A model generated the notes under the pieces. It had not been told where the DNA came from. It searched no databases and saw nothing but the letters and a program-made list of their open reading frames with translations. A stretch of 64,000 nt of DNA from Sulfuricurvum sp. (GTDB lineage: Bacteria > Campylobacterota > Campylobacteria > Campylobacterales > Sulfurimonadaceae). Positions within the stretch are counted from its first letter, which is position 1. Each line of letters opens with the position of its first letter. The stretch is from positions 1-64,000 of the forward strand of contig JAUYRN010000015.1 in assembly GCA_030696775.1 (NCBI GenBank), read 5' to 3'. Shown here in pieces: positions 1 through 64,000 of the stretch. Both the position numbers and the translations under genes were made by a program.

Positions 1-1618
1 CTCCGATGATGGCATTAGCCCATGCCCATCCACGGTCACGATCACCGATCATCTGAACCTCATCGATCACACACGTATCGACTTCAGATTCAAAGCTGAG
101 CATCTCAATGGTGGAGCTGATATGGGTCGCATCCTCATCGAAGATCTGCTCTTCTCCGGTGATAAGTGAGGCATTTATCCCATGTTCCCGTAAATCTTCA
201 TACCCTTCCAATGCTAACAAACGCAAGGGGGCAAGATAATATCCGGTCCCTTTAGACCGTAATTGCTCCATGGCGGTATAGGTTTTACCGCTGTTAGTCG
301 GTCCGATATGCAAGATAAGTTTACGACGAAGTGAACGTGCGAGAGGAAAGAGATTTTTAAAATCCCGTACTGTTCGTGCTAACAGTTCTTGACGCTGTTT
401 TTTGACAAGCTCACCTGCAATACGACGATCAAAAGCGAAAAGGACGCGACGCACCACTTTGGCGTTAATATGCAGCGTATCACTCAGATGAGGCAATAAA
501 ATCTCATAGACCATCCCATACAAAGTAGGCTCATCTAAATTTAAGAGTTTTGCGTGCTCTTGGCACTCATCCATCAAAGATTTGAGTTCGCTCAAAAATA
601 CCGCGCGAAGCTCTCCCCCTTGTTTCTCAAACTGCGCATCGAACACTAAATCTTCTTCGCTCCAAATCAGACGGGTTATCTCTGCATGGCTTACCTGTAC
701 ATGAGTGGTGTGCAATAACGGCTCATCACGATAAGGCAAATCAATCGCTTGAGGATACTCAATAAGTAATTCCTCCCCTACAAATTCAATTCCTATCGCC
801 TGTGAGGGAAGAACGCGTTTTAATGTCTCCATCGTCAGAGGATAAAACGTGTTTGTATTGGACGGAGGAGCGCCTTTGAGCGCTGAAAGTATCTCATCAT
901 GTGTGAGATAGCGATGCGTGTCGAGTTTTAATGTCTTTAAAAATGCACTGATTTGCGCTTGCTTTTGGATGATGAATTCTTCTTTGAGCGCATTGATTTC
1001 AGGAACAAGTACCTCAAGATCTTCTTCATGAAGTCGTTTGTGATCCAACGGTGAGGTTTTGAGCACATGAATCTTAGAAAAATGTTCCTCGCCTATGTCA
1101 TAGACGATGGAAGCATAAAATTCGAGTCGATCGCTGTAATCAAACTTCCCTTCCAGTGCTTTTTCGAGAATCTCACGCTTGTGTACGTAACGGATATGCT
1201 CTAGCTTTGAAGCAATCTTTTCGGGAGTTATTTTACGCGTACGAACATCACCAAATGCCACATGTAAAGCAACACGCTCATCACGACTCATCTGGAATGC
1301 ATCAAAAAGCTCATCGATTTTTTCTTCCCGCTCATGCGGTTTTTCACGAGGTTTTGGATTAGGGTAGATTTTACCGTTTTGGGTAAAGAAATCAACAATA
1401 AGGTGTCGATTATCACTCTCACCCTCCGACCAAATCCTTCGCAGCGATTTAATAAGGATCTCTTTTTGAGTCGTCCCGTCAAAGATTCCAAGTGCATGTG
1501 CCAGCGCAGCCAACGTTTCATTGGGAACGCGCTCAATCCCCTCATCAAACCCCTCATCGCCGAAAAAATAGCGGATGGATTGGTTGAGTTTTATCATTTT
1601 TTTCTTTTTCTTAGCCAT
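1..1618 (-). CDS. SUV3-like ATP-dependent RNA helicase (partial, C-terminus beyond window)
   Basis: This is a superfamily 2 helicase resembling mitochondrial Suv3, which unwinds RNA with ATP. About 539 residues are visible and the gene runs off the left edge. The N-terminal ~420 residues are a poorly conserved charged region. Motif I reads HIGPTNSGKT near residue 433, and the DEVQMIGDRDRGWAW motif II, very typical of Suv3, lies near residues 520-535. The start is the ATG at 1616-1618 followed by a lysine run; an in-frame ATG seven codons later (1597) is an alternative. It is transcribed away from the rhodanese gene. The helicase C-terminal domain and any Suv3 C-terminal domain cannot be judged here. 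Confidence 0.85.
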   Translation of the reverse strand, partial: MAKKKKKMIKLNQSIRYFFGDEGFDEGIERVPNETLAALAHALGIFDGTTQKEILIKSLRRIWSEGESDNRHLIVDFFTQNGKIYPNPKPREKPHEREEKIDELFDAFQMSRDERVALHVAFGDVRTRKITPEKIASKLEHIRYVHKREILEKALEGKFDYSDRLEFYASIVYDIGEEHFSKIHVLKTSPLDHKRLHEEDLEVLVPEINALKEEFIIQKQAQISAFLKTLKLDTHRYLTHDEILSALKGAPPSNTNTFYPLTMETLKRVLPSQAIGIEFVGEELLIEYPQAIDLPYRDEPLLHTTHVQVSHAEITRLIWSEEDLVFDAQFEKQGGELRAVFLSELKSLMDECQEHAKLLNLDEPTLYGMVYEILLPHLSDTLHINAKVVRRVLFAFDRRIAGELVKKQRQELLARTVRDFKNLFPLARSLRRKLILHIGPTNSGKTYTAMEQLRSKGTGYYLAPLRLLALEGYEDLREHGINASLITGEEQIFDEDATHISSTIEMLSFESEVDTCVIDEVQMIGDRDRGWAWANAIIG

Positions 1619-1702
1619 AGTGTAAGTGTAGCTAAAAATTCTAAGGGGTATCTTTTTCTAGTTTTGATACACTTTTAAAAAATAGCAATTATGGGAAAAA
1701 AT

Positions 1703-2011
1703 ATGATTGATTTAAGTGTCGATGAGTGGACACAAAGCGAATACTTGACGAACAAACAAGCGTTAGAAGTGCAGGGAATACGCGTCGTATTGGTGGATAC
1801 TATTTTAAACCCTATCGATGGGGCAGAAACAATAACGTATAACCCGCCGTTATTGCGTGAGATGCCCAATGGAAGTGTATTTGTCTTTTACTGCGACAGT
1901 GGAAAGGGAACTCATTCACGTCTAAAAGAGTTTCGTTCTAAATTCCCCCATCATGTTTGTATCAGTTTGCGAGGGGGGAGAGGATATTGGAGACGGAATT
2001 TGAACGTATAA
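1703..2011 (+). CDS. rhodanese-like domain protein
   Basis: A single small rhodanese domain of 102 residues, a fold that often moves sulfane sulfur via a persulfide on cysteine. The active loop is visible as FYCDSGKGTHSR, followed by the usual late GGRGYW segment. The N-terminal part is shorter than in a canonical ~110-residue domain. I chose the second ATG (1703) because GGGAAAAAAT lies directly before it, whereas the ATG at 1691 has no ribosome site. The gene overlaps the next one by 25 bases, suggesting a four-gene unit with the DUF309, nitroreductase and MscS genes. The substrate is unknown. Confidence 0.7.
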   Translation: MIDLSVDEWTQSEYLTNKQALEVQGIRVVLVDTILNPIDGAETITYNPPLLREMPNGSVFVFYCDSGKGTHSRLKEFRSKFPHHVCISLRGGRGYWRRNLNV

Positions 2012-2328
2012 CGCACGCTTGTGAGGCATTTGTCCTCTCGCTAGAAGAAGGGCGTTATTATGATGCGCATGAAGACCTGGAGGCACTTTGGTTTCCGCGT
2101 CGCTTTGAAGAGAATGATGAGGTAAAACTGTGGAAAGGATTTATTAATGCAGCCGTTTGTTTTGAGCTCATTAGCAAAGGTCGTCCCAAACCATCTGAAA
2201 TTGCATGGAAAACGTATCTCAAATATCGTCCTTTGTTAGAAATGTGTAACAGCAAACATTGTCCAACTTACGTTAAAATAGTGCAATTATTAGAAAGCAA
2301 AAGGGAATTACAATGTCTGAATTTTTAA
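1987..2328 (+). CDS. DUF309 family protein
   Basis: A helical protein of about 113 residues with the DUF309 hallmarks YDAHEDLEALW (HExxE-like) and KGFINAAVCF. The biochemical role of the family is not established. The open frame continues upstream, but the likely start is TTG at 1987 because a strong GAGGGGGGAGAGG ribosome site lies just before it. This site sits inside the end of the rhodanese gene, so the two are probably translationally coupled. It overlaps the nitroreductase start by 16 bases. Confidence 0.7.
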   Translation: METEFERITHACEAFVLSLEEGRYYDAHEDLEALWFPRRFEENDEVKLWKGFINAAVCFELISKGRPKPSEIAWKTYLKYRPLLEMCNSKHCPTYVKIVQLLESKRELQCLNF

Positions 2329-2933
2329 AAGCAATGGCATTTCGTCACGCGTGCAAACGTTTTGACACGACTAAAGCAATACCAAGCGAGCAATTTGAAA
2401 GTATTTTAGAGGTGTGCCGAACTTCACCTTCTTCGTTTGGGATGGAGCCTTGGAGACTGATCGTAGTGCGCAATGAAAAACTCCGTAAAGCCCTAAAATC
2501 TTCCTGCTGGAATCAAAACCAAATCACCGAAGCCAGTGAATTGGTGATTTTTACCACGGACAATGACATTGTTCGCAGTGATTCACCCTATGTGCGTACA
2601 ATGTTTGAACGCCGAGGCATGCCAGTAGAGATGCTGGATACGTATATAGGTGTCTATAAAAACTATCTTGCCCCCATCGAAGAAGATGAAATCTTACTCG
2701 AGAACTGGACAGCCAAACAGTGTTATATCGCGTTAGCAAACGCAATGACGTATGCCGCAACGCTTGAAATCGACACTTGTCCTATTGAAGGATTTGATAA
2801 AGAAGAAGTTGAAGCGGTTCTTGATTTAGAATACGGTCACAGCGTCGCGGTCATCTGTGCGTTTGGATATCGGATTAACGAGCAAAGTCCTCAAATGCGA
2901 CTTCCGCTGAAATCGATCGTGGAGTATAAATAA
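2313..2933 (+). CDS. nitroreductase family NAD(P)H-dependent oxidoreductase
   Basis: A flavin-dependent nitroreductase of 206 residues, close to the usual NfsB-type length. The N-terminal RHACKRFDTTKAIP and the SPSSFGMEPWRLIVV segment are the FMN-binding landmarks; a late GFDKEEVEAVL stretch and a glycine-containing C-terminus complete the fold. It should reduce nitro or quinone-type substrates using NAD(P)H in the cytoplasm; the true substrate cannot be read from sequence. AAGGG lies seven bases before the ATG. The stop codon abuts the ATG of the MscS gene (TAAATG), so the two are co-transcribed. Confidence 0.85.
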   Translation: MSEFLKAMAFRHACKRFDTTKAIPSEQFESILEVCRTSPSSFGMEPWRLIVVRNEKLRKALKSSCWNQNQITEASELVIFTTDNDIVRSDSPYVRTMFERRGMPVEMLDTYIGVYKNYLAPIEEDEILLENWTAKQCYIALANAMTYAATLEIDTCPIEGFDKEEVEAVLDLEYGHSVAVICAFGYRINEQSPQMRLPLKSIVEYK

Positions 2934-3785
2934 ATGCTACAAATAGTAGAAAAAAAGTTGGAGCATTACGGTACTACGGCAGATTATTACGGTGATTTAA
3001 TCCTCAATTTTGCCACCGAATACGGGTTAAAACTTTTGGGCGCCATTGCAATCTTTTTGATTGGCAAATGGCTTGCAAAACAGTTTTTAAAACTGATGCG
3101 TCGCGGGATGGAACGTGCGCAAGTTGATGCAACTCTGATTTTGTTTTCCAGCAACGTCATCTATGTTGCCCTGATCATTGCTATCGTAGTCGCAGCCGCA
3201 AGTAATCTGGGGATCAATACGTCATCCTTTATTGCTATCTTCGGAGCAGCTGGGCTTGCAATCGGACTGGCACTTAAAGATACTCTCGCCAACGTTGGTG
3301 CAGCGGTACTGATTATCTTTTTCCGCCCCTTTAAAGTCAATGATGCTATCGAAGTTTCAGGAGTAGCAGGAACCGTCAAAGCTATCAACCTCTTTTCCAC
3401 AACCCTCACCACTGCCGACAATCGCTCTATCATCATCCCCAATGGAACGCTCGTAGCCGGAAATATTATCAACAATACCAGCAACATCCATCGTCGAATT
3501 GATCTTATTTTGGACATCGACTATCAAGATGATCTAAGAGTTGCAAAAGAGGTCATTTCAAATGTGCTGAGTGAACATCCTAGAGTGCTAAAAGAACCGG
3601 CTTTTGTCGTAGCCGTTGGGGCACTTGCTGCTAATTCCGTTCAACTTTACGCCAGGCCTTGGGTTTTTTCGGAAGAGTATTGGGACGTTCGATTTGAGCT
3701 TATCGAAGCGATTAAACTCAAATTTGATGAACACCATATTACTGTTCCGTTTCCACAGATGGATTTACACGTTCGAAAAGGGTAA
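2934..3785 (+). CDS. small-conductance mechanosensitive channel (MscS family)
   Basis: An inner-membrane channel of 283 residues that would open under membrane tension to release solutes on osmotic downshock. Three transmembrane segments are visible (residues ~25-45, ~63-85, ~92-125). The pore helix TM3 has the alanine/glycine packing pattern FGAAGLAIGLALKD. The beta domain (FRPFKVNDAIEVSG, then TTADNRSIIIPNG) and a C-terminal alpha/beta domain follow. The length matches minimal MscS. It is the last gene of the rhodanese-DUF309-nitroreductase unit and is followed by an intergenic repeat. Confidence 0.9.
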   Translation: MLQIVEKKLEHYGTTADYYGDLILNFATEYGLKLLGAIAIFLIGKWLAKQFLKLMRRGMERAQVDATLILFSSNVIYVALIIAIVVAAASNLGINTSSFIAIFGAAGLAIGLALKDTLANVGAAVLIIFFRPFKVNDAIEVSGVAGTVKAINLFSTTLTTADNRSIIIPNGTLVAGNIINNTSNIHRRIDLILDIDYQDDLRVAKEVISNVLSEHPRVLKEPAFVVAVGALAANSVQLYARPWVFSEEYWDVRFELIEAIKLKFDEHHITVPFPQMDLHVRKG

Positions 3786-3796
3786 AGCGTTAATCT

Positions 3797-3880
3797 TTAA
3801 CGCCATCGGAACACGTCCCGATTGGCTACGTTAACACTACGTTCTCCTCGGTGGAGTGCCCACGCACACATGTGTGCTGA
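3797..3880 (+). repeat. family-1 intergenic repeat, copy A
   Basis: An ~84-base element filling the space between the convergent MscS and MFS genes. It contains three consecutive hairpins: GCCATCGG...CCGATTGGC, then CTCC-TCGGT-GGAG, then the palindrome GCACACATGTGTGC, joined by CTACGTTAACACTA. Related copies are at 19011, 32448, 36341 (reverse), 54651 (reverse), and more divergent at 60957 and 18796 (reverse). The apparent reading frames through it are artefacts. Confidence 0.75.
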
Positions 3881-3893
3881 TATTAGCTGATCT

Positions 3894-4988
3894 TTATTGT
3901 CGCGTATGGGCATAAAAAGCCCCTGCCGCACCCAGAGCCGCAACTGCTCCACCGATAAATAAATACGTCGGAACATGCTGATACAAAAGTCCTGCCCCCA
4001 ATGCCCCCACAAAACCGCCCAATCCATACGAGACTCCAAAGAAAAACTGCTGTGAAAGTCGACGCGCGCTGTAAAGAGCAAACAATGTACTTATCGATGC
4101 CGTATGAAACAGGGCAAAACTAAATGCATGCAAGCTTTGGGAAATGGCCAAGAGTGCCAATGAGTTTGGAAATAAAGCAACAACAAGCCATCTAAATGCC
4201 GTTATAAAAGCAGTTACCCAGAGAATGACATATAAATTACGACGAAGAAGTGCCCCTTGAAAATAAAACATCACAATCTCAGCAATAACCCCAAAACTCC
4301 AAAGCCAAACTGTTGTATCAAGAGAAACTCCATGATCCGTGACATAAATGGTAAAAAAGTTATAAAAAGGTCCGAAGCTCACCTGCATCAAGAAAAAACC
4401 GACCCACAAATAGAGATGCGATAAAGGATTAAAAACACTCTCTTCGCTGTCATATTCTGTATTCTTGGTCTTTGTATGCTCTCTTCCGATTATTGCACCT
4501 AAAATCAACGTTCCCATCGCCATAGCAATCAAAAAGCTGATGCCGATTTGAGGCGTAGTCAACCAGCGTACCAAGACCAAAGCAACTGCAATAAATCCGA
4601 TTGAACCAAACAGCCGAATCTTCCCGTATTTTTCGCGTCCAATATGCTCCAGTGAAATCACCTCAACATAGGGGAGGATCAGAGCAATACCGATTCCAAA
4701 CAGTATATTCACACTCAAAAGCGCCCAAAAATGACTTAAAGCGGGATAAAAACCACTAGCACCGATCAGCATTAGGATAAGCGAGATATAAAAAACTTGC
4801 TGATTGAGAACAAACCCTCGCAAAAACATAAACGGGATGGCAAAGCGTACCAGTGGAGCGGAGGCGAAGATAATTCCTATCTCCATCGCAGACATTCCGC
4901 TCATGGAGAGAATCTTCGGGACAAAAATAACATGAACCCCGATAAGGGCAAAATAGAAAAAATAAAATAAAGCGGCGAGAATACTCAA
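3894..4988 (-). CDS. MFS transporter (LacY / 3-phenylpropionate permease-like)
   Basis: An inner-membrane transporter of 364 residues with about twelve hydrophobic segments, resembling the MFS_1_like group (sugar/3-phenylpropionate permease type). After TM2-TM4 the loop IGREKYGKIRLFGSIGF is typical of this group. A hydrophilic loop near residue 175 (REHTKTKNTEYDSEES) separates the two halves. The start is a TTG codon at 4988, one base beyond the TAG stop of the upstream RDD gene, so translation is likely coupled. The substrate is unknown. At 364 residues it is a little shorter than typical MFS proteins. Confidence 0.75.
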   Translation of the reverse strand: MSILAALFYFFYFALIGVHVIFVPKILSMSGMSAMEIGIIFASAPLVRFAIPFMFLRGFVLNQQVFYISLILMLIGASGFYPALSHFWALLSVNILFGIGIALILPYVEVISLEHIGREKYGKIRLFGSIGFIAVALVLVRWLTTPQIGISFLIAMAMGTLILGAIIGREHTKTKNTEYDSEESVFNPLSHLYLWVGFFLMQVSFGPFYNFFTIYVTDHGVSLDTTVWLWSFGVIAEIVMFYFQGALLRRNLYVILWVTAFITAFRWLVVALFPNSLALLAISQSLHAFSFALFHTASISTLFALYSARRLSQQFFFGVSYGLGGFVGALGAGLLYQHVPTYLFIGGAVAALGAAGAFYAHTRQ

Positions 4989-4989
4989 A

Positions 4990-5493
4990 CTAAGAAGCTT
5001 TAATGACGCATGTACCGCTGATGAGATCGTGCAGCGCTTTGTTGTCTTTACGAATCAATCCGACAAGAAAACCGCCTAAAGTGATAAGTGAAATAAAATA
5101 TCCGATAAAACGGACAATTAGTTTCGCATACGATGCGCGCTTAAGCGTTACGGCATCGACCACACGTACTCGTGCAAGTTTCTTCCCCGGCGTTTGTCCA
5201 CCTTTATGCCACAGCACAACCGTTACGAGCATGAACAGTAAAATTTGCACAAGAGAAACCAAAGGGTTTGGAGGATTTTTAAGGGCTTCTTTGTTCTGTA
5301 ACAACACATCCATTCCTCCTGCTGTATGCGTTTGGTCATAACCAAAAAGCGCAATGATGATAAGAGCGATAGGCAAACCAATCATAAAAATATCGGTTGT
5401 AAACGCCAGCGCTCGAGACCAAAAAGAAGCATAGTGGATAATAGGTGCAGTGAAAGTTTTTTGTCTATTTTTTTTAGGAGTTTTGGTACGCAT
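4990..5493 (-). CDS. RDD family membrane protein
   Basis: A small RDD-family membrane protein of 167 residues. A basic N-terminus is followed by three hydrophobic helices (about residues 33-50, 83-95, 127-147). The family's conserved Arg and Asp residues are visible in FWSRALAFTTDIFMI, and the GGQTPGKKLARVRVVD segment is the classic RDD signature. Some RDD proteins have been linked to ion or sodium/proton transport, but I cannot assign that here. It forms a two-gene unit with the MFS transporter. Confidence 0.75.
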   Translation of the reverse strand: MRTKTPKKNRQKTFTAPIIHYASFWSRALAFTTDIFMIGLPIALIIIALFGYDQTHTAGGMDVLLQNKEALKNPPNPLVSLVQILLFMLVTVVLWHKGGQTPGKKLARVRVVDAVTLKRASYAKLIVRFIGYFISLITLGGFLVGLIRKDNKALHDLISGTCVIKAS

Positions 5494-5654
5494 ATGGAAA
5501 TTATATCTAGATTACTGTTTGTTTACTAATTTATTTCATAATACTGTCATCCCAATTGATGGCAGCACATCAAGGGAGATTTCATTCTTTCAACACTCCT
5601 TAAGATCAAAGCGCTCAGGCTACTCCTCCTGAGCCATTTCTCACCTTTTTATGC

Positions 5655-5736
5655 AACAAAATAAATAAAAAAAACTTTTGAGATGATTTTTTCATCTTAA
5701 TCATTCGTATGGTCAAAAGAATATTATTCCTTTGAC
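5655..5736 (-). terminator. possible terminator region after flgE
   Basis: Read on the minus strand after the flgE stop, a near-perfect hairpin (GTCAAA-GAAT paired with ATTC-TTTGAC, 5712-5736) is followed by a second small hairpin GATGA-AAAAA-TCATC and then a run of eight T. This may end the flgE transcript. The rest of 5494-5743 has a further inverted repeat (GCTCAGG...CCTGAGC, ~5610-5634) and no convincing gene. Confidence 0.35.
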
Positions 5737-5743
5737 ATTCAAA

Positions 5744-7537
5744 TTAGCGTTTGATTCCCAGTAGTGTTTCTAGCAGTGTATCCGAGGTGGTAATCGTCTT
5801 GGCGTTTGCCTGATAACCACGCTGAATAATAATGAGCTGCGTAAGTGATTTGGACAAATCAACGTTAGAAGCTTCAAGTGCAGAAGATTGCATAAATCCA
5901 CGTCCTGCGGTTGCTGCTGTACCAATAATCGGGTCTCCTGAGTTTGCTGATTGAAGATAAACATTACCACCATCACTTACTAGACCTTCATTATTAGAAA
6001 ATTTAGCCATCCCGATTTGTGCTAGACCGAACGAACGACCATTTGAAAATGATCCAACTAACGTTCCGCTTTGGTCGATACGAATACCTACCAAATCACC
6101 ACCGGGGAAACCATCTTGAGAAATACCGCTGGTTCCTGATGGATTGTCAAAACTCGTTATACCGTCAAAACCGCCAATGGTTCCAAAATTCAGATTGACA
6201 GCTTGGTTCCCAGCCGCACCATTATTAGGTGAAAAGTCGATACCAGGAATATTGTATCCCGCAAGTGCCCCATTACTGTCAAACTGGACAATGCCACCTT
6301 CAAGGATATTTTCATGCGGAGTTAGCCCACCGATGGTACCGGGAACAGGAACAGTTATCGTATATCCCCACTCCGCAATATTAGTGCTTGTATTAACGTA
6401 TTGTTTACGAAAATCCATCTTAACTGTGTGCTTACTTCCCAGTGAATCATAGACGTCGATACTGGCCGAATGGGTAGCCGCATTCATTGCTTGAGCTTGC
6501 TTAAGTGAAGTTGATCCAATGGATAAGGAACCCGCCATAGTAGCAAAATTTGCCGTAAATCGCGTGTTGTCGATCGTTGTTACTCCATCATCAATCCCAG
6601 AAACAGCTATAGTTAAAGCCGCTGTACCAAATTCATTACTAACATTCAATTTACCTTGATCGTTTATAATTACCGTTGATCCAGATGATGCATCAGTGGC
6701 TAAAGCTTGCAGACCGGCTCTTAGATCTTCTGTTGTTTGAAAGTAATAAGGAGTTGTTGTTGGAAGTGCCACATTAGCTGCTACCACAGTTGCATCATTA
6801 GTGTATCGAAATTCTCGTGCTGTCGGAGTTGTTCCTCCATCAAATGAAACACTGATGCCTTGTCCTGGAGTTAGCTGAAATGCCTGTCCACTAGCATTAA
6901 ACATGACACCCACATCTTCTGCTTTTTCCCCTCCACCCAAACCAGCCGTAGAATCAAGAGCATAGGTTGGTCCATATTGAGTTACCGTTTCACTGGAACT
7001 CAAGTTGGCTTTTACTACAACTTGAGTGCTTGCGTTAGCTGGCGTTGTTAATCCAGGTGGGATCTTGATATTGGCAATCGGTGCCGTAGCGTCGACGAGA
7101 CCTGTATCCTTGTCTCGTAACCATCCTTGAACGATAAAACCATTATTATCTACAAAGTTACCAGCTCCATCAAATTTAAAGTCTCCCGAACGAGAGTATT
7201 TGTAGGTACTTCCTCCATCGCTAGAGACAACAAAAAATCCATCCCCTTGAATCGCAACGTCGGTATTTTTATCGGTATTTTGTATCGATCCTTGTGAGAA
7301 GATACGCGTCATCGAGCTGACCGTAGTTCCTAACCCAACCTGAACAGCATTTTTACCGCCTAGTGCTCCCTGTGGAGCGGTTGCAATTTGATTGGTTTGG
7401 GCTAACAAATCCGAAAAATTGGCACGAGAATATTTATAACCAATCGTATTAACGTTGGCAATGTTATTAGATTCGACGTCCATTGCAATCTGATGAGACT
7501 GCAGTCCGGAGACGCCAGAGTAAAGTGACTTTAGCAT
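5744..7537 (-). CDS. flgE: flagellar hook protein FlgE
   Basis: The hook structural protein of 597 residues. The N-terminus MLKSLYSGVSGLQSHQIAMD with ANVNTIGYKYSRANFSD is the rod/hook signature. FlaE and D1-D2 domains occupy the centre, rich in Thr, Gly and Asn. The C-terminal LEASNVDLSKSLTQLIIIQRGYQANAKT helix forms the inner tube. It is exported by the flagellar type III system. It is the larger of two tandem hook-type genes and has its own sigma-54-like promoter in the short gap upstream. It fits the size of the epsilonproteobacterial FlgE hook subunit. Confidence 0.88.
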   Translation of the reverse strand: MLKSLYSGVSGLQSHQIAMDVESNNIANVNTIGYKYSRANFSDLLAQTNQIATAPQGALGGKNAVQVGLGTTVSSMTRIFSQGSIQNTDKNTDVAIQGDGFFVVSSDGGSTYKYSRSGDFKFDGAGNFVDNNGFIVQGWLRDKDTGLVDATAPIANIKIPPGLTTPANASTQVVVKANLSSSETVTQYGPTYALDSTAGLGGGEKAEDVGVMFNASGQAFQLTPGQGISVSFDGGTTPTAREFRYTNDATVVAANVALPTTTPYYFQTTEDLRAGLQALATDASSGSTVIINDQGKLNVSNEFGTAALTIAVSGIDDGVTTIDNTRFTANFATMAGSLSIGSTSLKQAQAMNAATHSASIDVYDSLGSKHTVKMDFRKQYVNTSTNIAEWGYTITVPVPGTIGGLTPHENILEGGIVQFDSNGALAGYNIPGIDFSPNNGAAGNQAVNLNFGTIGGFDGITSFDNPSGTSGISQDGFPGGDLVGIRIDQSGTLVGSFSNGRSFGLAQIGMAKFSNNEGLVSDGGNVYLQSANSGDPIIGTAATAGRGFMQSSALEASNVDLSKSLTQLIIIQRGYQANAKTITTSDTLLETLLGIKR

Positions 7538-7572
7538 AATATGTCCTTCTTAATCACAAAGTAAAAATAATA

Positions 7573-7589
7573 AGCAAAAAATGATCCAC
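7573..7589 (-). promoter_or_regulatory. sigma-54-type promoter of flgE
   Basis: On the minus strand TGG-ATCATTTT-TTGC has the exact GG-N10-GC spacing of RpoN promoters (-24 TGG, -12 TTGC). It lies 36 bases before the flgE ATG. Hook genes in Campylobacterota are known to be RpoN-dependent. The -24 half departs from the TGGCAC consensus. Confidence 0.5.
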
Positions 7590-7592
7590 TAT

Positions 7593-8927
7593 TTAGCGAT
7601 GCATCTGCAAGGCTTTTTGAATCATCTCATCTACGGTGGTAATAGTTTTAGAATTCGCCTGATATGCACGCTGCATAACGATCATATCCGTTAATCCAAC
7701 CGACATATCCACATTGGAACCTTCCAAATAACCACTTTTAATACCTGCACCAGAAATAGTATTTCCTGATGCATCTGTCCAAAAGAGTGGCTTTCCGCTG
7801 TTTGAGCTCTCTGAATAATAGGTTCCGCTTTCAGTGTTTAGTCCCTGCTCATTTTGGAAGTGATAGACAGCTACACGACCAATAGCACTTTGGTGCCCAT
7901 TGGAAAAATCAGCAATAATGACACCATCTGCATTGATTCCATATTTAGTCAATGTCCCCCCTGATATTCCATCCGATATTGAGGATCCACTGAGACCGAG
8001 ACTATCAATCGAGATTACACCACTGTAATTACTTCCCAGATCGATACTTACAGCCGAGCCATCATTATTGACAGAAGGCAAAGTAGAACTAACCAAGCCT
8101 CCAGATGTACCAAAAAGTGCCTGACCATTTTGCGTATCGTAAACGATACTGCCATCAGCCGATGTAACCGTAGCGGCTATGTCCCAGGATACCCCCTCAG
8201 TAGGTTGAGTAGCACTTTTGGTAAATGTAAGCTTGAGTCGATTAGTGTCATTATTCCCACTTATAACATCAGAGCTGATAGTACGAGTCTCATTCGTTGT
8301 CCCAAGATTGCCAAAAAACTGCGATACAGTAGTAGGTATAACTGGATATGCAAGTCGTGTTGGAAACTCAAGAATACCTTGCTTCTCGACACCTGCCAAT
8401 GGAACATCGGTGGTCGGGTTACTGATAACATAGGCACCGCTGGTACCATTGGTTACCGTGTCACCATAATCAAACGCACCGTTATAGGCAAAATTTGTAA
8501 GCATCGTTCCATTAACGTATTGGCCATCACCCGTTACCAATCGATCGGTAGAAGAATTAATAGCGCCACTTACTTTTTGATAGGTATCAAATGCAAAGGT
8601 TCCATCTCTCGTAAAAGATGTTTGTTTGTTAGACGTTACACCAAACCATCCATCCCCTTCCAGAGCAAGATCATTAAATCGATCAGAAGCGAGCATCGAA
8701 CCTTGCGCAAATTGAATGCTTGTAGCTTGCAGTCTTGCACCATACCCAATGTCATTTGATGTTGGAGTATTACCGCTAGATACTACTTTACTAAAAATAT
8801 CGGCAAACTCAGCTGTCGAACCTTTATAGGCAGTCGTTGAAATATTGGCCAAATTATTTGAAACAACATCCATTCCAGATTGATTGCTCTGAAGCCCCGA
8901 GATTCCTGCATAATATCCCTGTGTCAT
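7593..8927 (-). CDS. second flagellar hook-type protein (FlgE2-like)
   Basis: A 444-residue paralogue of FlgE. The N-terminus YYAGISGLQSNQSGMDVVSN with LANISTTAYKGSTAEFADIF and the C-terminal LEGSNVDMSVGLTDMIVMQRAYQANSKT are the two halves of the rod/hook helical core. The middle domain is shorter and different from the 597-residue FlgE next door. In Campylobacterota the gene right after flgD is commonly annotated flgE or flgE2. It starts 11 bases after flgD in the fliK-flgD-flgE2 operon. It could build part of the hook or a hook-rod transition; sequence alone does not decide. Confidence 0.8.
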   Translation of the reverse strand: MTQGYYAGISGLQSNQSGMDVVSNNLANISTTAYKGSTAEFADIFSKVVSSGNTPTSNDIGYGARLQATSIQFAQGSMLASDRFNDLALEGDGWFGVTSNKQTSFTRDGTFAFDTYQKVSGAINSSTDRLVTGDGQYVNGTMLTNFAYNGAFDYGDTVTNGTSGAYVISNPTTDVPLAGVEKQGILEFPTRLAYPVIPTTVSQFFGNLGTTNETRTISSDVISGNNDTNRLKLTFTKSATQPTEGVSWDIAATVTSADGSIVYDTQNGQALFGTSGGLVSSTLPSVNNDGSAVSIDLGSNYSGVISIDSLGLSGSSISDGISGGTLTKYGINADGVIIADFSNGHQSAIGRVAVYHFQNEQGLNTESGTYYSESSNSGKPLFWTDASGNTISGAGIKSGYLEGSNVDMSVGLTDMIVMQRAYQANSKTITTVDEMIQKALQMHR

Positions 8928-8938
8928 TATAATTTCCT

Positions 8939-9616
8939 TTATTGAGCCGTTATCTCTTTGATCGTACTAAAATCAATATAGCTTGAGCCCAGTTTAGCGT
9001 ACGTTTTACCACTATCAAACTTGATCGATTCGATTGGATAAAGTCCAACCCGTGACGTAGCGGAAGTACCGTCTGTTTTCGTATAGGTTGACTCAGCGTA
9101 ATACGTCCCTTCTTTGAGTTTTGCTCCTGTATCATCAGTTCCATCCCAGCTGTATTGAGCCACGCCTGAACTCGTTGCTCCAATAGGCATTGTTTTAAGT
9201 ACTTTGCCATTAACATCAATGATATTAACATTTCCGCTTGTAACGTCACTTGGAAAGTAAATTTCAAAATCAGACGTTTCTCCATCTGTAAGAGTAATAG
9301 CATTACTTCCTGTATCCGCGATTTTCCCAATAGCAGCGATACCGGCATATTGTGCGGATGAAGCAAGCGATGCCGCCAGTTCGGCTAATGCCTTATTGGT
9401 ATTTTCAGCCGATTCCAATGTCGCAAGCTGAGAAGTTTGAGAGAGAATCTTCTCACTATCCATCGGAGCTGTAGGGTCTTGATATTTAAGTTCCAATAAA
9501 AGAAGCTTTAAAAAATCGTCTTTACCTAACACACTGTTTGGGTTAGTTGTACTGGATGAGGTTGTAGCCGTAGTTGCCGTAGAACTCAATGTATTGCCGT
9601 ATGCGTCGATTGCCAT
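8939..9616 (-). CDS. flgD: flagellar hook assembly (capping) protein FlgD
   Basis: FlgD caps the growing hook and guides FlgE polymerisation outside the cell. The 225-residue protein has the family N-terminal segment LGKDDFLKLLLLELKYQDPTAPMD around residues 29-52. A Thr/Ser-rich lead, a predicted FLG-D Ig/Tudor-like region, and the FlgD core YSWDGTDDTGAKLKEGTYY follow. It lies 14 bases after fliK and 11 before the hook paralogue, which places it in one operon from the sigma-54 promoter at 11058. Confidence 0.9.
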   Translation of the reverse strand: MAIDAYGNTLSSTATTATTSSSTTNPNSVLGKDDFLKLLLLELKYQDPTAPMDSEKILSQTSQLATLESAENTNKALAELAASLASSAQYAGIAAIGKIADTGSNAITLTDGETSDFEIYFPSDVTSGNVNIIDVNGKVLKTMPIGATSSGVAQYSWDGTDDTGAKLKEGTYYAESTYTKTDGTSATSRVGLYPIESIKFDSGKTYAKLGSSYIDFSTIKEITAQ

Positions 9617-9630
9617 AATAGTTCCTTTAA

Positions 9631-11022
9631 TTACGCGTAATGCGGTAAGATGATTTCAAGAGCACTTAACTGCTCCTCGTTGGATTCAAGCTCTGCAAGC
9701 GATTGATACGATTGAAAACGGTTAGGTTGCTGTTGCTGCTGCTGAGAGTTTTGATTTTGTTGTTGATTCTCTCCGCCCGACATAAAGTTCATCGTTGCAT
9801 TCGTAATCCCCTGCCCTGCCAACTGTGCTTTGAGCTCAGTAGCATTGTGCGCGAGGAAAGCTACGCTGTTAGCATTAGCGGATTGAATATTGACGTGAAC
9901 ATTATTGCCTCTTTGCACCAGGGTCACTTCAACTTCGCCTAGTTTTTCAGGGTTGAGCTTCATCGTAATGCGAGTGAAAGGAGGCTTATAACTCTCTGCC
10001 GCTTCTTTGAGATCAATAGCAAAATGTCGTAAGCCTTGTACTGCTTCCTTGGATTTCACTTCGAGAGAATCAGATTTAAGAACACTTGCTGCTTTTACCG
10101 GTTCTTCCAGTAATTTTTCACTCTTTTTGACCTCTGCCTTCTCACTCTCATTACCGCCACGAAGCAACGCGCCCAAAGGATCGACATGGCTCACGGTCAA
10201 TGTTTTCAATGTTTCTTTAAGCGCTTCTTTTGGAAGCTCAGCCGACACTTGCTTTTCTGCCTCTGGTGCTGCTGTCAAGCCTTTAAGTAGGGATTGAAGT
10301 GGTTGACTGTTTGTTTTATCACTCTCTTTAGAGGTTGTTTTATCATTGACTTTCGTCGACTTAGACTCAAGTTGAGTCGCTTTAGTCTCATTCAATGTCC
10401 CAATAAGCGCTTCCAGCATTTTTAGATCCGCCGGTACGGTACTTTTAGCAGGTTCTTGCGCTTCAATAACACGTTTCGAGAGTAACGAATCACTTAATCC
10501 TTTGAACGTTGGCTTCTCTTTATCCTCCAACGTTGAAAGAGTAATCTCGCTCATATTGATACCCAGTTTATCTGCCAATTCAACAAGTCCCATAAGTGTT
10601 TTAGGAAGGGCTTTCGTCTCCGCTTTATACTCAGGAGCTTTTTCAGTAATGACATTTTTGAGAAATTCTTTAGCTTTATAAATAAGTGAATGCACCTGAT
10701 CGTTACTCAGTACTTCTACGAGCGCTTTGGGAAATACTTTTTTCTCTTCGATCGCAAGTAAATTTTCCAAATCTTTAGGATTACTCTTTATGATCTCGAC
10801 GGATTTACTCGATTTCACAATATCAGTATTTTTAGCTAATTTTGGATCAACCTTAGGATCAACAACTACCCCAAAACTTTTTTCACTTTTTGCAGGAGTA
10901 TTGAGCGAGGATAAAAGCTGCGCAAACACATCATTAACCTTTGTGTGTTTGCTCTTCGACGAACCGCCTAACAAATCAATCAGTGATGATGGCGTTTTGT
11001 TATCTTTGCTTTGAACGACCAT
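9631..11022 (-). CDS. fliK: flagellar hook-length control protein FliK
   Basis: A 463-residue FliK-type molecular ruler and substrate-specificity switch. The first ~340 residues are low-complexity and Lys/Ser/Glu-rich, as usual. The C-terminal FliK domain is clear in RITMKLNPEKLGEVEVTLVQ and the following INTNVQ-like strand, and ends in a Gln/Asn-rich stretch (QQQNQNSQQQQQQP). It heads the fliK-flgD-flgE2 operon, with AAAGGATGTTGT before the ATG. The identification rests on the C-terminal domain and on position next to flgD. Confidence 0.82.
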   Translation of the reverse strand: MVVQSKDNKTPSSLIDLLGGSSKSKHTKVNDVFAQLLSSLNTPAKSEKSFGVVVDPKVDPKLAKNTDIVKSSKSVEIIKSNPKDLENLLAIEEKKVFPKALVEVLSNDQVHSLIYKAKEFLKNVITEKAPEYKAETKALPKTLMGLVELADKLGINMSEITLSTLEDKEKPTFKGLSDSLLSKRVIEAQEPAKSTVPADLKMLEALIGTLNETKATQLESKSTKVNDKTTSKESDKTNSQPLQSLLKGLTAAPEAEKQVSAELPKEALKETLKTLTVSHVDPLGALLRGGNESEKAEVKKSEKLLEEPVKAASVLKSDSLEVKSKEAVQGLRHFAIDLKEAAESYKPPFTRITMKLNPEKLGEVEVTLVQRGNNVHVNIQSANANSVAFLAHNATELKAQLAGQGITNATMNFMSGGENQQQNQNSQQQQQQPNRFQSYQSLAELESNEEQLSALEIILPHYA

Positions 11023-11057
11023 ACAACATCCTTTATAGAAATAATTAAAGACTATAA

Positions 11058-11074
11058 AGCAAAAAATATTCCAA
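11058..11074 (-). promoter_or_regulatory. sigma-54-type promoter of fliK-flgD-flgE2
   Basis: Minus-strand TGG-AATATTTT-TTGC matches the -24/-12 spacing of RpoN promoters and is nearly identical in its -12 part (TTTTTTGCTT) to the flgE promoter. It sits 36 bases upstream of the fliK ATG, the same distance as at flgE. Confidence 0.6.
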
Positions 11075-11157
11075 ATGCTAAAAAAATCACTTAAACCATC
11101 CTTAACTTTATTTTAGATAGAATTCGCGAAAATATTTGCTTCCCACAAGGACATTCA

Positions 11158-12963
11158 ATGCAAAAAATTCGTAATATCGCCGTCATCGCACACGTTGACC
11201 ACGGTAAAACCACTTTAGTTGACGGATTGCTTAAGCAATCTGGAACGTATGGCAGCCACGAGCAAGTCAACGAAAGAGCAATGGACTCTAACGTCCTTGA
11301 GAAAGAACGCGGAATTACCATTCTTTCTAAAAATACCGCAATTCGCTACGGTGATCATAAAATCAACGTTATCGACACTCCGGGTCACGCCGATTTCGGT
11401 GGAGAAGTTGAGCGCGTATTGAAAATGGTGGATGGTGCGTTGATTCTTGTCGATGCCTACGAGGGTGTTATGCCTCAAACCAAATTTGTTGTTAAAAAAA
11501 TGTTAGCGCTTGGACTCAAGCCAATCGTTGTTATTAACAAAATCGACAAACCTTCCGCTGATCCTGAGCGCGTAGTCGACGAAGTATTTGACCTTTTCGT
11601 AGCAATGGACGCAACAGAAGATCAACTTGATTTCCCAATCATCTATGCAGCAGCTCGTGATGGTATTGCAAAACTGAATATGAATGACCCTGATGGCGAT
11701 TTCACGTGTTTGTTTAACACCATTCTTGAAAAAATTCCTGAGCCTACTGGTGATGCTGAGAACCCAACACAATTACAAGTTTTCACATTGGACTACGATA
11801 ATTATGTTGGTAAAATCGGTATTGCTCGTATCTTCAACGGACGCATTTCAAAAGGGGATAATATCCTTCTTGCAAAAGCAGACGGCGAAATGGTTAAGGG
11901 TAAAATCTCTAAACTTATCGGATTTATGGGTCTTAACCGTACAGAAATCCAAACCGCAGAAGCGGGCGACATCGTTGCGCTTGCAGGTATTGAAACCGTA
12001 GACGTTGGGGATACCATTTGTGATCCTAACAATCCTATGCCTTTGGATCCTATGCACGTTGAAGAGCCTACGTTGAACGTATTCTTCTCGGTTAATGATT
12101 CTCCACTTGCGGGTCAAGAAGGGAAACATATTACTTCAAACAAAATTCGTGAGCGTTTGGAATCAGAAATGAATACCAACGTTGCAATGCGTTGTGAAGT
12201 AATCGGTGAGGGTAAATTCCAAGTTTCAGGACGTGGAGAACTTCAAATCACTATTCTTGCAGAAAATATGCGTCGTGAGGGCTTCGAGTTCGGTATCGGA
12301 CGTCCAGAAGTTATCATACGTGAAATCGAAGGGGTCAAATGTGAGCCATTCGAGCACCTCGTAGTTGACCTTCCTCAAGAGTTTGCAGGAAGCATCATCG
12401 AGCGTCTTGGTCGTCGTAAAGCAGAAATGACAGCGATGGTTCCAATGGGTGAGGGCTTTACACGTGTTGAGTTCGTTATCCCTGCACGTGGACTTATCGG
12501 GTTCCGTGGACAATTCTTGACTGAAACCAAAGGAGAGGGTGTTATGAACCACTCTTTTATGGAGTTCCGCCCATATACAGCAAGTGGCGTTGAGAGCCGT
12601 CAGTACGGAGCATTAACTTCTATGGAAGACGGTGTTACCTTGGCATTCTCCCTTGCAAACTTGCAAGAGCGTGGAGTATTGTTTGTTAATCCTCAAACAA
12701 AAGTATACAAAGGGATGATCGTTGGTGAGCATAGCCGAACCAATGACCTTGACGTTAATCCGATCAAAGGAAAAGCGCAATCAAACGTCCGTTCATCAGG
12801 AGCAGACGAAGCGATCAAACTCGTACCACCACGTGATATGAACCTTGAGCGTGCACTTGAGTGGATCGAAGATGATGAACTTCTTGAAGTTACTCCTCTT
12901 ACTATCCGTATCCGTAAAAAATGGTTGGATCCAGCGGATCGTAAACGTTACGCTAAAAAGTAA
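11158..12963 (+). CDS. typA: translational GTPase TypA/BipA
   Basis: A ribosome-binding GTPase of the EF-G family, involved in ribosome assembly and stress adaptation. The 601-residue length is typical. G motifs are visible: AHVDHGKTT (residue ~11), [22 protein letters not shown], and a C-terminal BipA-specific region ([18 protein letters not shown], then [10 protein letters not shown]). AAGGACATTC precedes the ATG. A TAGAAT -10 at 11118-11123 is plausible. It is transcribed divergently from the hook operon and stands alone, followed by intergenic repeats. Confidence 0.97.
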
Positions 12964-12976
12964 TCTTTCCTCTGTC

Positions 12977-12996
12977 ATTCCCGCGTAGGCGGGAAT
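12977..12996. repeat. dRS3-like palindrome ATTCCC-N8-GGGAAT
   Basis: A 20-base palindrome with the exact form known as dRS3 in Neisseria, with GCGTAGGC in the middle. It lies right after the typA stop. A second perfect copy is at 16718 and a related CGTCATCCC...GGGATGACG at 17231. Confidence 0.75.
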
Positions 12997-13010
12997 CCAG
13001 CTTTGATTCT

Positions 13011-13130
13011 TCTTTCTTTTCTTTTTACTAAGAAAAGAAACAAAAGAAAATCGCTTCCACAACAAATCGCTAGCGGTACGCTTTTGCCATTCGGCAAGCG
13101 ACCTTGCTCTTTGTGTGTTGTGTCAGCATT
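13011..13130 (+). repeat. family-3 structured repeat (TTTCTTTTC type), copy 1
   Basis: A hairpin of TTTCTTTTC... against ...GAAAAGAAA is followed by CAAAAGAAAA. A larger stem CCACAACA...TGTTGTG then encloses an inner TTGCC-att-GGCAA-type hairpin. The same layout recurs at 44407 and, inverted, at 44539. Reading frames through it are artefacts. It fills most of the typA/HI0933 gap. Confidence 0.65.
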
Positions 13131-13141
13131 ATTATTTTAAA

Positions 13142-14371
13142 CTACTTTCCCATCTCTTTTCCAGCAATCATTCCACTAGCCCATGCGAAGTTAAAATTAT
13201 AACCTCCACGACGTCCGACTATATCCAGAACTTCACCCGCGAAATAAAGCCCTTTTACCAACTTTGACTCCATTGTCTTATCATTTATTTGTGCCGTTGC
13301 AATACCGCCTCCACTGACTTCCGCGTGTTTAAATCCATGCGTCCCATTGACCTCAAATTTCCAGTTTTGAATGAGATGGATGAGTTTTTGGAGTTCTTTT
13401 TCTGAAAGAGTAGAGACAGATTTTAAAGGGTTAAGTGCTATTTCCTCACAAAGGTGGACAATCGTTTTACTCGGAAGCAGTGTGGAAAGAACGGTTTCGA
13501 TCGGACGGTTGGGCACATCGTTAAAAAGCTTTTCAAGCGTAGCCTTCAACGTTTGAGGATCAAAATTAGGAAGAAGATTAATCGCTAGCGAAACGCGCTG
13601 ATTGTTCATAAGTGCATACGAAGCATTTTGACTGATGTCCAAAATCGCCAAACCCGAAATCCCGTAACTGGCAAAGAGAATATCTCCTTGCACTTTAGTT
13701 AGTGGTTTGTTATTGATGGTTAGTGTCACTTCGGCAAAGGTTTTAACCCCTGCCATTTTATGATGAAATTTGGAATTTAAATGAAGTTGCACCAGAGAGG
13801 GATATTGAGGGATTATTTCATGACCAAAAGAGTTCGCGAAACGAACCCCGTCCTCGGTGGCACCCAACTGCGGTGCGGCCTGAGAACCTGTTGCGATAAG
13901 AACCTTATCATAAATACTTTTTTCATCTTCACAGTGGACAATAAAGCCTTTTTTTTCTTTCGTAAGTGCTGTTACATTTTTTTCGGTCAGAATTTTGACC
14001 CCGGCATCGGCTACTGCACTTTTAAAGGCGATAAGCACGGCTTTGGCTTCGTTTGAGAGCGGATAGCAGCGTCCGTCATTTTTACACTCTAAAAGCAATC
14101 CTATGGAGTGGCAAAACGTCTCAAAGTCTTCAAAGGGAAGTTCCTCCAGCGCATACGCGGTGAAAGAGGGGTCAATCCCTGCATAGTCTTCAGAAGAAAC
14201 GGTTGTGTTAATAATATTGCAACGCCCATTTCCCGAAGCTAATATCTTTTTCCCGACACTGTTGTTGTGCTCATAGATCGTAACATCAGCACCCGATCGT
14301 GCAGCTGCAAGCGCAGCCATCAATCCGCTCGCACCACCACCGAGTATCGCTACCTTATTGGATAGACTCAC
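13142..14371 (-). CDS. HI0933/BaiN-type NAD(P)/FAD-dependent oxidoreductase
   Basis: A two-dinucleotide-binding flavoprotein of 409 residues. The N-terminal Rossmann motif is VAILGGGASGLMAALAAA, followed by KKILASGNGRCNI, a hallmark of the HI0933 (YhiN/BaiN) family. The C-terminal FAGEVLDIVGRRGGYNFNFA is the second FAD motif. Its reaction in this organism is unknown; some relatives reduce steroid or enone substrates, others are uncharacterised. The start is GTG, overlapping the dgt stop as GTGA, so the pair is translationally coupled. Confidence 0.85.
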   Translation of the reverse strand: MSLSNKVAILGGGASGLMAALAAARSGADVTIYEHNNSVGKKILASGNGRCNIINTTVSSEDYAGIDPSFTAYALEELPFEDFETFCHSIGLLLECKNDGRCYPLSNEAKAVLIAFKSAVADAGVKILTEKNVTALTKEKKGFIVHCEDEKSIYDKVLIATGSQAAPQLGATEDGVRFANSFGHEIIPQYPSLVQLHLNSKFHHKMAGVKTFAEVTLTINNKPLTKVQGDILFASYGISGLAILDISQNASYALMNNQRVSLAINLLPNFDPQTLKATLEKLFNDVPNRPIETVLSTLLPSKTIVHLCEEIALNPLKSVSTLSEKELQKLIHLIQNWKFEVNGTHGFKHAEVSGGGIATAQINDKTMESKLVKGLYFAGEVLDIVGRRGGYNFNFAWASGMIAGKEMGK

Positions 14372-15468
14372 CCCTCTCTCCCGTACAGTTCATTGTACAG
14401 CTTCATGGCGTACCGATCCGATAAACTTGCGATGTAATCACTGATAACACGATGTTTGTTCCGCAGGTTTAACTGGTTGAGATAGTAAGGCGGAAGCATT
14501 TTGGGCTCTTCCATAAGAGCATTGAATAGTCCGATAATCGCTTGTTTTCCGGCAAACATTTTTCGCATAATGTCTTTGTGCTGATAGAGGCTTTGGAATA
14601 ATATTTTTTTGAGTTTTTTGATCTGTGTTTCAAGCTCTGCGGAAAATCCAATTTGTATCGGCTGCGATGCGGGAATAACCGAAGCTAACACGCGTGTGTT
14701 ATCTATTTTGTCTCGCGACTCTTCTAAAAGCGAATAGACCAGATGGTTGATGAGATGTGAGTTGAAGCGGTAACGGAACATCTCATCTTCATCTTCACTG
14801 ATCCCCTCATCGTATACTTTTTGCAAGATGGTTTGTATCAGTTCACTCGATTTAAGAGATTCAAACGAAATGAGTCCGGATGCCACACCGTCATCAATAT
14901 CATGACTGATGTAGGCTATTTCATCCGCACGATCGACGATCATGGCTTCGATGCTGGGATGTGTATCCAAAACAAAAGCATCCCGCACTGCATCCGGTAA
15001 AAAAGCTTTATTATACGGGTACGAATGTTTCAAAATACCTTCAAGGGTGGCATACGTAAGATTAAGTCCCAAAAATGCTTTATAACGCTGCTCTAACAAC
15101 GTTACAACTCGAAAGCTTTGATAGTTGTGCTCAAATCCATTTTTAAATCCCTCTTTTTTCAAACACTCATCCAGAGTATCTCCCCCGATATGCCCAAAAG
15201 GTGTGTGTCCCATATCATGCGCGAGCGCTATCGACTCAGCCAGCGATTCTTGAAGCCCCAAATGCGAACAAATCGAACGGGCGATTTGACTTACTTCGAT
15301 ACTGTGCGTCAGTCGGGTTCGGAAAAAATCTCCTTGAGAATTGAGAAAAACCTGTGTTTTGTACTCAAGGCGTCTAAAACTTCCTGAGTGAATGATTCGG
15401 TCACGGTCACGCGCGTAAGGGGAACGGAAATCAGAGCTTATATCAAAAAAACGGTATTGCGGATTCAT
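14368..15468 (-). CDS. dgt: deoxyguanosinetriphosphate triphosphohydrolase-like protein
   Basis: An HD-domain dNTP triphosphohydrolase of 366 residues, which cleaves dNTPs to nucleoside and triphosphate. Metal-binding residues are visible: THSIEVSQIARSI, then ALAHDMGHTPFGHIGGD, and DRADEIAYISHDIDD. The N-terminal RDRDRIIHSGSFRRLEYKTQVF is typical of the family. The length fits the shorter type-2 group rather than the 505-residue E. coli enzyme. It overlaps the flavoprotein gene. The upstream gap (15469-15695) holds a perfect CCTCCAT/ATGGAGG inverted repeat at 15589-15613, seen but not explained. Confidence 0.88.
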   Translation of the reverse strand: MNPQYRFFDISSDFRSPYARDRDRIIHSGSFRRLEYKTQVFLNSQGDFFRTRLTHSIEVSQIARSICSHLGLQESLAESIALAHDMGHTPFGHIGGDTLDECLKKEGFKNGFEHNYQSFRVVTLLEQRYKAFLGLNLTYATLEGILKHSYPYNKAFLPDAVRDAFVLDTHPSIEAMIVDRADEIAYISHDIDDGVASGLISFESLKSSELIQTILQKVYDEGISEDEDEMFRYRFNSHLINHLVYSLLEESRDKIDNTRVLASVIPASQPIQIGFSAELETQIKKLKKILFQSLYQHKDIMRKMFAGKQAIIGLFNALMEEPKMLPPYYLNQLNLRNKHRVISDYIASLSDRYAMKLYNELYGREG

Positions 15469-15588
15469 ATAAACCTTTTTAGTGCAGAAATATCCAACGA
15501 TGATCTAAAATTATACAATGTGGTTAACACTATTGTAACATTTTCATTTTACAATACTATTTCGATTCTCCTTCAAAGCATAAACTTC

Positions 15589-15613
15589 CCTCCATAAAGC
15601 CATATCATGGAGG
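15589..15613. promoter_or_regulatory. inverted repeat between dgt and a small membrane gene
   Basis: CCTCCAT and ATGGAGG form a perfect 7-bp inverted repeat with an 11-base loop, located between divergent genes. It may be an operator or an RNA hairpin; there is no evidence for either. A TACAAT -10-like sequence follows at about 15655 in the orientation of the downstream gene. Confidence 0.25.
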
Positions 15614-15695
15614 ACTTTTACCCCCTTTTAGTTGATTTTATCGTAAAAAAAGCTACAATAATAAAATTATACGAGATGCAACCAAGGTAGTGCCG

Positions 15696-16127
15696 ATGGA
15701 ATTGAAATCACAACCGGATCCAAAATCATTTATGTCCAATGACTATCGAAGCACCGGAAAGCAGTTCTCACAGGATAGTATGGAACGACACAAAGTAAAA
15801 GAAGAGGATTTTTTAAATCAAGAAATTGATTATCGTAATTTTGTCTTTGCACCCGAAGGATATGAAGGTCCTGTTTTATTTGTCTATCTCCTCTCTCTCC
15901 CTTATCTTATAGGACTTACCTTTCTCTTTTTATTTGTTGCACGGGCAAGTTATGAATACTTTTTAGAATTCAATCTCTCTTCGTATTTTGTGATCTGGGC
16001 TATCGGGTATGAAGTGAGTGCCGTTTTACTCTTGATTATTATCTTTATAGCGTGGCTCAACCACTATCGTACTCGCTACAACAGAGAAAGTTTACGGACA
16101 AAAAGCAAACAGAGACGAGGATATTAA
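15696..16127 (+). CDS. small two-TM membrane protein, function unknown
   Basis: A 143-residue protein with a hydrophilic N-terminal ~60 residues. Two long hydrophobic helices (about 62-86 and 100-125) and a basic C-terminus (RTRYNRESLRTKSKQRRGY) follow, so the tail is probably cytoplasmic. I do not recognise a domain. The ATG at 15696 is preferred over the GTG at 15690 because AAGG lies eight bases before it. It sits 54 bases before the SurA-like gene in the same direction. Confidence 0.6.
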   Translation: MELKSQPDPKSFMSNDYRSTGKQFSQDSMERHKVKEEDFLNQEIDYRNFVFAPEGYEGPVLFVYLLSLPYLIGLTFLFLFVARASYEYFLEFNLSSYFVIWAIGYEVSAVLLLIIIFIAWLNHYRTRYNRESLRTKSKQRRGY

Positions 16128-16181
16128 ACGGATTTTTCGTTACAATTATACTAATATAGAAATACCACTTGAAGGAATACA

Positions 16182-16703
16182 ATGACTTACCGTTTACCTC
16201 TTATTCTCGCGGCAACAGCAGCTTTCGCTTTTGCAGCACCTACAACTCTCGCCATCGTCAATGGTCAGCCCATCACAACCACGGACGCCAGTACATTTAT
16301 GACGAAAGCTATCCCCGGAATGACATTTGATAAACTCGATCCTAAAATGAAGCGCCAAGTCGTCGATCAGCTCGTTAATCAACAGCTCATTAAAAGTGAA
16401 GTCGCCAAAAGCGGTATTCAAAACACACCTCAGTTTAAAATCTCATATGCTGCGCTGCGCGATGATCTCGCTGTTGATATGTGGATGAAACAGCAAATGG
16501 CTAAAATCAGTGTCAACGATAAAGAGACCAAAGCTTTTTACGATGCTAATAAAGAAAAAATGAAACAAAACGGGAAAGCTGTACCGTATGAGAAAGCAAA
16601 ATTCGAAATTACGCAGTTTATCAAAATGGAAAAATTCAAAGCACAAATGACAAAAACAACAGAAACGCTTCGCGCTAGTTCTAAAGTAGAAGTAAAGCTG
16701 TAA
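16182..16703 (+). CDS. SurA-N-like periplasmic chaperone without a PPIase domain
   Basis: A signal peptide (residues 1-19, ending AFAFAAP) is followed by a SurA-type N domain beginning AIVNGQPITTTDASTFM. The N domain in SurA/PrsA proteins binds unfolded outer-membrane proteins. After FYDANKEKM the chain goes straight to VPYEKAKFEITQFI, the C-terminal helix that normally closes the chaperone domain. The ~90-residue parvulin domain usually found between these parts is absent. Total length is 173 residues, against about 270 for PEB4-type proteins. AAGGA precedes the ATG. Chaperone function is inferred. Confidence 0.7.
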   Translation: MTYRLPLILAATAAFAFAAPTTLAIVNGQPITTTDASTFMTKAIPGMTFDKLDPKMKRQVVDQLVNQQLIKSEVAKSGIQNTPQFKISYAALRDDLAVDMWMKQQMAKISVNDKETKAFYDANKEKMKQNGKAVPYEKAKFEITQFIKMEKFKAQMTKTTETLRASSKVEVKL

Positions 16704-16717
16704 TAATACATTTCGTC

Positions 16718-16737
16718 ATTCCCGCGAAGGCGGGAAT
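16718..16737. repeat. dRS3-like palindrome ATTCCC-N8-GGGAAT
   Basis: A perfect 20-base copy with central GCGAAGGC, within TTTCGTCATTCCCGCGAAGG. It lies just after the SurA-like gene and downstream of a convergent orphan gene. Confidence 0.75.
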
Positions 16738-16762
16738 CTAGCTAGATACACCCTTGCGGGCA

Positions 16763-17158
16763 CTACTTCTTATCTCTCTTCGCTAACCCTTCTTTTAGGG
16801 TTTTTTGAATCTTCTCTTTAAATTTTGGATTCTGATCACGCAACTGTTTTTCAAAACGGGATACGAGTTTTGAATCCGTATTGGCATGCGTGCAAATCCC
16901 TTTGATCAAAGCCTCGTAGAGAGGATAGTCACTTATCGTACTAAATCGCTTTAAGATTGTATCAGCAGCATGGTTTAACGCTTGATTTGTACTCTTACTG
17001 GAGTGAATGATTGCCGATAGAGATTCGAACGTCTCGGGGGCTTTAGTGTCACTGGCACTACTCTTTTTTGTTCGAGTCATCCATACATAGATCAGAACCA
17101 AGAGAATCAATACAATCAGTAAACTTGCCATAGTAATAAGAAGAGTAAAAGCATCCAT
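16763..17158 (-). CDS. single-TM orphan protein, function unknown
   Basis: A protein of about 131 residues with one N-terminal transmembrane helix (LLITMASLLIVLILLVLIYVWM) and a soluble helical, lysine-rich tail ending in KEGLAKRDKK. I do not recognise a family. The start may be ATG at 17158 or GTG at 17167; neither has a clear ribosome site. The gene is flanked by two same-orientation dRS3-like repeats (16718 and 17231), convergent with the SurA-like gene upstream and co-directional with the porin. Membrane anchoring is inferred from sequence. Confidence 0.55.
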   Translation of the reverse strand: MDAFTLLITMASLLIVLILLVLIYVWMTRTKKSSASDTKAPETFESLSAIIHSSKSTNQALNHAADTILKRFSTISDYPLYEALIKGICTHANTDSKLVSRFEKQLRDQNPKFKEKIQKTLKEGLAKRDKK

Positions 17159-17230
17159 AAAAGTCACTTGAGGTTAAAGGTTAAGAGATTGTAGCAGAAA
17201 ATTGAGGTTTCGTCATTGTGGGATTGTTTT

Positions 17231-17258
17231 CGTCATCCCCGCGAAGGTAGGGATGACG
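17231..17258. repeat. imperfect dRS3-like inverted repeat
   Basis: CGTCATCCC and GGGATGACG form a perfect 9-bp stem with a 10-base loop. It resembles the dRS3-like copy at 16718, with the same CGCGAAGG core. It lies between the porin stop and the orphan gene and could also act as a terminator of porin transcription. Confidence 0.6.
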
Positions 17259-17274
17259 GAAAATAGTTAAGTGA

Positions 17275-18687
17275 TTAAAACTTAACTTCAGTAGTGAGCA
17301 TATAAACGTTTTTAGACTCGCCCGTATCAGAACCAGCTGCCCAAGTCGTTCCATTTTTAACCGTATATTTTTCGTCTATAAATTTTGCTGAACCGATAAA
17401 GTTCACATTTTTGTTCATTTTGTACATAACTGCAGCGATGTATTTTTCACCCTCTACACTTGTGTTCATAGCGGTACCATTTTTAGCGGTATCATCGATT
17501 TTGTAGTTATCATAACGCCCGATGATTGTCCAATCGGTAAATGGACGTACTTCGCCATTGATAGACCATAAATCATAATCGCTCTCAACCCAGCTGGTAT
17601 CAGCAACAGCTACATTGGCTTGCATATCTTGGTTGCGTGCTTTATCATTTGCTGCCACATATTGTGCGGCAATCAAGAATGCTGGCTGGTTATATACTGC
17701 GTGAAGACCATAAAAAGTACGGTCATATTCTGATTTATCTCTAGCCGTCCCCGCTTGATTCAATGCTAATTTGTCATCTTTGTGATTATTGGAAATAAGT
17801 CCCATTGTGGATACGTGCAAATAAGTATCTTTAGTCACATCATTTTTACCAACTTTTGTACCACTTCCAATCAAGTGAGCTGTGAGACGCCATTCAGCAG
17901 AGAGCGCCGAGCTGTTCTCTTGGTTAGCTGCTTCTTTGTCAGCATGGTAGCCCTCACCGTTAAAGATACCGATTTCAGAAGAGAACATCTCAGTTTTCGT
18001 TTTGAAATTAACTCCTAGGTCTGCTGAGTTAACAAGGTCAACACCAGCTTCAGTTGCTGTCCCTTTTTCTTCAAGTGCAACTTTATTGAATGAACGGTGA
18101 TACCATGAGTTGTGCTCTTCGTAGTCAATCCATGGACGGTGAGCAATACCCACTTCTACCCCAGTATACGGGAGAACTTCATCCAAATAGAGATAAGCGT
18201 ATTTGAAATATGTATTTGCATAACTTGTAGATGATGCTAGCTCTTTAGTAGTATCTAGCGTGAAACGAAAGTAGTCTTTATCGTTAATGTACGCTTTCAA
18301 TTGTAAATAAGCACGGCGTAGTTCGAAACCAGTAGAAGTGCCTAGGTATTTTGATTGATCGCCATTAGCAACAGTAACTTTTGTTTGTGGATCAGCCGAT
18401 GTTAAACCAAAATAAGAAGTACCGCTAAACTCAAGAGTTTTTGCTTTTGATTTTACGTTTACATATTTCTTTTGAGCATCTTTGTATTCAGAAAATGCTG
18501 ATTCACCTTCACGCTGATTCGCATCAATCGTCTTAGCGTCTACGAAATCACCCATAGCAACACGGCCTTCACCAGCTGTTGTAAATACTTGACCTGTTTT
18601 AGGGTCGCTATATAGAGACATAGTGTCAGCGTACGCTACACCTGACAACATCACCGCAGCAAGGGCAGATAAAGTTACTTTTTTCAT
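17275..18687 (-). CDS. outer-membrane porin, probably phosphate-selective (OprO/OprP-like)
   Basis: A 470-residue outer-membrane beta-barrel. It has a classical signal peptide (MKKVTLSALAAVMLSGVAYA). A short N-terminal linker with EYKDAQKKYV is followed by a barrel with alternating aromatic strands, ending in the TTEVKF terminal Phe typical of Omp85-assembled proteins. FELRRAYLQLKAYI... resembles the phosphate-selective porin O/P family. It lies next to pstS and has Pho-box-like sites in its promoter (18731-18765), both supporting phosphate uptake across the outer membrane. AGGAG precedes the ATG. Selectivity is inferred. Confidence 0.78.
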   Translation of the reverse strand: MKKVTLSALAAVMLSGVAYADTMSLYSDPKTGQVFTTAGEGRVAMGDFVDAKTIDANQREGESAFSEYKDAQKKYVNVKSKAKTLEFSGTSYFGLTSADPQTKVTVANGDQSKYLGTSTGFELRRAYLQLKAYINDKDYFRFTLDTTKELASSTSYANTYFKYAYLYLDEVLPYTGVEVGIAHRPWIDYEEHNSWYHRSFNKVALEEKGTATEAGVDLVNSADLGVNFKTKTEMFSSEIGIFNGEGYHADKEAANQENSSALSAEWRLTAHLIGSGTKVGKNDVTKDTYLHVSTMGLISNNHKDDKLALNQAGTARDKSEYDRTFYGLHAVYNQPAFLIAAQYVAANDKARNQDMQANVAVADTSWVESDYDLWSINGEVRPFTDWTIIGRYDNYKIDDTAKNGTAMNTSVEGEKYIAAVMYKMNKNVNFIGSAKFIDEKYTVKNGTTWAAGSDTGESKNVYMLTTEVKF

Positions 18688-18730
18688 TGGTTATCACTCC
18701 TGATTAATATGACGACATTGTAGAAAAAGA

Positions 18731-18765
18731 AAATTACGTCAGTGTTACAATTACAAAAGGGTTAC
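18731..18765 (-). promoter_or_regulatory. tandem Pho-box-like sites of the porin promoter
   Basis: On the minus strand there are two pairs of GTAAY half-sites exactly 11 bp apart: GTAAC 18765-18761 with GTAAT 18754-18750, and GTAAC 18748-18744 with GTAAT 18737-18733. The second pair ends 8 bases before a TACAAT -10 at 18722-18717. The 11-bp period is that of PhoB boxes. Confidence 0.65.
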
Positions 18766-18795
18766 GATACGATAAATGGATGGATGGAAAATAAT

Positions 18796-18867
18796 CTGGC
18801 TCGAAGAGACTAGCTTTAGTGCCTTAGCGGCTAGCGCAGTCAAAGGAATGCATTCCTTTGGCGTTCA
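18796..18867 (-). repeat. family-1 intergenic repeat, divergent copy G
   Basis: Read on the minus strand: GAACGCC-AAAGGAATGCATTCCTTT-GAC, then GCGCTAGCCGCTAAGGC, ACTAAAGCTAG, and the small hairpin CTC-TTC-GAG. It aligns base by base with copy E at 60957 apart from the first stem. A further inverted repeat AACCCG...CGGGTT lies at 18869-18895. Confidence 0.65.
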
Positions 18868-18966
18868 AATAATATAGAACCCGAGTGCATACGCTAAAAC
18901 GGGTTAACAAGCTTTATTTAGGGAGAAAGAGAGGGAGAAGAAATGAAACGTGGGTCTGACTAGAGA

Positions 18967-19000
18967 CACCTCTAAAAACATCGAAATGTGCTTAGAGGTG
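18967..19000. repeat. strong hairpin between porin and pstS
   Basis: CACCTCTAA and TTAGAGGTG pair perfectly, with an inner ACAT-cgaa-ATGT hairpin. It lies downstream of pstS and upstream of the porin and may be a terminator or an RNA element. With copies G and B it fills the 430-base space 18688-19117, which otherwise holds only the porin promoter; I see no gene there. Confidence 0.45.
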
Positions 19001-19010
19001 AGACTGACTT

Positions 19011-19096
19011 TAATACGCCATCGGAGTAAAACTCCGAAAGCTACGCTAACACTAAGTTTCCCTCAGCGGGAAGCTCACGCACACTTGTGTGCTTCG
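19011..19096 (+). repeat. family-1 intergenic repeat, copy B
   Basis: Directly behind the pstS stop (pstS runs the other way). Hairpins: TCGGAG-taaaa-CTCCGA, TTCCC-TCAGC-GGGAA, GCACAC-TT-GTGTGC, joined by GCTACGCTAACACTAAG. It is close in sequence to copy A. Confidence 0.75.
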
Positions 19097-19117
19097 TCAT
19101 ACTTTATTCAGTAAAAC

Positions 19118-20110
19118 TTATTTACCAGACCAGTACTCACGTACCATGTTTGTTGTTTCAACTGGAAGAGCGATGTAACCTAATTTTTCTGCTGCTGCAT
19201 CACCGTTACGGAATGAGTAGTCAAAGAAGTTGACAACTTCTTTGTTAACATCCGCTTTTTCACGAGGCATCAAGATAAATGTTGCTGCAACAATCGGGTA
19301 TGCACCGTCTTGCATTACAAGTGAGCTATAGAAGTGATCTTTTTTAGACCATTTTGCTTGTTTTACTGCCAATTGGAAGTTTGATTTTGTTGCTGTTACC
19401 CATTTGCCTTCAGCCGTTTGAAGTGTTGCTGCTGAAAGATTGTTCTTTTCTTTGTATGCGTTTTCGATGTAGCCGATAGAGTATGGAGTTTGTTTAATAA
19501 GATTTGTTACACCCTCATTACCTTTTCCGCCAACACCTGTTGCCCAACCGATAGCTTTACCGATACCGAATTTGCTTTTCCATGTTTTAGATGCTTCACT
19601 CAAGTAATCAGTAAATACGTATGTAGTACCTGATCCATCAGATCGGTGAGCTACGATGATTTTTTCAGCTGGGAGTTTAATACCTGCGTTATCTGCAACG
19701 ATTGCTGCGTCATTCCACATTGTGATTTTACCTGCGAAGATATCAGCTACAACACTGTTTTTAAGTTTTAGTTTTTCGTCAGCAACACCTGGAAGGTTGT
19801 GTGCAACAACGATTGAACCGATAACTGCCGGGAATTGGAACAATTTAGCTGCATCCAATTCTTTTGGTGTCATAGGAGCATCCGTAGCACCGAAGTCAAC
19901 GATACGCTCAGAGACTTGCTTGATACCGCCGCCTGAACCGATTGATTGGTAGTTAACACGAGTTTTAGTCGCTTTTTGGTAATTATACGCCCAATCATAA
20001 TAACATGGTGCTGGGAAAGTTGCACCCGCTCCATTGATTTTATCTGCTGCGATCATTGATGAAGCCGCGATTGCAGCGATCACTAAACCTTTAGTAACTT
20101 TTGTTAGCAT
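19118..20110 (-). CDS. pstS: phosphate ABC transporter substrate-binding protein PstS
   Basis: A periplasmic phosphate-binding protein of 330 residues feeding PstCAB. The signal peptide is residues 1-22 (ending SSMIAA). DKINGAGATFPAPCYYDWAYNYQKATKTRVNYQSIGSGGGI is the typical PstS start, with phosphate-contact segments GATDAPM and HRSDGSGTTYVFT. It is separated from pstCAB by phoU-phoB-phoR-cca and transcribed the other way. Two near-identical 18-bp Pho boxes lie upstream. AAGGA precedes the ATG. Confidence 0.95.
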   Translation of the reverse strand: MLTKVTKGLVIAAIAASSMIAADKINGAGATFPAPCYYDWAYNYQKATKTRVNYQSIGSGGGIKQVSERIVDFGATDAPMTPKELDAAKLFQFPAVIGSIVVAHNLPGVADEKLKLKNSVVADIFAGKITMWNDAAIVADNAGIKLPAEKIIVAHRSDGSGTTYVFTDYLSEASKTWKSKFGIGKAIGWATGVGGKGNEGVTNLIKQTPYSIGYIENAYKEKNNLSAATLQTAEGKWVTATKSNFQLAVKQAKWSKKDHFYSSLVMQDGAYPIVAATFILMPREKADVNKEVVNFFDYSFRNGDAAAEKLGYIALPVETTNMVREYWSGK

Positions 20111-20158
20111 GGATTGTCCTTGAGTGGTATTTTAATAACGATATTGTACTTGCTGTAG

Positions 20159-20210
20159 GTAACCAAAAGGTTACAGAGTATGGTAAACTATTGTAATCAA
20201 ACGGTGACAG
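20159..20210. promoter_or_regulatory. two 18-bp Pho boxes between pstS and phoU
   Basis: On the minus strand CTGTCACCGTTTGATTAC (20210-20193) and CTGTAACCTTTTGGTTAC (20176-20159) are two near-identical copies. Each has half-sites 11 bp apart, as in PhoB sites. The second ends 10 bases before TACAAT (20148-20143), the likely pstS -10. Because GTNAC is palindromic the boxes read on both strands and may also serve phoU. Confidence 0.75.
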
Positions 20211-20262
20211 TAATAGATTACAATCACACACTTATTTTAATACATTAATCAAAGGCTCATCC

Positions 20263-20934
20263 ATGTTACCACGCTACGAAAACAAACTTAATGAAATCCG
20301 CACACAGCTTTCCAATCTAACGTCTGCCATCATCTGTGCCAATAAAGAAACGTTGCACGCCTTTGAAGTCAATGATGATGCGAGCTACGATAATGCCAAA
20401 CAGTGCCTTAAAAGCATTCAAACGGATGCGAACAAGATTGACAGCGAAGTCATTAAAACACTTGCTCTGTATGGTCCTGAAGCGGATGAACTTCGCCTTC
20501 TCATTGCATTTTTGAAAATGACGAATGAGTTTGACCGTATCGGTGAAAATATGAAGAAATACAATGTCCGACTTCAAGAGCTTTGCCGTGGAGAATGTGA
20601 TCTTACCGTTATGACTCCGTCTATTATCCAGCTTCAAAAAACGACCCTTAATGCACTCGGGTATATCCATGAATATTTGGAAGCGATGAGCACGTCAGAT
20701 GCGCAAGAGCTTTTCCGTAAAGTATCCGTCGAAGAATCCAAAAATGATGACCTTTTCTCTGTTATTGAAAAAGATCTTCTCAATCTTATTTCTGACTCTC
20801 ATGAACTCTCTGCGGACTACGTCAAAGTTCTTTCAACACTTCGCAAGCTGGAACGAACAGGAGATCGCACGGTCAATATTGCTTCACTTCTTTTGTACGC
20901 CCAACAAGGCGGCGAATTAAACTTTCACGCGTAA
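20263..20934 (+). CDS. phoU: phosphate signalling regulator PhoU
   Basis: A cytoplasmic helical regulator of 223 residues that links Pst activity to PhoR. The two PhoU metal-binding repeats are visible as EFDRIGENM (near residue 88) and LERTGDRTVNIA (near 200). The length matches PhoU. AAAGG precedes the ATG. It is the first gene of phoU-phoB-phoR-cca, with tight spacing throughout, and shares its upstream region with pstS. Confidence 0.9.
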   Translation: MLPRYENKLNEIRTQLSNLTSAIICANKETLHAFEVNDDASYDNAKQCLKSIQTDANKIDSEVIKTLALYGPEADELRLLIAFLKMTNEFDRIGENMKKYNVRLQELCRGECDLTVMTPSIIQLQKTTLNALGYIHEYLEAMSTSDAQELFRKVSVEESKNDDLFSVIEKDLLNLISDSHELSADYVKVLSTLRKLERTGDRTVNIASLLLYAQQGGELNFHA

Positions 20935-20946
20935 AGAGGTAGAAAG

Positions 20947-21621
20947 TTGAGTACGCTCATACTGATCGTCGAAGACGAAGAGGATATTTTAGAATTGATG
21001 GAGTTTAACCTTGGTCGCGAGGGGTTTGAAACCATGGGGTTTCTCAACACCAAACGGGTCATCGAAGTGCTCGAAGAGGAAAAAGTTGATCTGATTTTGA
21101 TGGATCGCAACCTCCCAGGAACGGAGGGATCTGAATTCGTAGCCTCTCTGAGACGCAGTGGGATTAATACTCCCGTCATTTTCATCAGCGCAAAAGACAA
21201 AGACGAACATATAGAAGAGGGATTTGAACGTGGAGGAGATGATTATCTCACGAAACCCTTTAGTATGAAAGAACTTGTTTTGCGGGTCAAAGCGATTTTA
21301 CGACGTACTCAAAAAACTTCCGTTGAGGGAAATGTAACCTACCGCGATATCACCCTCAACCTCGCATCACGTACCGTCGTCATCGAAAATACCCCCGTTG
21401 AGCTCACTAAACTTGAATTTGATTTGCTGTATGCACTTATGGGTAATCAAAATGTCGTCCTCGATCGTGAATACCTCCTCGAACACGTATGGGGAGGAGA
21501 TGAAATGTATCAAGACCGTACTGTCAACGTCGCCATCAACCGTCTTAAAGAAAAAATTGACCCCGATAAAAGTAAAGAGTACATCAAAACGGTACGGGGA
21601 GTCGGATACACACTGTGCTAA
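20947..21621 (+). CDS. phoB: PhoB-type response regulator
   Basis: An OmpR/PhoB-family response regulator of 224 residues that would bind the GTNAY-type boxes described here. Receiver domain: acidic pair EDEED near residue 10, phospho-acceptor Asp53 in LILMDRNLPG, conserved KPF near residue 104. The winged-helix C-terminus contains ELTKLEFDLLYAL and the RTVNVAINRLKEKI recognition helix. The start codon is TTG (20947) behind GAGG. It overlaps phoR by 7 bases. Confidence 0.9.
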   Translation: MSTLILIVEDEEDILELMEFNLGREGFETMGFLNTKRVIEVLEEEKVDLILMDRNLPGTEGSEFVASLRRSGINTPVIFISAKDKDEHIEEGFERGGDDYLTKPFSMKELVLRVKAILRRTQKTSVEGNVTYRDITLNLASRTVVIENTPVELTKLEFDLLYALMGNQNVVLDREYLLEHVWGGDEMYQDRTVNVAINRLKEKIDPDKSKEYIKTVRGVGYTLC

Positions 21622-23012
21622 AAATTCATCAGCTCTTTTTTTTAAACACACTTGCTCTTTTTATAGGAACCCTTACTATTGCTTCATTTGTCGGTTACTA
21701 TACCCTCAAAGAGATGATCGTGAACGACAATATCGAGCATCTAAAAAGAACCTTGGAACTGGTTGCTATCCGCTCCAATCAATCCAATAACTTGGATCAC
21801 TATGTCAATGCGGTACGCAATCAAACCAATTATCGTACCACTGCGTTTGATAACGACGGAAAGGTCTTAGCCGAAAGTAATATCGACAAACGTTCCGTTG
21901 ATTCATCGCTCAATCGCCAAGAAATAATGAATGCTTTAACAGAACCGTACGGAGTCGAAGTGCGGTATTCAGCTGCGTTTGATGAGGATTATATTTTCGT
22001 CGCCAAACAAATCGCTTTTCAAGGGGACATTATCATTCTCCGACTGGGAGTACCTCTTCACAGCGTTATGGGGTATTTTTACCAATTATGGTTCAAACTT
22101 GCCGCATCATTCGCGTTGTTTATCATTATAGCGCTCATCGCTTCCTATAAAATCTCTAAAAAAGCCCAATACGACATTGCTCAAATCACTCAATATCTCC
22201 ACGAAATTTCGGCAAAAAATTACATGGCAGTCTTAAAGCCGGAGCATTTTAGAGAATTTTTGCAAATCACCCTGCTCCTCAAAAATCTGGTCAAAAAACT
22301 TCGAAATCGTGACAAACAAAAACGCAAATATACCGCTAGGCTTCGTCTCATCAATAAACAGCAAAACGATATTCTCTCCGCCATCAGCCACGAGTTCAAA
22401 AACCCTGTCGCTGCCATCGTCGGATACACTGAAACACTCGAAGAAGATCCCAATCTAAACCTCGCCATACGGGAGAAATTTTTGGGCAAAATTCATTCTA
22501 ATGCTCTTAAAATCAGCACCATGCTCGACCGTCTCGCCCTCTCGGTTAAACTCGAGAATAACGATCTTTCCATCAAGCCCATTTCGTTTGATCTCGATGC
22601 GTTATGCCGTGATGTCACGTCAACGCTTCAGGGGAAATATCCCAAACGTACTATTATTTACGAGGGCAGTACCAAAACAGTGTTTGCCGATAAAACGATG
22701 CTGGATCTCGTCATTACCAACCTCATCGACAATGCCATTAAATATTCCGAAGATACGGTTATGCTTCGACTCACGGATCACACGATTGACGTCACAGATA
22801 AAGGGATCGGAATCGCACCGCATGAGCTGGAACTTATCTCAAGCAAGTTTTACCGTGTTCAAAAAAACAGTTGGGACAACTCCATGGGATTGGGACTTGC
22901 TATCGTTAGCTATATTCTCAAACTTCATGACACAACACTTCGGATTGAAAGCACCTTGGGCGTTGGCTCAACATTTAGTTTTGGACTTGACACCCTCGTC
23001 CCAAAAAAATGA
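21615..23012 (+). CDS. phoR: PhoR-type sensor histidine kinase
   Basis: A membrane histidine kinase of 465 residues partnering PhoB. A first TM helix (residues ~7-30) and a second (~160-182) enclose a ~130-residue periplasmic domain. The DHp H-box is ILSAISHEFKNPVAAIVG (His near 259). The N box NLIDNAIKYS, DKGIGIAPHE and GLGLAIV follow. Unlike E. coli PhoR it has a sizeable periplasmic domain. The start is a GTG inside the end of phoB. It shares an ATGA overlap with cca. Confidence 0.85.
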   Translation: MLKIHQLFFLNTLALFIGTLTIASFVGYYTLKEMIVNDNIEHLKRTLELVAIRSNQSNNLDHYVNAVRNQTNYRTTAFDNDGKVLAESNIDKRSVDSSLNRQEIMNALTEPYGVEVRYSAAFDEDYIFVAKQIAFQGDIIILRLGVPLHSVMGYFYQLWFKLAASFALFIIIALIASYKISKKAQYDIAQITQYLHEISAKNYMAVLKPEHFREFLQITLLLKNLVKKLRNRDKQKRKYTARLRLINKQQNDILSAISHEFKNPVAAIVGYTETLEEDPNLNLAIREKFLGKIHSNALKISTMLDRLALSVKLENNDLSIKPISFDLDALCRDVTSTLQGKYPKRTIIYEGSTKTVFADKTMLDLVITNLIDNAIKYSEDTVMLRLTDHTIDVTDKGIGIAPHELELISSKFYRVQKNSWDNSMGLGLAIVSYILKLHDTTLRIESTLGVGSTFSFGLDTLVPKK

Positions 23013-24394
23013 TTTCGCTCCCCTCTGAACTTCATCCGATTCTCGAGCAGCTAAACGCTCATCATATCACGCCCATTGTTGTGGGGGGATATGTGCGCGA
23101 TGCGCTGCTCAATCTTCATTCTAAAGATATCGATATTGAGCTCTACAATCTACCCTCCCTCGAAGTACTAGAGCAGATACTTAAACCATTTGGCAAACTC
23201 AATCTCGTAGGTAAAAGCTTCGGCGTCATCAAACTGCGGATTAAAGAACTGGAAATCGATTTTTCTCCTCCACGTACTGAGTCCAAACATACAGCAGGGC
23301 ACAAAGGATTTGAAATGTCCTTCGATCATGCTCTGGACTTTCCAACGGCTTCACGCAGACGTGATTTCACAATCAATGCAATAGGCTATAACCCACTCAC
23401 CAAAACATTATTGGATCCTTACGGCGGTTGTGACGATTTGTCAGCTAAACGGCTTATGTGTGTGGATGAGGAAACCTTTATTGAAGATCCTCTTCGCCCT
23501 TTACGAGCCGTTCAGTTTGCCGCCCGTTTTGACCTAAACTGTGATCCTGTACTTCTTACTCTGTGTAAAGAGATGATTTTAAACGGTGCGCTTGCAGAGT
23601 TACCCAAAGAGCGAATCTTTGAGGAATTTAAAAAACTCTTCTTGCTAAGCCCCAAGCCCTCTGTCGGAATGGAACTGCTACGCGAGATAGGCGCTCTTCC
23701 TTTTTTCTCACCATTGGATTTGTTTGAACATACGCCCCAAGACAGGCTATCTCATCCCGAGGGAAACGTATGGACTCACACACTTATGGCGTTAGACGTG
23801 ATGGCAACGTTACGGACAGGCGATGCTAAACGTGACCTAACACGGATGTTTGCCGTGTTATTGCACGACTGCGCCAAACCTATAACGACGGTTATCACTA
23901 ACGAAGAAATCAATGCCCCTAAACATGCCAAAGCAGGGGTGGCAGTTGCAAAAGTGTTTTTAGAAAAAATCACCGATGAGCACGCATTGAAAGAAGACGT
24001 TTTACCTCTCATCCGTTATCATGGAAAGGTACGAAAACTCTATGAAAACAACGCATCTATCCCTGATATTCTCCATCTAAGCACACGGGTTACTATCGAA
24101 GAGTTGATTCTGGTATCGGAGGCTGATTTTCTGGGAAGGGAGTTTGGTGGTGGTCGCCCTAAGTGCTTTACTGCAGGACAATGGCTTTATTCTCAGGCTA
24201 AAGAACTGGGTGTTCTCAGCTCCCCGCCCAAACCGCTGCTCATGGGTCGGGACTTGATTGCCTTTGGACTTACTCCATCAAAAGCGTTTAAAGTGATTTT
24301 AGAAAATGCTTATGAAGCACAGCTCAATCAGCAATTTTTCACAGAGGAAGAAGCCCTAGAATGGCTAAAAGACTACCTAGTAACAGCTTTGTAA
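23009..24394 (+). CDS. cca: CCA tRNA nucleotidyltransferase (HD domain type)
   Basis: A class II nucleotidyltransferase of 461 residues, adding or repairing tRNA 3'-CCA. GGYVRDALLN and the DIDIELYNL metal-binding aspartates begin the head. RRRDFTINAIGYNP and DPLRPLRAVQFAARF form the neck. A C-terminal HD domain (LLHDCAKP, near residue 290) is present. It overlaps phoR by four bases (ATGA), so it is co-transcribed with the Pho regulators, an unusual partner. Its last codons contain the promoter half-sites of pstC. Confidence 0.88.
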   Translation: MISLPSELHPILEQLNAHHITPIVVGGYVRDALLNLHSKDIDIELYNLPSLEVLEQILKPFGKLNLVGKSFGVIKLRIKELEIDFSPPRTESKHTAGHKGFEMSFDHALDFPTASRRRDFTINAIGYNPLTKTLLDPYGGCDDLSAKRLMCVDEETFIEDPLRPLRAVQFAARFDLNCDPVLLTLCKEMILNGALAELPKERIFEEFKKLFLLSPKPSVGMELLREIGALPFFSPLDLFEHTPQDRLSHPEGNVWTHTLMALDVMATLRTGDAKRDLTRMFAVLLHDCAKPITTVITNEEINAPKHAKAGVAVAKVFLEKITDEHALKEDVLPLIRYHGKVRKLYENNASIPDILHLSTRVTIEELILVSEADFLGREFGGGRPKCFTAGQWLYSQAKELGVLSSPPKPLLMGRDLIAFGLTPSKAFKVILENAYEAQLNQQFFTEEEALEWLKDYLVTAL

Positions 24395-24412
24395 TACAAA
24401 GTATATTACAAT
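24380..24412 (+). promoter_or_regulatory. Pho-box-like promoter of pstCAB, inside the cca 3' end
   Basis: GTAAC (24380) and GTAAT (24391) are 11 bp apart, overlapping the end of cca. They are followed nine bases later by TACAAT (24407-24412), the same -10 as at pstS and the porin. Transcription would start about 20 bases before the pstC ATG. Confidence 0.6.
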
Positions 24413-24440
24413 ATCACGATAAAAAAATGGAAGGCTTTTC

Positions 24441-25289
24441 ATGATCGATAAGATATTTTTTAACTTCACTCGCTTTAGCGCCCTCTTAATCCTCGTTATC
24501 GTAGCGTGGATTTTTGTGGTTTTATTCAATCAGTCGATTGAAGCCATGAATACCTTTGGTCTTGATTTCATCACCAAAGACGAATGGGCACCAAATCTCG
24601 ATAAATTTGGAGCGTATGCCGCGATCTTTGGTTCGGTTGCTTCCACTTTTCTAGCAATGCTTCTCGCAATTCCTGTTGCTATTGGGGTTGCAATCTTTTT
24701 GAGCGAAATTGCTCATGATAAGATCAAAGGCTTTTTCGGCGTAAGCGTTGAGCTTCTTGCCGCCATCCCTTCTGTTATTTACGGGATGTGGGGACTGTTT
24801 TATTTTGTTCCGATTCTTCGTGATATTTTTGGCGGAATGGGTATCGGATTACTTGCAGCCGGAATCGTTTTGGCAATTATGATTTTGCCGTTTATGGCAG
24901 CCGTTACCCGCGATGCGATGAACACTACTCCTGATATTCTCAAAGAATCCGCTTACGCACTAGGCGGAACACAATGGGACGTTATCAAAGACGTTATTAT
25001 CCCTTATGCAAAAGCAGGGATTATCGGCTCGCTCATCTTGGCTCTTGGACGAGCGATTGGTGAGACGATGGCGGTTACGTTTGTAATGGGGAATGTCCAC
25101 CATGTCCCAGGATCTATTCTTGACCCTACAACCTCTATTCCGGTTACCTTGGCCAACGAGTTTACCGAAGCAGACAGTTCACTTTATTTTTCCAGTCTTT
25201 TTGGTTTGGCACTGACGTTGCTCATTATGAGTTTCGTTGTTATCGCTATTGCAAAATTCTACTTTTTACGTAAAGCGAGGAGAGCATAA
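24441..25289 (+). CDS. pstC: phosphate ABC transporter permease PstC
   Basis: An inner-membrane permease of 282 residues with six hydrophobic segments and the binding-protein-dependent transport loop (ALGGTQWDVIKDVIIPYAKAG, about residues 173-193). PstC-type features include the GETMAV stretch at about residue 210. Its stop overlaps the pstA start (TAATG), so the two are coupled. GGAAGG lies before the ATG. Confidence 0.93.
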   Translation: MIDKIFFNFTRFSALLILVIVAWIFVVLFNQSIEAMNTFGLDFITKDEWAPNLDKFGAYAAIFGSVASTFLAMLLAIPVAIGVAIFLSEIAHDKIKGFFGVSVELLAAIPSVIYGMWGLFYFVPILRDIFGGMGIGLLAAGIVLAIMILPFMAAVTRDAMNTTPDILKESAYALGGTQWDVIKDVIIPYAKAGIIGSLILALGRAIGETMAVTFVMGNVHHVPGSILDPTTSIPVTLANEFTEADSSLYFSSLFGLALTLLIMSFVVIAIAKFYFLRKARRA

Positions 25290-26131
25290 TGACCGCCGTA
25301 CAAAAACGAATTTTGATCAACCGTATTGCCCTGGTTTTTTCAACCCTTAGTGCCATCATTGCATTAGGCTTTTTGTTTTGGATTTTAGGTATTTTAGTGA
25401 TGAAAGGGATGAGTGCCCTGAACTGGAATATCTTTATCTATGAAGGTGCTCCTCCGGGATATGAAGACAGCGGTCTCAAGCATGCGCTAACGGGTCAACT
25501 CATCTTAGTCGGTTTGGCAACTTCTGTTGGTGTACCATTGGGAATTTTGGCAGGAACGTATTTGAGTGAATATGGCAAGAACTCGAAACTCGCACATGCT
25601 ATCCGTGATATCAGCGACATTATGATGTCAGCACCCAGTATCGTTATCGGAGCATTTGTTTATGCGATTATCGTTATGCCAATGGGACACTTTAGCGCAT
25701 GGGCAGGAGCTATAGCGTTAGCGATCATCATGATACCGATCATCTTACGCACCACCGATGATATGCTTCAGCTCGTCCCTGGAACACTTCGAGAAGCAGC
25801 ATTTGCACTGGGCGCTCCGAAGTATAAAGTGATTTTGAGCGTCGTATACCGTGGAGCAAAAGCAGGTATTTTAACGGGGGTTTTATTAGGAATTGCTCGT
25901 GTAGCTGGAGAGACAGCCCCTCTGCTCTTTACTTCGTTTAACGACAATTTTTTCACGACCGATTTAAACGCAGCAATGCCCTCTCTTACGGTTACCATGT
26001 TTAATTATGCGACCAGTCCTTATGAGGATTGGCAGCAACTGGGATGGGCAGCGGCTTTCATCCTTTCTATGTTCATTTTAGGTCTCAACGTACTGGGACG
26101 ACTTATTTTATTAGCGGGAAAAGGGAAATAA
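25289..26131 (+). CDS. pstA: phosphate ABC transporter permease PstA
   Basis: The second Pst permease, 280 residues with six transmembrane helices. The EAA loop is visible as AAFALGAPKYKVILSVVYRGAKAGI. Two residue runs typical of PstA, MILRTTDDMLQLVP-like and RVAGETAPLLFTSF, are present. With PstC it forms the inner-membrane channel that receives phosphate from PstS. It is followed three bases later by pstB. Confidence 0.93.
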   Translation: MTAVQKRILINRIALVFSTLSAIIALGFLFWILGILVMKGMSALNWNIFIYEGAPPGYEDSGLKHALTGQLILVGLATSVGVPLGILAGTYLSEYGKNSKLAHAIRDISDIMMSAPSIVIGAFVYAIIVMPMGHFSAWAGAIALAIIMIPIILRTTDDMLQLVPGTLREAAFALGAPKYKVILSVVYRGAKAGILTGVLLGIARVAGETAPLLFTSFNDNFFTTDLNAAMPSLTVTMFNYATSPYEDWQQLGWAAAFILSMFILGLNVLGRLILLAGKGK

Positions 26132-26134
26132 CTC

Positions 26135-26920
26135 ATGGCAAGTATTATCGATATTAAAGAAGAATGCGCACTGCAAGTTCGTGATTTTGAATTCACCTAT
26201 AAAGGTGCTACGTCACCGAGCTTAAAAAAAGTAAGTATGCCGATTGCAAAGCATTCTATTACTGCCCTTATCGGACCTTCTGGATGTGGTAAAACAACTC
26301 TTTTACGTGCATTCAATCGTATGCATGATTTGTATCCTGGTAACACGTATGCAGGGGAAATCGAGTTTGAGGGGCGCAATATTTTGACCCCAAAAGAAGA
26401 TTTGATTCACTTGCGTACTAAAATCGGGATGATTTTTCAAAAACCAACCGCATTTCCTATGTCTATTTTTGATAACGTTGCCTATGGTATGCGTCTTCAA
26501 GGGATTAAAAACAAAACAGAACTAAACGACCGTGTAGAAAAAGCACTCAAAGATGCTGCCATCTGGAAAGAAGTCAGCGATCGTCTTAAACATGATGCTA
26601 ACGGTCTCTCAGGAGGTCAGCAACAGCGTCTGTGTATCGCTCGCGCTATCGCAGTAGAGCCTGATGTATTGCTTTTCGACGAGCCGACCTCAGCACTTGA
26701 CCCTATCTCAACGCAGGGAATCGAAAAGCTCGTAATCGAGCTTAAAGAACGTGTTAGTATCATCATAGTCACGCACAACATGCAACAAGCGGCACGTGTA
26801 AGTGATTACACCGGATTTATGTATCTGGGTGAACTCATCGAGTTGGGTCAAACTGAAGAACTGTTTGTCACGCCGAAAGAAAAGCTCACACAGGAATATA
26901 TCACTGGGAAGTTTGGGTGA
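26135..26920 (+). CDS. pstB: phosphate ABC transporter ATP-binding protein PstB
   Basis: The ATPase of the Pst importer, 261 residues, normal length. The Walker A motif is [17 protein letters not shown] (near residue 48). The ABC signature [14 protein letters not shown] and Walker [12 protein letters not shown], followed by the H-loop [14 protein letters not shown], are all intact. It ends the pstCAB operon; a structured repeat of family 2 follows directly. Confidence 0.96.
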
Positions 26921-26938
26921 TATTTACCATCTGATGTT

Positions 26939-27026
26939 ACGCACTTTTCGGGCAAAGCCCGCAAAGTGGTAGGGACAAATGTCCCTACCACCCCCTAAAG
27001 CTACTCGTATCTTTCCGATACGAGAG
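26939..27026 (+). repeat. family-2 three-hairpin element, copy 1
   Basis: Three successive hairpins: CACTTT...AAAGTG around GCAAAGC, GGTAGGGAC-AAAT-GTCCCTACC, and CTCGTATC...GATACGAG, with CCCCCTAAAGCTA between the last two. Copies at 42948 (reverse) and 61739 have different stems with compensating changes. Confidence 0.75.
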
Positions 27027-27044
27027 ATTATGTAAGGCTCAACC

Positions 27045-27812
27045 ATGAATCTCCTTTCTCTCTATTTACCTCGACCTTTAAACCTCCAAAATATTGAATA
27101 TTCTCTGGATTTATCGCTCAATCGCGGGGTAGAAAACGGTTATTATGGTCACAATCAAAAATATCATGTTGTTCTTTCACCTTTTGGAGTATTAACTCTC
27201 ATTAGCAATCACAAACAAGACATTTTAGAAGCGTTAAAACTGCTAAACCTCTCTTTGGATGAAAAAGATCTGATTACCCAAGACTATCCCATCATCATCA
27301 ATCCCAGTATGGTAAAAACGTTCGACGTGAGCAATGAAGCCATAACCCTGCGAGAAACATCCCCGCTTACTCTCAACATCATTTCCCTTGCCATCTCTCA
27401 AAGCGTAGGATTAGAACACTATGAAAAGCGTCTTGATATCCTCTTTATTAAAAGCCGGCGCATCGTCGAATCCATCCATACTTTTTCGATTTCAAGACGT
27501 TCTCATCTAATGCAGTTTGCCGCGCAGCTGGCTCTGACTCGTCATGATATGGTAAGTAATCTTTTATTATTGGACAAACCCAATATTTTATGGGACGAAA
27601 CGGAGGCAGAATCCCTCTACAATCGTCTCTCTTTTGTATTGGAGCTCGATGATCGACACGAAATAGCCCTCTCCAAGCTTTCACAAATAAAAGAAGACGT
27701 GATGCTCGTAATGGATATTATCAATCATAAAAAAAGTGAGTTCTTGGAGTGGATAATTATCGTATTGATTATGGTTGAAATCGTGATGGGTCTCACTGAG
27801 TTTTTACGATAA
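27045..27812 (+). CDS. RMD1/DUF155 family protein
   Basis: A 255-residue protein of the RMD1 (DUF155) family, known from yeast mitochondria and many bacteria but without a settled biochemical function. The C-terminal part LDKPNILWDETEAESLYNRLSFVLELDDRHEIALSKLSQI followed by a strongly hydrophobic LEWIIIVLIMVEIVMG tail helix is diagnostic. The protein is therefore likely tail-anchored in the inner membrane. It sits between pstB and a Pho-box gene, but has no Pho box of its own that I can find. It is convergent with the next gene, two bases away. Confidence 0.75.
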   Translation: MNLLSLYLPRPLNLQNIEYSLDLSLNRGVENGYYGHNQKYHVVLSPFGVLTLISNHKQDILEALKLLNLSLDEKDLITQDYPIIINPSMVKTFDVSNEAITLRETSPLTLNIISLAISQSVGLEHYEKRLDILFIKSRRIVESIHTFSISRRSHLMQFAAQLALTRHDMVSNLLLLDKPNILWDETEAESLYNRLSFVLELDDRHEIALSKLSQIKEDVMLVMDIINHKKSEFLEWIIIVLIMVEIVMGLTEFLR

Positions 27813-27814
27813 AA

Positions 27815-28531
27815 CTACAGTTTTGGAAGAAGCTGTAGTTCCGTTTTAATAGCATAACCCTTTTCTTGCAGACGATAGATTCGTTCACTTCCCGTTTTAT
27901 TATAGATAGATGCTACGGTTTTAAAATAGTTATTATGATTGTCGATGTAAGTAAAAAGAGGCTGTTCAATAGACCCGTCAAGATAGAGTTCAGTAATCAT
28001 TAATTTCATTTTCGACATAACATCATGATAATTTTGTTCGGTTAACCCTGAGGGTTCTTTGATATAATCCAATCGAGCTTTATTGAGATTCGTATTGATA
28101 GTTTTAAGCTCATACAAACCAATTTGATTCAAAGAAAGAGCAAACGCTTTTTCATTGTCATGTTCAAAATTACGGTACATACCGAGTTTTTTCAAATACG
28201 GAACCGCCGCTTTCGTCACATCCATACTGTCGCGTCTGTACTGAACAATCATTTCCTTTGTCGTCTCTACTAAAAGTCCGCTTTCCTTGTATTTTGTAAG
28301 ACTGGAATCGAGTTTATCCAATGAGTCTTTAAGCTCCAAGAGCGATGTTTCATCTCCATAACGAACCACTTGACGCAACGAATGCTCACTAAGTGCAAAA
28401 AATTCCTGCGGGTACTTAGCAACCGGAACTGCAGTAGCAGTGCTTACATGAGATTCTTGAACACTCATCCAAAACATACCCGTAGCCGCCAGTAAACCAA
28501 CAGGAAGTAAAAAAAGTAATTTTTTCATCAT
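27815..28531 (-). CDS. secreted helical protein with Pho-box promoter, function unknown
   Basis: A protein of ~238 residues with an N-terminal signal sequence (MMKKLLFLLPVGLLAATGMFW) and an otherwise soluble, mostly alpha-helical chain rich in Lys, Leu and Tyr. I recognise no domain; it may be a periplasmic helix-bundle sensor or ligand-binding protein. The start is taken as the ATG at 28531 (or 28528) because AGGA lies just before. An upstream ATG at 28558 falls on the promoter -10. It is divergent from the EAL-CBS-GGDEF gene, sharing a Pho-box-rich space. Confidence 0.65.
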   Translation of the reverse strand: MMKKLLFLLPVGLLAATGMFWMSVQESHVSTATAVPVAKYPQEFFALSEHSLRQVVRYGDETSLLELKDSLDKLDSSLTKYKESGLLVETTKEMIVQYRRDSMDVTKAAVPYLKKLGMYRNFEHDNEKAFALSLNQIGLYELKTINTNLNKARLDYIKEPSGLTEQNYHDVMSKMKLMITELYLDGSIEQPLFTYIDNHNNYFKTVASIYNKTGSERIYRLQEKGYAIKTELQLLPKL

Positions 28532-28557
28532 GTATCCTAAAAGTGATTTTGGATGCA

Positions 28558-28589
28558 ACTATAGAGAAAAGTGATTACGACAAAATTAC
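28558..28589 (-). promoter_or_regulatory. Pho-box-like promoter of the secreted helical gene
   Basis: On the minus strand GTAAT (28589-28585) and GTAAT (28578-28574) are 11 bp apart. After 8 further bases TATAGT (28563-28558) forms a -10. This is the same geometry as at the porin and pstS. It excludes the upstream ATG at 28558 as a start. Confidence 0.6.
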
Positions 28590-28615
28590 ACGCGTCCTCT
28601 CCATACCACTTCTTT

Positions 28616-28647
28616 GTAACCTCTAGGTGACATTTGAGTTTTATACT
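28616..28647 (+). promoter_or_regulatory. Pho-box-like promoter of the EAL-CBS-GGDEF gene
   Basis: GTAAC (28616) and GTGAC (28627) are 11 bp apart. The box ends 8 bases before TATACT (28642-28647). With this -10 the transcript would begin almost exactly at the ATG at 28655, so the mRNA could be leaderless. Confidence 0.6.
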
Positions 28648-28654
28648 CCTACGC

Positions 28655-30412
28655 ATGGAACCTTTGCACCCCTTTTATCTACGTTATCTTGATGTTTTAG
28701 ATGTGGCATTCCAGCCAATTGTTGATATTCACTCCGGTGAATTATTTGGGGTAGAAGCTCTCTTACGCGGGACAGACTCGCTTGGCTTCGAAACGATTGA
28801 ATCTTTTTTTGACCGTTTATTTGAAGAAAATATCTTATATACATTCGACCTTGCCCTTCGTGAAAAAGTGATCAAGAAATTTTGCACCATTGACTTTCAC
28901 CCCCAAATCAAACTTTTTTACAATCTCGATAATCGTCTTTTGGGGATGGCTGATTTCACAAAAGGAAACACTTCTCGATTGCTGAAACGGTATAGATTGG
29001 ATCATAAAAGTATTGTATTTGAACTTTCAGAGCACAATGAAATAGGAAATCTGGATCATTTTATAGCGCTCATGAGCCATTATCGTCACGAAGGTTTTTC
29101 TGTTGCGATTGATGATTTTGGAATCGGTCAGTCCGGATACAAAATGCTTTACCACACCACGCCCAATATTATTAAAATCGATCGATTTTTTCTAAGTGAT
29201 GTCGACAGCGATCCAAAGAAAAAGCTTCTAGCCCGTCAGATGGTTCAGCTTTCAACATTGATGGGATGCCGTGTGATTGCTGAGGGGATCGAAACAGCAG
29301 CCGAACTTTTAGTCTGTAAGGAAATAGGATGCCATATGATACAGGGATATTTTATCCAGCGGCCTACTATGGATTGCGAGGAACTATTCCTCAAATATAC
29401 ACATATTACCCTTCTCTCTTTGGATGAAAAGCGAATATCTGGAGATCAAGCCATCATTCGAAAACGATTGGAAGTTTTAAAAGCAGTTACGATTAGCGAC
29501 TCTATGGAAGCATTATTAGGAGAATTCAGTAGCGATCATGAACTTTTTCTCATCCCCATCATCGATAATCAAGGTGCTCCGCTGGGAATAATCCACGAGC
29601 ATCGCCTTAAATCAATCATCTACTCCCCTTTTGGCCAATCACTAATCCAAAACAGCTCCTCAAATTTTTCAATATTAGAGACATATTTAGAAATCATCCC
29701 CATTGTCAATGTAGCAATGCCCTTAGAGACCATTGTCGAACTTTTTTCCCTGCACAAAAATGCACCAGGTGTATTGGTAATGGAATCCTCCAAATACATT
29801 GGTTATTTAAGTGCAAGGGTATTGATTGAAGCGGTGCATGAACGCAATCTGATCCGCGCCCGCGATCAAAATCCTCTCAGCCGGCTTCCGGGAAATTTTA
29901 TGATTAACGAACATATTGCTCACGCATTTGATTCAAACGTTCCGAGTGTATTTTGTTATTTTGATTTTGATCACTTTAAACCCTATAACGACCACTATGG
30001 TTTTCGCAATGGCGATCGCGTGATTGTTCTATTCGCCGAATTAATGCACAAAATTTTCTTAAATGAATGCTTTGTCGGCCATATTGGCGGGGATGATTTT
30101 TTTGCTGGCACTGTCATCAAAAATGAATTGATGTTTGAAAGATTTTGTACACAAACGCGAGACCTAATTCATCAATTTAGTGCCGATGTTCGTGAATTTT
30201 ACAGCTCTGAAGATCGTGAGAGAGGGTGCATAATTGCTGAAGACAGAGAAGGGAACAATAGAGAGTTTGAACTGCTGACCGTCAGTGCCGTTCTCGTATA
30301 CAAAGGAAATACTTCATCGATTCATTCAGCAGAACAGCTTCAAAGAATTTTTGCACTAGAAAAGAAAAATGCTAAAAAAAATCCTGATCACCTTTGCATC
30401 ATAATTGATTAA
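28655..30412 (+). CDS. EAL-CBS-GGDEF cyclic-di-GMP domain protein
   Basis: A cytoplasmic protein of 585 residues. The N-terminal EAL domain keeps the catalytic set: EALLRG, FELSE, IDDFGIGQS, IKIDRFF, AEGIET and GYFIQ, so it could hydrolyse c-di-GMP. Two CBS-like motifs occupy about residues 270-400. A C-terminal GGDEF domain has CYFDFDHFKPYNDHYG but the signature reads GGDDF, so it may sense GTP or c-di-GMP rather than synthesise it. The ATG at 28655 fits the promoter. A TTG start at 28634 behind AGGTGA is an alternative. Confidence 0.8.
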   Translation: MEPLHPFYLRYLDVLDVAFQPIVDIHSGELFGVEALLRGTDSLGFETIESFFDRLFEENILYTFDLALREKVIKKFCTIDFHPQIKLFYNLDNRLLGMADFTKGNTSRLLKRYRLDHKSIVFELSEHNEIGNLDHFIALMSHYRHEGFSVAIDDFGIGQSGYKMLYHTTPNIIKIDRFFLSDVDSDPKKKLLARQMVQLSTLMGCRVIAEGIETAAELLVCKEIGCHMIQGYFIQRPTMDCEELFLKYTHITLLSLDEKRISGDQAIIRKRLEVLKAVTISDSMEALLGEFSSDHELFLIPIIDNQGAPLGIIHEHRLKSIIYSPFGQSLIQNSSSNFSILETYLEIIPIVNVAMPLETIVELFSLHKNAPGVLVMESSKYIGYLSARVLIEAVHERNLIRARDQNPLSRLPGNFMINEHIAHAFDSNVPSVFCYFDFDHFKPYNDHYGFRNGDRVIVLFAELMHKIFLNECFVGHIGGDDFFAGTVIKNELMFERFCTQTRDLIHQFSADVREFYSSEDRERGCIIAEDREGNNREFELLTVSAVLVYKGNTSSIHSAEQLQRIFALEKKNAKKNPDHLCIIID

Positions 30413-30454
30413 AATTCGAAAAAATCTCTTAAAAGAGTATCTTGGCATTATTAT

Positions 30455-30489
30455 GTAATAATTTCGTAATGGTTTCGTAATCTTATATT
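30455..30489 (+). promoter_or_regulatory. triple Pho-box-like repeat of the pit promoter
   Basis: GTAAT occurs at 30455, 30466 and 30477, each 11 bp apart with TTTC linkers. TATATT at 30484-30489 is 11 bases after the second half-site and is the candidate -10; the ATG is at 30509. Confidence 0.6.
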
Positions 30490-30508
30490 TTCAATCTTAG
30501 GATAATTT

Positions 30509-31993
30509 ATGTCTGTAATTTGGGATGCACTGAACAATATCAACACTCTCGCCCTTGGTTTATTACTTCTATCGTTAGGGATTGCTCTCTTTTATGAAAT
30601 GATTAACGGTTTTCACGACACCGCAAATTCTGTTGCTATGATCATTTATACTAACTCGATGAAAGCAGAATATTCTGTCATCATGGCGGGTATTATGAAC
30701 TTTTTAGGTGTTATCTTAGGTGGCATAGGAGTTGCCTATGTCATCGTCCACTTGTTACCGCTGGATATTATGGTCGCATCCAATCAAAATGCGACGCTCG
30801 TGATGATTTATTCCCTCTTGATTTCTGCCGTTATCTGGAATTTTGGGACATGGTATTTCGGTTTACCGGTTTCCAGTTCCCATTCGCTTATCGGTTCGCT
30901 TATCGGAGTCAGTACCGTATTTGGTGTTATGCACGGTTTTGAATTTTCACAAAGCGTCAATTGGAAAGCCTTATACGGCGTATTAACCGCATTGGCTCTT
31001 TCTCCTCTTTTGGGGTTTGGTTTTGCCTATTTACTCATGAAAACCACAAGAAAGTTTGTTAATAATCCAAAATATTTTAAAACTCCTGATAGTGAGTCAA
31101 AAAGAAAGCGCCCGAATTTCTGGATGCGTATCGGAATTATTGTAACGGGGGCAGGCGTTAGCTTTGCACACGGTTCGAATGACGGGCAAAAAGGGATCGG
31201 TATTATCATGATTATCCTAATCGGGATACTGCCAACGTATTATGCGCTCAACATGGATTCGCATCAGTACAAAATCAAGCAAATTCATGACAGTGCCGAA
31301 AATTTAGCAAAATTTTATGCGGAAAATAACGAAAGTCTCAACAAGCTTGTAAGTGAAAAACACTTGATTAGCGCGCTTAAAACAAAAAATACGATTGCAG
31401 AATGTAACGTTAACGATGTATACGTTACAACGTCATTGATTGCTACCAAACTGAGTGGTCTTAAATCGTATACAGAACTTTCATCACAGGATCGTTGGAG
31501 TGTTCACACTGCTATTTTATGCTCAGATAACTTTTTTGGTCAAGTCGAAAAAACCTATTTAATATCTGATAAAGATAAATCTGATTACGTGTCCGCCCAA
31601 CGAAAAACCTTGGTATCAGCGACCGAATATGTTCCTACTTGGGTGATTATCGCTGTTGCCCTTGCGCTGAGTATCGGAACGATGATAGGGTACAAGCGAA
31701 TTGTTATCACTATTGGTGAAAAAATTGGTTCTCAGCCGATTAATTACATGCAAGCTACTGTGGCACAAGCAATGGCGATGATGACAATTCTATTAGCCAA
31801 CTTTGCCCATGCCCCCGTCAGCACAACGCATATCGTCTCCAGTTCCGTTGCCGGATCGATGGTCGCAGAACCTGAAGGCGGCGTGCAAAAAAGTATGGTA
31901 AAAACTATTTTACTCTCATGGCTTTTCACCTTACCAGTAACTGCATTGCTTAGTTCAGCGATTTATTACTGCCTCAGTTTTATCGCGAAATAA
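30509..31993 (+). CDS. PiT family inorganic phosphate transporter
   Basis: A low-affinity phosphate permease of 494 residues with ten or so hydrophobic helices in two halves. Both PiT signature repeats are visible: GFHDTANSVAMIIYT near residue 35 and VSFAHGSNDGQKGIG near 218. The long hydrophilic middle loop (residues ~250-375) is larger than in E. coli PitA. Its promoter carries three 11-bp-spaced Pho-like half-sites. Pit is not usually a Pho gene, so the control is unusual. Confidence 0.88.
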   Translation: MSVIWDALNNINTLALGLLLLSLGIALFYEMINGFHDTANSVAMIIYTNSMKAEYSVIMAGIMNFLGVILGGIGVAYVIVHLLPLDIMVASNQNATLVMIYSLLISAVIWNFGTWYFGLPVSSSHSLIGSLIGVSTVFGVMHGFEFSQSVNWKALYGVLTALALSPLLGFGFAYLLMKTTRKFVNNPKYFKTPDSESKRKRPNFWMRIGIIVTGAGVSFAHGSNDGQKGIGIIMIILIGILPTYYALNMDSHQYKIKQIHDSAENLAKFYAENNESLNKLVSEKHLISALKTKNTIAECNVNDVYVTTSLIATKLSGLKSYTELSSQDRWSVHTAILCSDNFFGQVEKTYLISDKDKSDYVSAQRKTLVSATEYVPTWVIIAVALALSIGTMIGYKRIVITIGEKIGSQPINYMQATVAQAMAMMTILLANFAHAPVSTTHIVSSSVAGSMVAEPEGGVQKSMVKTILLSWLFTLPVTALLSSAIYYCLSFIAK

Positions 31994-32005
31994 AAATTAG
32001 ATAGA

Positions 32006-32035
32006 ACGTCATTCTGTGAATGTGCCGAATGACGT
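32006..32035. terminator. bidirectional hairpin between pit and queF
   Basis: ACGTCATTC and GAATGACGT form a perfect 9-bp stem with a 12-base loop, in the 49-base gap between convergent genes. There is no good T tract, so termination is only a suggestion. Confidence 0.4.
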
Positions 32036-32042
32036 ACAACTT

Positions 32043-32426
32043 CTATTTCCCCATCTTCTCACTATCAATCTCTATCACCGTATGAACATTCCCTCTAGGA
32101 TAATAATCCGCAACGACTTTTAAGCGCTTAGGAGCGATTTTATCTTCAAATAGTGAGTAGATCTCGTTTGCACCGTTTTCGTGCGAAATATGGCGGTTTC
32201 TGAATGAATTAATATAGAGTTTGATGGCTTTGAGTTCAGCAACCCATTTATCAGGCGTATATTCAATAGTAATCGTAGCAAAATCAGGGTATCCGCTACG
32301 TGGACACAGGCAGGTAAACTCCGGCAACGTGACTTTAACGACATAATCACGTTCATGGACATTAGGCCAAATTTCAAAATCTTTTTCAATATCAAAACTT
32401 TCAACTATTTGTTCACCGTATTTCAT
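32043..32426 (-). CDS. queF: NADPH-dependent 7-cyano-7-deazaguanine reductase QueF
   Basis: It reduces preQ0 to preQ1 in queuosine synthesis. The protein is the unimodular QueF of 127 residues. Catalytic Cys41 and Asp48 sit in CLCPRSGYPDFA; SFRNRHISHENGANEI carries the substrate-binding Glu and follows as expected. The open frame continues upstream through copy C of repeat family 1, but the real start is the ATG at 32426 behind AAAAGGAA. It lies near the degenerate GGDEF gene but is separated from it by the repeat. Confidence 0.92.
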   Translation of the reverse strand: MKYGEQIVESFDIEKDFEIWPNVHERDYVVKVTLPEFTCLCPRSGYPDFATITIEYTPDKWVAELKAIKLYINSFRNRHISHENGANEIYSLFEDKIAPKRLKVVADYYPRGNVHTVIEIDSEKMGK

Positions 32427-32447
32427 TTTTTTCCTTTTATTTATTTT

Positions 32448-32530
32448 AAACGCTATCGGAATTAAATCTCGATTAGCTACGCTAACGCTAAGCAATGTCC
32501 TCAGAGGGAAGTTCTCGCACATTTGTGTTC
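32448..32530 (+). repeat. family-1 intergenic repeat, copy C (overlaps the end of a gene)
   Basis: Hairpin GCTATCG...CGATTAGC, linker TACGCTAACGCTA, a weak second stem, and GCACA-TTT-GTGTT. The element extends over the last ~14 codons and the TAG stop of the degenerate GGDEF/EAL gene, so it supplies that protein's C-terminal tail. Confidence 0.7.
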
Positions 32531-33915
32531 ATTATTACAATTTTACCGTGATAATTACCTTGGCGGCAGTTGATTTTCAATCTTTTAGCAATATCCTCGC
32601 TTTGAGCATCTTCTATCATACTCATCAATGTTACCGCACCACATAAATGAGCCGTAATATTAAGTCCTTGAAGTATATTTTGATATTTTTCTTCCATAAT
32701 ATGCCGCGTATACAGAATATCAAAGTGAAGAAAATCTACATCAAATTCTTTTAAATACATCATAGTAACGTGATTTCCACCATATTTATCCAAGGCTATT
32801 TTATATCCTACTGCACGATATTGAGTAATCTGTTCTCGAAACCGTTTTATCTGTGGAGAATATTCTTTTTCTTCAAATAAAAGTATAATTTTGTTTTTAG
32901 CTTTTGGATATTGTTGCAAAACACCAAGTGCATGTTGAAAAAATAACCCGTTACGCAATGTGACTGCTGAAATTGATACAACATAAACAACTGATGAATT
33001 TTCTGCCATTTTTGCCACTATTTCTAAAAGCTGGCTCTCATATTCACGCATTTTTCCTAAACGATTTAAAAGAGGAATAAATCGGCTTTGGTGAATAAAT
33101 CTACCTTCTTTATCAATCAGCTTAAACGTTACCTCATACATTGTATTTTTTTCACAACTAATTATTTGCGTTGCAACTGAATATCGTTGATATGTCAAAG
33201 CATCTAAAACCGATTGTTCCAGCTCAGCAGGGATTATATCGTCGTCATCGGTAACCGTATGCTTATCAGCCGAAGCATATTCAAGTTCAAATAGACGGGT
33301 TAATATTTCATTGAACTGTTTTACATGTGTAGTATCAAGCAAAACTGCCGAAAGACGAATTTCTATCTCATTTAGATTATTTTCCTGATATTTAGCCAAA
33401 AAAAGTTCAATCAGTGGAATTATATGCTCTTTTTCACCCATAAATAATACAATAAAATTTCCTCCCTTATAACGACAAACAGGAAGTTTTTTTATCTCTT
33501 TGGAAATAAAAAATTCATTAATTTGCCGTACCGTTTCTATCAAAATGGCATTCCCATTTTTAATACCATATTTTTCATTGATCGCTGTTAGGTTATCAAC
33601 ATTGATCATTACGAGAGTGACTGTATGGTGACTACTTCGCTGATAAAAAAGTTTTGTAAAATATTCGACACTAAAGGTATGGGTTATGGAATCAGTAATT
33701 GCTTCGTAGGCACTTTGATTAATTAAAAAGAAAATGAAATAAACGGCAATGGCTAGCAACATAAAAATTAGAAAAATAATGGAAGTAAAGGTAACTAAAG
33801 GTTGTAAAAAAAGAATAAAAACAGAAACAACACTGAGTAAGAAGATAGGCAATCCCATCCGCAGTGCTAAAACAAAGCGATGAGAACGTTCTATTTCTTC
33901 AGTATAAAAAGACAC
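32488..33915 (-). CDS. membrane protein with degenerate GGDEF and EAL domains
   Basis: A 475-residue protein with two N-terminal TM helices (residues ~15-65). A GGDEF fold with MINVDNLTAINEKYG follows, but its active-site loop reads YKGGNFIVLF instead of GGDEF. The C-terminal EAL-like fold shows EVTFKL instead of EAL, with other catalytic residues missing. It therefore probably binds rather than makes or cleaves c-di-GMP, if it binds it at all. It starts three bases before the gyrB stop and may be co-transcribed with gyrB. Its last ~14 codons come from repeat copy C. Confidence 0.7.
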   Translation of the reverse strand: MSFYTEEIERSHRFVLALRMGLPIFLLSVVSVFILFLQPLVTFTSIIFLIFMLLAIAVYFIFFLINQSAYEAITDSITHTFSVEYFTKLFYQRSSHHTVTLVMINVDNLTAINEKYGIKNGNAILIETVRQINEFFISKEIKKLPVCRYKGGNFIVLFMGEKEHIIPLIELFLAKYQENNLNEIEIRLSAVLLDTTHVKQFNEILTRLFELEYASADKHTVTDDDDIIPAELEQSVLDALTYQRYSVATQIISCEKNTMYEVTFKLIDKEGRFIHQSRFIPLLNRLGKMREYESQLLEIVAKMAENSSVVYVVSISAVTLRNGLFFQHALGVLQQYPKAKNKIILLFEEKEYSPQIKRFREQITQYRAVGYKIALDKYGGNHVTMMYLKEFDVDFLHFDILYTRHIMEEKYQNILQGLNITAHLCGAVTLMSMIEDAQSEDIAKRLKINCRQGNYHGKIVIMNTNVRELPSEDIA

Positions 33916-33918
33916 CGG

Positions 33919-36258
<2,340 letters not shown>

Positions 36259-36340
36259 TTAATGGCTTTATTTTAGCGCAAATAATCTAAAAAGGAAGTT
36301 TTTTGAAAATTGGAAGAAGTATTTATATGGAATTTTTAGT

Positions 36341-36422
36341 GCGGTTTACTGCACGTGGGCTTCCTGCCTAAGGAAACACAGTGTTAACGTAGATAATAGG
36401 GACGTGTTCCTATTATCGTTTA
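36341..36422 (-). repeat. family-1 intergenic repeat, copy D
   Basis: Read on the minus strand it starts at the dnaN stop codon. Hairpins: GATAATAGG-aacacgt-CCTATTATC (perfect, 9 bp), TTTCC...GGAAG, and GTGC-agtaaacc-GCAC, with linker TACGTTAACACTG. The first stem sequence differs fully from copy A while pairing is kept. Confidence 0.7.
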
Positions 36423-37487
36423 AATAACAATCGGCATTACGATAGTTTTAAAATTATCGCTTTTAAGTACAAAAGGTTGGTTTGACTCATTGGCTTCGAG
36501 AGTAAAATCATTAGTAGTAATCTGTCCTAGAAAATCTAAAATATAGCGGCTGTTGATGGCTAAAATAAAAGGAGAATCAAATCCATTCTCAATTTCAATT
36601 GCAGTTTTTGCCTCAATATTATCGTCACTTAAACTTTCAAATAAAATTGAATCATGAGTAAAAGTAAGCTTTAAATCATTAGAGATTGTTGTAATTTGCT
36701 TAATTGCACTGATAATAGCTACTTTTGGAAGGGTAATAGTACGTGAACACTCTCTAGGAATAATGCGCGTATAATCAGGGAATTTCCCATTGATAAGTTT
36801 GGTAAAGAAAAGAGAATTTTCTGATTTAATCACGAGGTGAGTATTGTCATAATAGATTTCTATGTTAGCAAGAAATAGTTTTTGAATTTCTATTATTGCT
36901 TTTTTAGGAACAATAATAGAAAGTTCTTCATCATTTTGATTGTCAATATGAACCAGTGCAAGTCTTCGTGTATCAGTAGCTACAAAGTTGATTTGATTGC
37001 TTTTAATATCGATAAGAGCACCGTTAAGTTCAAATTTTGGATTATTGGTATCGGCTGCGGGAGTGATTTTTTTGAGTGATTCCATTAAGAGTTGTGAATC
37101 GATTGTGATGTTAGGTTTATCTTCGATGGATGGAAAAGTCGGGAATTCACTACTTTTATAAGTAGGTAATTTAAAGTTGGATCGTTTTTGACGAATGTGC
37201 AGATTATCTTTAACGAGTTCCAGCTCCAGTTCTTCATCTTTTAGTATACGAATAATATCTAATAACTTTTTACCGTTGGCAGTAATAGATCCAGGTTCTT
37301 CTACGGTGTGAGCATGGGTTTGCAGGCTAAGACCTATTTCATAATCGGTAGCTCTTGCGGTTAAGACTCGACCATCGGTACTTAAACAAATATGAGAGGT
37401 AATTTGTGATGTATCTTTTTTTTCTAAAAAAGGTTGCAAGTGGAGCAAGATGTTTTCTAAAACCGATTTATCAATGGTTATTTTCAT
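36420..37487 (-). CDS. dnaN: DNA polymerase III beta clamp
   Basis: The sliding clamp, 355 residues, tethers polymerase to DNA. The three-domain pattern is seen from ILLHLQPFLEKKDTSQITSHICLST at the start to FVLKSDNFKTIVMPIVI at the end, the C-terminal pocket MPIV-type sequence. AAGGAGATACGTT precedes the ATG. The dnaA/dnaN gap upstream contains the origin unwinding module, so the dnaN promoter overlaps it. The gene is followed directly by repeat copy D, then gyrB. Confidence 0.95.
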   Translation of the reverse strand: MKITIDKSVLENILLHLQPFLEKKDTSQITSHICLSTDGRVLTARATDYEIGLSLQTHAHTVEEPGSITANGKKLLDIIRILKDEELELELVKDNLHIRQKRSNFKLPTYKSSEFPTFPSIEDKPNITIDSQLLMESLKKITPAADTNNPKFELNGALIDIKSNQINFVATDTRRLALVHIDNQNDEELSIIVPKKAIIEIQKLFLANIEIYYDNTHLVIKSENSLFFTKLINGKFPDYTRIIPRECSRTITLPKVAIISAIKQITTISNDLKLTFTHDSILFESLSDDNIEAKTAIEIENGFDSPFILAINSRYILDFLGQITTNDFTLEANESNQPFVLKSDNFKTIVMPIVI

Positions 37488-37676
37488 AACGTATCTCCTT
37501 ATTATTTATAAGTAAGTAATTGTAATAGTAGTAATAAGGGGGTGTGAATGTGTGAAAAAGGACATTCTGTTCCTTACTACTGGGGTGAATTAGGGTGACT
37601 AACTGAAGTGATTTCATTCACATTCATTCACCTGTACGAATTATAGCCTTTTTAAAACCCCATTACAAATGAAATG
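37488..37676. other. replication origin unwinding region (oriC2-like, dnaA-dnaN gap)
   Basis: On the plus strand TAA-TAG-TAG-TAA-TAA (37523-37537), then GGGGG, then TGTGAATG (37543-37550) make the trio / GC / DnaA-box order of the basal unwinding system. Further boxes: TTTTCACA (37551-37558, reverse), AATTCACC (reverse, 37584-37591), and TTCATTCACA with TTCATTCACC in tandem (37613-37632). AT-rich DNA (37501-37537) flanks the trios. This is consistent with bipartite epsilonproteobacterial origins. Confidence 0.7.
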
Positions 37677-39008
37677 TCACTCACTTGTCAGGGATGAAAT
37701 TTTATTTGAGAGTTCTTCTACTTTAATTTTAAAATCTTCGTCATTTTTCATTATTTCTTGAATTTTTTTCATGGTATGACTGACTGCAGTGTGATCTTTC
37801 ATTCCAAAATAATGTGCAAGTTGAGGCATAGAATTGGGAGTAAGGTTACGAGAAAGATAAATAGCAATGCGTCTTGCATAAACGATACCGCTATTACGAC
37901 TTTTTGATCGAATTTCCGTTGATTTAACGTTGAGTTCTTTGGAAACAATTTCTACGATGGTATCAATGGTAATATTTTGTCGTTTTTCTGCCATTTGTTC
38001 TTTCAAAACGTTTCGGGTAAATTCGATATTAATATCAACTCCCATAAGTTGAGAATAGGCATTGAGCTTCGATAAAATCCCCTCAATTTCTCTCGTATTG
38101 TTTTCGATAATTGTTGCAATGTAATTAATCACTTCTTTATCGAGCTTAACTCGATTGATCTCACATTTTTTCTTGATAATTTCAATTTTTGTTTCAAGTT
38201 CAGGAGGCTGAATATCCGCTACTAATCCCCATTCAAAACGGCTTTTCAAGCGTTCTTCAAGACCTGCAATTTTTTTAGGGTGTTTATCAGACGTTATGAT
38301 GATTTGCTTGTTTTCATTACGCAGAGCGTCAAAGGTATGAAAAAATTCTTCTTGAATTTGATTTTTATTGCTTAAAAATTGTATGTCATCAATAAGAAGA
38401 ACATCACATTTACGATATTTATCCTTGAAGCGATCCATTGTCTTATTGGTAAGATGGCGCATAAAATCATTTAAAAACTGTTCAACGGAAGTATAAATGA
38501 CAGTTTTACCTTGAGCTAACATCACATTTCCAACAGCTTGCATCAAATGGGTTTTCCCCAATCCAACACCACCGTAGATAAAAAGTGGATTGTAAACAAT
38601 TCCTGGTTTTTCACTTACATTTTTTGCGGCAACGTAGGCAAAATTATTGGATCCTCCAACCACGAAGTTATCAAAGGTATAAGAGGGATTAAGAAGCGTT
38701 TGCGGTATTTTATCGGTGTGAACGGGTAAAACAGTTGCTGATTGATTGGATGAAGTTGGATTGATAGTTTTGACATTAATAGAAACAGAAGGTTTTACTC
38801 CCGTTTTGATTTCAAAAAGATGGGAAATTTTGTCAGCGTATTTAGTCCGTATCCAGTTAGCAATTAATGGATTAGGAGCCGTAAAAACAACACTGTTACT
38901 TTTAGATTCTTCTTCATTAAAATGGATTTGTTTTATGTAACGAGTGTAATCAACTTCACTAATTTCATTCTTGAGCATCTGTAATACCATGCTGCCAATG
39001 TTCGCCAT
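37677..39008 (-). CDS. dnaA: chromosomal replication initiator DnaA
   Basis: The initiator ATPase, 443 residues. Domain I at the start (MANIGSMVLQMLKNEISEVDYTRYI), a short domain II, Walker A in FIYGGVGLGKTHLMQAVGN, Walker B in CDVLLIDDIQFL, and the domain IV DNA-binding signature YFGMKDHTAVSHTMKKI are all seen. The frame is open ~177 bases upstream, but the ATG at 39008 follows AGGAAACAAG and matches the family. The flanking gaps both hold DnaA boxes. Confidence 0.97.
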   Translation of the reverse strand: MANIGSMVLQMLKNEISEVDYTRYIKQIHFNEEESKSNSVVFTAPNPLIANWIRTKYADKISHLFEIKTGVKPSVSINVKTINPTSSNQSATVLPVHTDKIPQTLLNPSYTFDNFVVGGSNNFAYVAAKNVSEKPGIVYNPLFIYGGVGLGKTHLMQAVGNVMLAQGKTVIYTSVEQFLNDFMRHLTNKTMDRFKDKYRKCDVLLIDDIQFLSNKNQIQEEFFHTFDALRNENKQIIITSDKHPKKIAGLEERLKSRFEWGLVADIQPPELETKIEIIKKKCEINRVKLDKEVINYIATIIENNTREIEGILSKLNAYSQLMGVDINIEFTRNVLKEQMAEKRQNITIDTIVEIVSKELNVKSTEIRSKSRNSGIVYARRIAIYLSRNLTPNSMPQLAHYFGMKDHTAVSHTMKKIQEIMKNDEDFKIKVEELSNKISSLTSE

Positions 39009-39136
39009 CTTGTTTCCTGTATATGTGAATAGTATTGAGAATAATACCAATATTAGCCTATAATTAGGGAATGTATAAATGTGAATAAAGATATTCACGG
39101 GTGTGAATAAGTTTTTATAAGATGATTGGAAGAGAC
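39009..39136. other. DnaA-box cluster between dnaA and ruvC (oriC1-like)
   Basis: Four boxes in 128 bases: TATTCACA (39024-39031 reverse), TTATTCACA (39080-39088 reverse), TATTCACG (39092-39099) and TTATTCACA (39102-39110 reverse). Divergent dnaA and ruvC promoters must lie here too. The cluster agrees with the two-part origin known in Campylobacterota and may autoregulate dnaA. Confidence 0.6.
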
Positions 39137-39670
39137 ATGGTAATTTTGGGAATAGATCCGGGGACACGTAACTGCGGTTACGCACTTATAAAAATTGAGG
39201 GTCAAAAATTCAAACTGGTTGAAGCCGGGCTTATCAAAATGAAAAGTGAAGGATTACAGTTTCAAATCCCACAAGTCGTTGAAGCATTAGAACAGCTTTT
39301 TAAAACATATACTATCAATGAAGTGGCAATGGAAGATATTTTTTATGCTCATAATCCTAAAACGGTTTTAAAGCTTGCACAGTTTCGTGGAGCCATAATG
39401 CTCAAAATTTTACAAGAGCACGGAATGTTTTCAGAATACACAGCATTACAAGTCAAAAAAGCATTGACCGGAAAAGCAAAAGCAGCAAAAGAGCAGGTTG
39501 CATTTATGGTCAAACAAATTTTGGGAATAACAAAAGAAATTAAGCCGTTGGATATTACGGACGCGATGGCAGTAGCAATAACCCATGCGCAAAGAGTAAA
39601 ATTAGAAATGAATCAAAAGAGCAGAGAAAAAATAAAGGTAAACGGTCAACACACCAGGGAAACCGTTTGA
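39137..39670 (+). CDS. ruvC: crossover junction endodeoxyribonuclease RuvC
   Basis: The Holliday-junction resolvase, 177 residues with the short N-terminus. Catalytic residues: Asp7 in [14 protein letters not shown], Glu in [14 protein letters not shown], and the acidic pair in [15 protein letters not shown]. The ATG at 39137 follows GGAAGAGAC; the upstream ATG at 39122 has no ribosome site. It is divergent from dnaA, a typical arrangement in this phylum. Confidence 0.92.
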
Positions 39671-40140
39671 TTAGAAGTGTATCAAAAGAGTCTTAGAGAG
39701 TCTTAATTTATTTAAGTTGTAGTAATAATTAAAAAAAATACTTGGAATTCAAAAATAGCACCTTATAATCTTCTGAAATATTTAAATATATAGTATTTTT
39801 TTGAAAAATGTGTAATATTCACACTGTGAGTGAAATGTGAATAAAATTTTCATTTTATTCATTTTAATTCGTATAAATTTTAGATATTTAAGAAATATTT
39901 TAGATAAATTTAGCCTGAAATTAAAAGTCTTTAATCTTCTCTAAAATCCCTAAAATAGGGCTTTGTGTGGGGATAATAAATGTTAATAAAGATTTCAGTC
40001 AGGATTAAGTCGATGTTATAAAAAGTTATTCACATCACGGGTTAATTAATTGTTGTAATCAAGGGGTAATCAGAGTGTAACGCAATTGAAATTAACATAA
40101 TTTACCATATCGAATCTTATACCTCTTAAAGGTTCACACT
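39671..40140. other. AT-rich 470-base region with DnaA boxes and the olsF promoter
   Basis: No gene is visible. It has TATTCACA (39816-39823), TTATTCACA reverse at 39836-39844 and TTATTCACA at 40026-40034, long AT-rich runs, and at its right end the three GTAAY repeats of the olsF promoter (separate entry). It may be an outer part of the origin or initiator-binding reservoir. Confidence 0.45.
40055..40083 (+). promoter_or_regulatory. triple Pho-box-like repeat before olsF
   Basis: GTAAT (40055), GTAAT (40066) and GTAAC (40077) are each 11 bp apart, making two overlapping Pho-type boxes. CATAAT (about 40096) or TACCAT is a candidate -10. The olsF ATG is at 40141 behind AAAGG. Confidence 0.6.
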
Positions 40141-41862
40141 ATGGTAAATGTAGAAATATTGCTCAAAAAAGAGCATCCCTCTTTATTTAAATATCCCGAA
40201 ATAATTTCCAAATCAATTGTTGGATTAACGCGCTTGCTAATCCATGAAAACTCCATTAATTCTTTTATGCAATTACACCCAGCAAAGAGCGGTTTGGAAT
40301 TCATTGATACTGTCCTCAAATATTTAAATGTTTCCTATAAAGTAGTTCATCGTGAAATTGAAAATGTTCCTGCACTTGGAAAAGTTATTATTGTTGCTAA
40401 CCATCCACTTGGTGCATTGGATGCATTAACATTGATTCAAATGGTGTGCAGTGTGCGGACGGACAAAAAAGTAAAAATCGTTGCTAATAAAATGCTTTCA
40501 TCGATTCCTCAACTCAAAGAATTTTTGATCAGTGTTGATAATATAAATGAAAAAGTTTCCAAACAGGCATTGCGTCAAATTGATTTGGCTCTTCAGGCAG
40601 AAGAAGCTGTCATATTTTTTCCTAGTGGAGAAGTATCGCGTGCAGGATTTTTTGGTTTAAAAGAGGGAGGATGGAAAGGGGGTTTTATAAAATTTGCTAA
40701 ACGAAACTCAACACCTATTTTACCTATTTACATCAAAGCACGGAACAGTTCCTTATTTTACGTTGCCTCATGGCTCTATAAGCCTCTAGGAACGCTTTTG
40801 CTCAGTCATGAGATGTTTGCTGCCAAGAACCAAGCATTTGAGTTTAAAATAGGGGAAATCATCACTCCTAGAGCATTTAATGATTCAGCTATGAGTGAAA
40901 GACATCATGCTCGCATGTTTCGAAAACATTTATTAAGACTTGGAAAAGGGAAGAATGGAATTTATCCTACTGAAAGTTCTATTGCCCATCCGCTGTCACG
41001 TCAAGATATTCGTCAAGAACTAAAGAGTGGAGAACGGTTGGGGACGACAAGTGACAATAAACAAATTTATTTAATTGAACATGATAATGCTCCAAACCTA
41101 ATCAATGAAATCGGTCGATTACGGGAATATTCTTTTCGAAAAGTTGGAGAGGGTAGTGGTAAATCGAGAGACATAGATGAGTATGACCGTTATTATCACC
41201 ATCTTGTTTTGTGGGATGATGATGAACTTGAAGTGGTTGGGGCATATCGTATTGGTGAGTGTGGATGGATATTATCATGGCTAGGACGTGAGGGACTTTA
41301 TCTAAATGAGTTGTGTGATATGCACGATTCATTTGATCCCATACTCGAAGATGCGATTGAATTGGGTCGCAGTTTTGTTCAACCTAAATATTGGGGAAGC
41401 AGAGCATTGGATTATTTGTGGCAAGGAATTGGTGCTTATCTTAGTCATAATCCTCATATTAAATACATGATTGGTCCTGTGAGTATATCAGGAAGTTTTC
41501 CAAAAAGTGCGCAGGATGCTCTGGTCTATTTTTATTCTCACTATTTTGGAAGCAATCACACAATGCTTCGGGCAAAGTCTCCGTATCATCTTTCGGAGTT
41601 TGTGAGCTCAGAATTTTCAGAATTTTTCAAGGGAGATGATTACAATGAAGATTTTAGAAGGTTAAAAAATTATCTCAAAACTTTTGATCTAGGTGTTCCA
41701 ACACTCTATAAACAGTACACAGAACTTTGTGAAGAGGGAGGGGTAGAGTTTATGGATTTTGGTATTGACGTGGATTTTAATAACTGTATTGACGGGTATA
41801 TTGTCGTGGATATTCGGAAAATAAAAGAGGTAAAACGTCAACGCTATATGAGAGAAATATAA
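40141..41862 (+). CDS. OlsF-like bifunctional ornithine-lipid synthase
   Basis: A 573-residue two-domain protein. The N-terminal lysophospholipid acyltransferase half has NHPLGALD (His88, Asp94, the HX5D form common in this group) and FPSGEVSR (~160-167). The C-terminal half is GNAT/OlsB-type, with LREYSFRKVGEGSGK, YYHHLVLWDD and VVGAYRIG. OlsF makes ornithine lipids: N-acylation of ornithine, then O-acylation. Ornithine lipids replace phospholipids when phosphate is scarce, and the upstream Pho-type repeats fit that role. Other two-domain acyltransferases cannot be excluded. Confidence 0.7.
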   Translation: MVNVEILLKKEHPSLFKYPEIISKSIVGLTRLLIHENSINSFMQLHPAKSGLEFIDTVLKYLNVSYKVVHREIENVPALGKVIIVANHPLGALDALTLIQMVCSVRTDKKVKIVANKMLSSIPQLKEFLISVDNINEKVSKQALRQIDLALQAEEAVIFFPSGEVSRAGFFGLKEGGWKGGFIKFAKRNSTPILPIYIKARNSSLFYVASWLYKPLGTLLLSHEMFAAKNQAFEFKIGEIITPRAFNDSAMSERHHARMFRKHLLRLGKGKNGIYPTESSIAHPLSRQDIRQELKSGERLGTTSDNKQIYLIEHDNAPNLINEIGRLREYSFRKVGEGSGKSRDIDEYDRYYHHLVLWDDDELEVVGAYRIGECGWILSWLGREGLYLNELCDMHDSFDPILEDAIELGRSFVQPKYWGSRALDYLWQGIGAYLSHNPHIKYMIGPVSISGSFPKSAQDALVYFYSHYFGSNHTMLRAKSPYHLSEFVSSEFSEFFKGDDYNEDFRRLKNYLKTFDLGVPTLYKQYTELCEEGGVEFMDFGIDVDFNNCIDGYIVVDIRKIKEVKRQRYMREI

Positions 41863-41885
41863 CATTTTTCCGAAGCTGACCTTGC

Positions 41886-41923
41886 ATACATTGAGTACTT
41901 TTCTTAAAAAATACTCAATGTAT
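41886..41923. terminator. bidirectional terminator between olsF and the RluA gene
   Basis: ATACATTGAGTA and TACTCAATGTAT form a perfect 12-bp stem with a 14-base A/T-rich loop. Extra pairs (TGC/GCA) flank it. It lies between convergent genes, with A-rich and T-rich loop sides that could serve both strands. Confidence 0.65.
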
Positions 41924-41938
41924 AGCAGGGGCATAATA

Positions 41939-42856
41939 TTAGTTTTTGACTCCCATCGCTTCAAAACACGTTGAAATAAAATTCTCTTGAGAAACGATAT
42001 GGAAGCGAGTTTCTTCATATTCAAACTCCAAACTATAAGCATGCAGAAGTAATCGACTTGCTCCCCCTTTTTGAAATCGTTCCTCCGCTGTTATCTCTTT
42101 ATCCAAGAATTTGACAATGTCTGCTTCTTCTTGCCCATAGATAGGATCACCCACAATTGGATGTTTCACGTGAAACAAATGAACTCTTATTTGATGGGTA
42201 CGACCAGTGAAGGGAGATGCTTCTACGAGAGTCATGTTGTGATCAGGAAAGTATTGCAGGGGCTTTATAAAGGTACGAGCGGTTTTACCATCAGGATGAA
42301 CTTTGACCACCATCCGCACTAAAGTACTCGGATCTTCTTTACGTAATAGCGGCTCTTGAATATCCATAGGATGTTCGAGATGACCATGTACCATTGCTAA
42401 ATAACGCTTGGTTATTTCACGATTTTCAAACAATAGTTTTAAAACAGACTCACTCTCTTTGTTACGAGAAGCAAGGACTAAACCACTTGTTTCTTGGTCA
42501 ATTCGGTGAGCAACGTTAGCATCATGTCCAAACCGATGTTTGATTTCATCGTTGAGCGAGTAGGCAGTTCTGCGACTTTGTGGATGAACTAACACACCAC
42601 TTGGTTTGTCATATACAGCAAAATCAGGAGCAACAAAGGTGGCAGGAAGACCGCGTGATAATGGCTCAAAGCAAATGAAATCGAAATCACCTTCAATAAA
42701 TCCCATTTGATTACTCATGACAATTCCATTTTGAGAAAGACGACCTTTGGCAATAAGACGCTGAGCTTCAGGTTGCCCAAGACCCAATTCATGAATCAAA
42801 AATAAAATAGCTTTTTGACGGGTAGGTGCGTGTAGTTTTTTAATAACGAAGGGCAA
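41939..42856 (-). CDS. RluA-family pseudouridine synthase
   Basis: A pseudouridine synthase of 305 residues that modifies rRNA or tRNA uridines. It has an N-terminal S4-like domain (~15-60) and the catalytic Asp120 in VAHRIDQETSGLVL. KRYLAMVHG and TGRTHQIRVHL are later family motifs. The specific site (RluC or RluD type) cannot be fixed. The coding sequence includes a perfect 16-bp parS palindrome at 42162-42177, encoding Leu-Phe-His-Val-Lys-His in place of the more usual segment. Confidence 0.88.
   Translation of the reverse strand: MPFVIKKLHAPTRQKAILFLIHELGLGQPEAQRLIAKGRLSQNGIVMSNQMGFIEGDFDFICFEPLSRGLPATFVAPDFAVYDKPSGVLVHPQSRRTAYSLNDEIKHRFGHDANVAHRIDQETSGLVLASRNKESESVLKLLFENREITKRYLAMVHGHLEHPMDIQEPLLRKEDPSTLVRMVVKVHPDGKTARTFIKPLQYFPDHNMTLVEASPFTGRTHQIRVHLFHVKHPIVGDPIYGQEEADIVKFLDKEITAEERFQKGGASRLLLHAYSLEFEYEETRFHIVSQENFISTCFEAMGVKN
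42162..42177. other. parS centromere-like site inside the RluA-family gene
   Basis: TGTTTCACGTGAAACA is the perfect 16-base palindrome bound by ParB in many bacteria. It lies 4.6 kb from the origin module. ParB-parS sites commonly cluster near oriC. No parA or parB gene lies in the window. Confidence 0.8.
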
Positions 42857-42947
42857 TTTAATTCCTTTTTAGGGGGGGTAGGATAGACTATAATTTAATA
42901 ACTTATGTTTGGTATTATAATCAATAGTAGGTAAGAGTCTTGTAAAT

Positions 42948-43030
42948 CTCCAGCGTTTATGCTGGTAGCTTTAGGGGGATGCAAGGGACAATTTTGTCCC
43001 TGCCATCAGGTGGGCTTGGCTCACCTGATG
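42948..43030 (-). repeat. family-2 three-hairpin element, copy 2
   Basis: On the minus strand CATCAGGTG...CACCTGATG, then GGCAGGGAC...GTCCCTTGC, CCCCCTAAAGCTA and CCAGC...GCTGG. It points toward the RluA-family gene. Between the divergent RluA-family and purB genes (215 bases) nothing else is evident. Confidence 0.75.
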
Positions 43031-43071
43031 TGTAAGATAAATATATTTTTAGTATATCAAGGGAGCATAAT

Positions 43072-44400
43072 ATGGTAGATCGTTACAGTAGAGAAGAGAT
43101 GAAATCCAAGTGGAGCATCCAAGCTAAATATCAAGCATGGCTCGACGTTGAAAAAGCAGTCGTCATTGCATGGAATAAATTGGGATTAATTCCTGATGAA
43201 GATGCTGCGAAGATTGTAGCTAATGCAGGTTTTAGTGTTGAGCGTATCGATGAGATCGAAGCGGTCACACGACATGATCTTATTGCCTTTACAACATCCG
43301 TTTCTGAAACGCTTGGAGAAGAGAGTCGCTGGTTCCATTACGGGATGACAAGTTCGGATACAGTTGATACCGCTGTTGCATTACAAATGCGTGATTCGCT
43401 GAGTCTTATTATAGAAGATGTCAAAATGGTGATGGAGTCGATTAAACTCCGCGCAATAGAACATAAGATGACTTTGGTGGTTGGACGTTCACATGGTATT
43501 CATGGAGAGCCTATCACGTTTGGTTTGGTGTTAGCAGTTTGGTACGATGAAATGGCACGTCATCTCACTAACCTAGAACAAACAATGGAAGTTATCGCAG
43601 TAGGGCAAGTTTCAGGAGCCATGGGTAATTTTGCTCACGCACCGTTAGAGCTTGAAGAATACGCATGTGAAGCACTTGGCCTAAAACCTGCTCCTGCATC
43701 GAATCAAGTTATCCAGCGTGATCGTTATGCACGTCTCGCATCAACGTTAGCATTGTTAGCAAGCTCTATCGAAAAATTCGCGGTACAAGTTCGTCACTGG
43801 CAGCGTACAGAAGTGTACGAGTGTGAAGAGTATTTTGCCGTAGGACAAAAGGGTTCATCGGCAATGCCTCATAAACGTAATCCTATTTTGACAGAGAACA
43901 TTACAGGGCTTGCTCGTATGGTTCGCTCGTATGCTGTTCCAGCAATGGAAAACGTAGCGTTATGGCATGAACGTGATATTTCTCACAGTTCTACTGAGCG
44001 CTTCTGGCTTCCTGATAGTTTTGTAACGTCTGACTTTATGCTACACCGTTTTAACAGTGTTATCTCTAAACTCGTGGTTTATCCTGAGAACATGATGCGT
44101 AACCTAAACCTAACAGGCGGTTTGGTTTTCTCTCAGCGTGTCTTGCTTGAGTTACCGATCAAAGGTGTTAGTCGTGAGGATGCTTACCGTATCGTTCAAC
44201 GTAATGCGATGAAAGTATGGGAAGGGTTACAGCATGGTAAAAGTGCTACTAACGAAGAGGGTGAGAGTTTGTATTTGCAATATCTTTTAGATGATGAAGA
44301 ATTACGTCAAAATTTGAGTGAAGAAGCGATTCGTGAATGTTTTAATTTTGATTATTATACGAAAAATGTTGATCGTATTTTTGCGAGAGTTTTCAAGTAA
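43072..44400 (+). CDS. purB: adenylosuccinate lyase
   Basis: It catalyses two steps of purine synthesis: SAICAR to AICAR, and adenylosuccinate to AMP. Length 442 residues, typical. The fumarase/lyase signature GSSAMPHKRNPILTEN is near residue 262; TSSDTVDTA and the catalytic His region GRSHGIHGEPITFG are intact. It is a stand-alone gene downstream of a family-2 element and upstream of family-3 repeats. Confidence 0.96.
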   Translation: MVDRYSREEMKSKWSIQAKYQAWLDVEKAVVIAWNKLGLIPDEDAAKIVANAGFSVERIDEIEAVTRHDLIAFTTSVSETLGEESRWFHYGMTSSDTVDTAVALQMRDSLSLIIEDVKMVMESIKLRAIEHKMTLVVGRSHGIHGEPITFGLVLAVWYDEMARHLTNLEQTMEVIAVGQVSGAMGNFAHAPLELEEYACEALGLKPAPASNQVIQRDRYARLASTLALLASSIEKFAVQVRHWQRTEVYECEEYFAVGQKGSSAMPHKRNPILTENITGLARMVRSYAVPAMENVALWHERDISHSSTERFWLPDSFVTSDFMLHRFNSVISKLVVYPENMMRNLNLTGGLVFSQRVLLELPIKGVSREDAYRIVQRNAMKVWEGLQHGKSATNEEGESLYLQYLLDDEELRQNLSEEAIRECFNFDYYTKNVDRIFARVFK

Positions 44401-44406
44401 GCTTCT

Positions 44407-44522
44407 ATACTTTTCTTTTTAGTAAAGAAAAGTATCAAAAGAAAAGCGCCCTCACAACAAATCGCTTTCGATATGCTTGTGCGCTACCGCACGCAATCGA
44501 GCTTTTTGTGTGTTGCGAGGGC
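44407..44522 (+). repeat. family-3 structured repeat, copy 2
   Basis: CTTTTCTTT-ttagt-AAAGAAAAG hairpin, then CAAAAGAAAA, then GCCCTCACAACA...TGTTGCGAGGGC enclosing GTGCG-ctac-CGCAC. It aligns with copy 1 at 13011. It starts just after the purB stop and is inverted relative to copy 3, so 44401-44772 holds two copies and the nrdA promoter and no gene. Confidence 0.7.
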
Positions 44523-44538
44523 ATAATTAATAAAATAA

Positions 44539-44655
44539 ACATCCCCCGAATCACCTAGAGCCAATCTTTTTGGCATGCTTGACAAAATAGATTGTGCGTC
44601 TATGAGGGGGATGAGATTCTTTTGTTTCTTTTCTTGCGGTAAAGAAAAGAAAGAG
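44539..44655 (-). repeat. family-3 structured repeat, copy 3 (inverted)
   Basis: On the minus strand TTTCTTTTCTT...AAGAAAAGAAA, CAAAAGAA, then CATCCCCC...GGGGGATG enclosing inner hairpins ATAGA...TCTAT and GCCAA...TTGGC. It forms a convergent pair with copy 2. Confidence 0.65.
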
Positions 44656-44736
44656 AAAATATTGGCTCACTATTTGCTTAGAATTTATGAGCAAAAAAGA
44701 GTCAACATATTATAAGAATTTCTAAAATTTAGAGGG

Positions 44737-44742
44737 TATAAT
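44737..44742 (+). promoter_or_regulatory. TATAAT -10 of nrdA
   Basis: A perfect TATAAT lies 30 bases before the nrdA ATG. AT-rich DNA with T runs precedes it, as usual in this phylum where a -35 is weak. Confidence 0.45.
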
Positions 44743-44772
44743 ACACTCTCTTAAGAATGACGAGGAAGATAG

Positions 44773-47139
44773 ATGCTAACAATTATTAAACGTAACGGCC
44801 GTCGTGAGCCATTGGATATTGCTAAAATTCAAAAATATACTTTTGCTGCCGTTGATGGGCTAATCAATGTTTCACAAAGTGAACTTGAAGTGGATGCACA
44901 AATACAGTTTCGTGACGGTATTACGAGCAATGAGATTCAGCATACGTTGATTAAAACAGCGGTGGATAAAATCGATATCGACAGTCCTAACTGGACATTT
45001 GTCGCATCACGCCTTTTCTTGTATGATTTGTATCACCGCGTAAATGGATTTACGGGGTATGGAAGTTTGTTGAGTTATTTTGAACGCTGTGAGAACGAAG
45101 GGCGCATTCTTCTTGGGCTAAAAGAAAAATTTGATTTGACCGTACTTGAGAAGCACATTGTCCCTGAGCGTGATTTAGAGTTTAACTATTTGGGTGTTAA
45201 AACGCTTTATGATCGTTATCTTATCAAAGATCGTAAGGGTGATCCTATCGAGCTTCCTCAGCATATGTTTATGGCGATCTCTATGTTCTTGGCACAAAAC
45301 GAGTCTGACCGTGAAGGGTGGGCGATTAAGTTCTACGACATGATCAGTCAGTTCCAGGTGATGCTCGCAACCCCTACTCTTTCCAATGCCCGTACAACAC
45401 GCCATCAGCTTAGTTCATGTTATATTGGTTCAAGTCCTGATAATATTGAAGGAATTTTTGATGCCTATAAAGAGATGGCGCTTCTTTCTAAATTCGGCGG
45501 CGGTATCGGCTGGGATTGGACACAAGTTCGTGCGATGGGTTCATTCATCGATGGTCATAAAAATGCTGCGGGCGGAACCGTACCGTTTTTGAAAATCACC
45601 AATGACATCGCTATCGCTGTTGACCAGCTGGGAACTCGTAAGGGGGCGATTGCTGTCTATCTCGAACCATGGCACATGGACATCAAAGATTTCCTTGATA
45701 TCAAGAAAAACTCTGGTGAAGAGCGTCGTCGTGCGCATGACTTGTTCCCTGCTTTGTGGATCAATGATATGTTTATGAAACGAGTTGTTGAAGACGGTAT
45801 CTGGACAATGTTTGATCCGTACGATGTGAAAGATTTGAGTGAGCTTTATGGTGATGCGTTTGAGAAGCGTTATATCGAATTAGAGCAGGACGCAAGCGTC
45901 ATCAAAGAGCATACAAAAGCAAAAGATCTGTGGAAAAAAATCCTTACCAGTTATTTTGAATCGGGCAGTCCGTTCTTATGTTTCAAAGACAGTGCTAACC
46001 GTGCTAACCCGAATGACCATTATGGAATTATCCGCAGTTCAAACCTTTGTACCGAGATTTTCCAAAATACGCAGCCAAACCATTATCTTATCAAAGTCAA
46101 ATTTGAAGACGGGACGTTTGTAACGTACGAAGAAGATGAGTTAGTAAAAGTGGACAGCGGTATCGAAAAACCTGCTAACAAAGTTACGGCACTTGATTCA
46201 TTGGGCGGAAGACCTATCTACATCGTGGAAAAAGAAAAAGTTGATGGAGCAACGGCTGTGTGTAATCTAGCCTCTGTCAACCTCTCACGTATTAATACGA
46301 AAGAAGAGATTGACCGTATCGTTCCTATCGCCATTCGTGCACTGGATAATGTTATTGATCTGAACTTCTATCCGTTAGAGAAAGTAAAACGCACGAACAT
46401 GAAAAGCCGCGCAATCGGTTTGGGTGTTATGGGTGAAGCACAGATGCTTGCAGAGAATAAAATCATGTGGGGCACACAAGAACATTTCGACAAGATTGAT
46501 GAAGTGATGGAAGCCGTTAGTTATAACGCGATCAAAGCTTCGTCGGATTTAGCGCTTGAAAAAGGGTCGTATGCCGAGTATCAAGGTTCAAAATGGAGCC
46601 GAGGTATTTTACCAATGGACCATGCAACAGCGGAAGTGCAAAACCTCGTCGATCGTGGCGGATTGTTTGCTTCTAGTTACGACTGGAATGTTCTACGTGA
46701 AACTATCAAAAAGCAAGGTATGCGTAACGGTTATCTGATGGCAATCGCTCCGACAAGTTCGATTTCAATCCTTACAGGAACAACACAAACGATTGAACCG
46801 GTTTATAAACGTAAATGGTTTGAAGAGAACCTTTCCGGCCTTATACCAGTTGTTGCTCCGAAGCTCTCTCCAGAAACATGGGGCTATTATACTCCTGCGT
46901 ATGATTTGGATCAAACGATTTTGATCAAAGCAGCAGCTATCCGACAAAAGTGGATTGACCAAGGGCAAAGTCTCAATATCTTTATCACGTTGGACAAGGC
47001 AAGCGGTAAATATCTCAACGATATCTATATGCTCGCATGGAAACTGGGTCTCAAATCGACGTACTATTTACGATCCCAATCTCCGGAAGCCAAAGAAGAT
47101 ACAGCAGATCGATCTATAGAGTGTGACGGGTGCCAATAA
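44773..47139 (+). CDS. nrdA: class I ribonucleotide reductase large subunit
   Basis: It reduces ribonucleoside diphosphates. 788 residues. The N-terminal ATP-cone (IIKRNGRREPLDIAKIQKYT) implies allosteric overall control. Active-site parts: LSSCYIGSS, SNLCTEI (radical Cys and Glu), CNLASVNL, and radical-path tyrosines STYYLRSQ. C-terminal redox pair ECDGCQ. The partner nrdB is encoded 3 kb away on the other strand. A TATAAT box is upstream. The next small gene overlaps its end. Confidence 0.95.
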   Translation: MLTIIKRNGRREPLDIAKIQKYTFAAVDGLINVSQSELEVDAQIQFRDGITSNEIQHTLIKTAVDKIDIDSPNWTFVASRLFLYDLYHRVNGFTGYGSLLSYFERCENEGRILLGLKEKFDLTVLEKHIVPERDLEFNYLGVKTLYDRYLIKDRKGDPIELPQHMFMAISMFLAQNESDREGWAIKFYDMISQFQVMLATPTLSNARTTRHQLSSCYIGSSPDNIEGIFDAYKEMALLSKFGGGIGWDWTQVRAMGSFIDGHKNAAGGTVPFLKITNDIAIAVDQLGTRKGAIAVYLEPWHMDIKDFLDIKKNSGEERRRAHDLFPALWINDMFMKRVVEDGIWTMFDPYDVKDLSELYGDAFEKRYIELEQDASVIKEHTKAKDLWKKILTSYFESGSPFLCFKDSANRANPNDHYGIIRSSNLCTEIFQNTQPNHYLIKVKFEDGTFVTYEEDELVKVDSGIEKPANKVTALDSLGGRPIYIVEKEKVDGATAVCNLASVNLSRINTKEEIDRIVPIAIRALDNVIDLNFYPLEKVKRTNMKSRAIGLGVMGEAQMLAENKIMWGTQEHFDKIDEVMEAVSYNAIKASSDLALEKGSYAEYQGSKWSRGILPMDHATAEVQNLVDRGGLFASSYDWNVLRETIKKQGMRNGYLMAIAPTSSISILTGTTQTIEPVYKRKWFEENLSGLIPVVAPKLSPETWGYYTPAYDLDQTILIKAAAIRQKWIDQGQSLNIFITLDKASGKYLNDIYMLAWKLGLKSTYYLRSQSPEAKEDTADRSIECDGCQ

Positions 47140-47501
47140 AGCCCCTGAACGCTCAAACGCTAACAGCTTTGTTAGCGCGCTTGGACAATGCAAAACATGG
47201 AGAAATCCGTTCCATCGTACCACTCTCCCCTACTTCTATCGAAATTCGGTTTAGTGTTCAAGATATTGCTCGCGGGTATGATTGGATTGATGTGGCATTT
47301 CGTATAGAGGGTGTTCGTGATGCGAAGCTCGCGAGTGATAATGTTTTGAAATCACTTGATATGTCTGAGGGGATAACAGTTGAGTTTGGTGCTAACGAGT
47401 GTGCATTAGCATTAGGAAGTTACAGCGGAAGAGCTTATGAAGCGCCACTTTATATCATCGGCACTTCACTGGGTTATGAAGAACTGCCTTTTAGCGCTTA
47501 A
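47130..47501 (+). CDS. small protein overlapping nrdA, function unknown
   Basis: An open frame of 123 residues starting with GTG ten bases before the nrdA stop. The chain has an amphipathic N-terminus and an alpha/beta appearance (GYDWIDVAFRIEGVRDAKL, ITVEFGANECALALGSYSGRAYEAPLYIIGTSLGY). I recognise no family. The overlap with nrdA suggests translational coupling and perhaps a role in ribonucleotide reduction. Its end overlaps the convergent phosphatase by 11 bases. That it is a real gene is supported by length and position only. Confidence 0.55.
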   Translation: MPIKPLNAQTLTALLARLDNAKHGEIRSIVPLSPTSIEIRFSVQDIARGYDWIDVAFRIEGVRDAKLASDNVLKSLDMSEGITVEFGANECALALGSYSGRAYEAPLYIIGTSLGYEELPFSA

Positions 47502-47925
47502 GTAGCTCTTTAACGCACGATTCGATCATTGAATAGACATTCTCAAATCCTTCGAATCCTTTAAAAAAATAAGGATCGGGAACATCTGCCCCCTCATATC
47601 CGTAATCACCTAATTTTATTAGATTCGTACATCCCATCGCTTTAAGATCATGATAGTTACTTTGATCAAGTGCGACAATCAAATCAAAGGCAGAAAAATC
47701 AGCTTTTGTGACTTGACGGGCTCGAAGAGTTGAAATGTCGACATTGTGATTACTGGCAACTTGTACAGAATGAGCACACGGTGTTTCACCAATATGCCAG
47801 TATCCCGTTCCTGCTGAATCAACGTGAATATTGTTGTCGCCCTGCTCTATCAAATGGCGTGCAATTCCTTCTGCAATCGGTGAACGACATATGTTTCCCA
47901 AGCAGACGAATAGAATAGATTTCAT
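47491..47925 (-). CDS. low-molecular-weight protein-tyrosine phosphatase
   Basis: A cytoplasmic phosphatase of 144 residues. The P-loop CLGNICRS (Cys8, Arg14) lies at the N-terminus, and the general-acid loop VPDPYF is present. It dephosphorylates tyrosine-phosphorylated proteins. The ATG at 47925 is chosen over the frame start at 47946 because MKSILFVCLGN is the family beginning and GGAG lies upstream. It is the last gene of the nrdB-nitrilase-pcm-rsmB unit. Confidence 0.88.
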   Translation of the reverse strand: MKSILFVCLGNICRSPIAEGIARHLIEQGDNNIHVDSAGTGYWHIGETPCAHSVQVASNHNVDISTLRARQVTKADFSAFDLIVALDQSNYHDLKAMGCTNLIKLGDYGYEGADVPDPYFFKGFEGFENVYSMIESCVKELLKR

Positions 47926-48872
47926 CCTTTTTTCTCCAACAAACACAAAAAGAATCCATCGATCGTATCGGTCGGTAAAATCCTCACTCCGTTTTGAATC
48001 CTTTCATCAAAAACTTCTTTTCCCCAGCGCTGTAGAGGCTTTTGTATGTTATTGAAGGGCAAAGTTAGGGGTATAGTCGTTAAATGCTCTCCATGACGCT
48101 CTAGGAGGTGCTGGATAGGGCTTTCGTTCTCTTCGGGGGAGAAGGAGCAGGTACAATAGAGGAGTTTTCCCCCCGGTTTGAGAGCATCGAAGGCAGAGAG
48201 GAGCAATCGGCGTTGAAGTTTGGAGGTTTCTTTGACTTTGTGAATGGTCCAAAATGACATTGATTTTGGTTCGTGGGTCTTAAATCGTGCTTCAGATGAA
48301 CAGGGAGCATCGAGCAGTATACGGTCAAACATCTCGGGACATTTTTTACCGACACTTCGGCCATCGGTCATGTAAGTATGAGCGTTGGTGACTCCTTGGG
48401 AGGAAAGATTGTCTCGGAGACGAAAAAAACGTTCGCGTGAGAGCTCCACAGCAGAGAGCCAACCTGTATTTTCCATCATCCCGGCTAGCATCAGTGTTTT
48501 TCCACCGGGAGCCGCAGCTAAATCAAGGACGGTCTCTTCGGGCTTTGGTGCCAAAATCCATGGTGCGATCATGGAGGCTAGATTTTGGATATAAAGCCGT
48601 CCACCGTAAAACGCATCCGATGACGTGAGACGGAGTTTGTCTTCGGGAGCAATCCGATAGACGCCTTCCATAAACTCAGTATTCCACCCTACTTTCTCGT
48701 AGGGAATTTTTGCGGCTTCGAGTTCGGCTTCAAGTTCATTTGGTGTTGATTTGAGTGTATTGACGCGAAAGGTGACTTGTTTTGGGGCATCAAAAGTAGA
48801 AATAATGGCCTCAAACTGTTCACGTGGAACAATCTTTTCCAGCCGCTCGACAAAGGCTTCGGGAAGGCTCAT
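47922..48872 (-). CDS. RsmB/NOP family RNA m5C methyltransferase
   Basis: A SAM-dependent RNA cytosine-5 methyltransferase of 316 residues. The SAM site is VLDLAAAPGGKTLMLAGMM. The catalytic cysteine sits in LLDAPCSS, and the second in LLYCTCSFSPEENE. Substrate (16S rRNA or tRNA) is not determined by sequence. The ATG at 48872 overlaps the pcm stop as ATGA, so coupling is likely. The RsmB-type N-terminal NusB domain is missing; the protein resembles the short RsmF/YebU-like kind. Confidence 0.85.
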   Translation of the reverse strand: MSLPEAFVERLEKIVPREQFEAIISTFDAPKQVTFRVNTLKSTPNELEAELEAAKIPYEKVGWNTEFMEGVYRIAPEDKLRLTSSDAFYGGRLYIQNLASMIAPWILAPKPEETVLDLAAAPGGKTLMLAGMMENTGWLSAVELSRERFFRLRDNLSSQGVTNAHTYMTDGRSVGKKCPEMFDRILLDAPCSSEARFKTHEPKSMSFWTIHKVKETSKLQRRLLLSAFDALKPGGKLLYCTCSFSPEENESPIQHLLERHGEHLTTIPLTLPFNNIQKPLQRWGKEVFDERIQNGVRILPTDTIDGFFLCLLEKKG

Positions 48873-49510
48873 CGTACGACACCATCCAAAATAGGAACAA
48901 AATCGCATACTTCCAGAGAGTCTTCCATGATTTTGCCACCCTGCTTTGTAAAACGGGTAATGACTTGCTCACGACCTTTTTCCATAGGGGCTATCAAGAT
49001 ACCACCTTCACGCAACTGATCAAAAAGTTTTTTTGGGATGGAGCGTGCCGATGCTGAGAATAGAATCCGGTCAAACGGAGCGTATTGCTCCCAGCCGTTT
49101 TGTCCATCATCGGTACGAGTATGAATATTCCCCAATTTCAGATGACGGAAACGATCCTTTGCCTCTAAGAGAAGCGATTCGATTCGTTCAATCGTAAAGA
49201 CACGACGGAAAAGATGGGACAACACGGCTGCTTGATATCCGCTCCCGCACCCAATCTCTAAGACATTATCGCATCCCTCTGGAGTTAAATACTGAGACAT
49301 TTTTGCCACAGTAAGAGGTGAGGAGATGAACTGCTGCGCACCGATGGGAAGAGCGTCGAGACGATAAGCATTGTGGCGCATAGCGAGCGGGACAAACATT
49401 TCACGGTTGGTGTGAATAATAGCGTTTTTGACAGCGGGGCTTAGCGGATATTTTTTGGAAATTTCTTCTGCCATTCGTGTAGTTTTTATGATGGTGACTT
49501 TATCGATCAT
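48869..49510 (-). CDS. pcm: protein-L-isoaspartate O-methyltransferase
   Basis: A repair enzyme of 213 residues that methylates isoaspartate in damaged proteins. The SAM-binding motif NVLEIGCGSGYQAAVLSHL is preceded by the substrate-site segment GAQQFISSPLTVAKM. DDGQNGWEQYAPFDRILFSA follows. Length and motifs are normal. It overlaps both neighbours by four bases, so it lies in the nrdB to phosphatase operon. Confidence 0.92.
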   Translation of the reverse strand: MIDKVTIIKTTRMAEEISKKYPLSPAVKNAIIHTNREMFVPLAMRHNAYRLDALPIGAQQFISSPLTVAKMSQYLTPEGCDNVLEIGCGSGYQAAVLSHLFRRVFTIERIESLLLEAKDRFRHLKLGNIHTRTDDGQNGWEQYAPFDRILFSASARSIPKKLFDQLREGGILIAPMEKGREQVITRFTKQGGKIMEDSLEVCDFVPILDGVVR

Positions 49511-50235
49511 GCAGTAATTCCTATATCCAGATAGCGACGCATAGAGGTCACAGTACGTTGTTCGTATGTTGAGGAGAGTGATGGCACTCCATTGTTTCGC
49601 ATTTCATGTCCAAACGGGTTGATAATACCGCTCATGCCGCTGGTGTCATCATTGTCAGCATCTGACGCTACGACATAGCATTGGTTCATTACGGCAAGTG
49701 CATTGGTCAGGGTGACAAAATGCTCGGTACGAATTTTTCCCCATTGGGCTGGAATAGCAATGAGATCACACCCTTCGAGTTGCTGCCAAAGGGATTTGAA
49801 GCGAAGCTCAAAGCAGATTAAAATCCCAATCCTCATCCCTTTAAACTCAAACGGAAGAATTTTTGTCTCTTCACCGGCCTTAAAGTGCTCAACTTCACCG
49901 CTTAAAGGAAAAAGCTTGGCTTTGGATTGGGCATGGACAACTTTTCCTTCGTGAAGAGCGTAGGCGATATTGTAAAACTCTTCTCCCAATTTGGTAATGG
50001 CGGTAAAAATAAGGAGCCGATTGCCAACAAATCCCATGAGTTTATCCAGTGCATAGGGGGTAAAGGCTGCGGCTTCTTCGAATCGGTCATAGGCAAAGCC
50101 GCTTAAGACTACTTCGGGAGCTACAATGATGGCATCCTCACTCGATTGGACGATGACGAGTATGAGTTTTGTTAGATTGTTTTCAAAATTCTCTTCGGTT
50201 GAGAGACAAAGTGAAACGATAGGCTTAGAAATCAT
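49507..50235 (-). CDS. carbon-nitrogen hydrolase (nitrilase superfamily)
   Basis: A nitrilase-fold amidase of 242 residues. The catalytic triad is visible: Glu in [15 protein letters not shown], Lys in [15 protein letters not shown], Cys in [13 protein letters not shown]. Substrate is unknown; omega-amidase-like activity is possible. The open frame extends far upstream, but the ATG at 50235 gives the family start ([11 protein letters not shown]) and overlaps the nrdB end by 11 bases, with AAGGAAG upstream. Confidence 0.82.
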
Positions 50236-51244
50236 CAAAGCTAAGGCTTCCTTTGGAATAGTTCGTAACAGTTCCCTCGAAGAAGTTGGTTTTCTGGTCA
50301 TTAAACTTCGAGAAATCATCGACCCATTTGATTGGATTTGCAACATTGTATAGTTTTTTGAGTCCAACGGCGTGCAATCGCTCATCGGCAAGAAACTGGA
50401 TGTATTGGGCAACGATCTCATTGGTAAGACCCAGTATCTGTCCTTGGGTGATGTATTGTCCCCATGCAGTCTCTAGTTCTACCGCTTTACGGAACATATC
50501 GTATACTTCTTCGATAAGTGCTTCGGTAAACAAATCAGGACGTTCACGCTTGAGTGTATTGATGATGTTTTGGAACAAGACGAGGTGGGTTACTTCATCG
50601 CGTTGGATAAAACGGATCATCTGTGCAGAACCTAACATCTTCCCTGAACGAGCCAAAGTATAGATATACGTAAACCCGCTGTAAAAGTAAATTCCCTCTA
50701 AAATCTGATTCGCAAAACACGCTTTGACAAATGCCCCTTCACTGGGATCATCCGCAAGCTCTTCATATCGTGCTGCAATCGAATCGTTTTTAGTTTTAAG
50801 CATCATGTCTCTGCGCCACAAATCATAGATCTCTTCAGAGTTTTGACTGATGGAATCGACCATAACCGCATAGCTTTGAGAATGCAATGCTTCTTCAAAA
50901 CTTTGACGTACTAAAATGAGGTTGATCTCTGGTGCTGTGACATACGGATTGACATTGTCCATCAGATTATTGGTCTGTAAGCTGTCCATGAAAATAAGCT
51001 GAGAAAGTGCCTTGTCATACGCTGTTTTTTCCATATCCGTCAGATGCTTGTAATCAATAGCATCGCGAGTCATATCCACTTCTTTTGGAAACCACGTGTT
51101 GTTGAGCATCATTTCCCAAAGGTTATACGCCCATTGGTATTTGATGTTGTTAAGCTCAAAGATTCCCGTTGGATTGCCGCCAAAAATCCGCCGATCATTC
51201 ACGTGTTCGTTTGAAGATGGGTTGTAGATTTTTTTGCGTTTCAT
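50225..51244 (-). CDS. nrdB: class I ribonucleotide reductase small subunit
   Basis: The radical-generating beta subunit, 339 residues. Diiron ligands and the radical tyrosine are recognisable: [20 protein letters not shown] (Tyr four after the His), [11 protein letters not shown] and [10 protein letters not shown]. The ATG at 51244 behind GGATTGCC is preferred to a TTG two codons earlier. Its partner nrdA is encoded on the other strand. It heads the five-gene minus-strand operon. Confidence 0.94.
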
Positions 51245-51346
51245 TGGCAATCCAGTGTCGAGATATTTATTGCTTATTATGCCTTTAAGTGCCTCAAAAA
51301 AGATTTAAGTGTGATAAAATTTAACACTATTTACAAAAGGGTACAA

Positions 51347-54300
51347 ATGAAAAAAAGATTTTTGATTTATATAATTTTAGCGGTTGTAAGTTTTTATAGC
51401 ATTATCGGATTTTTTGGTGTCCCTTATGCTATCAAACACAGCATTCCTGATAAAGTAGCAGAAGGGACAAAGGGAGGAAAATTATCCGTTGAATCGGCTT
51501 CTTTTAACCCTTTTACGTTTACATTGTCTCTTCAAAAATTTTCTTTTAAAACCCCGAAAAATGGTGATTTTGTAGCGGTTGAACACTTCTCAGTCAATAT
51601 TGATCCTCTCGATTATCTTTGGAAAGGCGGATTGGTTGTTAATAGCATCTCCATTGATAAGCCGCAGATTTCATTGTCTAAAGACGCTAAGGGTGAAATG
51701 AATTTTGGATGGTTGATTGGTGAAGAAAAAAATGAAACCAAGGAGTCTTCAAAGCCTTTGGCCTTGCTGATCCATAATTTTACGCTTAAAAACGGGGCGA
51801 TGGATTACACGGATGTGAGTGAGGGAAAAAACTACCATCAAAGTATTGATGCTATCGGGTTTCACGTGGAAAATATTGATTTGCGAGAGACATCGAATTC
51901 TAAAGGGCTTATGCGTCTTTATGCAACGATTAATGATGCCGGGTTTGTTGATCTGCGCGGAAAAATAGGGGCAATGAATCCGTTTAAAGTTGAGGGAAGC
52001 GTGGCGTTTAACTCCGGTAAACTTTACACTCCGTGGCGCTATTTTAAAGAAAAATTACCCATCGAAGTCGCGGACGGAACGGCATCTCTTTCGTTAAATT
52101 ATACGTTAAATACTGAGGATATAAACGCAACCAAACTTTCCAACGTTCAAATGGGATTGAAGTCGCTTCGAATTATCTCCAAGGGGGAGCAGCAAAAATT
52201 ATTGGATGTAGGAAGTGTGAAACTTTCCGATGCAACCATTTGGCCGATGCGTAAAGTGTTGGATGCCTCTTCACTGAAGCTTGACGGTTTGGCCTTAAGT
52301 GCTTCGAGATCAGGTGCAGGGGTGATTGATTGGCTGGATTACATGGAGCAGATCAACAAAGCATTTCCTGAAGATGAGAATGAGACTAAAGTTCCCTGGA
52401 GTTTTTTGATAGGGGATGTTGCACTGCACAATATGGCTGTAAAATGGACGGACAACGCACCAAAAGTCCCTTATACGGCAATGCTGGAAGGAATCTCTCT
52501 AACTGCGCAAAGAGTAAGCAGCGATCCGAAGAAAACACTCAATGCCCAGCTTAAAACAGGAAAAATGGGAGTAAATCGCAACGCCGATATGGTGCAAATA
52601 GCAGGATTTGAGAACGCAGCGATTGGGGGGATAGCTTTAGAGCGAGAGATCAAAAATGCGCTTGTTGATAAAGTAGAAATTGGAGGTTTGAACGTATCGT
52701 TGAAGCGATTGAAAGACAGCTCGATAGATTTGAAGCAACTCCTCTATGCGTCAAATACGAAAGAGAAAAAAGTGCAAGAATCGGCCAAAGGTACACCGTG
52801 GAGCTACTGGGTGAACGACGCTGTCTTGAACCATGGCTCTGTAGAATTTGTGGATGAAGTTCCCTCTCGTTTGGTTAAAATCAATCTGGATGAAGTGCAT
52901 GTAGGGGTAAAGAATATTTCGAGTAATCCTCGTGAGAATATGAGCATTGAGAGTTCAAGTCGGATTAACAAAACAACAACGTTAAAAACGAATTCTCAGC
53001 TGCGATTGGAAACACTGCAAAGCAAGGGAAGTTTTGAACTGAGCCATTTTTCACTTCCTCTTATTGATCCGTACATTGAGCCTAGTACCTATGCGCAGTT
53101 GCGTCGAGGGGATCTTGGGCTTCGGGGAACGTATTCGTATACACCTCTAAAAACATTCGTAGAAGGGAAGCTTGCACTAGAAGATTGGGTAGTTGAGGAT
53201 CGCCGTGATGCTTCTGTTTTGTTGGGCTGGAATCGTATCGGAGTGACTCCGTTTGTGTATGTATATCCGGATAATCGTCTTAAAATCAATCATATTTCTG
53301 TGGATGGTTTATACACAAACGTTTTGATCGATCAGAATAAAACGCTCAATTTTTCAACTCTGAGTAAAGGGGTAAAAAGTGAGAGTAATGTGAGTTCTGC
53401 TTCGGGAAATCCATTTGGAATCGATGTGATTAAGCTTTCATTACTCAACAGCAGCGCGACATTTAGCGATCTTTCTCTTCCTTTGCCGTTTAAAACGTAC
53501 ACCCATGATTTAGGCGGAGAAGTGTTGGGTATTTCGACGACGAAAGATGTGACAACCTTTGTAAAATTACGGGGGGGCGTTGATCAGTATGGATTGACTA
53601 AAATCAACGGTCAGCTCAATACCAAAGATCCTAAAACATTTACGGATATGAAGGTCGTATTTGAGAATTTAGAACTCAAGCAATATACCCCCTACTCTCT
53701 GCAATTTTTAGGCTATAAAATCGCAGATGGAAAACTTTTTTTGAATCTTGGGTACAAAATTAATCAAGGGAAACTTAACGCTCAAAATCAAATTGTGATT
53801 AAAAAAATTGAGTTGGGTGAAGAAAAAGTCGGTGGCTCGCCGTGGCCAATGGGTCTCGTGGTGGCATTACTCGAGGACAGTGATGGGACGATAGACATTG
53901 ATCTCCCTATTGAGGGGGATGTAAACAGTCCTGACTTTAAATATGGAAAAGTAGTATGGCAGGTCATCGGTAATCTATTAACCAAAGCAATTACGTCACC
54001 TTTTCGACTGTTGGGCGCTATGATGGGCTTGGACGTAAATGATGATTCTCTCTCAAAAGTTTCGTTTGAAGCAGGCGAGGACATTCTCCTGCCTCCTCAG
54101 ATTGAAAAGCTTGATAAACTTACCACTCTTTTAACGAAACGACCGAAGCTTACTCTGAGCGTGCATGGTGGATGGGCTAATGAGCAAGATGAACGGGCGC
54201 TAAAGATGCAAAAGCTGATTCGTACCGTGATAGGACAAAATGTCAAAGAGAAGATCAGTTCAGCCGATGCTCTGAGTTTAGAGTTTCTTGAAGTAACAGC

Positions 54301-54601
54301 TCAAAAAGCAATGGATTCCAAAGAACTAAAAGAACTTCGTGCAGGGATGAAAGAAAAATACAAGCAAGAGGCTGAGTTTACGCAACACTATACGGCTGCA
54401 TTGATTGAGAAGCTTATTGCTCTTCAAGTATTAGCAAAACCAGATTTGGACCTCTTGGCCTCCAAGCGTTCGAAAGCTGTTGTAGAGTATTTACATAAAA
54501 CACCTGCTTTGCAAAGCCGTGTATCGATCGGGGTAAATGAGGTAGGGATATTTAACGTGAGAGAAGGTATCTCAACACGACTGGAACTTAGTGTACACTA
54601 A
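51347..54601 (+). CDS. DUF748 (AsmA-like) giant envelope protein
   Basis: A protein of 1084 residues with one N-terminal TM helix (FLIYIILAVVSFYSIIGFFG) and a long beta-rich periplasmic chain, as in AsmA-like proteins thought to carry lipids between membranes. The start ATG 51347 follows AAAAGGGTACAA. The DUF748 core (VRFGTSAL-like NGKLYTPWRYF and the GDLGLRGTYSYTPLK middle) is repetitive. The C-terminal part has a low-complexity region that ends in RLELSVH. Function in lipid transport is inferred from the family. Confidence 0.75.
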   Translation: MKKRFLIYIILAVVSFYSIIGFFGVPYAIKHSIPDKVAEGTKGGKLSVESASFNPFTFTLSLQKFSFKTPKNGDFVAVEHFSVNIDPLDYLWKGGLVVNSISIDKPQISLSKDAKGEMNFGWLIGEEKNETKESSKPLALLIHNFTLKNGAMDYTDVSEGKNYHQSIDAIGFHVENIDLRETSNSKGLMRLYATINDAGFVDLRGKIGAMNPFKVEGSVAFNSGKLYTPWRYFKEKLPIEVADGTASLSLNYTLNTEDINATKLSNVQMGLKSLRIISKGEQQKLLDVGSVKLSDATIWPMRKVLDASSLKLDGLALSASRSGAGVIDWLDYMEQINKAFPEDENETKVPWSFLIGDVALHNMAVKWTDNAPKVPYTAMLEGISLTAQRVSSDPKKTLNAQLKTGKMGVNRNADMVQIAGFENAAIGGIALEREIKNALVDKVEIGGLNVSLKRLKDSSIDLKQLLYASNTKEKKVQESAKGTPWSYWVNDAVLNHGSVEFVDEVPSRLVKINLDEVHVGVKNISSNPRENMSIESSSRINKTTTLKTNSQLRLETLQSKGSFELSHFSLPLIDPYIEPSTYAQLRRGDLGLRGTYSYTPLKTFVEGKLALEDWVVEDRRDASVLLGWNRIGVTPFVYVYPDNRLKINHISVDGLYTNVLIDQNKTLNFSTLSKGVKSESNVSSASGNPFGIDVIKLSLLNSSATFSDLSLPLPFKTYTHDLGGEVLGISTTKDVTTFVKLRGGVDQYGLTKINGQLNTKDPKTFTDMKVVFENLELKQYTPYSLQFLGYKIADGKLFLNLGYKINQGKLNAQNQIVIKKIELGEEKVGGSPWPMGLVVALLEDSDGTIDIDLPIEGDVNSPDFKYGKVVWQVIGNLLTKAITSPFRLLGAMMGLDVNDDSLSKVSFEAGEDILLPPQIEKLDKLTTLLTKRPKLTLSVHGGWANEQDERALKMQKLIRTVIGQNVKEKISSADALSLEFLEVTAQKAMDSKELKELRAGMKEKYKQEAEFTQHYTAALIEKLIALQVLAKPDLDLLASKRSKAVVEYLHKTPALQSRVSIGVNEVGIFNVREGISTRLELSVH

Positions 54602-54650
54602 GTTCTTTTGCCGTGATTAACCCATTTTCCCTATAATGTCATTTTTAAAA

Positions 54651-54750
54651 GCGTAGGAATGCACTTGGGATTCCAGCTGAAGAACATAGTACCCTCTGGC
54701 AGGCAAGTCCAGTCTTAACGCAGTCAATCGGGACGAGTTCCGATGACGTA
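54651..54750 (-). repeat. family-1 intergenic repeat, divergent copy F
   Basis: On the minus strand GTCATCGGAACTCGT-CCCGATTGAC, so the outer stem GTCA/TGAC replaces GCCA/TGGC of copy A, followed by TGCGTTAAGACTGGA. The rest of the element is weaker. It lies between the DUF748 gene and YeiH. Confidence 0.6.
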
Positions 54751-54767
54751 TATCAAAAGGAGTTTTT

Positions 54768-55868
54768 ATGCCATTTTCACCTCAAAAACGTGCCGGAACA
54801 CTTAATGGCATTTTATTTGTTGCTATTTTTGCCGCTGCCGCAACCATGATTGCTGATATCAGCTTTATCAAAAATTTGGGTATTTCACCATTGGTTGTGG
54901 GGATTGTGCTGGGTATATTTTATGCCAATACTCTTCATAATAAATTTCCTTCAGCATGGGAAAGCGGAATCACTTTTTCGGGTAAAAAGATTTTACGTTT
55001 TGCTATTGTTTTTTATGGTTTTCGAATCACGTTTCAGCAAATTGCTGAAGTAGGGATTCAGGGATTTATGGTCTCATTGTTGGTTCTTTCTTCAACACTG
55101 ATTATTGGTATCTGGTTGGGGACAAAGATTTTTAAAATGGATCGTGATACATCCATTTTGACCGCTGCTGGGGCATCGGTGTGTGGTGCTGCGGCAGTTT
55201 TGGCAACGGAACCAGTCCTTAAAGCAGAAGAGTATAAAACGGCAGTCGCGGTTTCGATGGTTGTTCTTTTCGGGACAATATCAATGTTTTTATATCCTGT
55301 TCTTTATGCTACGATTATTGAACCTTCAGTCGGTTTTTTGCATATGAGTCCAACCACGTTTGGAATGTATGTTGGCGGTACGATTCATGAAGTAGCACAA
55401 GTGGTTGCCGTACCTGCTTCGGTTCCAGGTGCTGGTGCAGATATGGCGAATACAGCGGTTATCGTTAAAATGACGCGCGTTATTATGATTGCTCCAATGC
55501 TGATTATTATGGGGTTGATCTTGAGCTATTTGTCGAAGAGTTCTGGTGGTGAAGCGTCTAATGTGAAGCTGGTAATCCCATGGTTTGCCGTTTATTTCAT
55601 CGGTATGGCAGGCGTAAACTCACTCATTCACAATTATACGTTAACTGCGCCAGAGGATATTGGAACGATTATTAAAGGGGTGATCGGTAATATCAATCTT
55701 ATCGATACTTTCTTACTGACTATGGCGATGACGGCACTGGGTATGGGGACACGTTTTTCGAAATTCAAAGGATTAGGTCTAGCACCGATCTACACCGCAG
55801 GCTCAATGTTTATTTGGCTCGTCGTCGGCGGTTTTGTTATTACGCAATGGGTTGTGGCAACGTTTTAA
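54768..55868 (+). CDS. YeiH/UPF0324 putative sulfate exporter family transporter
   Basis: An inner-membrane protein of 366 residues with about ten hydrophobic helices. The family motifs GILFVAIFAAAATMIADI near the start and GASVCGAAAVLATEPVLKA near residue 137 are typical, and GGTIHEVAQVVA follows. The UPF0324 family has been proposed to export sulfate or similar anions, but the substrate here is not known. AAAAGGAG precedes the ATG. It stands alone and is convergent with comM, two bases apart. Confidence 0.85.
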   Translation: MPFSPQKRAGTLNGILFVAIFAAAATMIADISFIKNLGISPLVVGIVLGIFYANTLHNKFPSAWESGITFSGKKILRFAIVFYGFRITFQQIAEVGIQGFMVSLLVLSSTLIIGIWLGTKIFKMDRDTSILTAAGASVCGAAAVLATEPVLKAEEYKTAVAVSMVVLFGTISMFLYPVLYATIIEPSVGFLHMSPTTFGMYVGGTIHEVAQVVAVPASVPGAGADMANTAVIVKMTRVIMIAPMLIIMGLILSYLSKSSGGEASNVKLVIPWFAVYFIGMAGVNSLIHNYTLTAPEDIGTIIKGVIGNINLIDTFLLTMAMTALGMGTRFSKFKGLGLAPIYTAGSMFIWLVVGGFVITQWVVATF

Positions 55869-55869
55869 C

Positions 55870-57375
55870 TTACCTTTTTCGATAACTGAGTGCCTCCATG
55901 AGGTGCTCTTTAGTGATATCCTCAGCTCCTTCCAAATCTGCAATCGTTCGTGCTACTTTTAAAATTCTCCCTACTGCACGAAATGATAATCCAAATCTGC
56001 CAATAGCTTGATCTATAATAACTTGAGTATCATCACCTAAAATACAAAATTGTGCAATCTCTCTATCGGTAAGTGAGCCGTTGAGCCGTACCTGTCCACG
56101 ATCTTTTTGATGTAAAAATGCGTTGCGTACTTTTTCATGAAACTGCTCGGAGGAATAGGAGGCTTTGTCCTCTGAATTACTTTGATGCATTTGAATGAAA
56201 AGATCAATACGATCTAAAAAAGGATCGGAAAGACGTGAGCGGTAACGGCTGATCTCTAAGTCTGAACAGCGGCAAGGTGTTACTTTGCTGAGAAGATTCC
56301 CGCAGGGACATGGATTCATTGCCGCAACAAAGAGGAAGTCGGCTGCATAGGTGACTTTACTGTTCACGCGTGATATGCGAATGTGGCGATCTTCGAGAGG
56401 TTCTCTAAGCGCTTCAAGAATATTCTTGGAAAAATGGGGAAGTTCATCGAAAAAAAGTATTCCGCCATGCGCCAATCCAACTTCTCCGATTTGTGCTTTA
56501 TGTGTTCCTCCGCCAAAGATACTCGATGGAGTTGATGTATGGTGTGGGGCTCGAAATGGGCGTTCGGGAGTAAAGGAGGGCTCTTTGCCATCGAGAATCT
56601 CGAGTTTTGCACATTCGAGCATCTCATCATTGTGCAAAGGGGGAAGAATATGTTGAAGCCGTTTGGCAATCATGGACTTTCCACTTCCTGGAGAACCCTC
56701 TAGGAGTAGATTATGCATTCCTGCAGCACAGATAAGAGCTGCACGTTTGGCGTGTTCTTGCCCTTTTATCTCTTTAAAATCAAGTGGGTAATGCTGATGA
56801 TAGAAATAGTCATTCTCTTGGTGAGATAGTGTAGGAAAGGAGAATGTTGACGTGCTGACATGGGCGCTTTGATTCTCACTGGAGAGTATTTCAAGAGTTT
56901 GAGTAAGTGTACTTGCCCCATAAAAAGCAATATTAGGGATGCGAGAGAGTTTATCCAGAGCATTTGCTGGGACAATGGCTTTGGTAATGATTCCTTGGTT
57001 GGCAAGGGAGAGGATGATGGGATAGAGGAGGGTATTTTCGCTTACACTCCCATCAAGACCCAACTCACCAAAAACATACCACTCTTCAAGCGAACATTTT
57101 TGTTCACCTAAGGCAATAAGAGTTGCAATGGCCAGATCAAAGTGTGAACCTTCTTTTCGAATATCACTGGGGGCTAAGTTGATGGTGAGACGTTTAGGAG
57201 GAAAGCTAAAAGTGTTGCTGAGCAAAGCTGACTTTACTCGCTCCTTGGATTCAGCGATAGCAGTGTTCGCCATTCCTACTATGGTAAAAGCGGGAAGCCC
57301 TTTAGTCGCAGTAAATTGGACTTCAACGGTTTTAGCATCAATTCCCTCGAATGTTGCACAGAGTAATCGCTTCAT
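55870..57375 (-). CDS. comM: ComM/YifB family Mg-chelatase-like ATPase
   Basis: A 501-residue AAA+ ATPase. In competent bacteria ComM is a branch-migration helicase that helps integrate transformed DNA. The N-terminal Lon-type domain (VEVQFTATKGLPAFTIVG) is followed by Walker A EGSPGSGKSMIAKRL, Walker B GILFFDELPHF, and a zinc-like CPCGNLL...CRCS stretch. The C-terminal Mg_chelatase_C domain ends at MEALSYRKR. It follows def by 78 bases. Confidence 0.88.
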   Translation of the reverse strand: MKRLLCATFEGIDAKTVEVQFTATKGLPAFTIVGMANTAIAESKERVKSALLSNTFSFPPKRLTINLAPSDIRKEGSHFDLAIATLIALGEQKCSLEEWYVFGELGLDGSVSENTLLYPIILSLANQGIITKAIVPANALDKLSRIPNIAFYGASTLTQTLEILSSENQSAHVSTSTFSFPTLSHQENDYFYHQHYPLDFKEIKGQEHAKRAALICAAGMHNLLLEGSPGSGKSMIAKRLQHILPPLHNDEMLECAKLEILDGKEPSFTPERPFRAPHHTSTPSSIFGGGTHKAQIGEVGLAHGGILFFDELPHFSKNILEALREPLEDRHIRISRVNSKVTYAADFLFVAAMNPCPCGNLLSKVTPCRCSDLEISRYRSRLSDPFLDRIDLFIQMHQSNSEDKASYSSEQFHEKVRNAFLHQKDRGQVRLNGSLTDREIAQFCILGDDTQVIIDQAIGRFGLSFRAVGRILKVARTIADLEGAEDITKEHLMEALSYRKR

Positions 57376-57453
57376 AATACTTCCTCACTTTTAAGTGAAG
57401 AAAGTATAACGGAAATGATTTTTTTTGGTAAAAAATATTGCAGAATGCAATAT

Positions 57454-57975
57454 TTAGGATTGTTTCTTCTCTTTGAGTGCGCGCTTGTATTCTTTTTCAA
57501 ACTTTTTACGGCGATTATAGGAAAGCCGTTCAATAAAGAGTTTTCCTTCCAGATGATCCATTTCATGCTGAATAGCAATCGCTAACAGCTCATTGGCTTT
57601 CAACGTTGATTCATTTCCATGCCGGTCGTGATAATGAAGGGTCAGGGATTCAAAGCGCTCAATATCCTCATAGAATCCGGGAACACTTAAGCATCCTTCT
57701 TGATAGATGGTTGCTCCTTGCGGGTTATGGATCATGGGATTAATGATCTCAAGCGTGTTTTCTTTGATCTGATTGCCTTCGTCATCAGGAATACACAATA
57801 TGAGCGCACGAATAGGCTGAGATACTTGAATGGCAGCGAGTCCAATACCGTTACTTTCTATCATGGTCTCAAACATATTGTCAAGAAGCGTATGGAGTTG
57901 ATCATCAAATGTGACAACTTTTTTAGAGTGAGCTTTTAAAAGCTTATCGGGATAAGTAATAATTTGTAGTTTCAT
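57454..57975 (-). CDS. def: peptide deformylase
   Basis: It removes the formyl group from nascent proteins. 173 residues. The three motifs are intact: GIGLAAIQVS, EGCLSVPGF (metal Cys) and QHEMDHLEG (both metal His and catalytic Glu). The C-terminal FEKEYKRALKEKKQS is a lysine-rich tail. It lies downstream of the degenerate GGDEF gene in the tig-clpP-GGDEF-def-comM unit. Confidence 0.95.
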   Translation of the reverse strand: MKLQIITYPDKLLKAHSKKVVTFDDQLHTLLDNMFETMIESNGIGLAAIQVSQPIRALILCIPDDEGNQIKENTLEIINPMIHNPQGATIYQEGCLSVPGFYEDIERFESLTLHYHDRHGNESTLKANELLAIAIQHEMDHLEGKLFIERLSYNRRKKFEKEYKRALKEKKQS

Positions 57976-57986
57976 GGAAAAAATGC

Positions 57987-59024
57987 CTAGGCGTTACAGA
58001 TAACGTAATGGTTCTTTGATTCACTATTTGAAGCTTCCATCGCATCCAGCGTACATGCGAGCATCTGTTCTACTGAATGGGCTGGATTAATTTCAGCTAC
58101 TCCAATGGCAATACGCAGAGCTATTTCTTGTTCACCGAGAAAGAAATTGGTAGAGGAAACAAGCTCGTACAGACGCTGTGCTGCACGTTTGGCACTTTCT
58201 ATATCGGTATGCTTTAGCATCATAGCAAATATTCCATCACCGTAGTGGGCAACGGTATCACTCCGTCTAGAAGTTTTAAGCAAAAGGCGCGCAACTGTAC
58301 GCACCATGAGTTGCTTGGCTTTATCACTGGTAATTTGAGAAATAGTTGTGTTCGAAAGGCTCACTAAAATCAGTGAGCTTTTATGGCGAAACTCTACTAT
58401 CAGATGAGACTCTTGTGTGAGTTTTGATATGAGGTAACGCTTATTATAAACCCCAAATTGATCATCAAAAATCGTTTCATTTTCAACCTGACGAACGATG
58501 ATAGCAGTTTCACTGTAAAGATCTTTCATGTGAGAGACTTGTCTTTTCAAAATGGTGCCTAATTTCTCGATATCTCCACCAAGAGAGGTAAGTACATCAT
58601 TCGCAGCCGCTAAAGAGGGAGTTTTTTTAATTTCTTCTTTGCGTTTATCAAGAATTTTCTCCATTAACGTCATGTTTTTGTAGAGCGTACTACTCAATTG
58701 CAAAATACTTTTTATGGATGAAAAGCCTTGCTTAAGTGTTTTTTCAAGTTCAAGATTTTGTTCGTCTTCATTACTATCTTCGAGCTCTAAAATAGAACCG
58801 ATTTGACGACGCAAGCTGTCGCTTTTATCTTCAAGTATTCGATCAAAATAGAGAGCAAAGTTATTGGGGGTAGGGGGAAGATTATCGGTAATTAGAGAAT
58901 TAAGAACTTCTTTGGCAAAAATTTCCAAATCACTGGTAGGATCACTGAGCGAACCTACGTGAATTTGTTTAGCATCCTGGAGACGTGATGCAGCGTAATG
59001 CGGATTTTTTTGCTCTTCTGCCAC
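57987..59024 (-). CDS. degenerate GGDEF domain protein
   Basis: A 345-residue protein with ~190 residues of helical N-terminal sequence containing coiled-coil-like heptads (KNMTLMEKILDKRKEEI). The GGDEF fold follows (DDQFGVYNKRYLISKL), but the active-site loop is HYGDGIFAMM instead of GGDEF. So it is unlikely to make c-di-GMP; it may be a structural or sensing protein. It is inserted between clpP and def, which is a proteostasis setting. It has no TM helix. Confidence 0.7.
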   Translation of the reverse strand: MAEEQKNPHYAASRLQDAKQIHVGSLSDPTSDLEIFAKEVLNSLITDNLPPTPNNFALYFDRILEDKSDSLRRQIGSILELEDSNEDEQNLELEKTLKQGFSSIKSILQLSSTLYKNMTLMEKILDKRKEEIKKTPSLAAANDVLTSLGGDIEKLGTILKRQVSHMKDLYSETAIIVRQVENETIFDDQFGVYNKRYLISKLTQESHLIVEFRHKSSLILVSLSNTTISQITSDKAKQLMVRTVARLLLKTSRRSDTVAHYGDGIFAMMLKHTDIESAKRAAQRLYELVSSTNFFLGEQEIALRIAIGVAEINPAHSVEQMLACTLDAMEASNSESKNHYVICNA

Positions 59025-59033
59025 AATTAGTCC

Positions 59034-59630
59034 TTATTTCTCTTCTTTCTCTTTTTGTACAAGTACTTCATCAATGATACCATACTCTACACCCTCTGCG
59101 GCTGACATAAAGTTATCGCGATCGGTGTCTTTTTCAAGCTTTTTGATGCTTTGTCCGCAGTTCTTTGCCAAAATCTCATTGAGCTCGGCTTTCATGCGTA
59201 AAATTTCTTTCGCTTGAATCTCGATGTCGGTAGCTTGACCTTGTGCGCCACCAAGAGGTTGATGGATCATGATACGGGCATGAGGTAACGCATAACGCTT
59301 GCCTTTTGTTCCGGAGCTGAGTAAAAATGCTCCCATCGATGCAGCTTGTCCAATACAAATGGTGCAAATATCCGGACGGATATAGTTCATTGTATCATAA
59401 ATTGCCATTCCAGAGGTGATGACACCACCTGGAGAGTTGATATAAAAATAAATATCCTTTTGAGGATCTTCTGCTTCTAAAAATAGCATTTGCGCCACGA
59501 TCGAAGAGGCAACGGAATCGTTTACTTCACCGCTGAGCATAATGATGCGATCTTTAAGAAGACGTGAATAGATATCGTAAGAACGCTCTCCGCGTCCTGT
59601 TTTTTCGATAACGTAAGGGATATAGCTCAT
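59034..59630 (-). CDS. clpP: ATP-dependent Clp protease proteolytic subunit
   Basis: The serine peptidase that forms the barrel of Clp proteases, 198 residues. Catalytic Ser is in [14 protein letters not shown], His in MIHQPLGG, and Asp in [14 protein letters not shown]. Length is normal. It starts five bases after the tig stop. It works with ClpX or ClpA, neither of which is in the window. Confidence 0.96.
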
Positions 59631-59635
59631 ATCGA

Positions 59636-60931
59636 TTACTTGATTTTGTCGTTAAGTAATTTACTCAACACACGGTCTTCGATCATTGCCATTTGAATCG
59701 CTGGAAGGTAGCCTGATTCTTGGTAGTTTTTATACACCGCTGCTGGATCTTGACCCATTTGCATTGCTTCAAAATAGATGGTTTGCATCAATTCTTGTTC
59801 ATTAACAACAATGTTTTCAGCGCGAGCAAGCGCGTCTACGATAAAGGTTGCTTTTACCGCACGGCATGCATCGTCACGGAAGGTTTCACGAACAGCTTTT
59901 ACTTTTTCGACATCATCACGAAGCTCTTGAATCTCTTCTTCAGACATATCACGCGCTTTTTTGTTGAGTGCCATATCCATTTCTTGTTCAACAATGAATT
60001 CTGGGAGATCGATAGTAAAGGCACTAACAAATACTTCCATCAAATTTGGTTTGAGTTCGTCATTGTACAATGCGCTCATTGCTTCAGTTTCAAGTTGTTC
60101 TTTTACTTTTTCTTTAAGCATATCAACACTTGCATCATCTAATCCTGGAAGCATTTTTTTCGCCAATTCATCATCAACGACTACTGCTTCTTTTGCTTGG
60201 ATTGCTTGAATTTTTACTTTGAACTGTGCAGGTTTTCCAGCAAGTTTCGCTCCACCGTAGTTTTCAGGGAAAGTAACGTCGATCGTTTTCTCATCCCCTT
60301 TTTTCATTCCGATTACTTGCTCTTCAAATCCAGGGATAAATTGACCGCTTCCCAAACGAAGTGAGAAGTTTTCTGCTTTTCCACCCTCGAACGGTTCGCC
60401 ATCAACAAAACCTTCGAAATCTAGAAGAGCAGAATCCCCGCTGATAAGCGCACGGTCTTCTTCGATATTAACGAGGGGTGCTTGTGCACCTGCTAGCTCT
60501 TCGATACGTGCCATAATCGCAGCATCATCAACCGCAGGTTTAGCCACTGCAGGAACCATTGCAGCATAATCACCAAGTTCGATAGCAGGACGCATTGCGA
60601 TGCTTACTTCTACATCGATACCGTTGTCATTTTTTTCAAATTTAGTAATATTTGGTTCACCGATAAGTGTGTCATTAGCGATACCCATTTCTAAAAGACC
60701 TGCATTGAGCAAATCACGAAGCGCTTGAGCTTCTGCATCTTGAACAAGACGTTCGCCATATTGTTTTTTAACGGCACTTACAGGAACTTTCCCCTTGCGG
60801 AAGCCAGCGATTTTTACATCTTTGCTAAGTTGATTAGCAATTTTTTCGATGTTGCTGTCGATGGTGTTGCGTGTGATAGCCGCATTAATCTTTGCGTTAG
60901 CGGAGTCAATTTTGTTGGTTGTGATTTGCAT
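59636..60931 (-). CDS. tig: trigger factor
   Basis: A ribosome-associated chaperone and prolyl isomerase of 431 residues. The ribosome-binding signature GFRKGKVP is in the N-terminal domain, the FKBP-type PPIase domain is at about residues 150-240 ([13 protein letters not shown]...), and a C-terminal helical domain follows. It is first in the tig-clpP-GGDEF-def-comM unit. Repeat copy E lies directly upstream, between tig and folE. Confidence 0.93.
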
Positions 60932-60956
60932 TAATATCCTTAATTATTGTTGTTTG

Positions 60957-61031
60957 AACGCCATCGGAGCAAAAGCCCCGATAGGCTACGCTCGCCGCTA
61001 TGGCACTAAAGCTTGCTTCTTACGAAGCAGA
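60957..61031 (+). repeat. family-1 intergenic repeat, divergent copy E
   Basis: GCCATCGGAGC-aaaa-GCCCCGATAGGC, then CTACGCTC, GCCGCTATGGC, ACTAAAGCT and the hairpin GCTTC-TTAC-GAAGC. The 3' half, hairpin + CTAAAGCT + hairpin, resembles family 2. It lies between the divergent tig and folE genes, in a 215-base space with no other feature. Confidence 0.65.
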
Positions 61032-61146
61032 TTTTAGATGTCGATGACGGTAAATGGTGGCAATAATATCCTAAAAGGGTTAATAAAAGGCTGAATAAAA
61101 GCTTTAACGTGTTAGAGTAATAAGAATATTTTTTAAGTGAGCAACT

Positions 61147-61731
61147 ATGGGATTAGAGAATAACGAGCAATTTTTGAATGCAGTAAAAACAATGATGACA
61201 CACGTCGGCGAAGATGTGACACGTGAGGGATTGCTTAAAACTCCTGAACGTGTTTTGAAAGCATACGAATTTATCTATGGCGGTTACAACGAAGACCCCC
61301 AGGCCATCTTGAATTCAGCGATGTTTGAGAGCAGTAATGATGAGATGGTTCTGATTAAAGATATCGAGTTTTATTCGACGTGTGAACACCATTTACTTCC
61401 CATTATCGGACGAGCTCATGTGGCGTATATCCCGGATGGAAAAGTGGTAGGACTTTCGAAGATTCCTCGTGTCGTCGATGTATTCGCACGTCGTATGCAA
61501 ATTCAAGAACAGCTCACCGAGCAAATCGCTGATGCTTTGATGCAATCCATTTCTCCCAAAGGAGTAGCGGTAGTGATTCAAGCACGGCACATGTGTATGG
61601 AGATGCGGGGAGTTCAAAAGATTAGCTCGACGACTACCTCAAGCGCACTTCGCGGATTATTCAAGCGGGATGAGAAAACCCGTATGGAATTTTTTAGCCT
61701 GATCAACTCCTCTAGCGGTAATCGCTATTAA
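61147..61731 (+). CDS. folE: GTP cyclohydrolase I
   Basis: The first enzyme of folate (and related pterin) synthesis, 194 residues. Zinc ligands are in CEHHLLP and [31 protein letters not shown] contains the substrate-binding region. Length is typical of bacterial FolE-I. A family-2 element separates it from fliI. Confidence 0.95.
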
Positions 61732-61738
61732 TGTTATA

Positions 61739-61824
61739 CACTAAAATAAGCAAAGCTCATTTTAGTGGCAAGGACGAAATCGTCCTTTGCAATCCCCTAA
61801 AGCTATCCACATTTTATGTGGGAG
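61739..61824 (+). repeat. family-2 three-hairpin element, copy 3
   Basis: CACTAAAAT...ATTTTAGTG around GCAAAGC, GGCAAGGAC...GTCCTTTGC, ATCCCCTAAAGCTA, and CCACAT...ATGTGG. The GGGAG that could be the fliI ribosome site is in the 3' side of the last hairpin. Confidence 0.75.
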
Positions 61825-61835
61825 AATTTTAAACC

Positions 61836-63140
61836 ATGCCATTAAAATCACTTCGTGACCGCTTGGGCTCTCAAAAACTTCACACGGTTTTTGGAACAAT
61901 CACTAAAATCTCCCCGACTGTTATTGTAGCTGAGGGTCTTCATGTCAGTATCGGCGATACCGTTACGATTGTATCGGATGTGGATGGTCATGAGACGATG
62001 GGCATGGTGAGTGAAGTAGAGCGTAACCGCTTTTTTATTACCCCCTTTCGTTTTGTCGAAGGATTTCGTGCAGGTGATAAAGTCTTTGCAAACCAAAATG
62101 GGATGTCTATCGAGGTAGGGGATGGTCTTTTAGGACGGGTTGTTGATCCGTTTATGAAGCCTATCGATGGAAAGGGCCCTATTTTTGGCTCTCACATCGA
62201 GCCGATCATTAAAGCTCCTATCGCTGCTATGAAGCGAGGGATGATCGATGAAGTATTTAGCGTCGGCGTTAAAACTATTGATGGATTGCTAACGTGTGGA
62301 AAAGGACAAAAACTCGGTATTTTCGCCGGAAGCGGTGTGGGCAAATCGACGCTTATGGGGATGATCGTCCGTGGTGCGCAAGCTCCGATCAAAGTCGTAG
62401 CGCTCATCGGTGAGCGGGGTCGTGAAGTTCCGGAATTTATCGAAAAATCGCTCGGCGGAAATCTCGAGAATACGGTTTTGGTAGTAGCAACCAGTGATGA
62501 TTCACCGTTGATGCGTAAATACGGGGCGTTTAGTGCGATGAGTGTGGCGGAGTATTTTAAATCTCAAGGTCATGACGTCTTGTTTATGATGGACTCAGTA
62601 ACCCGTTTTGCGATGGCACAGCGAGAAATTGGTCTTGCTCTGGGTGAGCCTCCTACGTCTAAGGGATATCCTCCTTCGTCATTGACACTGTTGCCGCAAC
62701 TCATGGAGCGTGCAGGTAAAGAAGAAGGATGTGGTTCGATTACTGCCTTTTTTACCGTTTTGGTTGAGGGGGATGATATGAGTGATCCTATCGCGGATCA
62801 GTCTCGCTCGATTTTGGATGGGCATATCGTCCTCTCTCGTGAACTTACTGATTTCGGGATCTATCCCCCTATCCATATTCTCAACTCTGCCTCACGTGTT
62901 ATAAACGATATTATAACACCCGAGCATCTTGCTGCAGTTCGCCGTTTTCGCCGTCTTTATACATTACTCAAAGAAAATGAAATGCTGATTCGTATCGGTG
63001 CATACGTGCGCGGAACGGATAAAGAACTGGACGAAGCGATAGATAAAAAAGCGCAGATGGATGTGTTTTTGTCGCAGGAAGCGATGACGTCGAGCGAGTT
63101 TCAATCAACAGTAGAGCAGTTGATCGGATTGATGGGATAA
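61836..63140 (+). CDS. fliI: flagellum-specific ATP synthase FliI
   Basis: The ATPase of flagellar type III export, 434 residues. Walker A GIFAGSGVGKSTLMG near residue 160, Walker B VLFMMDSVTRFAMAQRE, and the F1-beta-like signature PSSLTLLPQLMERAG are seen. Homologous to ATP synthase beta. It lies downstream of folE with a family-2 element between; its possible GGGAG ribosome site is 11 bases from the ATG. Confidence 0.94.
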   Translation: MPLKSLRDRLGSQKLHTVFGTITKISPTVIVAEGLHVSIGDTVTIVSDVDGHETMGMVSEVERNRFFITPFRFVEGFRAGDKVFANQNGMSIEVGDGLLGRVVDPFMKPIDGKGPIFGSHIEPIIKAPIAAMKRGMIDEVFSVGVKTIDGLLTCGKGQKLGIFAGSGVGKSTLMGMIVRGAQAPIKVVALIGERGREVPEFIEKSLGGNLENTVLVVATSDDSPLMRKYGAFSAMSVAEYFKSQGHDVLFMMDSVTRFAMAQREIGLALGEPPTSKGYPPSSLTLLPQLMERAGKEEGCGSITAFFTVLVEGDDMSDPIADQSRSILDGHIVLSRELTDFGIYPPIHILNSASRVINDIITPEHLAAVRRFRRLYTLLKENEMLIRIGAYVRGTDKELDEAIDKKAQMDVFLSQEAMTSSEFQSTVEQLIGLMG

Positions 63141-63199
63141 GTAAAATTGTCGTATATGCCTTTCTTGATTTACAGTAGAGTAAATTTACGCCTGATTAT

Positions 63200-63616
63200 T
63201 TAGAAATTTTTTTCCGGAATATCGGTATCGAGCTCACCTGCTTCGAGTTTTATGCGGGCTTCTCTTGCTAGTACTTCATACTCTTCACGAAATAGATCGA
63301 TTTGTTCTTCATCGAGTTCTTCTAAATCCAAGAGAGCATTGTGTGCTCCTTGTGTTGCGCGTATGAGTTCATCCAGTTTTACTTGCATCGCTTCAGTATC
63401 GCGGTTTTGGGTATTTTGGATGACAAACACCATTATAAAAGTAATTATGGTTGTGGTTGTATTGATGACAAGCTGCCAAGTGTTACTAAAATCAAAATAG
63501 GGCCCGCTGAATAGCCAAACTATAATCATAAGGATGGCGAGCATAAAGGTGATGGATTTTCCCGTTAATTTGGCAAAACTTTTGGTAAAATGAGCATACC
63601 ATGTTTGAGAATTCAT
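63200..63616 (-). CDS. low-affinity iron permease family protein
   Basis: A small protein of 138 residues with two hydrophobic helices (about 21-37 and 48-66). WLFSGPYFDFSNTWQLVINTTTTIITFIMVFVIQNTQNRD is a typical stretch of the family named after yeast Fet4 (PF04120). The C-terminal half is soluble and acidic (LLDLEELDEEQIDLFREEYE), so ion transport is not proven. It is convergent with fliI and divergent from nifS. Confidence 0.8.
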   Translation of the reverse strand: MNSQTWYAHFTKSFAKLTGKSITFMLAILMIIVWLFSGPYFDFSNTWQLVINTTTTIITFIMVFVIQNTQNRDTEAMQVKLDELIRATQGAHNALLDLEELDEEQIDLFREEYEVLAREARIKLEAGELDTDIPEKNF

Positions 63617-63777
63617 TCTACAGTTCCTTTAGGAATGGATGCACTATTTTACCAACCTTAAGCCCTGCTAAATATAAAAAAACCTTAAGGTAACTATAAC
63701 AAGGGTTGTATTATTATCCCAAAAGTTAAATAAGACTTTTTTTATCTTATATTAAATCCACTCTTGGAGAGTCACTT

Positions 63778-64000
63778 ATGCAAGTCTATTTGGACAACAA
63801 CGCTACTACTATGGTTGACCCTGCGGTTACAGAGGCAATGATTCCATTTTTTAGTGAAATTTACGGTAATCCTAATTCGTTACATCGTTTTGGTACGGCA
63901 TCTCATCCTGCGATCACAAAAGCGATCAATCAGATGTACAAAGCCATCGGTGCGAATGATAAAGATGACATCGTTTTTACCTCATGTGCTACAGAAGCTA
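63778..64000 (+). CDS. NifS-type cysteine desulfurase (partial, 5' end)
   Basis: The first ~74 residues of a cysteine desulfurase that supplies sulfur for iron-sulfur clusters. MQVYLDNNATTMVDPAV and YGNPNSLHRFG are the class V aminotransferase opening; TSCATEA follows. GGAG lies 10 bases before the ATG. The PLP lysine and active-site cysteine lie beyond the window. Confidence 0.9.
   Translation, partial: MQVYLDNNATTMVDPAVTEAMIPFFSEIYGNPNSLHRFGTASHPAITKAINQMYKAIGANDKDDIVFTSCATEA

Follow-up and report, generated by a model that had tools for sequence, protein, structure and literature searches.

Divergent Pho-box genes in Sulfuricurvum predicted to encode a RapA-type c-di-GMP phosphodiesterase and a periplasmic helical-bundle protein

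The phosphate gene cluster in a chromosome segment of Sulfuricurvum, a sulfur-oxidising bacterium, houses a divergent gene pair, one member encoding an EAL-CBS-GGDEF protein and the other a 238-residue protein, termed SP here, which belongs to a Pho-regulon protein family without described function. Conservation of the promoters makes Pho control of both genes well supported, and we infer that the EAL-CBS-GGDEF protein is a c-di-GMP phosphodiesterase of the RapA/PA3258 type, not a novel type. The overall proposal, i.e. a Pho-controlled RapA-type phosphodiesterase with a Lap output and a stand-alone SP bundle acting in parallel, appears probable to us from sequence comparison and structure modelling. 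A direct link between the SP and EAL proteins is not supported; we read them as members of one regulon, not as obligate partners.

The window, i.e. the whole 64,000-nucleotide stretch that was analysed, carries the cluster in the order porin-like gene, pstS, phoU, phoB, phoR, a CCA-transferase-like gene, pstC, pstA, pstB and DUF155, continuing with SP, EAL-CBS-GGDEF, PiT, a QueF-like gene, a second GGDEF-EAL gene, gyrB, dnaN and dnaA. Genes for which no family match is cited bear names that we presume from their sequence, and PstA is presumed from its position and ABC-permease sequence. The main features are:

17275..18687, minus strand: porin-like protein (the name is a guess), 470 residues, exported; Pho box at 18748..18717
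19118..20110, minus strand: PstS-like phosphate-binding protein (Pfam PBP_like_2)
20263..23012, plus strand: phoU, phoB-type regulator and phoR-type kinase; Pho-type box at 20193-20224
24441..26920, plus strand: pstC, pstA and pstB (Pfam/ORF); Pho-type box at 24380-24412
27045..27812, plus strand: DUF155 (RMND1/Sif2) protein, between pstB and SP (Pfam)
27815..28531, minus strand: SP, 238 residues, N-terminal hydrophobic segment, predicted all-helical (ORF with ATG at 28531; AlphaFold2 model)
28563..28558, minus strand: -10 element of SP, TATAGT, 10 nt from the box
28589..28574, minus strand: Pho box of SP, GTAATTTTGTCGTAAT (pattern scan and PWM; box and -10 kept in 18/18 Sulfuricurvum SP genes)
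28616..28631, plus strand: Pho box of the EAL gene, GTAACCTCTAGGTGAC (pattern scan and PWM; 28/29 Sulfuricurvum upstreams at p<=0.05)
28642..28647, plus strand: -10 element of the EAL gene, TATACT, 10 nt from the box
28655..30412, plus strand: EAL-CBS-CBS-GGDEF protein, 585 residues (ORF with ATG at 28655; Pfam)
30455..30481, plus strand: triple-repeat Pho box of the PiT gene (motif scan)
30509..31993, plus strand: PiT/PHO4 phosphate transporter (Pfam PHO4, 2.7e-81)

A Pfam search gave no match for the porin-like protein; its gene adjoins pstS and is preceded by a strong Pho box. The DUF155 gene is missing at the corresponding place in one relative (G004). The second c-di-GMP gene (32488-33915, GGDEF then EAL) lies just past PiT and QueF and adjoins gyrB.

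The 123 bp separating SP from the EAL gene contain two opposed Pho boxes of the form GTRAY-N6-GTRAY, each with its -10 element, bearing out the two opposed Pho-type promoters proposed in the first-pass annotation, which had given the gap as 120 bases. Its 8-base spacing from box to -10 holds when the box is taken to consist of two 11-bp repeats, which was probably the way of counting used; from the last GTRAY the spacing is 10 nt at both promoters. The full pattern occurs 15 times in the 2.55-Mb genome, compared with 8 times for the reversed pattern. Six of these matches fall in the window, preceding the porin-like gene, phoU, pstC, SP, the EAL gene and a further gene, and a different contig has another two flanking phoX; this clustering, with a divergent pair at a classical Pho gene, supports GTRAY-N6-GTRAY as the local Pho box. 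The pair at phoX (G000:C14:197903-197972; L176) serves a PhoX-type lipoprotein alkaline phosphatase gene on one side and a HAMP histidine kinase gene on the other, with a response regulator gene adjoining. A Pho-like box that may be due to chance precedes one of two adjacent sulfide-quinone-reductase-like genes (G000:C32:35767-35798; L102). A hand-made consensus, TTTCGTAATNN, was dropped from the motif scan, having missed the EAL box and given many false top matches.

With a PWM whose training set was limited to classical Pho genes, superseding one partly trained on SP sites, 17/18 SP and 28/29 EAL upstreams from Sulfuricurvum scored at p<=0.05, the p-value for a single promoter being modest (about 0.02). 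The combination of a box with a -10 at a 10-nt gap was present in 18/18 SP upstreams versus 18/601 control upstreams; about 11 of those 18 positive controls look like pstS heading pst operons, three being Pfam-confirmed as PstS-like and about eight more being pstS-like by equal length and equal position before the EAL gene. When the gap was picked from 8-12 nt by the best TATAAT match, with ties going to 10, it was 10 for all 18 SP, all 29 EAL and 9/10 distant SP upstreams. In relatives, both genes are preceded by this box at this spacing, even where they no longer adjoin, and it is this recurrence that makes the case for Pho control strong. The suggested Pho-type co-control of the pair thus gains support from the conserved boxes, the pst/pho neighbourhood and the PhoX positive control.

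The domain order of the enzyme is EAL-CBS-CBS-GGDEF (Pfam EAL 5e-46, GGDEF 9e-10), the two CBS stretches scoring just under the Pfam cut-off (23.6 vs 24). Almost all of the 74 homologues, and the window protein, keep the residues of the EAL domain for metal and substrate binding; GGDDF is found in 74/74, and the DxDxFK..ND..GF residues are nearly invariant. Of the 87 genera of Campylobacterales sampled, 33 have the protein. Among 44 fetched EAL loci from outside Sulfuricurvum, about 25, by a hand count leaving out weak OmpR-type matches, have a clear pst or phoBR gene within about 7 kb, and the loci beside pst/pho genes span at least five families (f1, f2, f5, f9 and f10). In most f9 genomes the EAL gene is second in an operon PstS-EAL-PstC-PstA-PstB-PhoU-PhoB-PhoR with the box before pstS, while in one genome (G058) it has its own box and adjoins a PPK2 polyphosphate kinase gene (L084 8206-9090). 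Phosphate two-component control is known in the same order from PhosS/PhosR of Campylobacter jejuni, a likeness at the level of the two-component control.

A plasmid search returned full-length EAL-CBS-GGDEF homologues in Pseudomonadota; an Arcobacter cloacae plasmid protein was set aside, its alignment showing no GGDDF or CBS part. The window protein matches Pseudomonas aeruginosa WP_003091594.1 over its full length (29.3% over 96%, E 1e-66). The gene for the latter is flanked by those for a carboxy-terminal-processing (prc-like) protease and an FKBP isomerase, which we take to be the PA3257-PA3262 region, and WP_003091594.1 is taken as PA3258 because of these neighbours. It too has GGDDF, and a Pho box of three CTGTCAT-like repeats (GCGTCATAAAACAGTCATGGGACTGTCGT) lies upstream of its gene. 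PA3258 has been named as the RapA orthologue (PMC9394441; PMC12900916); it works as a phosphodiesterase when expressed, with residual cyclase activity reported once the phosphodiesterase is disabled (PMC12900916). RapA of P. fluorescens Pf0-1 is a Pho-controlled phosphodiesterase that lowers c-di-GMP, thereby freeing LapG through LapD so that LapA is released and phosphate-starved cells detach from surfaces (PMC3032545).

The Sulfuricurvum system thus resembles that of RapA/PA3258 in its EAL-CBS-GGDEF architecture (as stated for PA3258), its Pho-box control, the full-length homology (29%) and GGDDF, the sequence compared being PA3258 by the above identification, and in the presence of LapD and LapG in the genome. 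By contrast with RapA, the Campylobacterales gene adjoins or sits inside pst/pho operons, the box is of the GTAAY type, not the CTGTCAT type, and a divergent SP gene occurs in one Sulfuricurvum clade. The first-pass annotation knew of no described system of this kind; this stands for the exact pair only, the RapA system being an already described case of a Pho-controlled EAL-CBS-GGDEF phosphodiesterase (PMC3032545, PMC12900916).

On contig C2 of the Sulfuricurvum genome, genes for LapG, LapD and a large RTX/cadherin-like adhesin adjoin one another, the last being cut off by the end of the contig; the NCBIfam matches (LapG 3.9e-51, LapD 5e-97) score under the equivalog cut-offs. The EAL motif of LapD is degenerate, and a Cys-His-Asp set, presumably catalytic as in the LapG family, is readable in LapG. 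Because of this locus, a circuit of RapA, LapD, LapG and adhesin release is probably present in the genome; as in the LapD-LapG-LapA system, the three genes lie together, with a presumed tie to the EAL enzyme. A search of 41 genomes detected LapG in 15; a Lap output is therefore not universal and other outputs must exist elsewhere. Co-occurrence of SP and LapG was not convincing (8/12 SP genomes vs 4/13 others; hand count in the first 25 Sulfuricurvum genomes).

SP is present in 18 of 37 Sulfuricurvum genomes, including the source genome, and the EAL-CBS-GGDEF protein in 33. All 18 SP-bearing genomes also have the EAL gene and in 10 of them the two adjoin; elsewhere SP lies mostly beside pyrF, or beside PiT (G004), with its box kept. 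In two genomes a second PhoU-domain protein is encoded near pyrF-linked SP (L051 12038-12766 and L081 9349-10077). Distant homologues from two further genera of Sulfurimonadaceae (g23 and g27) lie beside thyX-like or other genes, again mostly with the box. SP occurs without an EAL-CBS-GGDEF match (E<=1e-70) in four g27 genomes (G226, G303, G326 and G415), and many genomes have the EAL-CBS-GGDEF protein without SP. Every adjacent case falls in a 12-member clade (support 100/99) of a tree in which adjacency was gained once and lost twice. Conservation as neighbours, a check proposed in the first-pass annotation, extends to 10 of the 18 SP-bearing Sulfuricurvum genomes, as a derived state of a single clade; the idea of linked partners is not supported by these distributions.

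No relative of SP emerged from sequence searches of Pfam, NCBIfam and PDB; the HBM/PilJ/TorS Pfam models gave no match to the window protein (E<=10) and were absent from the 25 families listed across 18 members. The family was seen only in Sulfurimonadaceae, relatives matched by the SP profile carrying Sulfuricurvum or Campylobacterales MAG titles. In the alignment of 18 Sulfuricurvum homologues, close relatives differ mainly at third positions; over 28 homologues, 16 positions are at least 93% conserved and a motif ELYLDxxIExPLxxY is present in most. The 238 residues contain a single, N-terminal hydrophobic segment, which ends with AxA-like sites in several g23/g27 homologues; for this reason the family is most likely periplasmic, SP itself being most likely periplasmic or N-terminally anchored.

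The AlphaFold2 model of SP, built from a 10-row alignment of the window protein and those from related loci, with the distant homologues left out, is all-helical (pLDDT 85.7; first 34 residues of low confidence), in moderately certain agreement with the helix bundle anticipated for a sensor. Sensor domains of McpS, TorS, PilJ and McpZ lead the structural matches (Z 10-13, nearly whole chain), with PhoU ranked below them at Z about 8.9; for the two stacked helical bundles of this class, the Z of 12-13 with McpS/TorS is close to what bundles attain by chance, and the fold match (Z 12-13, TM about 0.41, Foldseek E 1.8e-3) may reflect no more than a common arrangement. Assignment to an HBM/TorS/PilJ-like sensor-bundle class is likely, not proven, since helical bundles often reach comparable Z values. 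SP probably shares with these domains a predicted elongated helical bundle over the whole mature chain; by contrast it stands alone, lacking a C-terminal transmembrane helix, HAMP and output domain, at about 10% identity.

How SP acts may be viewed in several ways. It might form one signalling unit with the EAL-CBS-GGDEF protein, sensing a periplasmic cue and directly controlling the enzyme, as could be argued from the divergent pairing with matched promoters in 10/18 SP-bearing Sulfuricurvum, the EAL gene carried by 18/18, and the sensor-like fold. However, the cytoplasmic part of SP amounts to a few residues at most and the enzyme has no membrane segment, so that a link would require a third protein, in the membrane; SP without enzyme in the four g27 genomes, enzyme without SP in many, and the single gain and double loss of adjacency likewise argue against a unit, which we regard as improbable. 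A tangible possibility, if short of an even one, is that SP is a Pho-induced envelope protein, e.g. a periplasmic one that binds a phosphate compound or a metal or that has a structural role, the pairing reflecting shared regulation only. The absence of an output domain and the classical cleavable-type signal peptides of the g23/g27 homologues are in keeping with this, as is the fact that helical-bundle matches can be generic, PhoU being among them; the rank of McpS, TorS, PilJ and McpZ above PhoU, over nearly the whole chain, is not. It may also be, as a speculative reading that we think unlikely, that SP is a free-standing sensor domain of the periplasm, induced by phosphate starvation and docking onto a membrane receptor such as LapD, PhoR or a chemoreceptor; if true, one regulon would bring two signals, from the periplasm and from c-di-GMP, to the detachment decision.

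With respect to the enzyme, full conservation of the GGDEF domain and the residual cyclase activity of phosphodiesterase-disabled PA3258 (PMC12900916) could mean that it is mainly a diguanylate cyclase, or a CBS-gated bifunctional switch, that raises c-di-GMP under starvation. We give this little weight, since GGDDF differs from GGD/EEF, the window protein shows no RxxD inhibitory site, conservation extends to the EAL residues and the characterised RapA lowers c-di-GMP (PMC3032545). That the boxes are due to chance, the two genes not being phosphate-regulated, seems hardly credible: about 8 pattern matches per genome are indeed expected by chance, but the boxes are kept over 18 SP and 29 EAL promoters, including those of relocated genes and of other genera.

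In the favoured proposal of parallel Pho-controlled outputs, low phosphate would cause PhoR/PhoB, encoded 6-8 kb away, to turn on SP and the EAL gene from the mirror-image promoters, as suggested by the conserved boxes. The cytoplasmic EAL-CBS-GGDEF protein, with its homology and intact catalytic residues, would then lower c-di-GMP, whereupon LapG would be freed, the adhesin cut and starving cells would leave the surface. As a best guess, the periplasmic binding partner of SP under phosphate starvation may be a ligand or a membrane receptor, SP acting in parallel to, and not through, the phosphodiesterase.

As judged from sequence, the enzyme half is of the already known RapA type and its genomic setting is new, and the analysis brings to light a Pho-controlled, most likely periplasmic, protein family. 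The results suggest that phosphate-starvation-linked breakdown of c-di-GMP is not confined to Pseudomonas. In several Campylobacterales families the gene for a predicted RapA-type enzyme forms part of the phosphate uptake operon; thus, control of attachment by phosphate may be ancient and widespread there.
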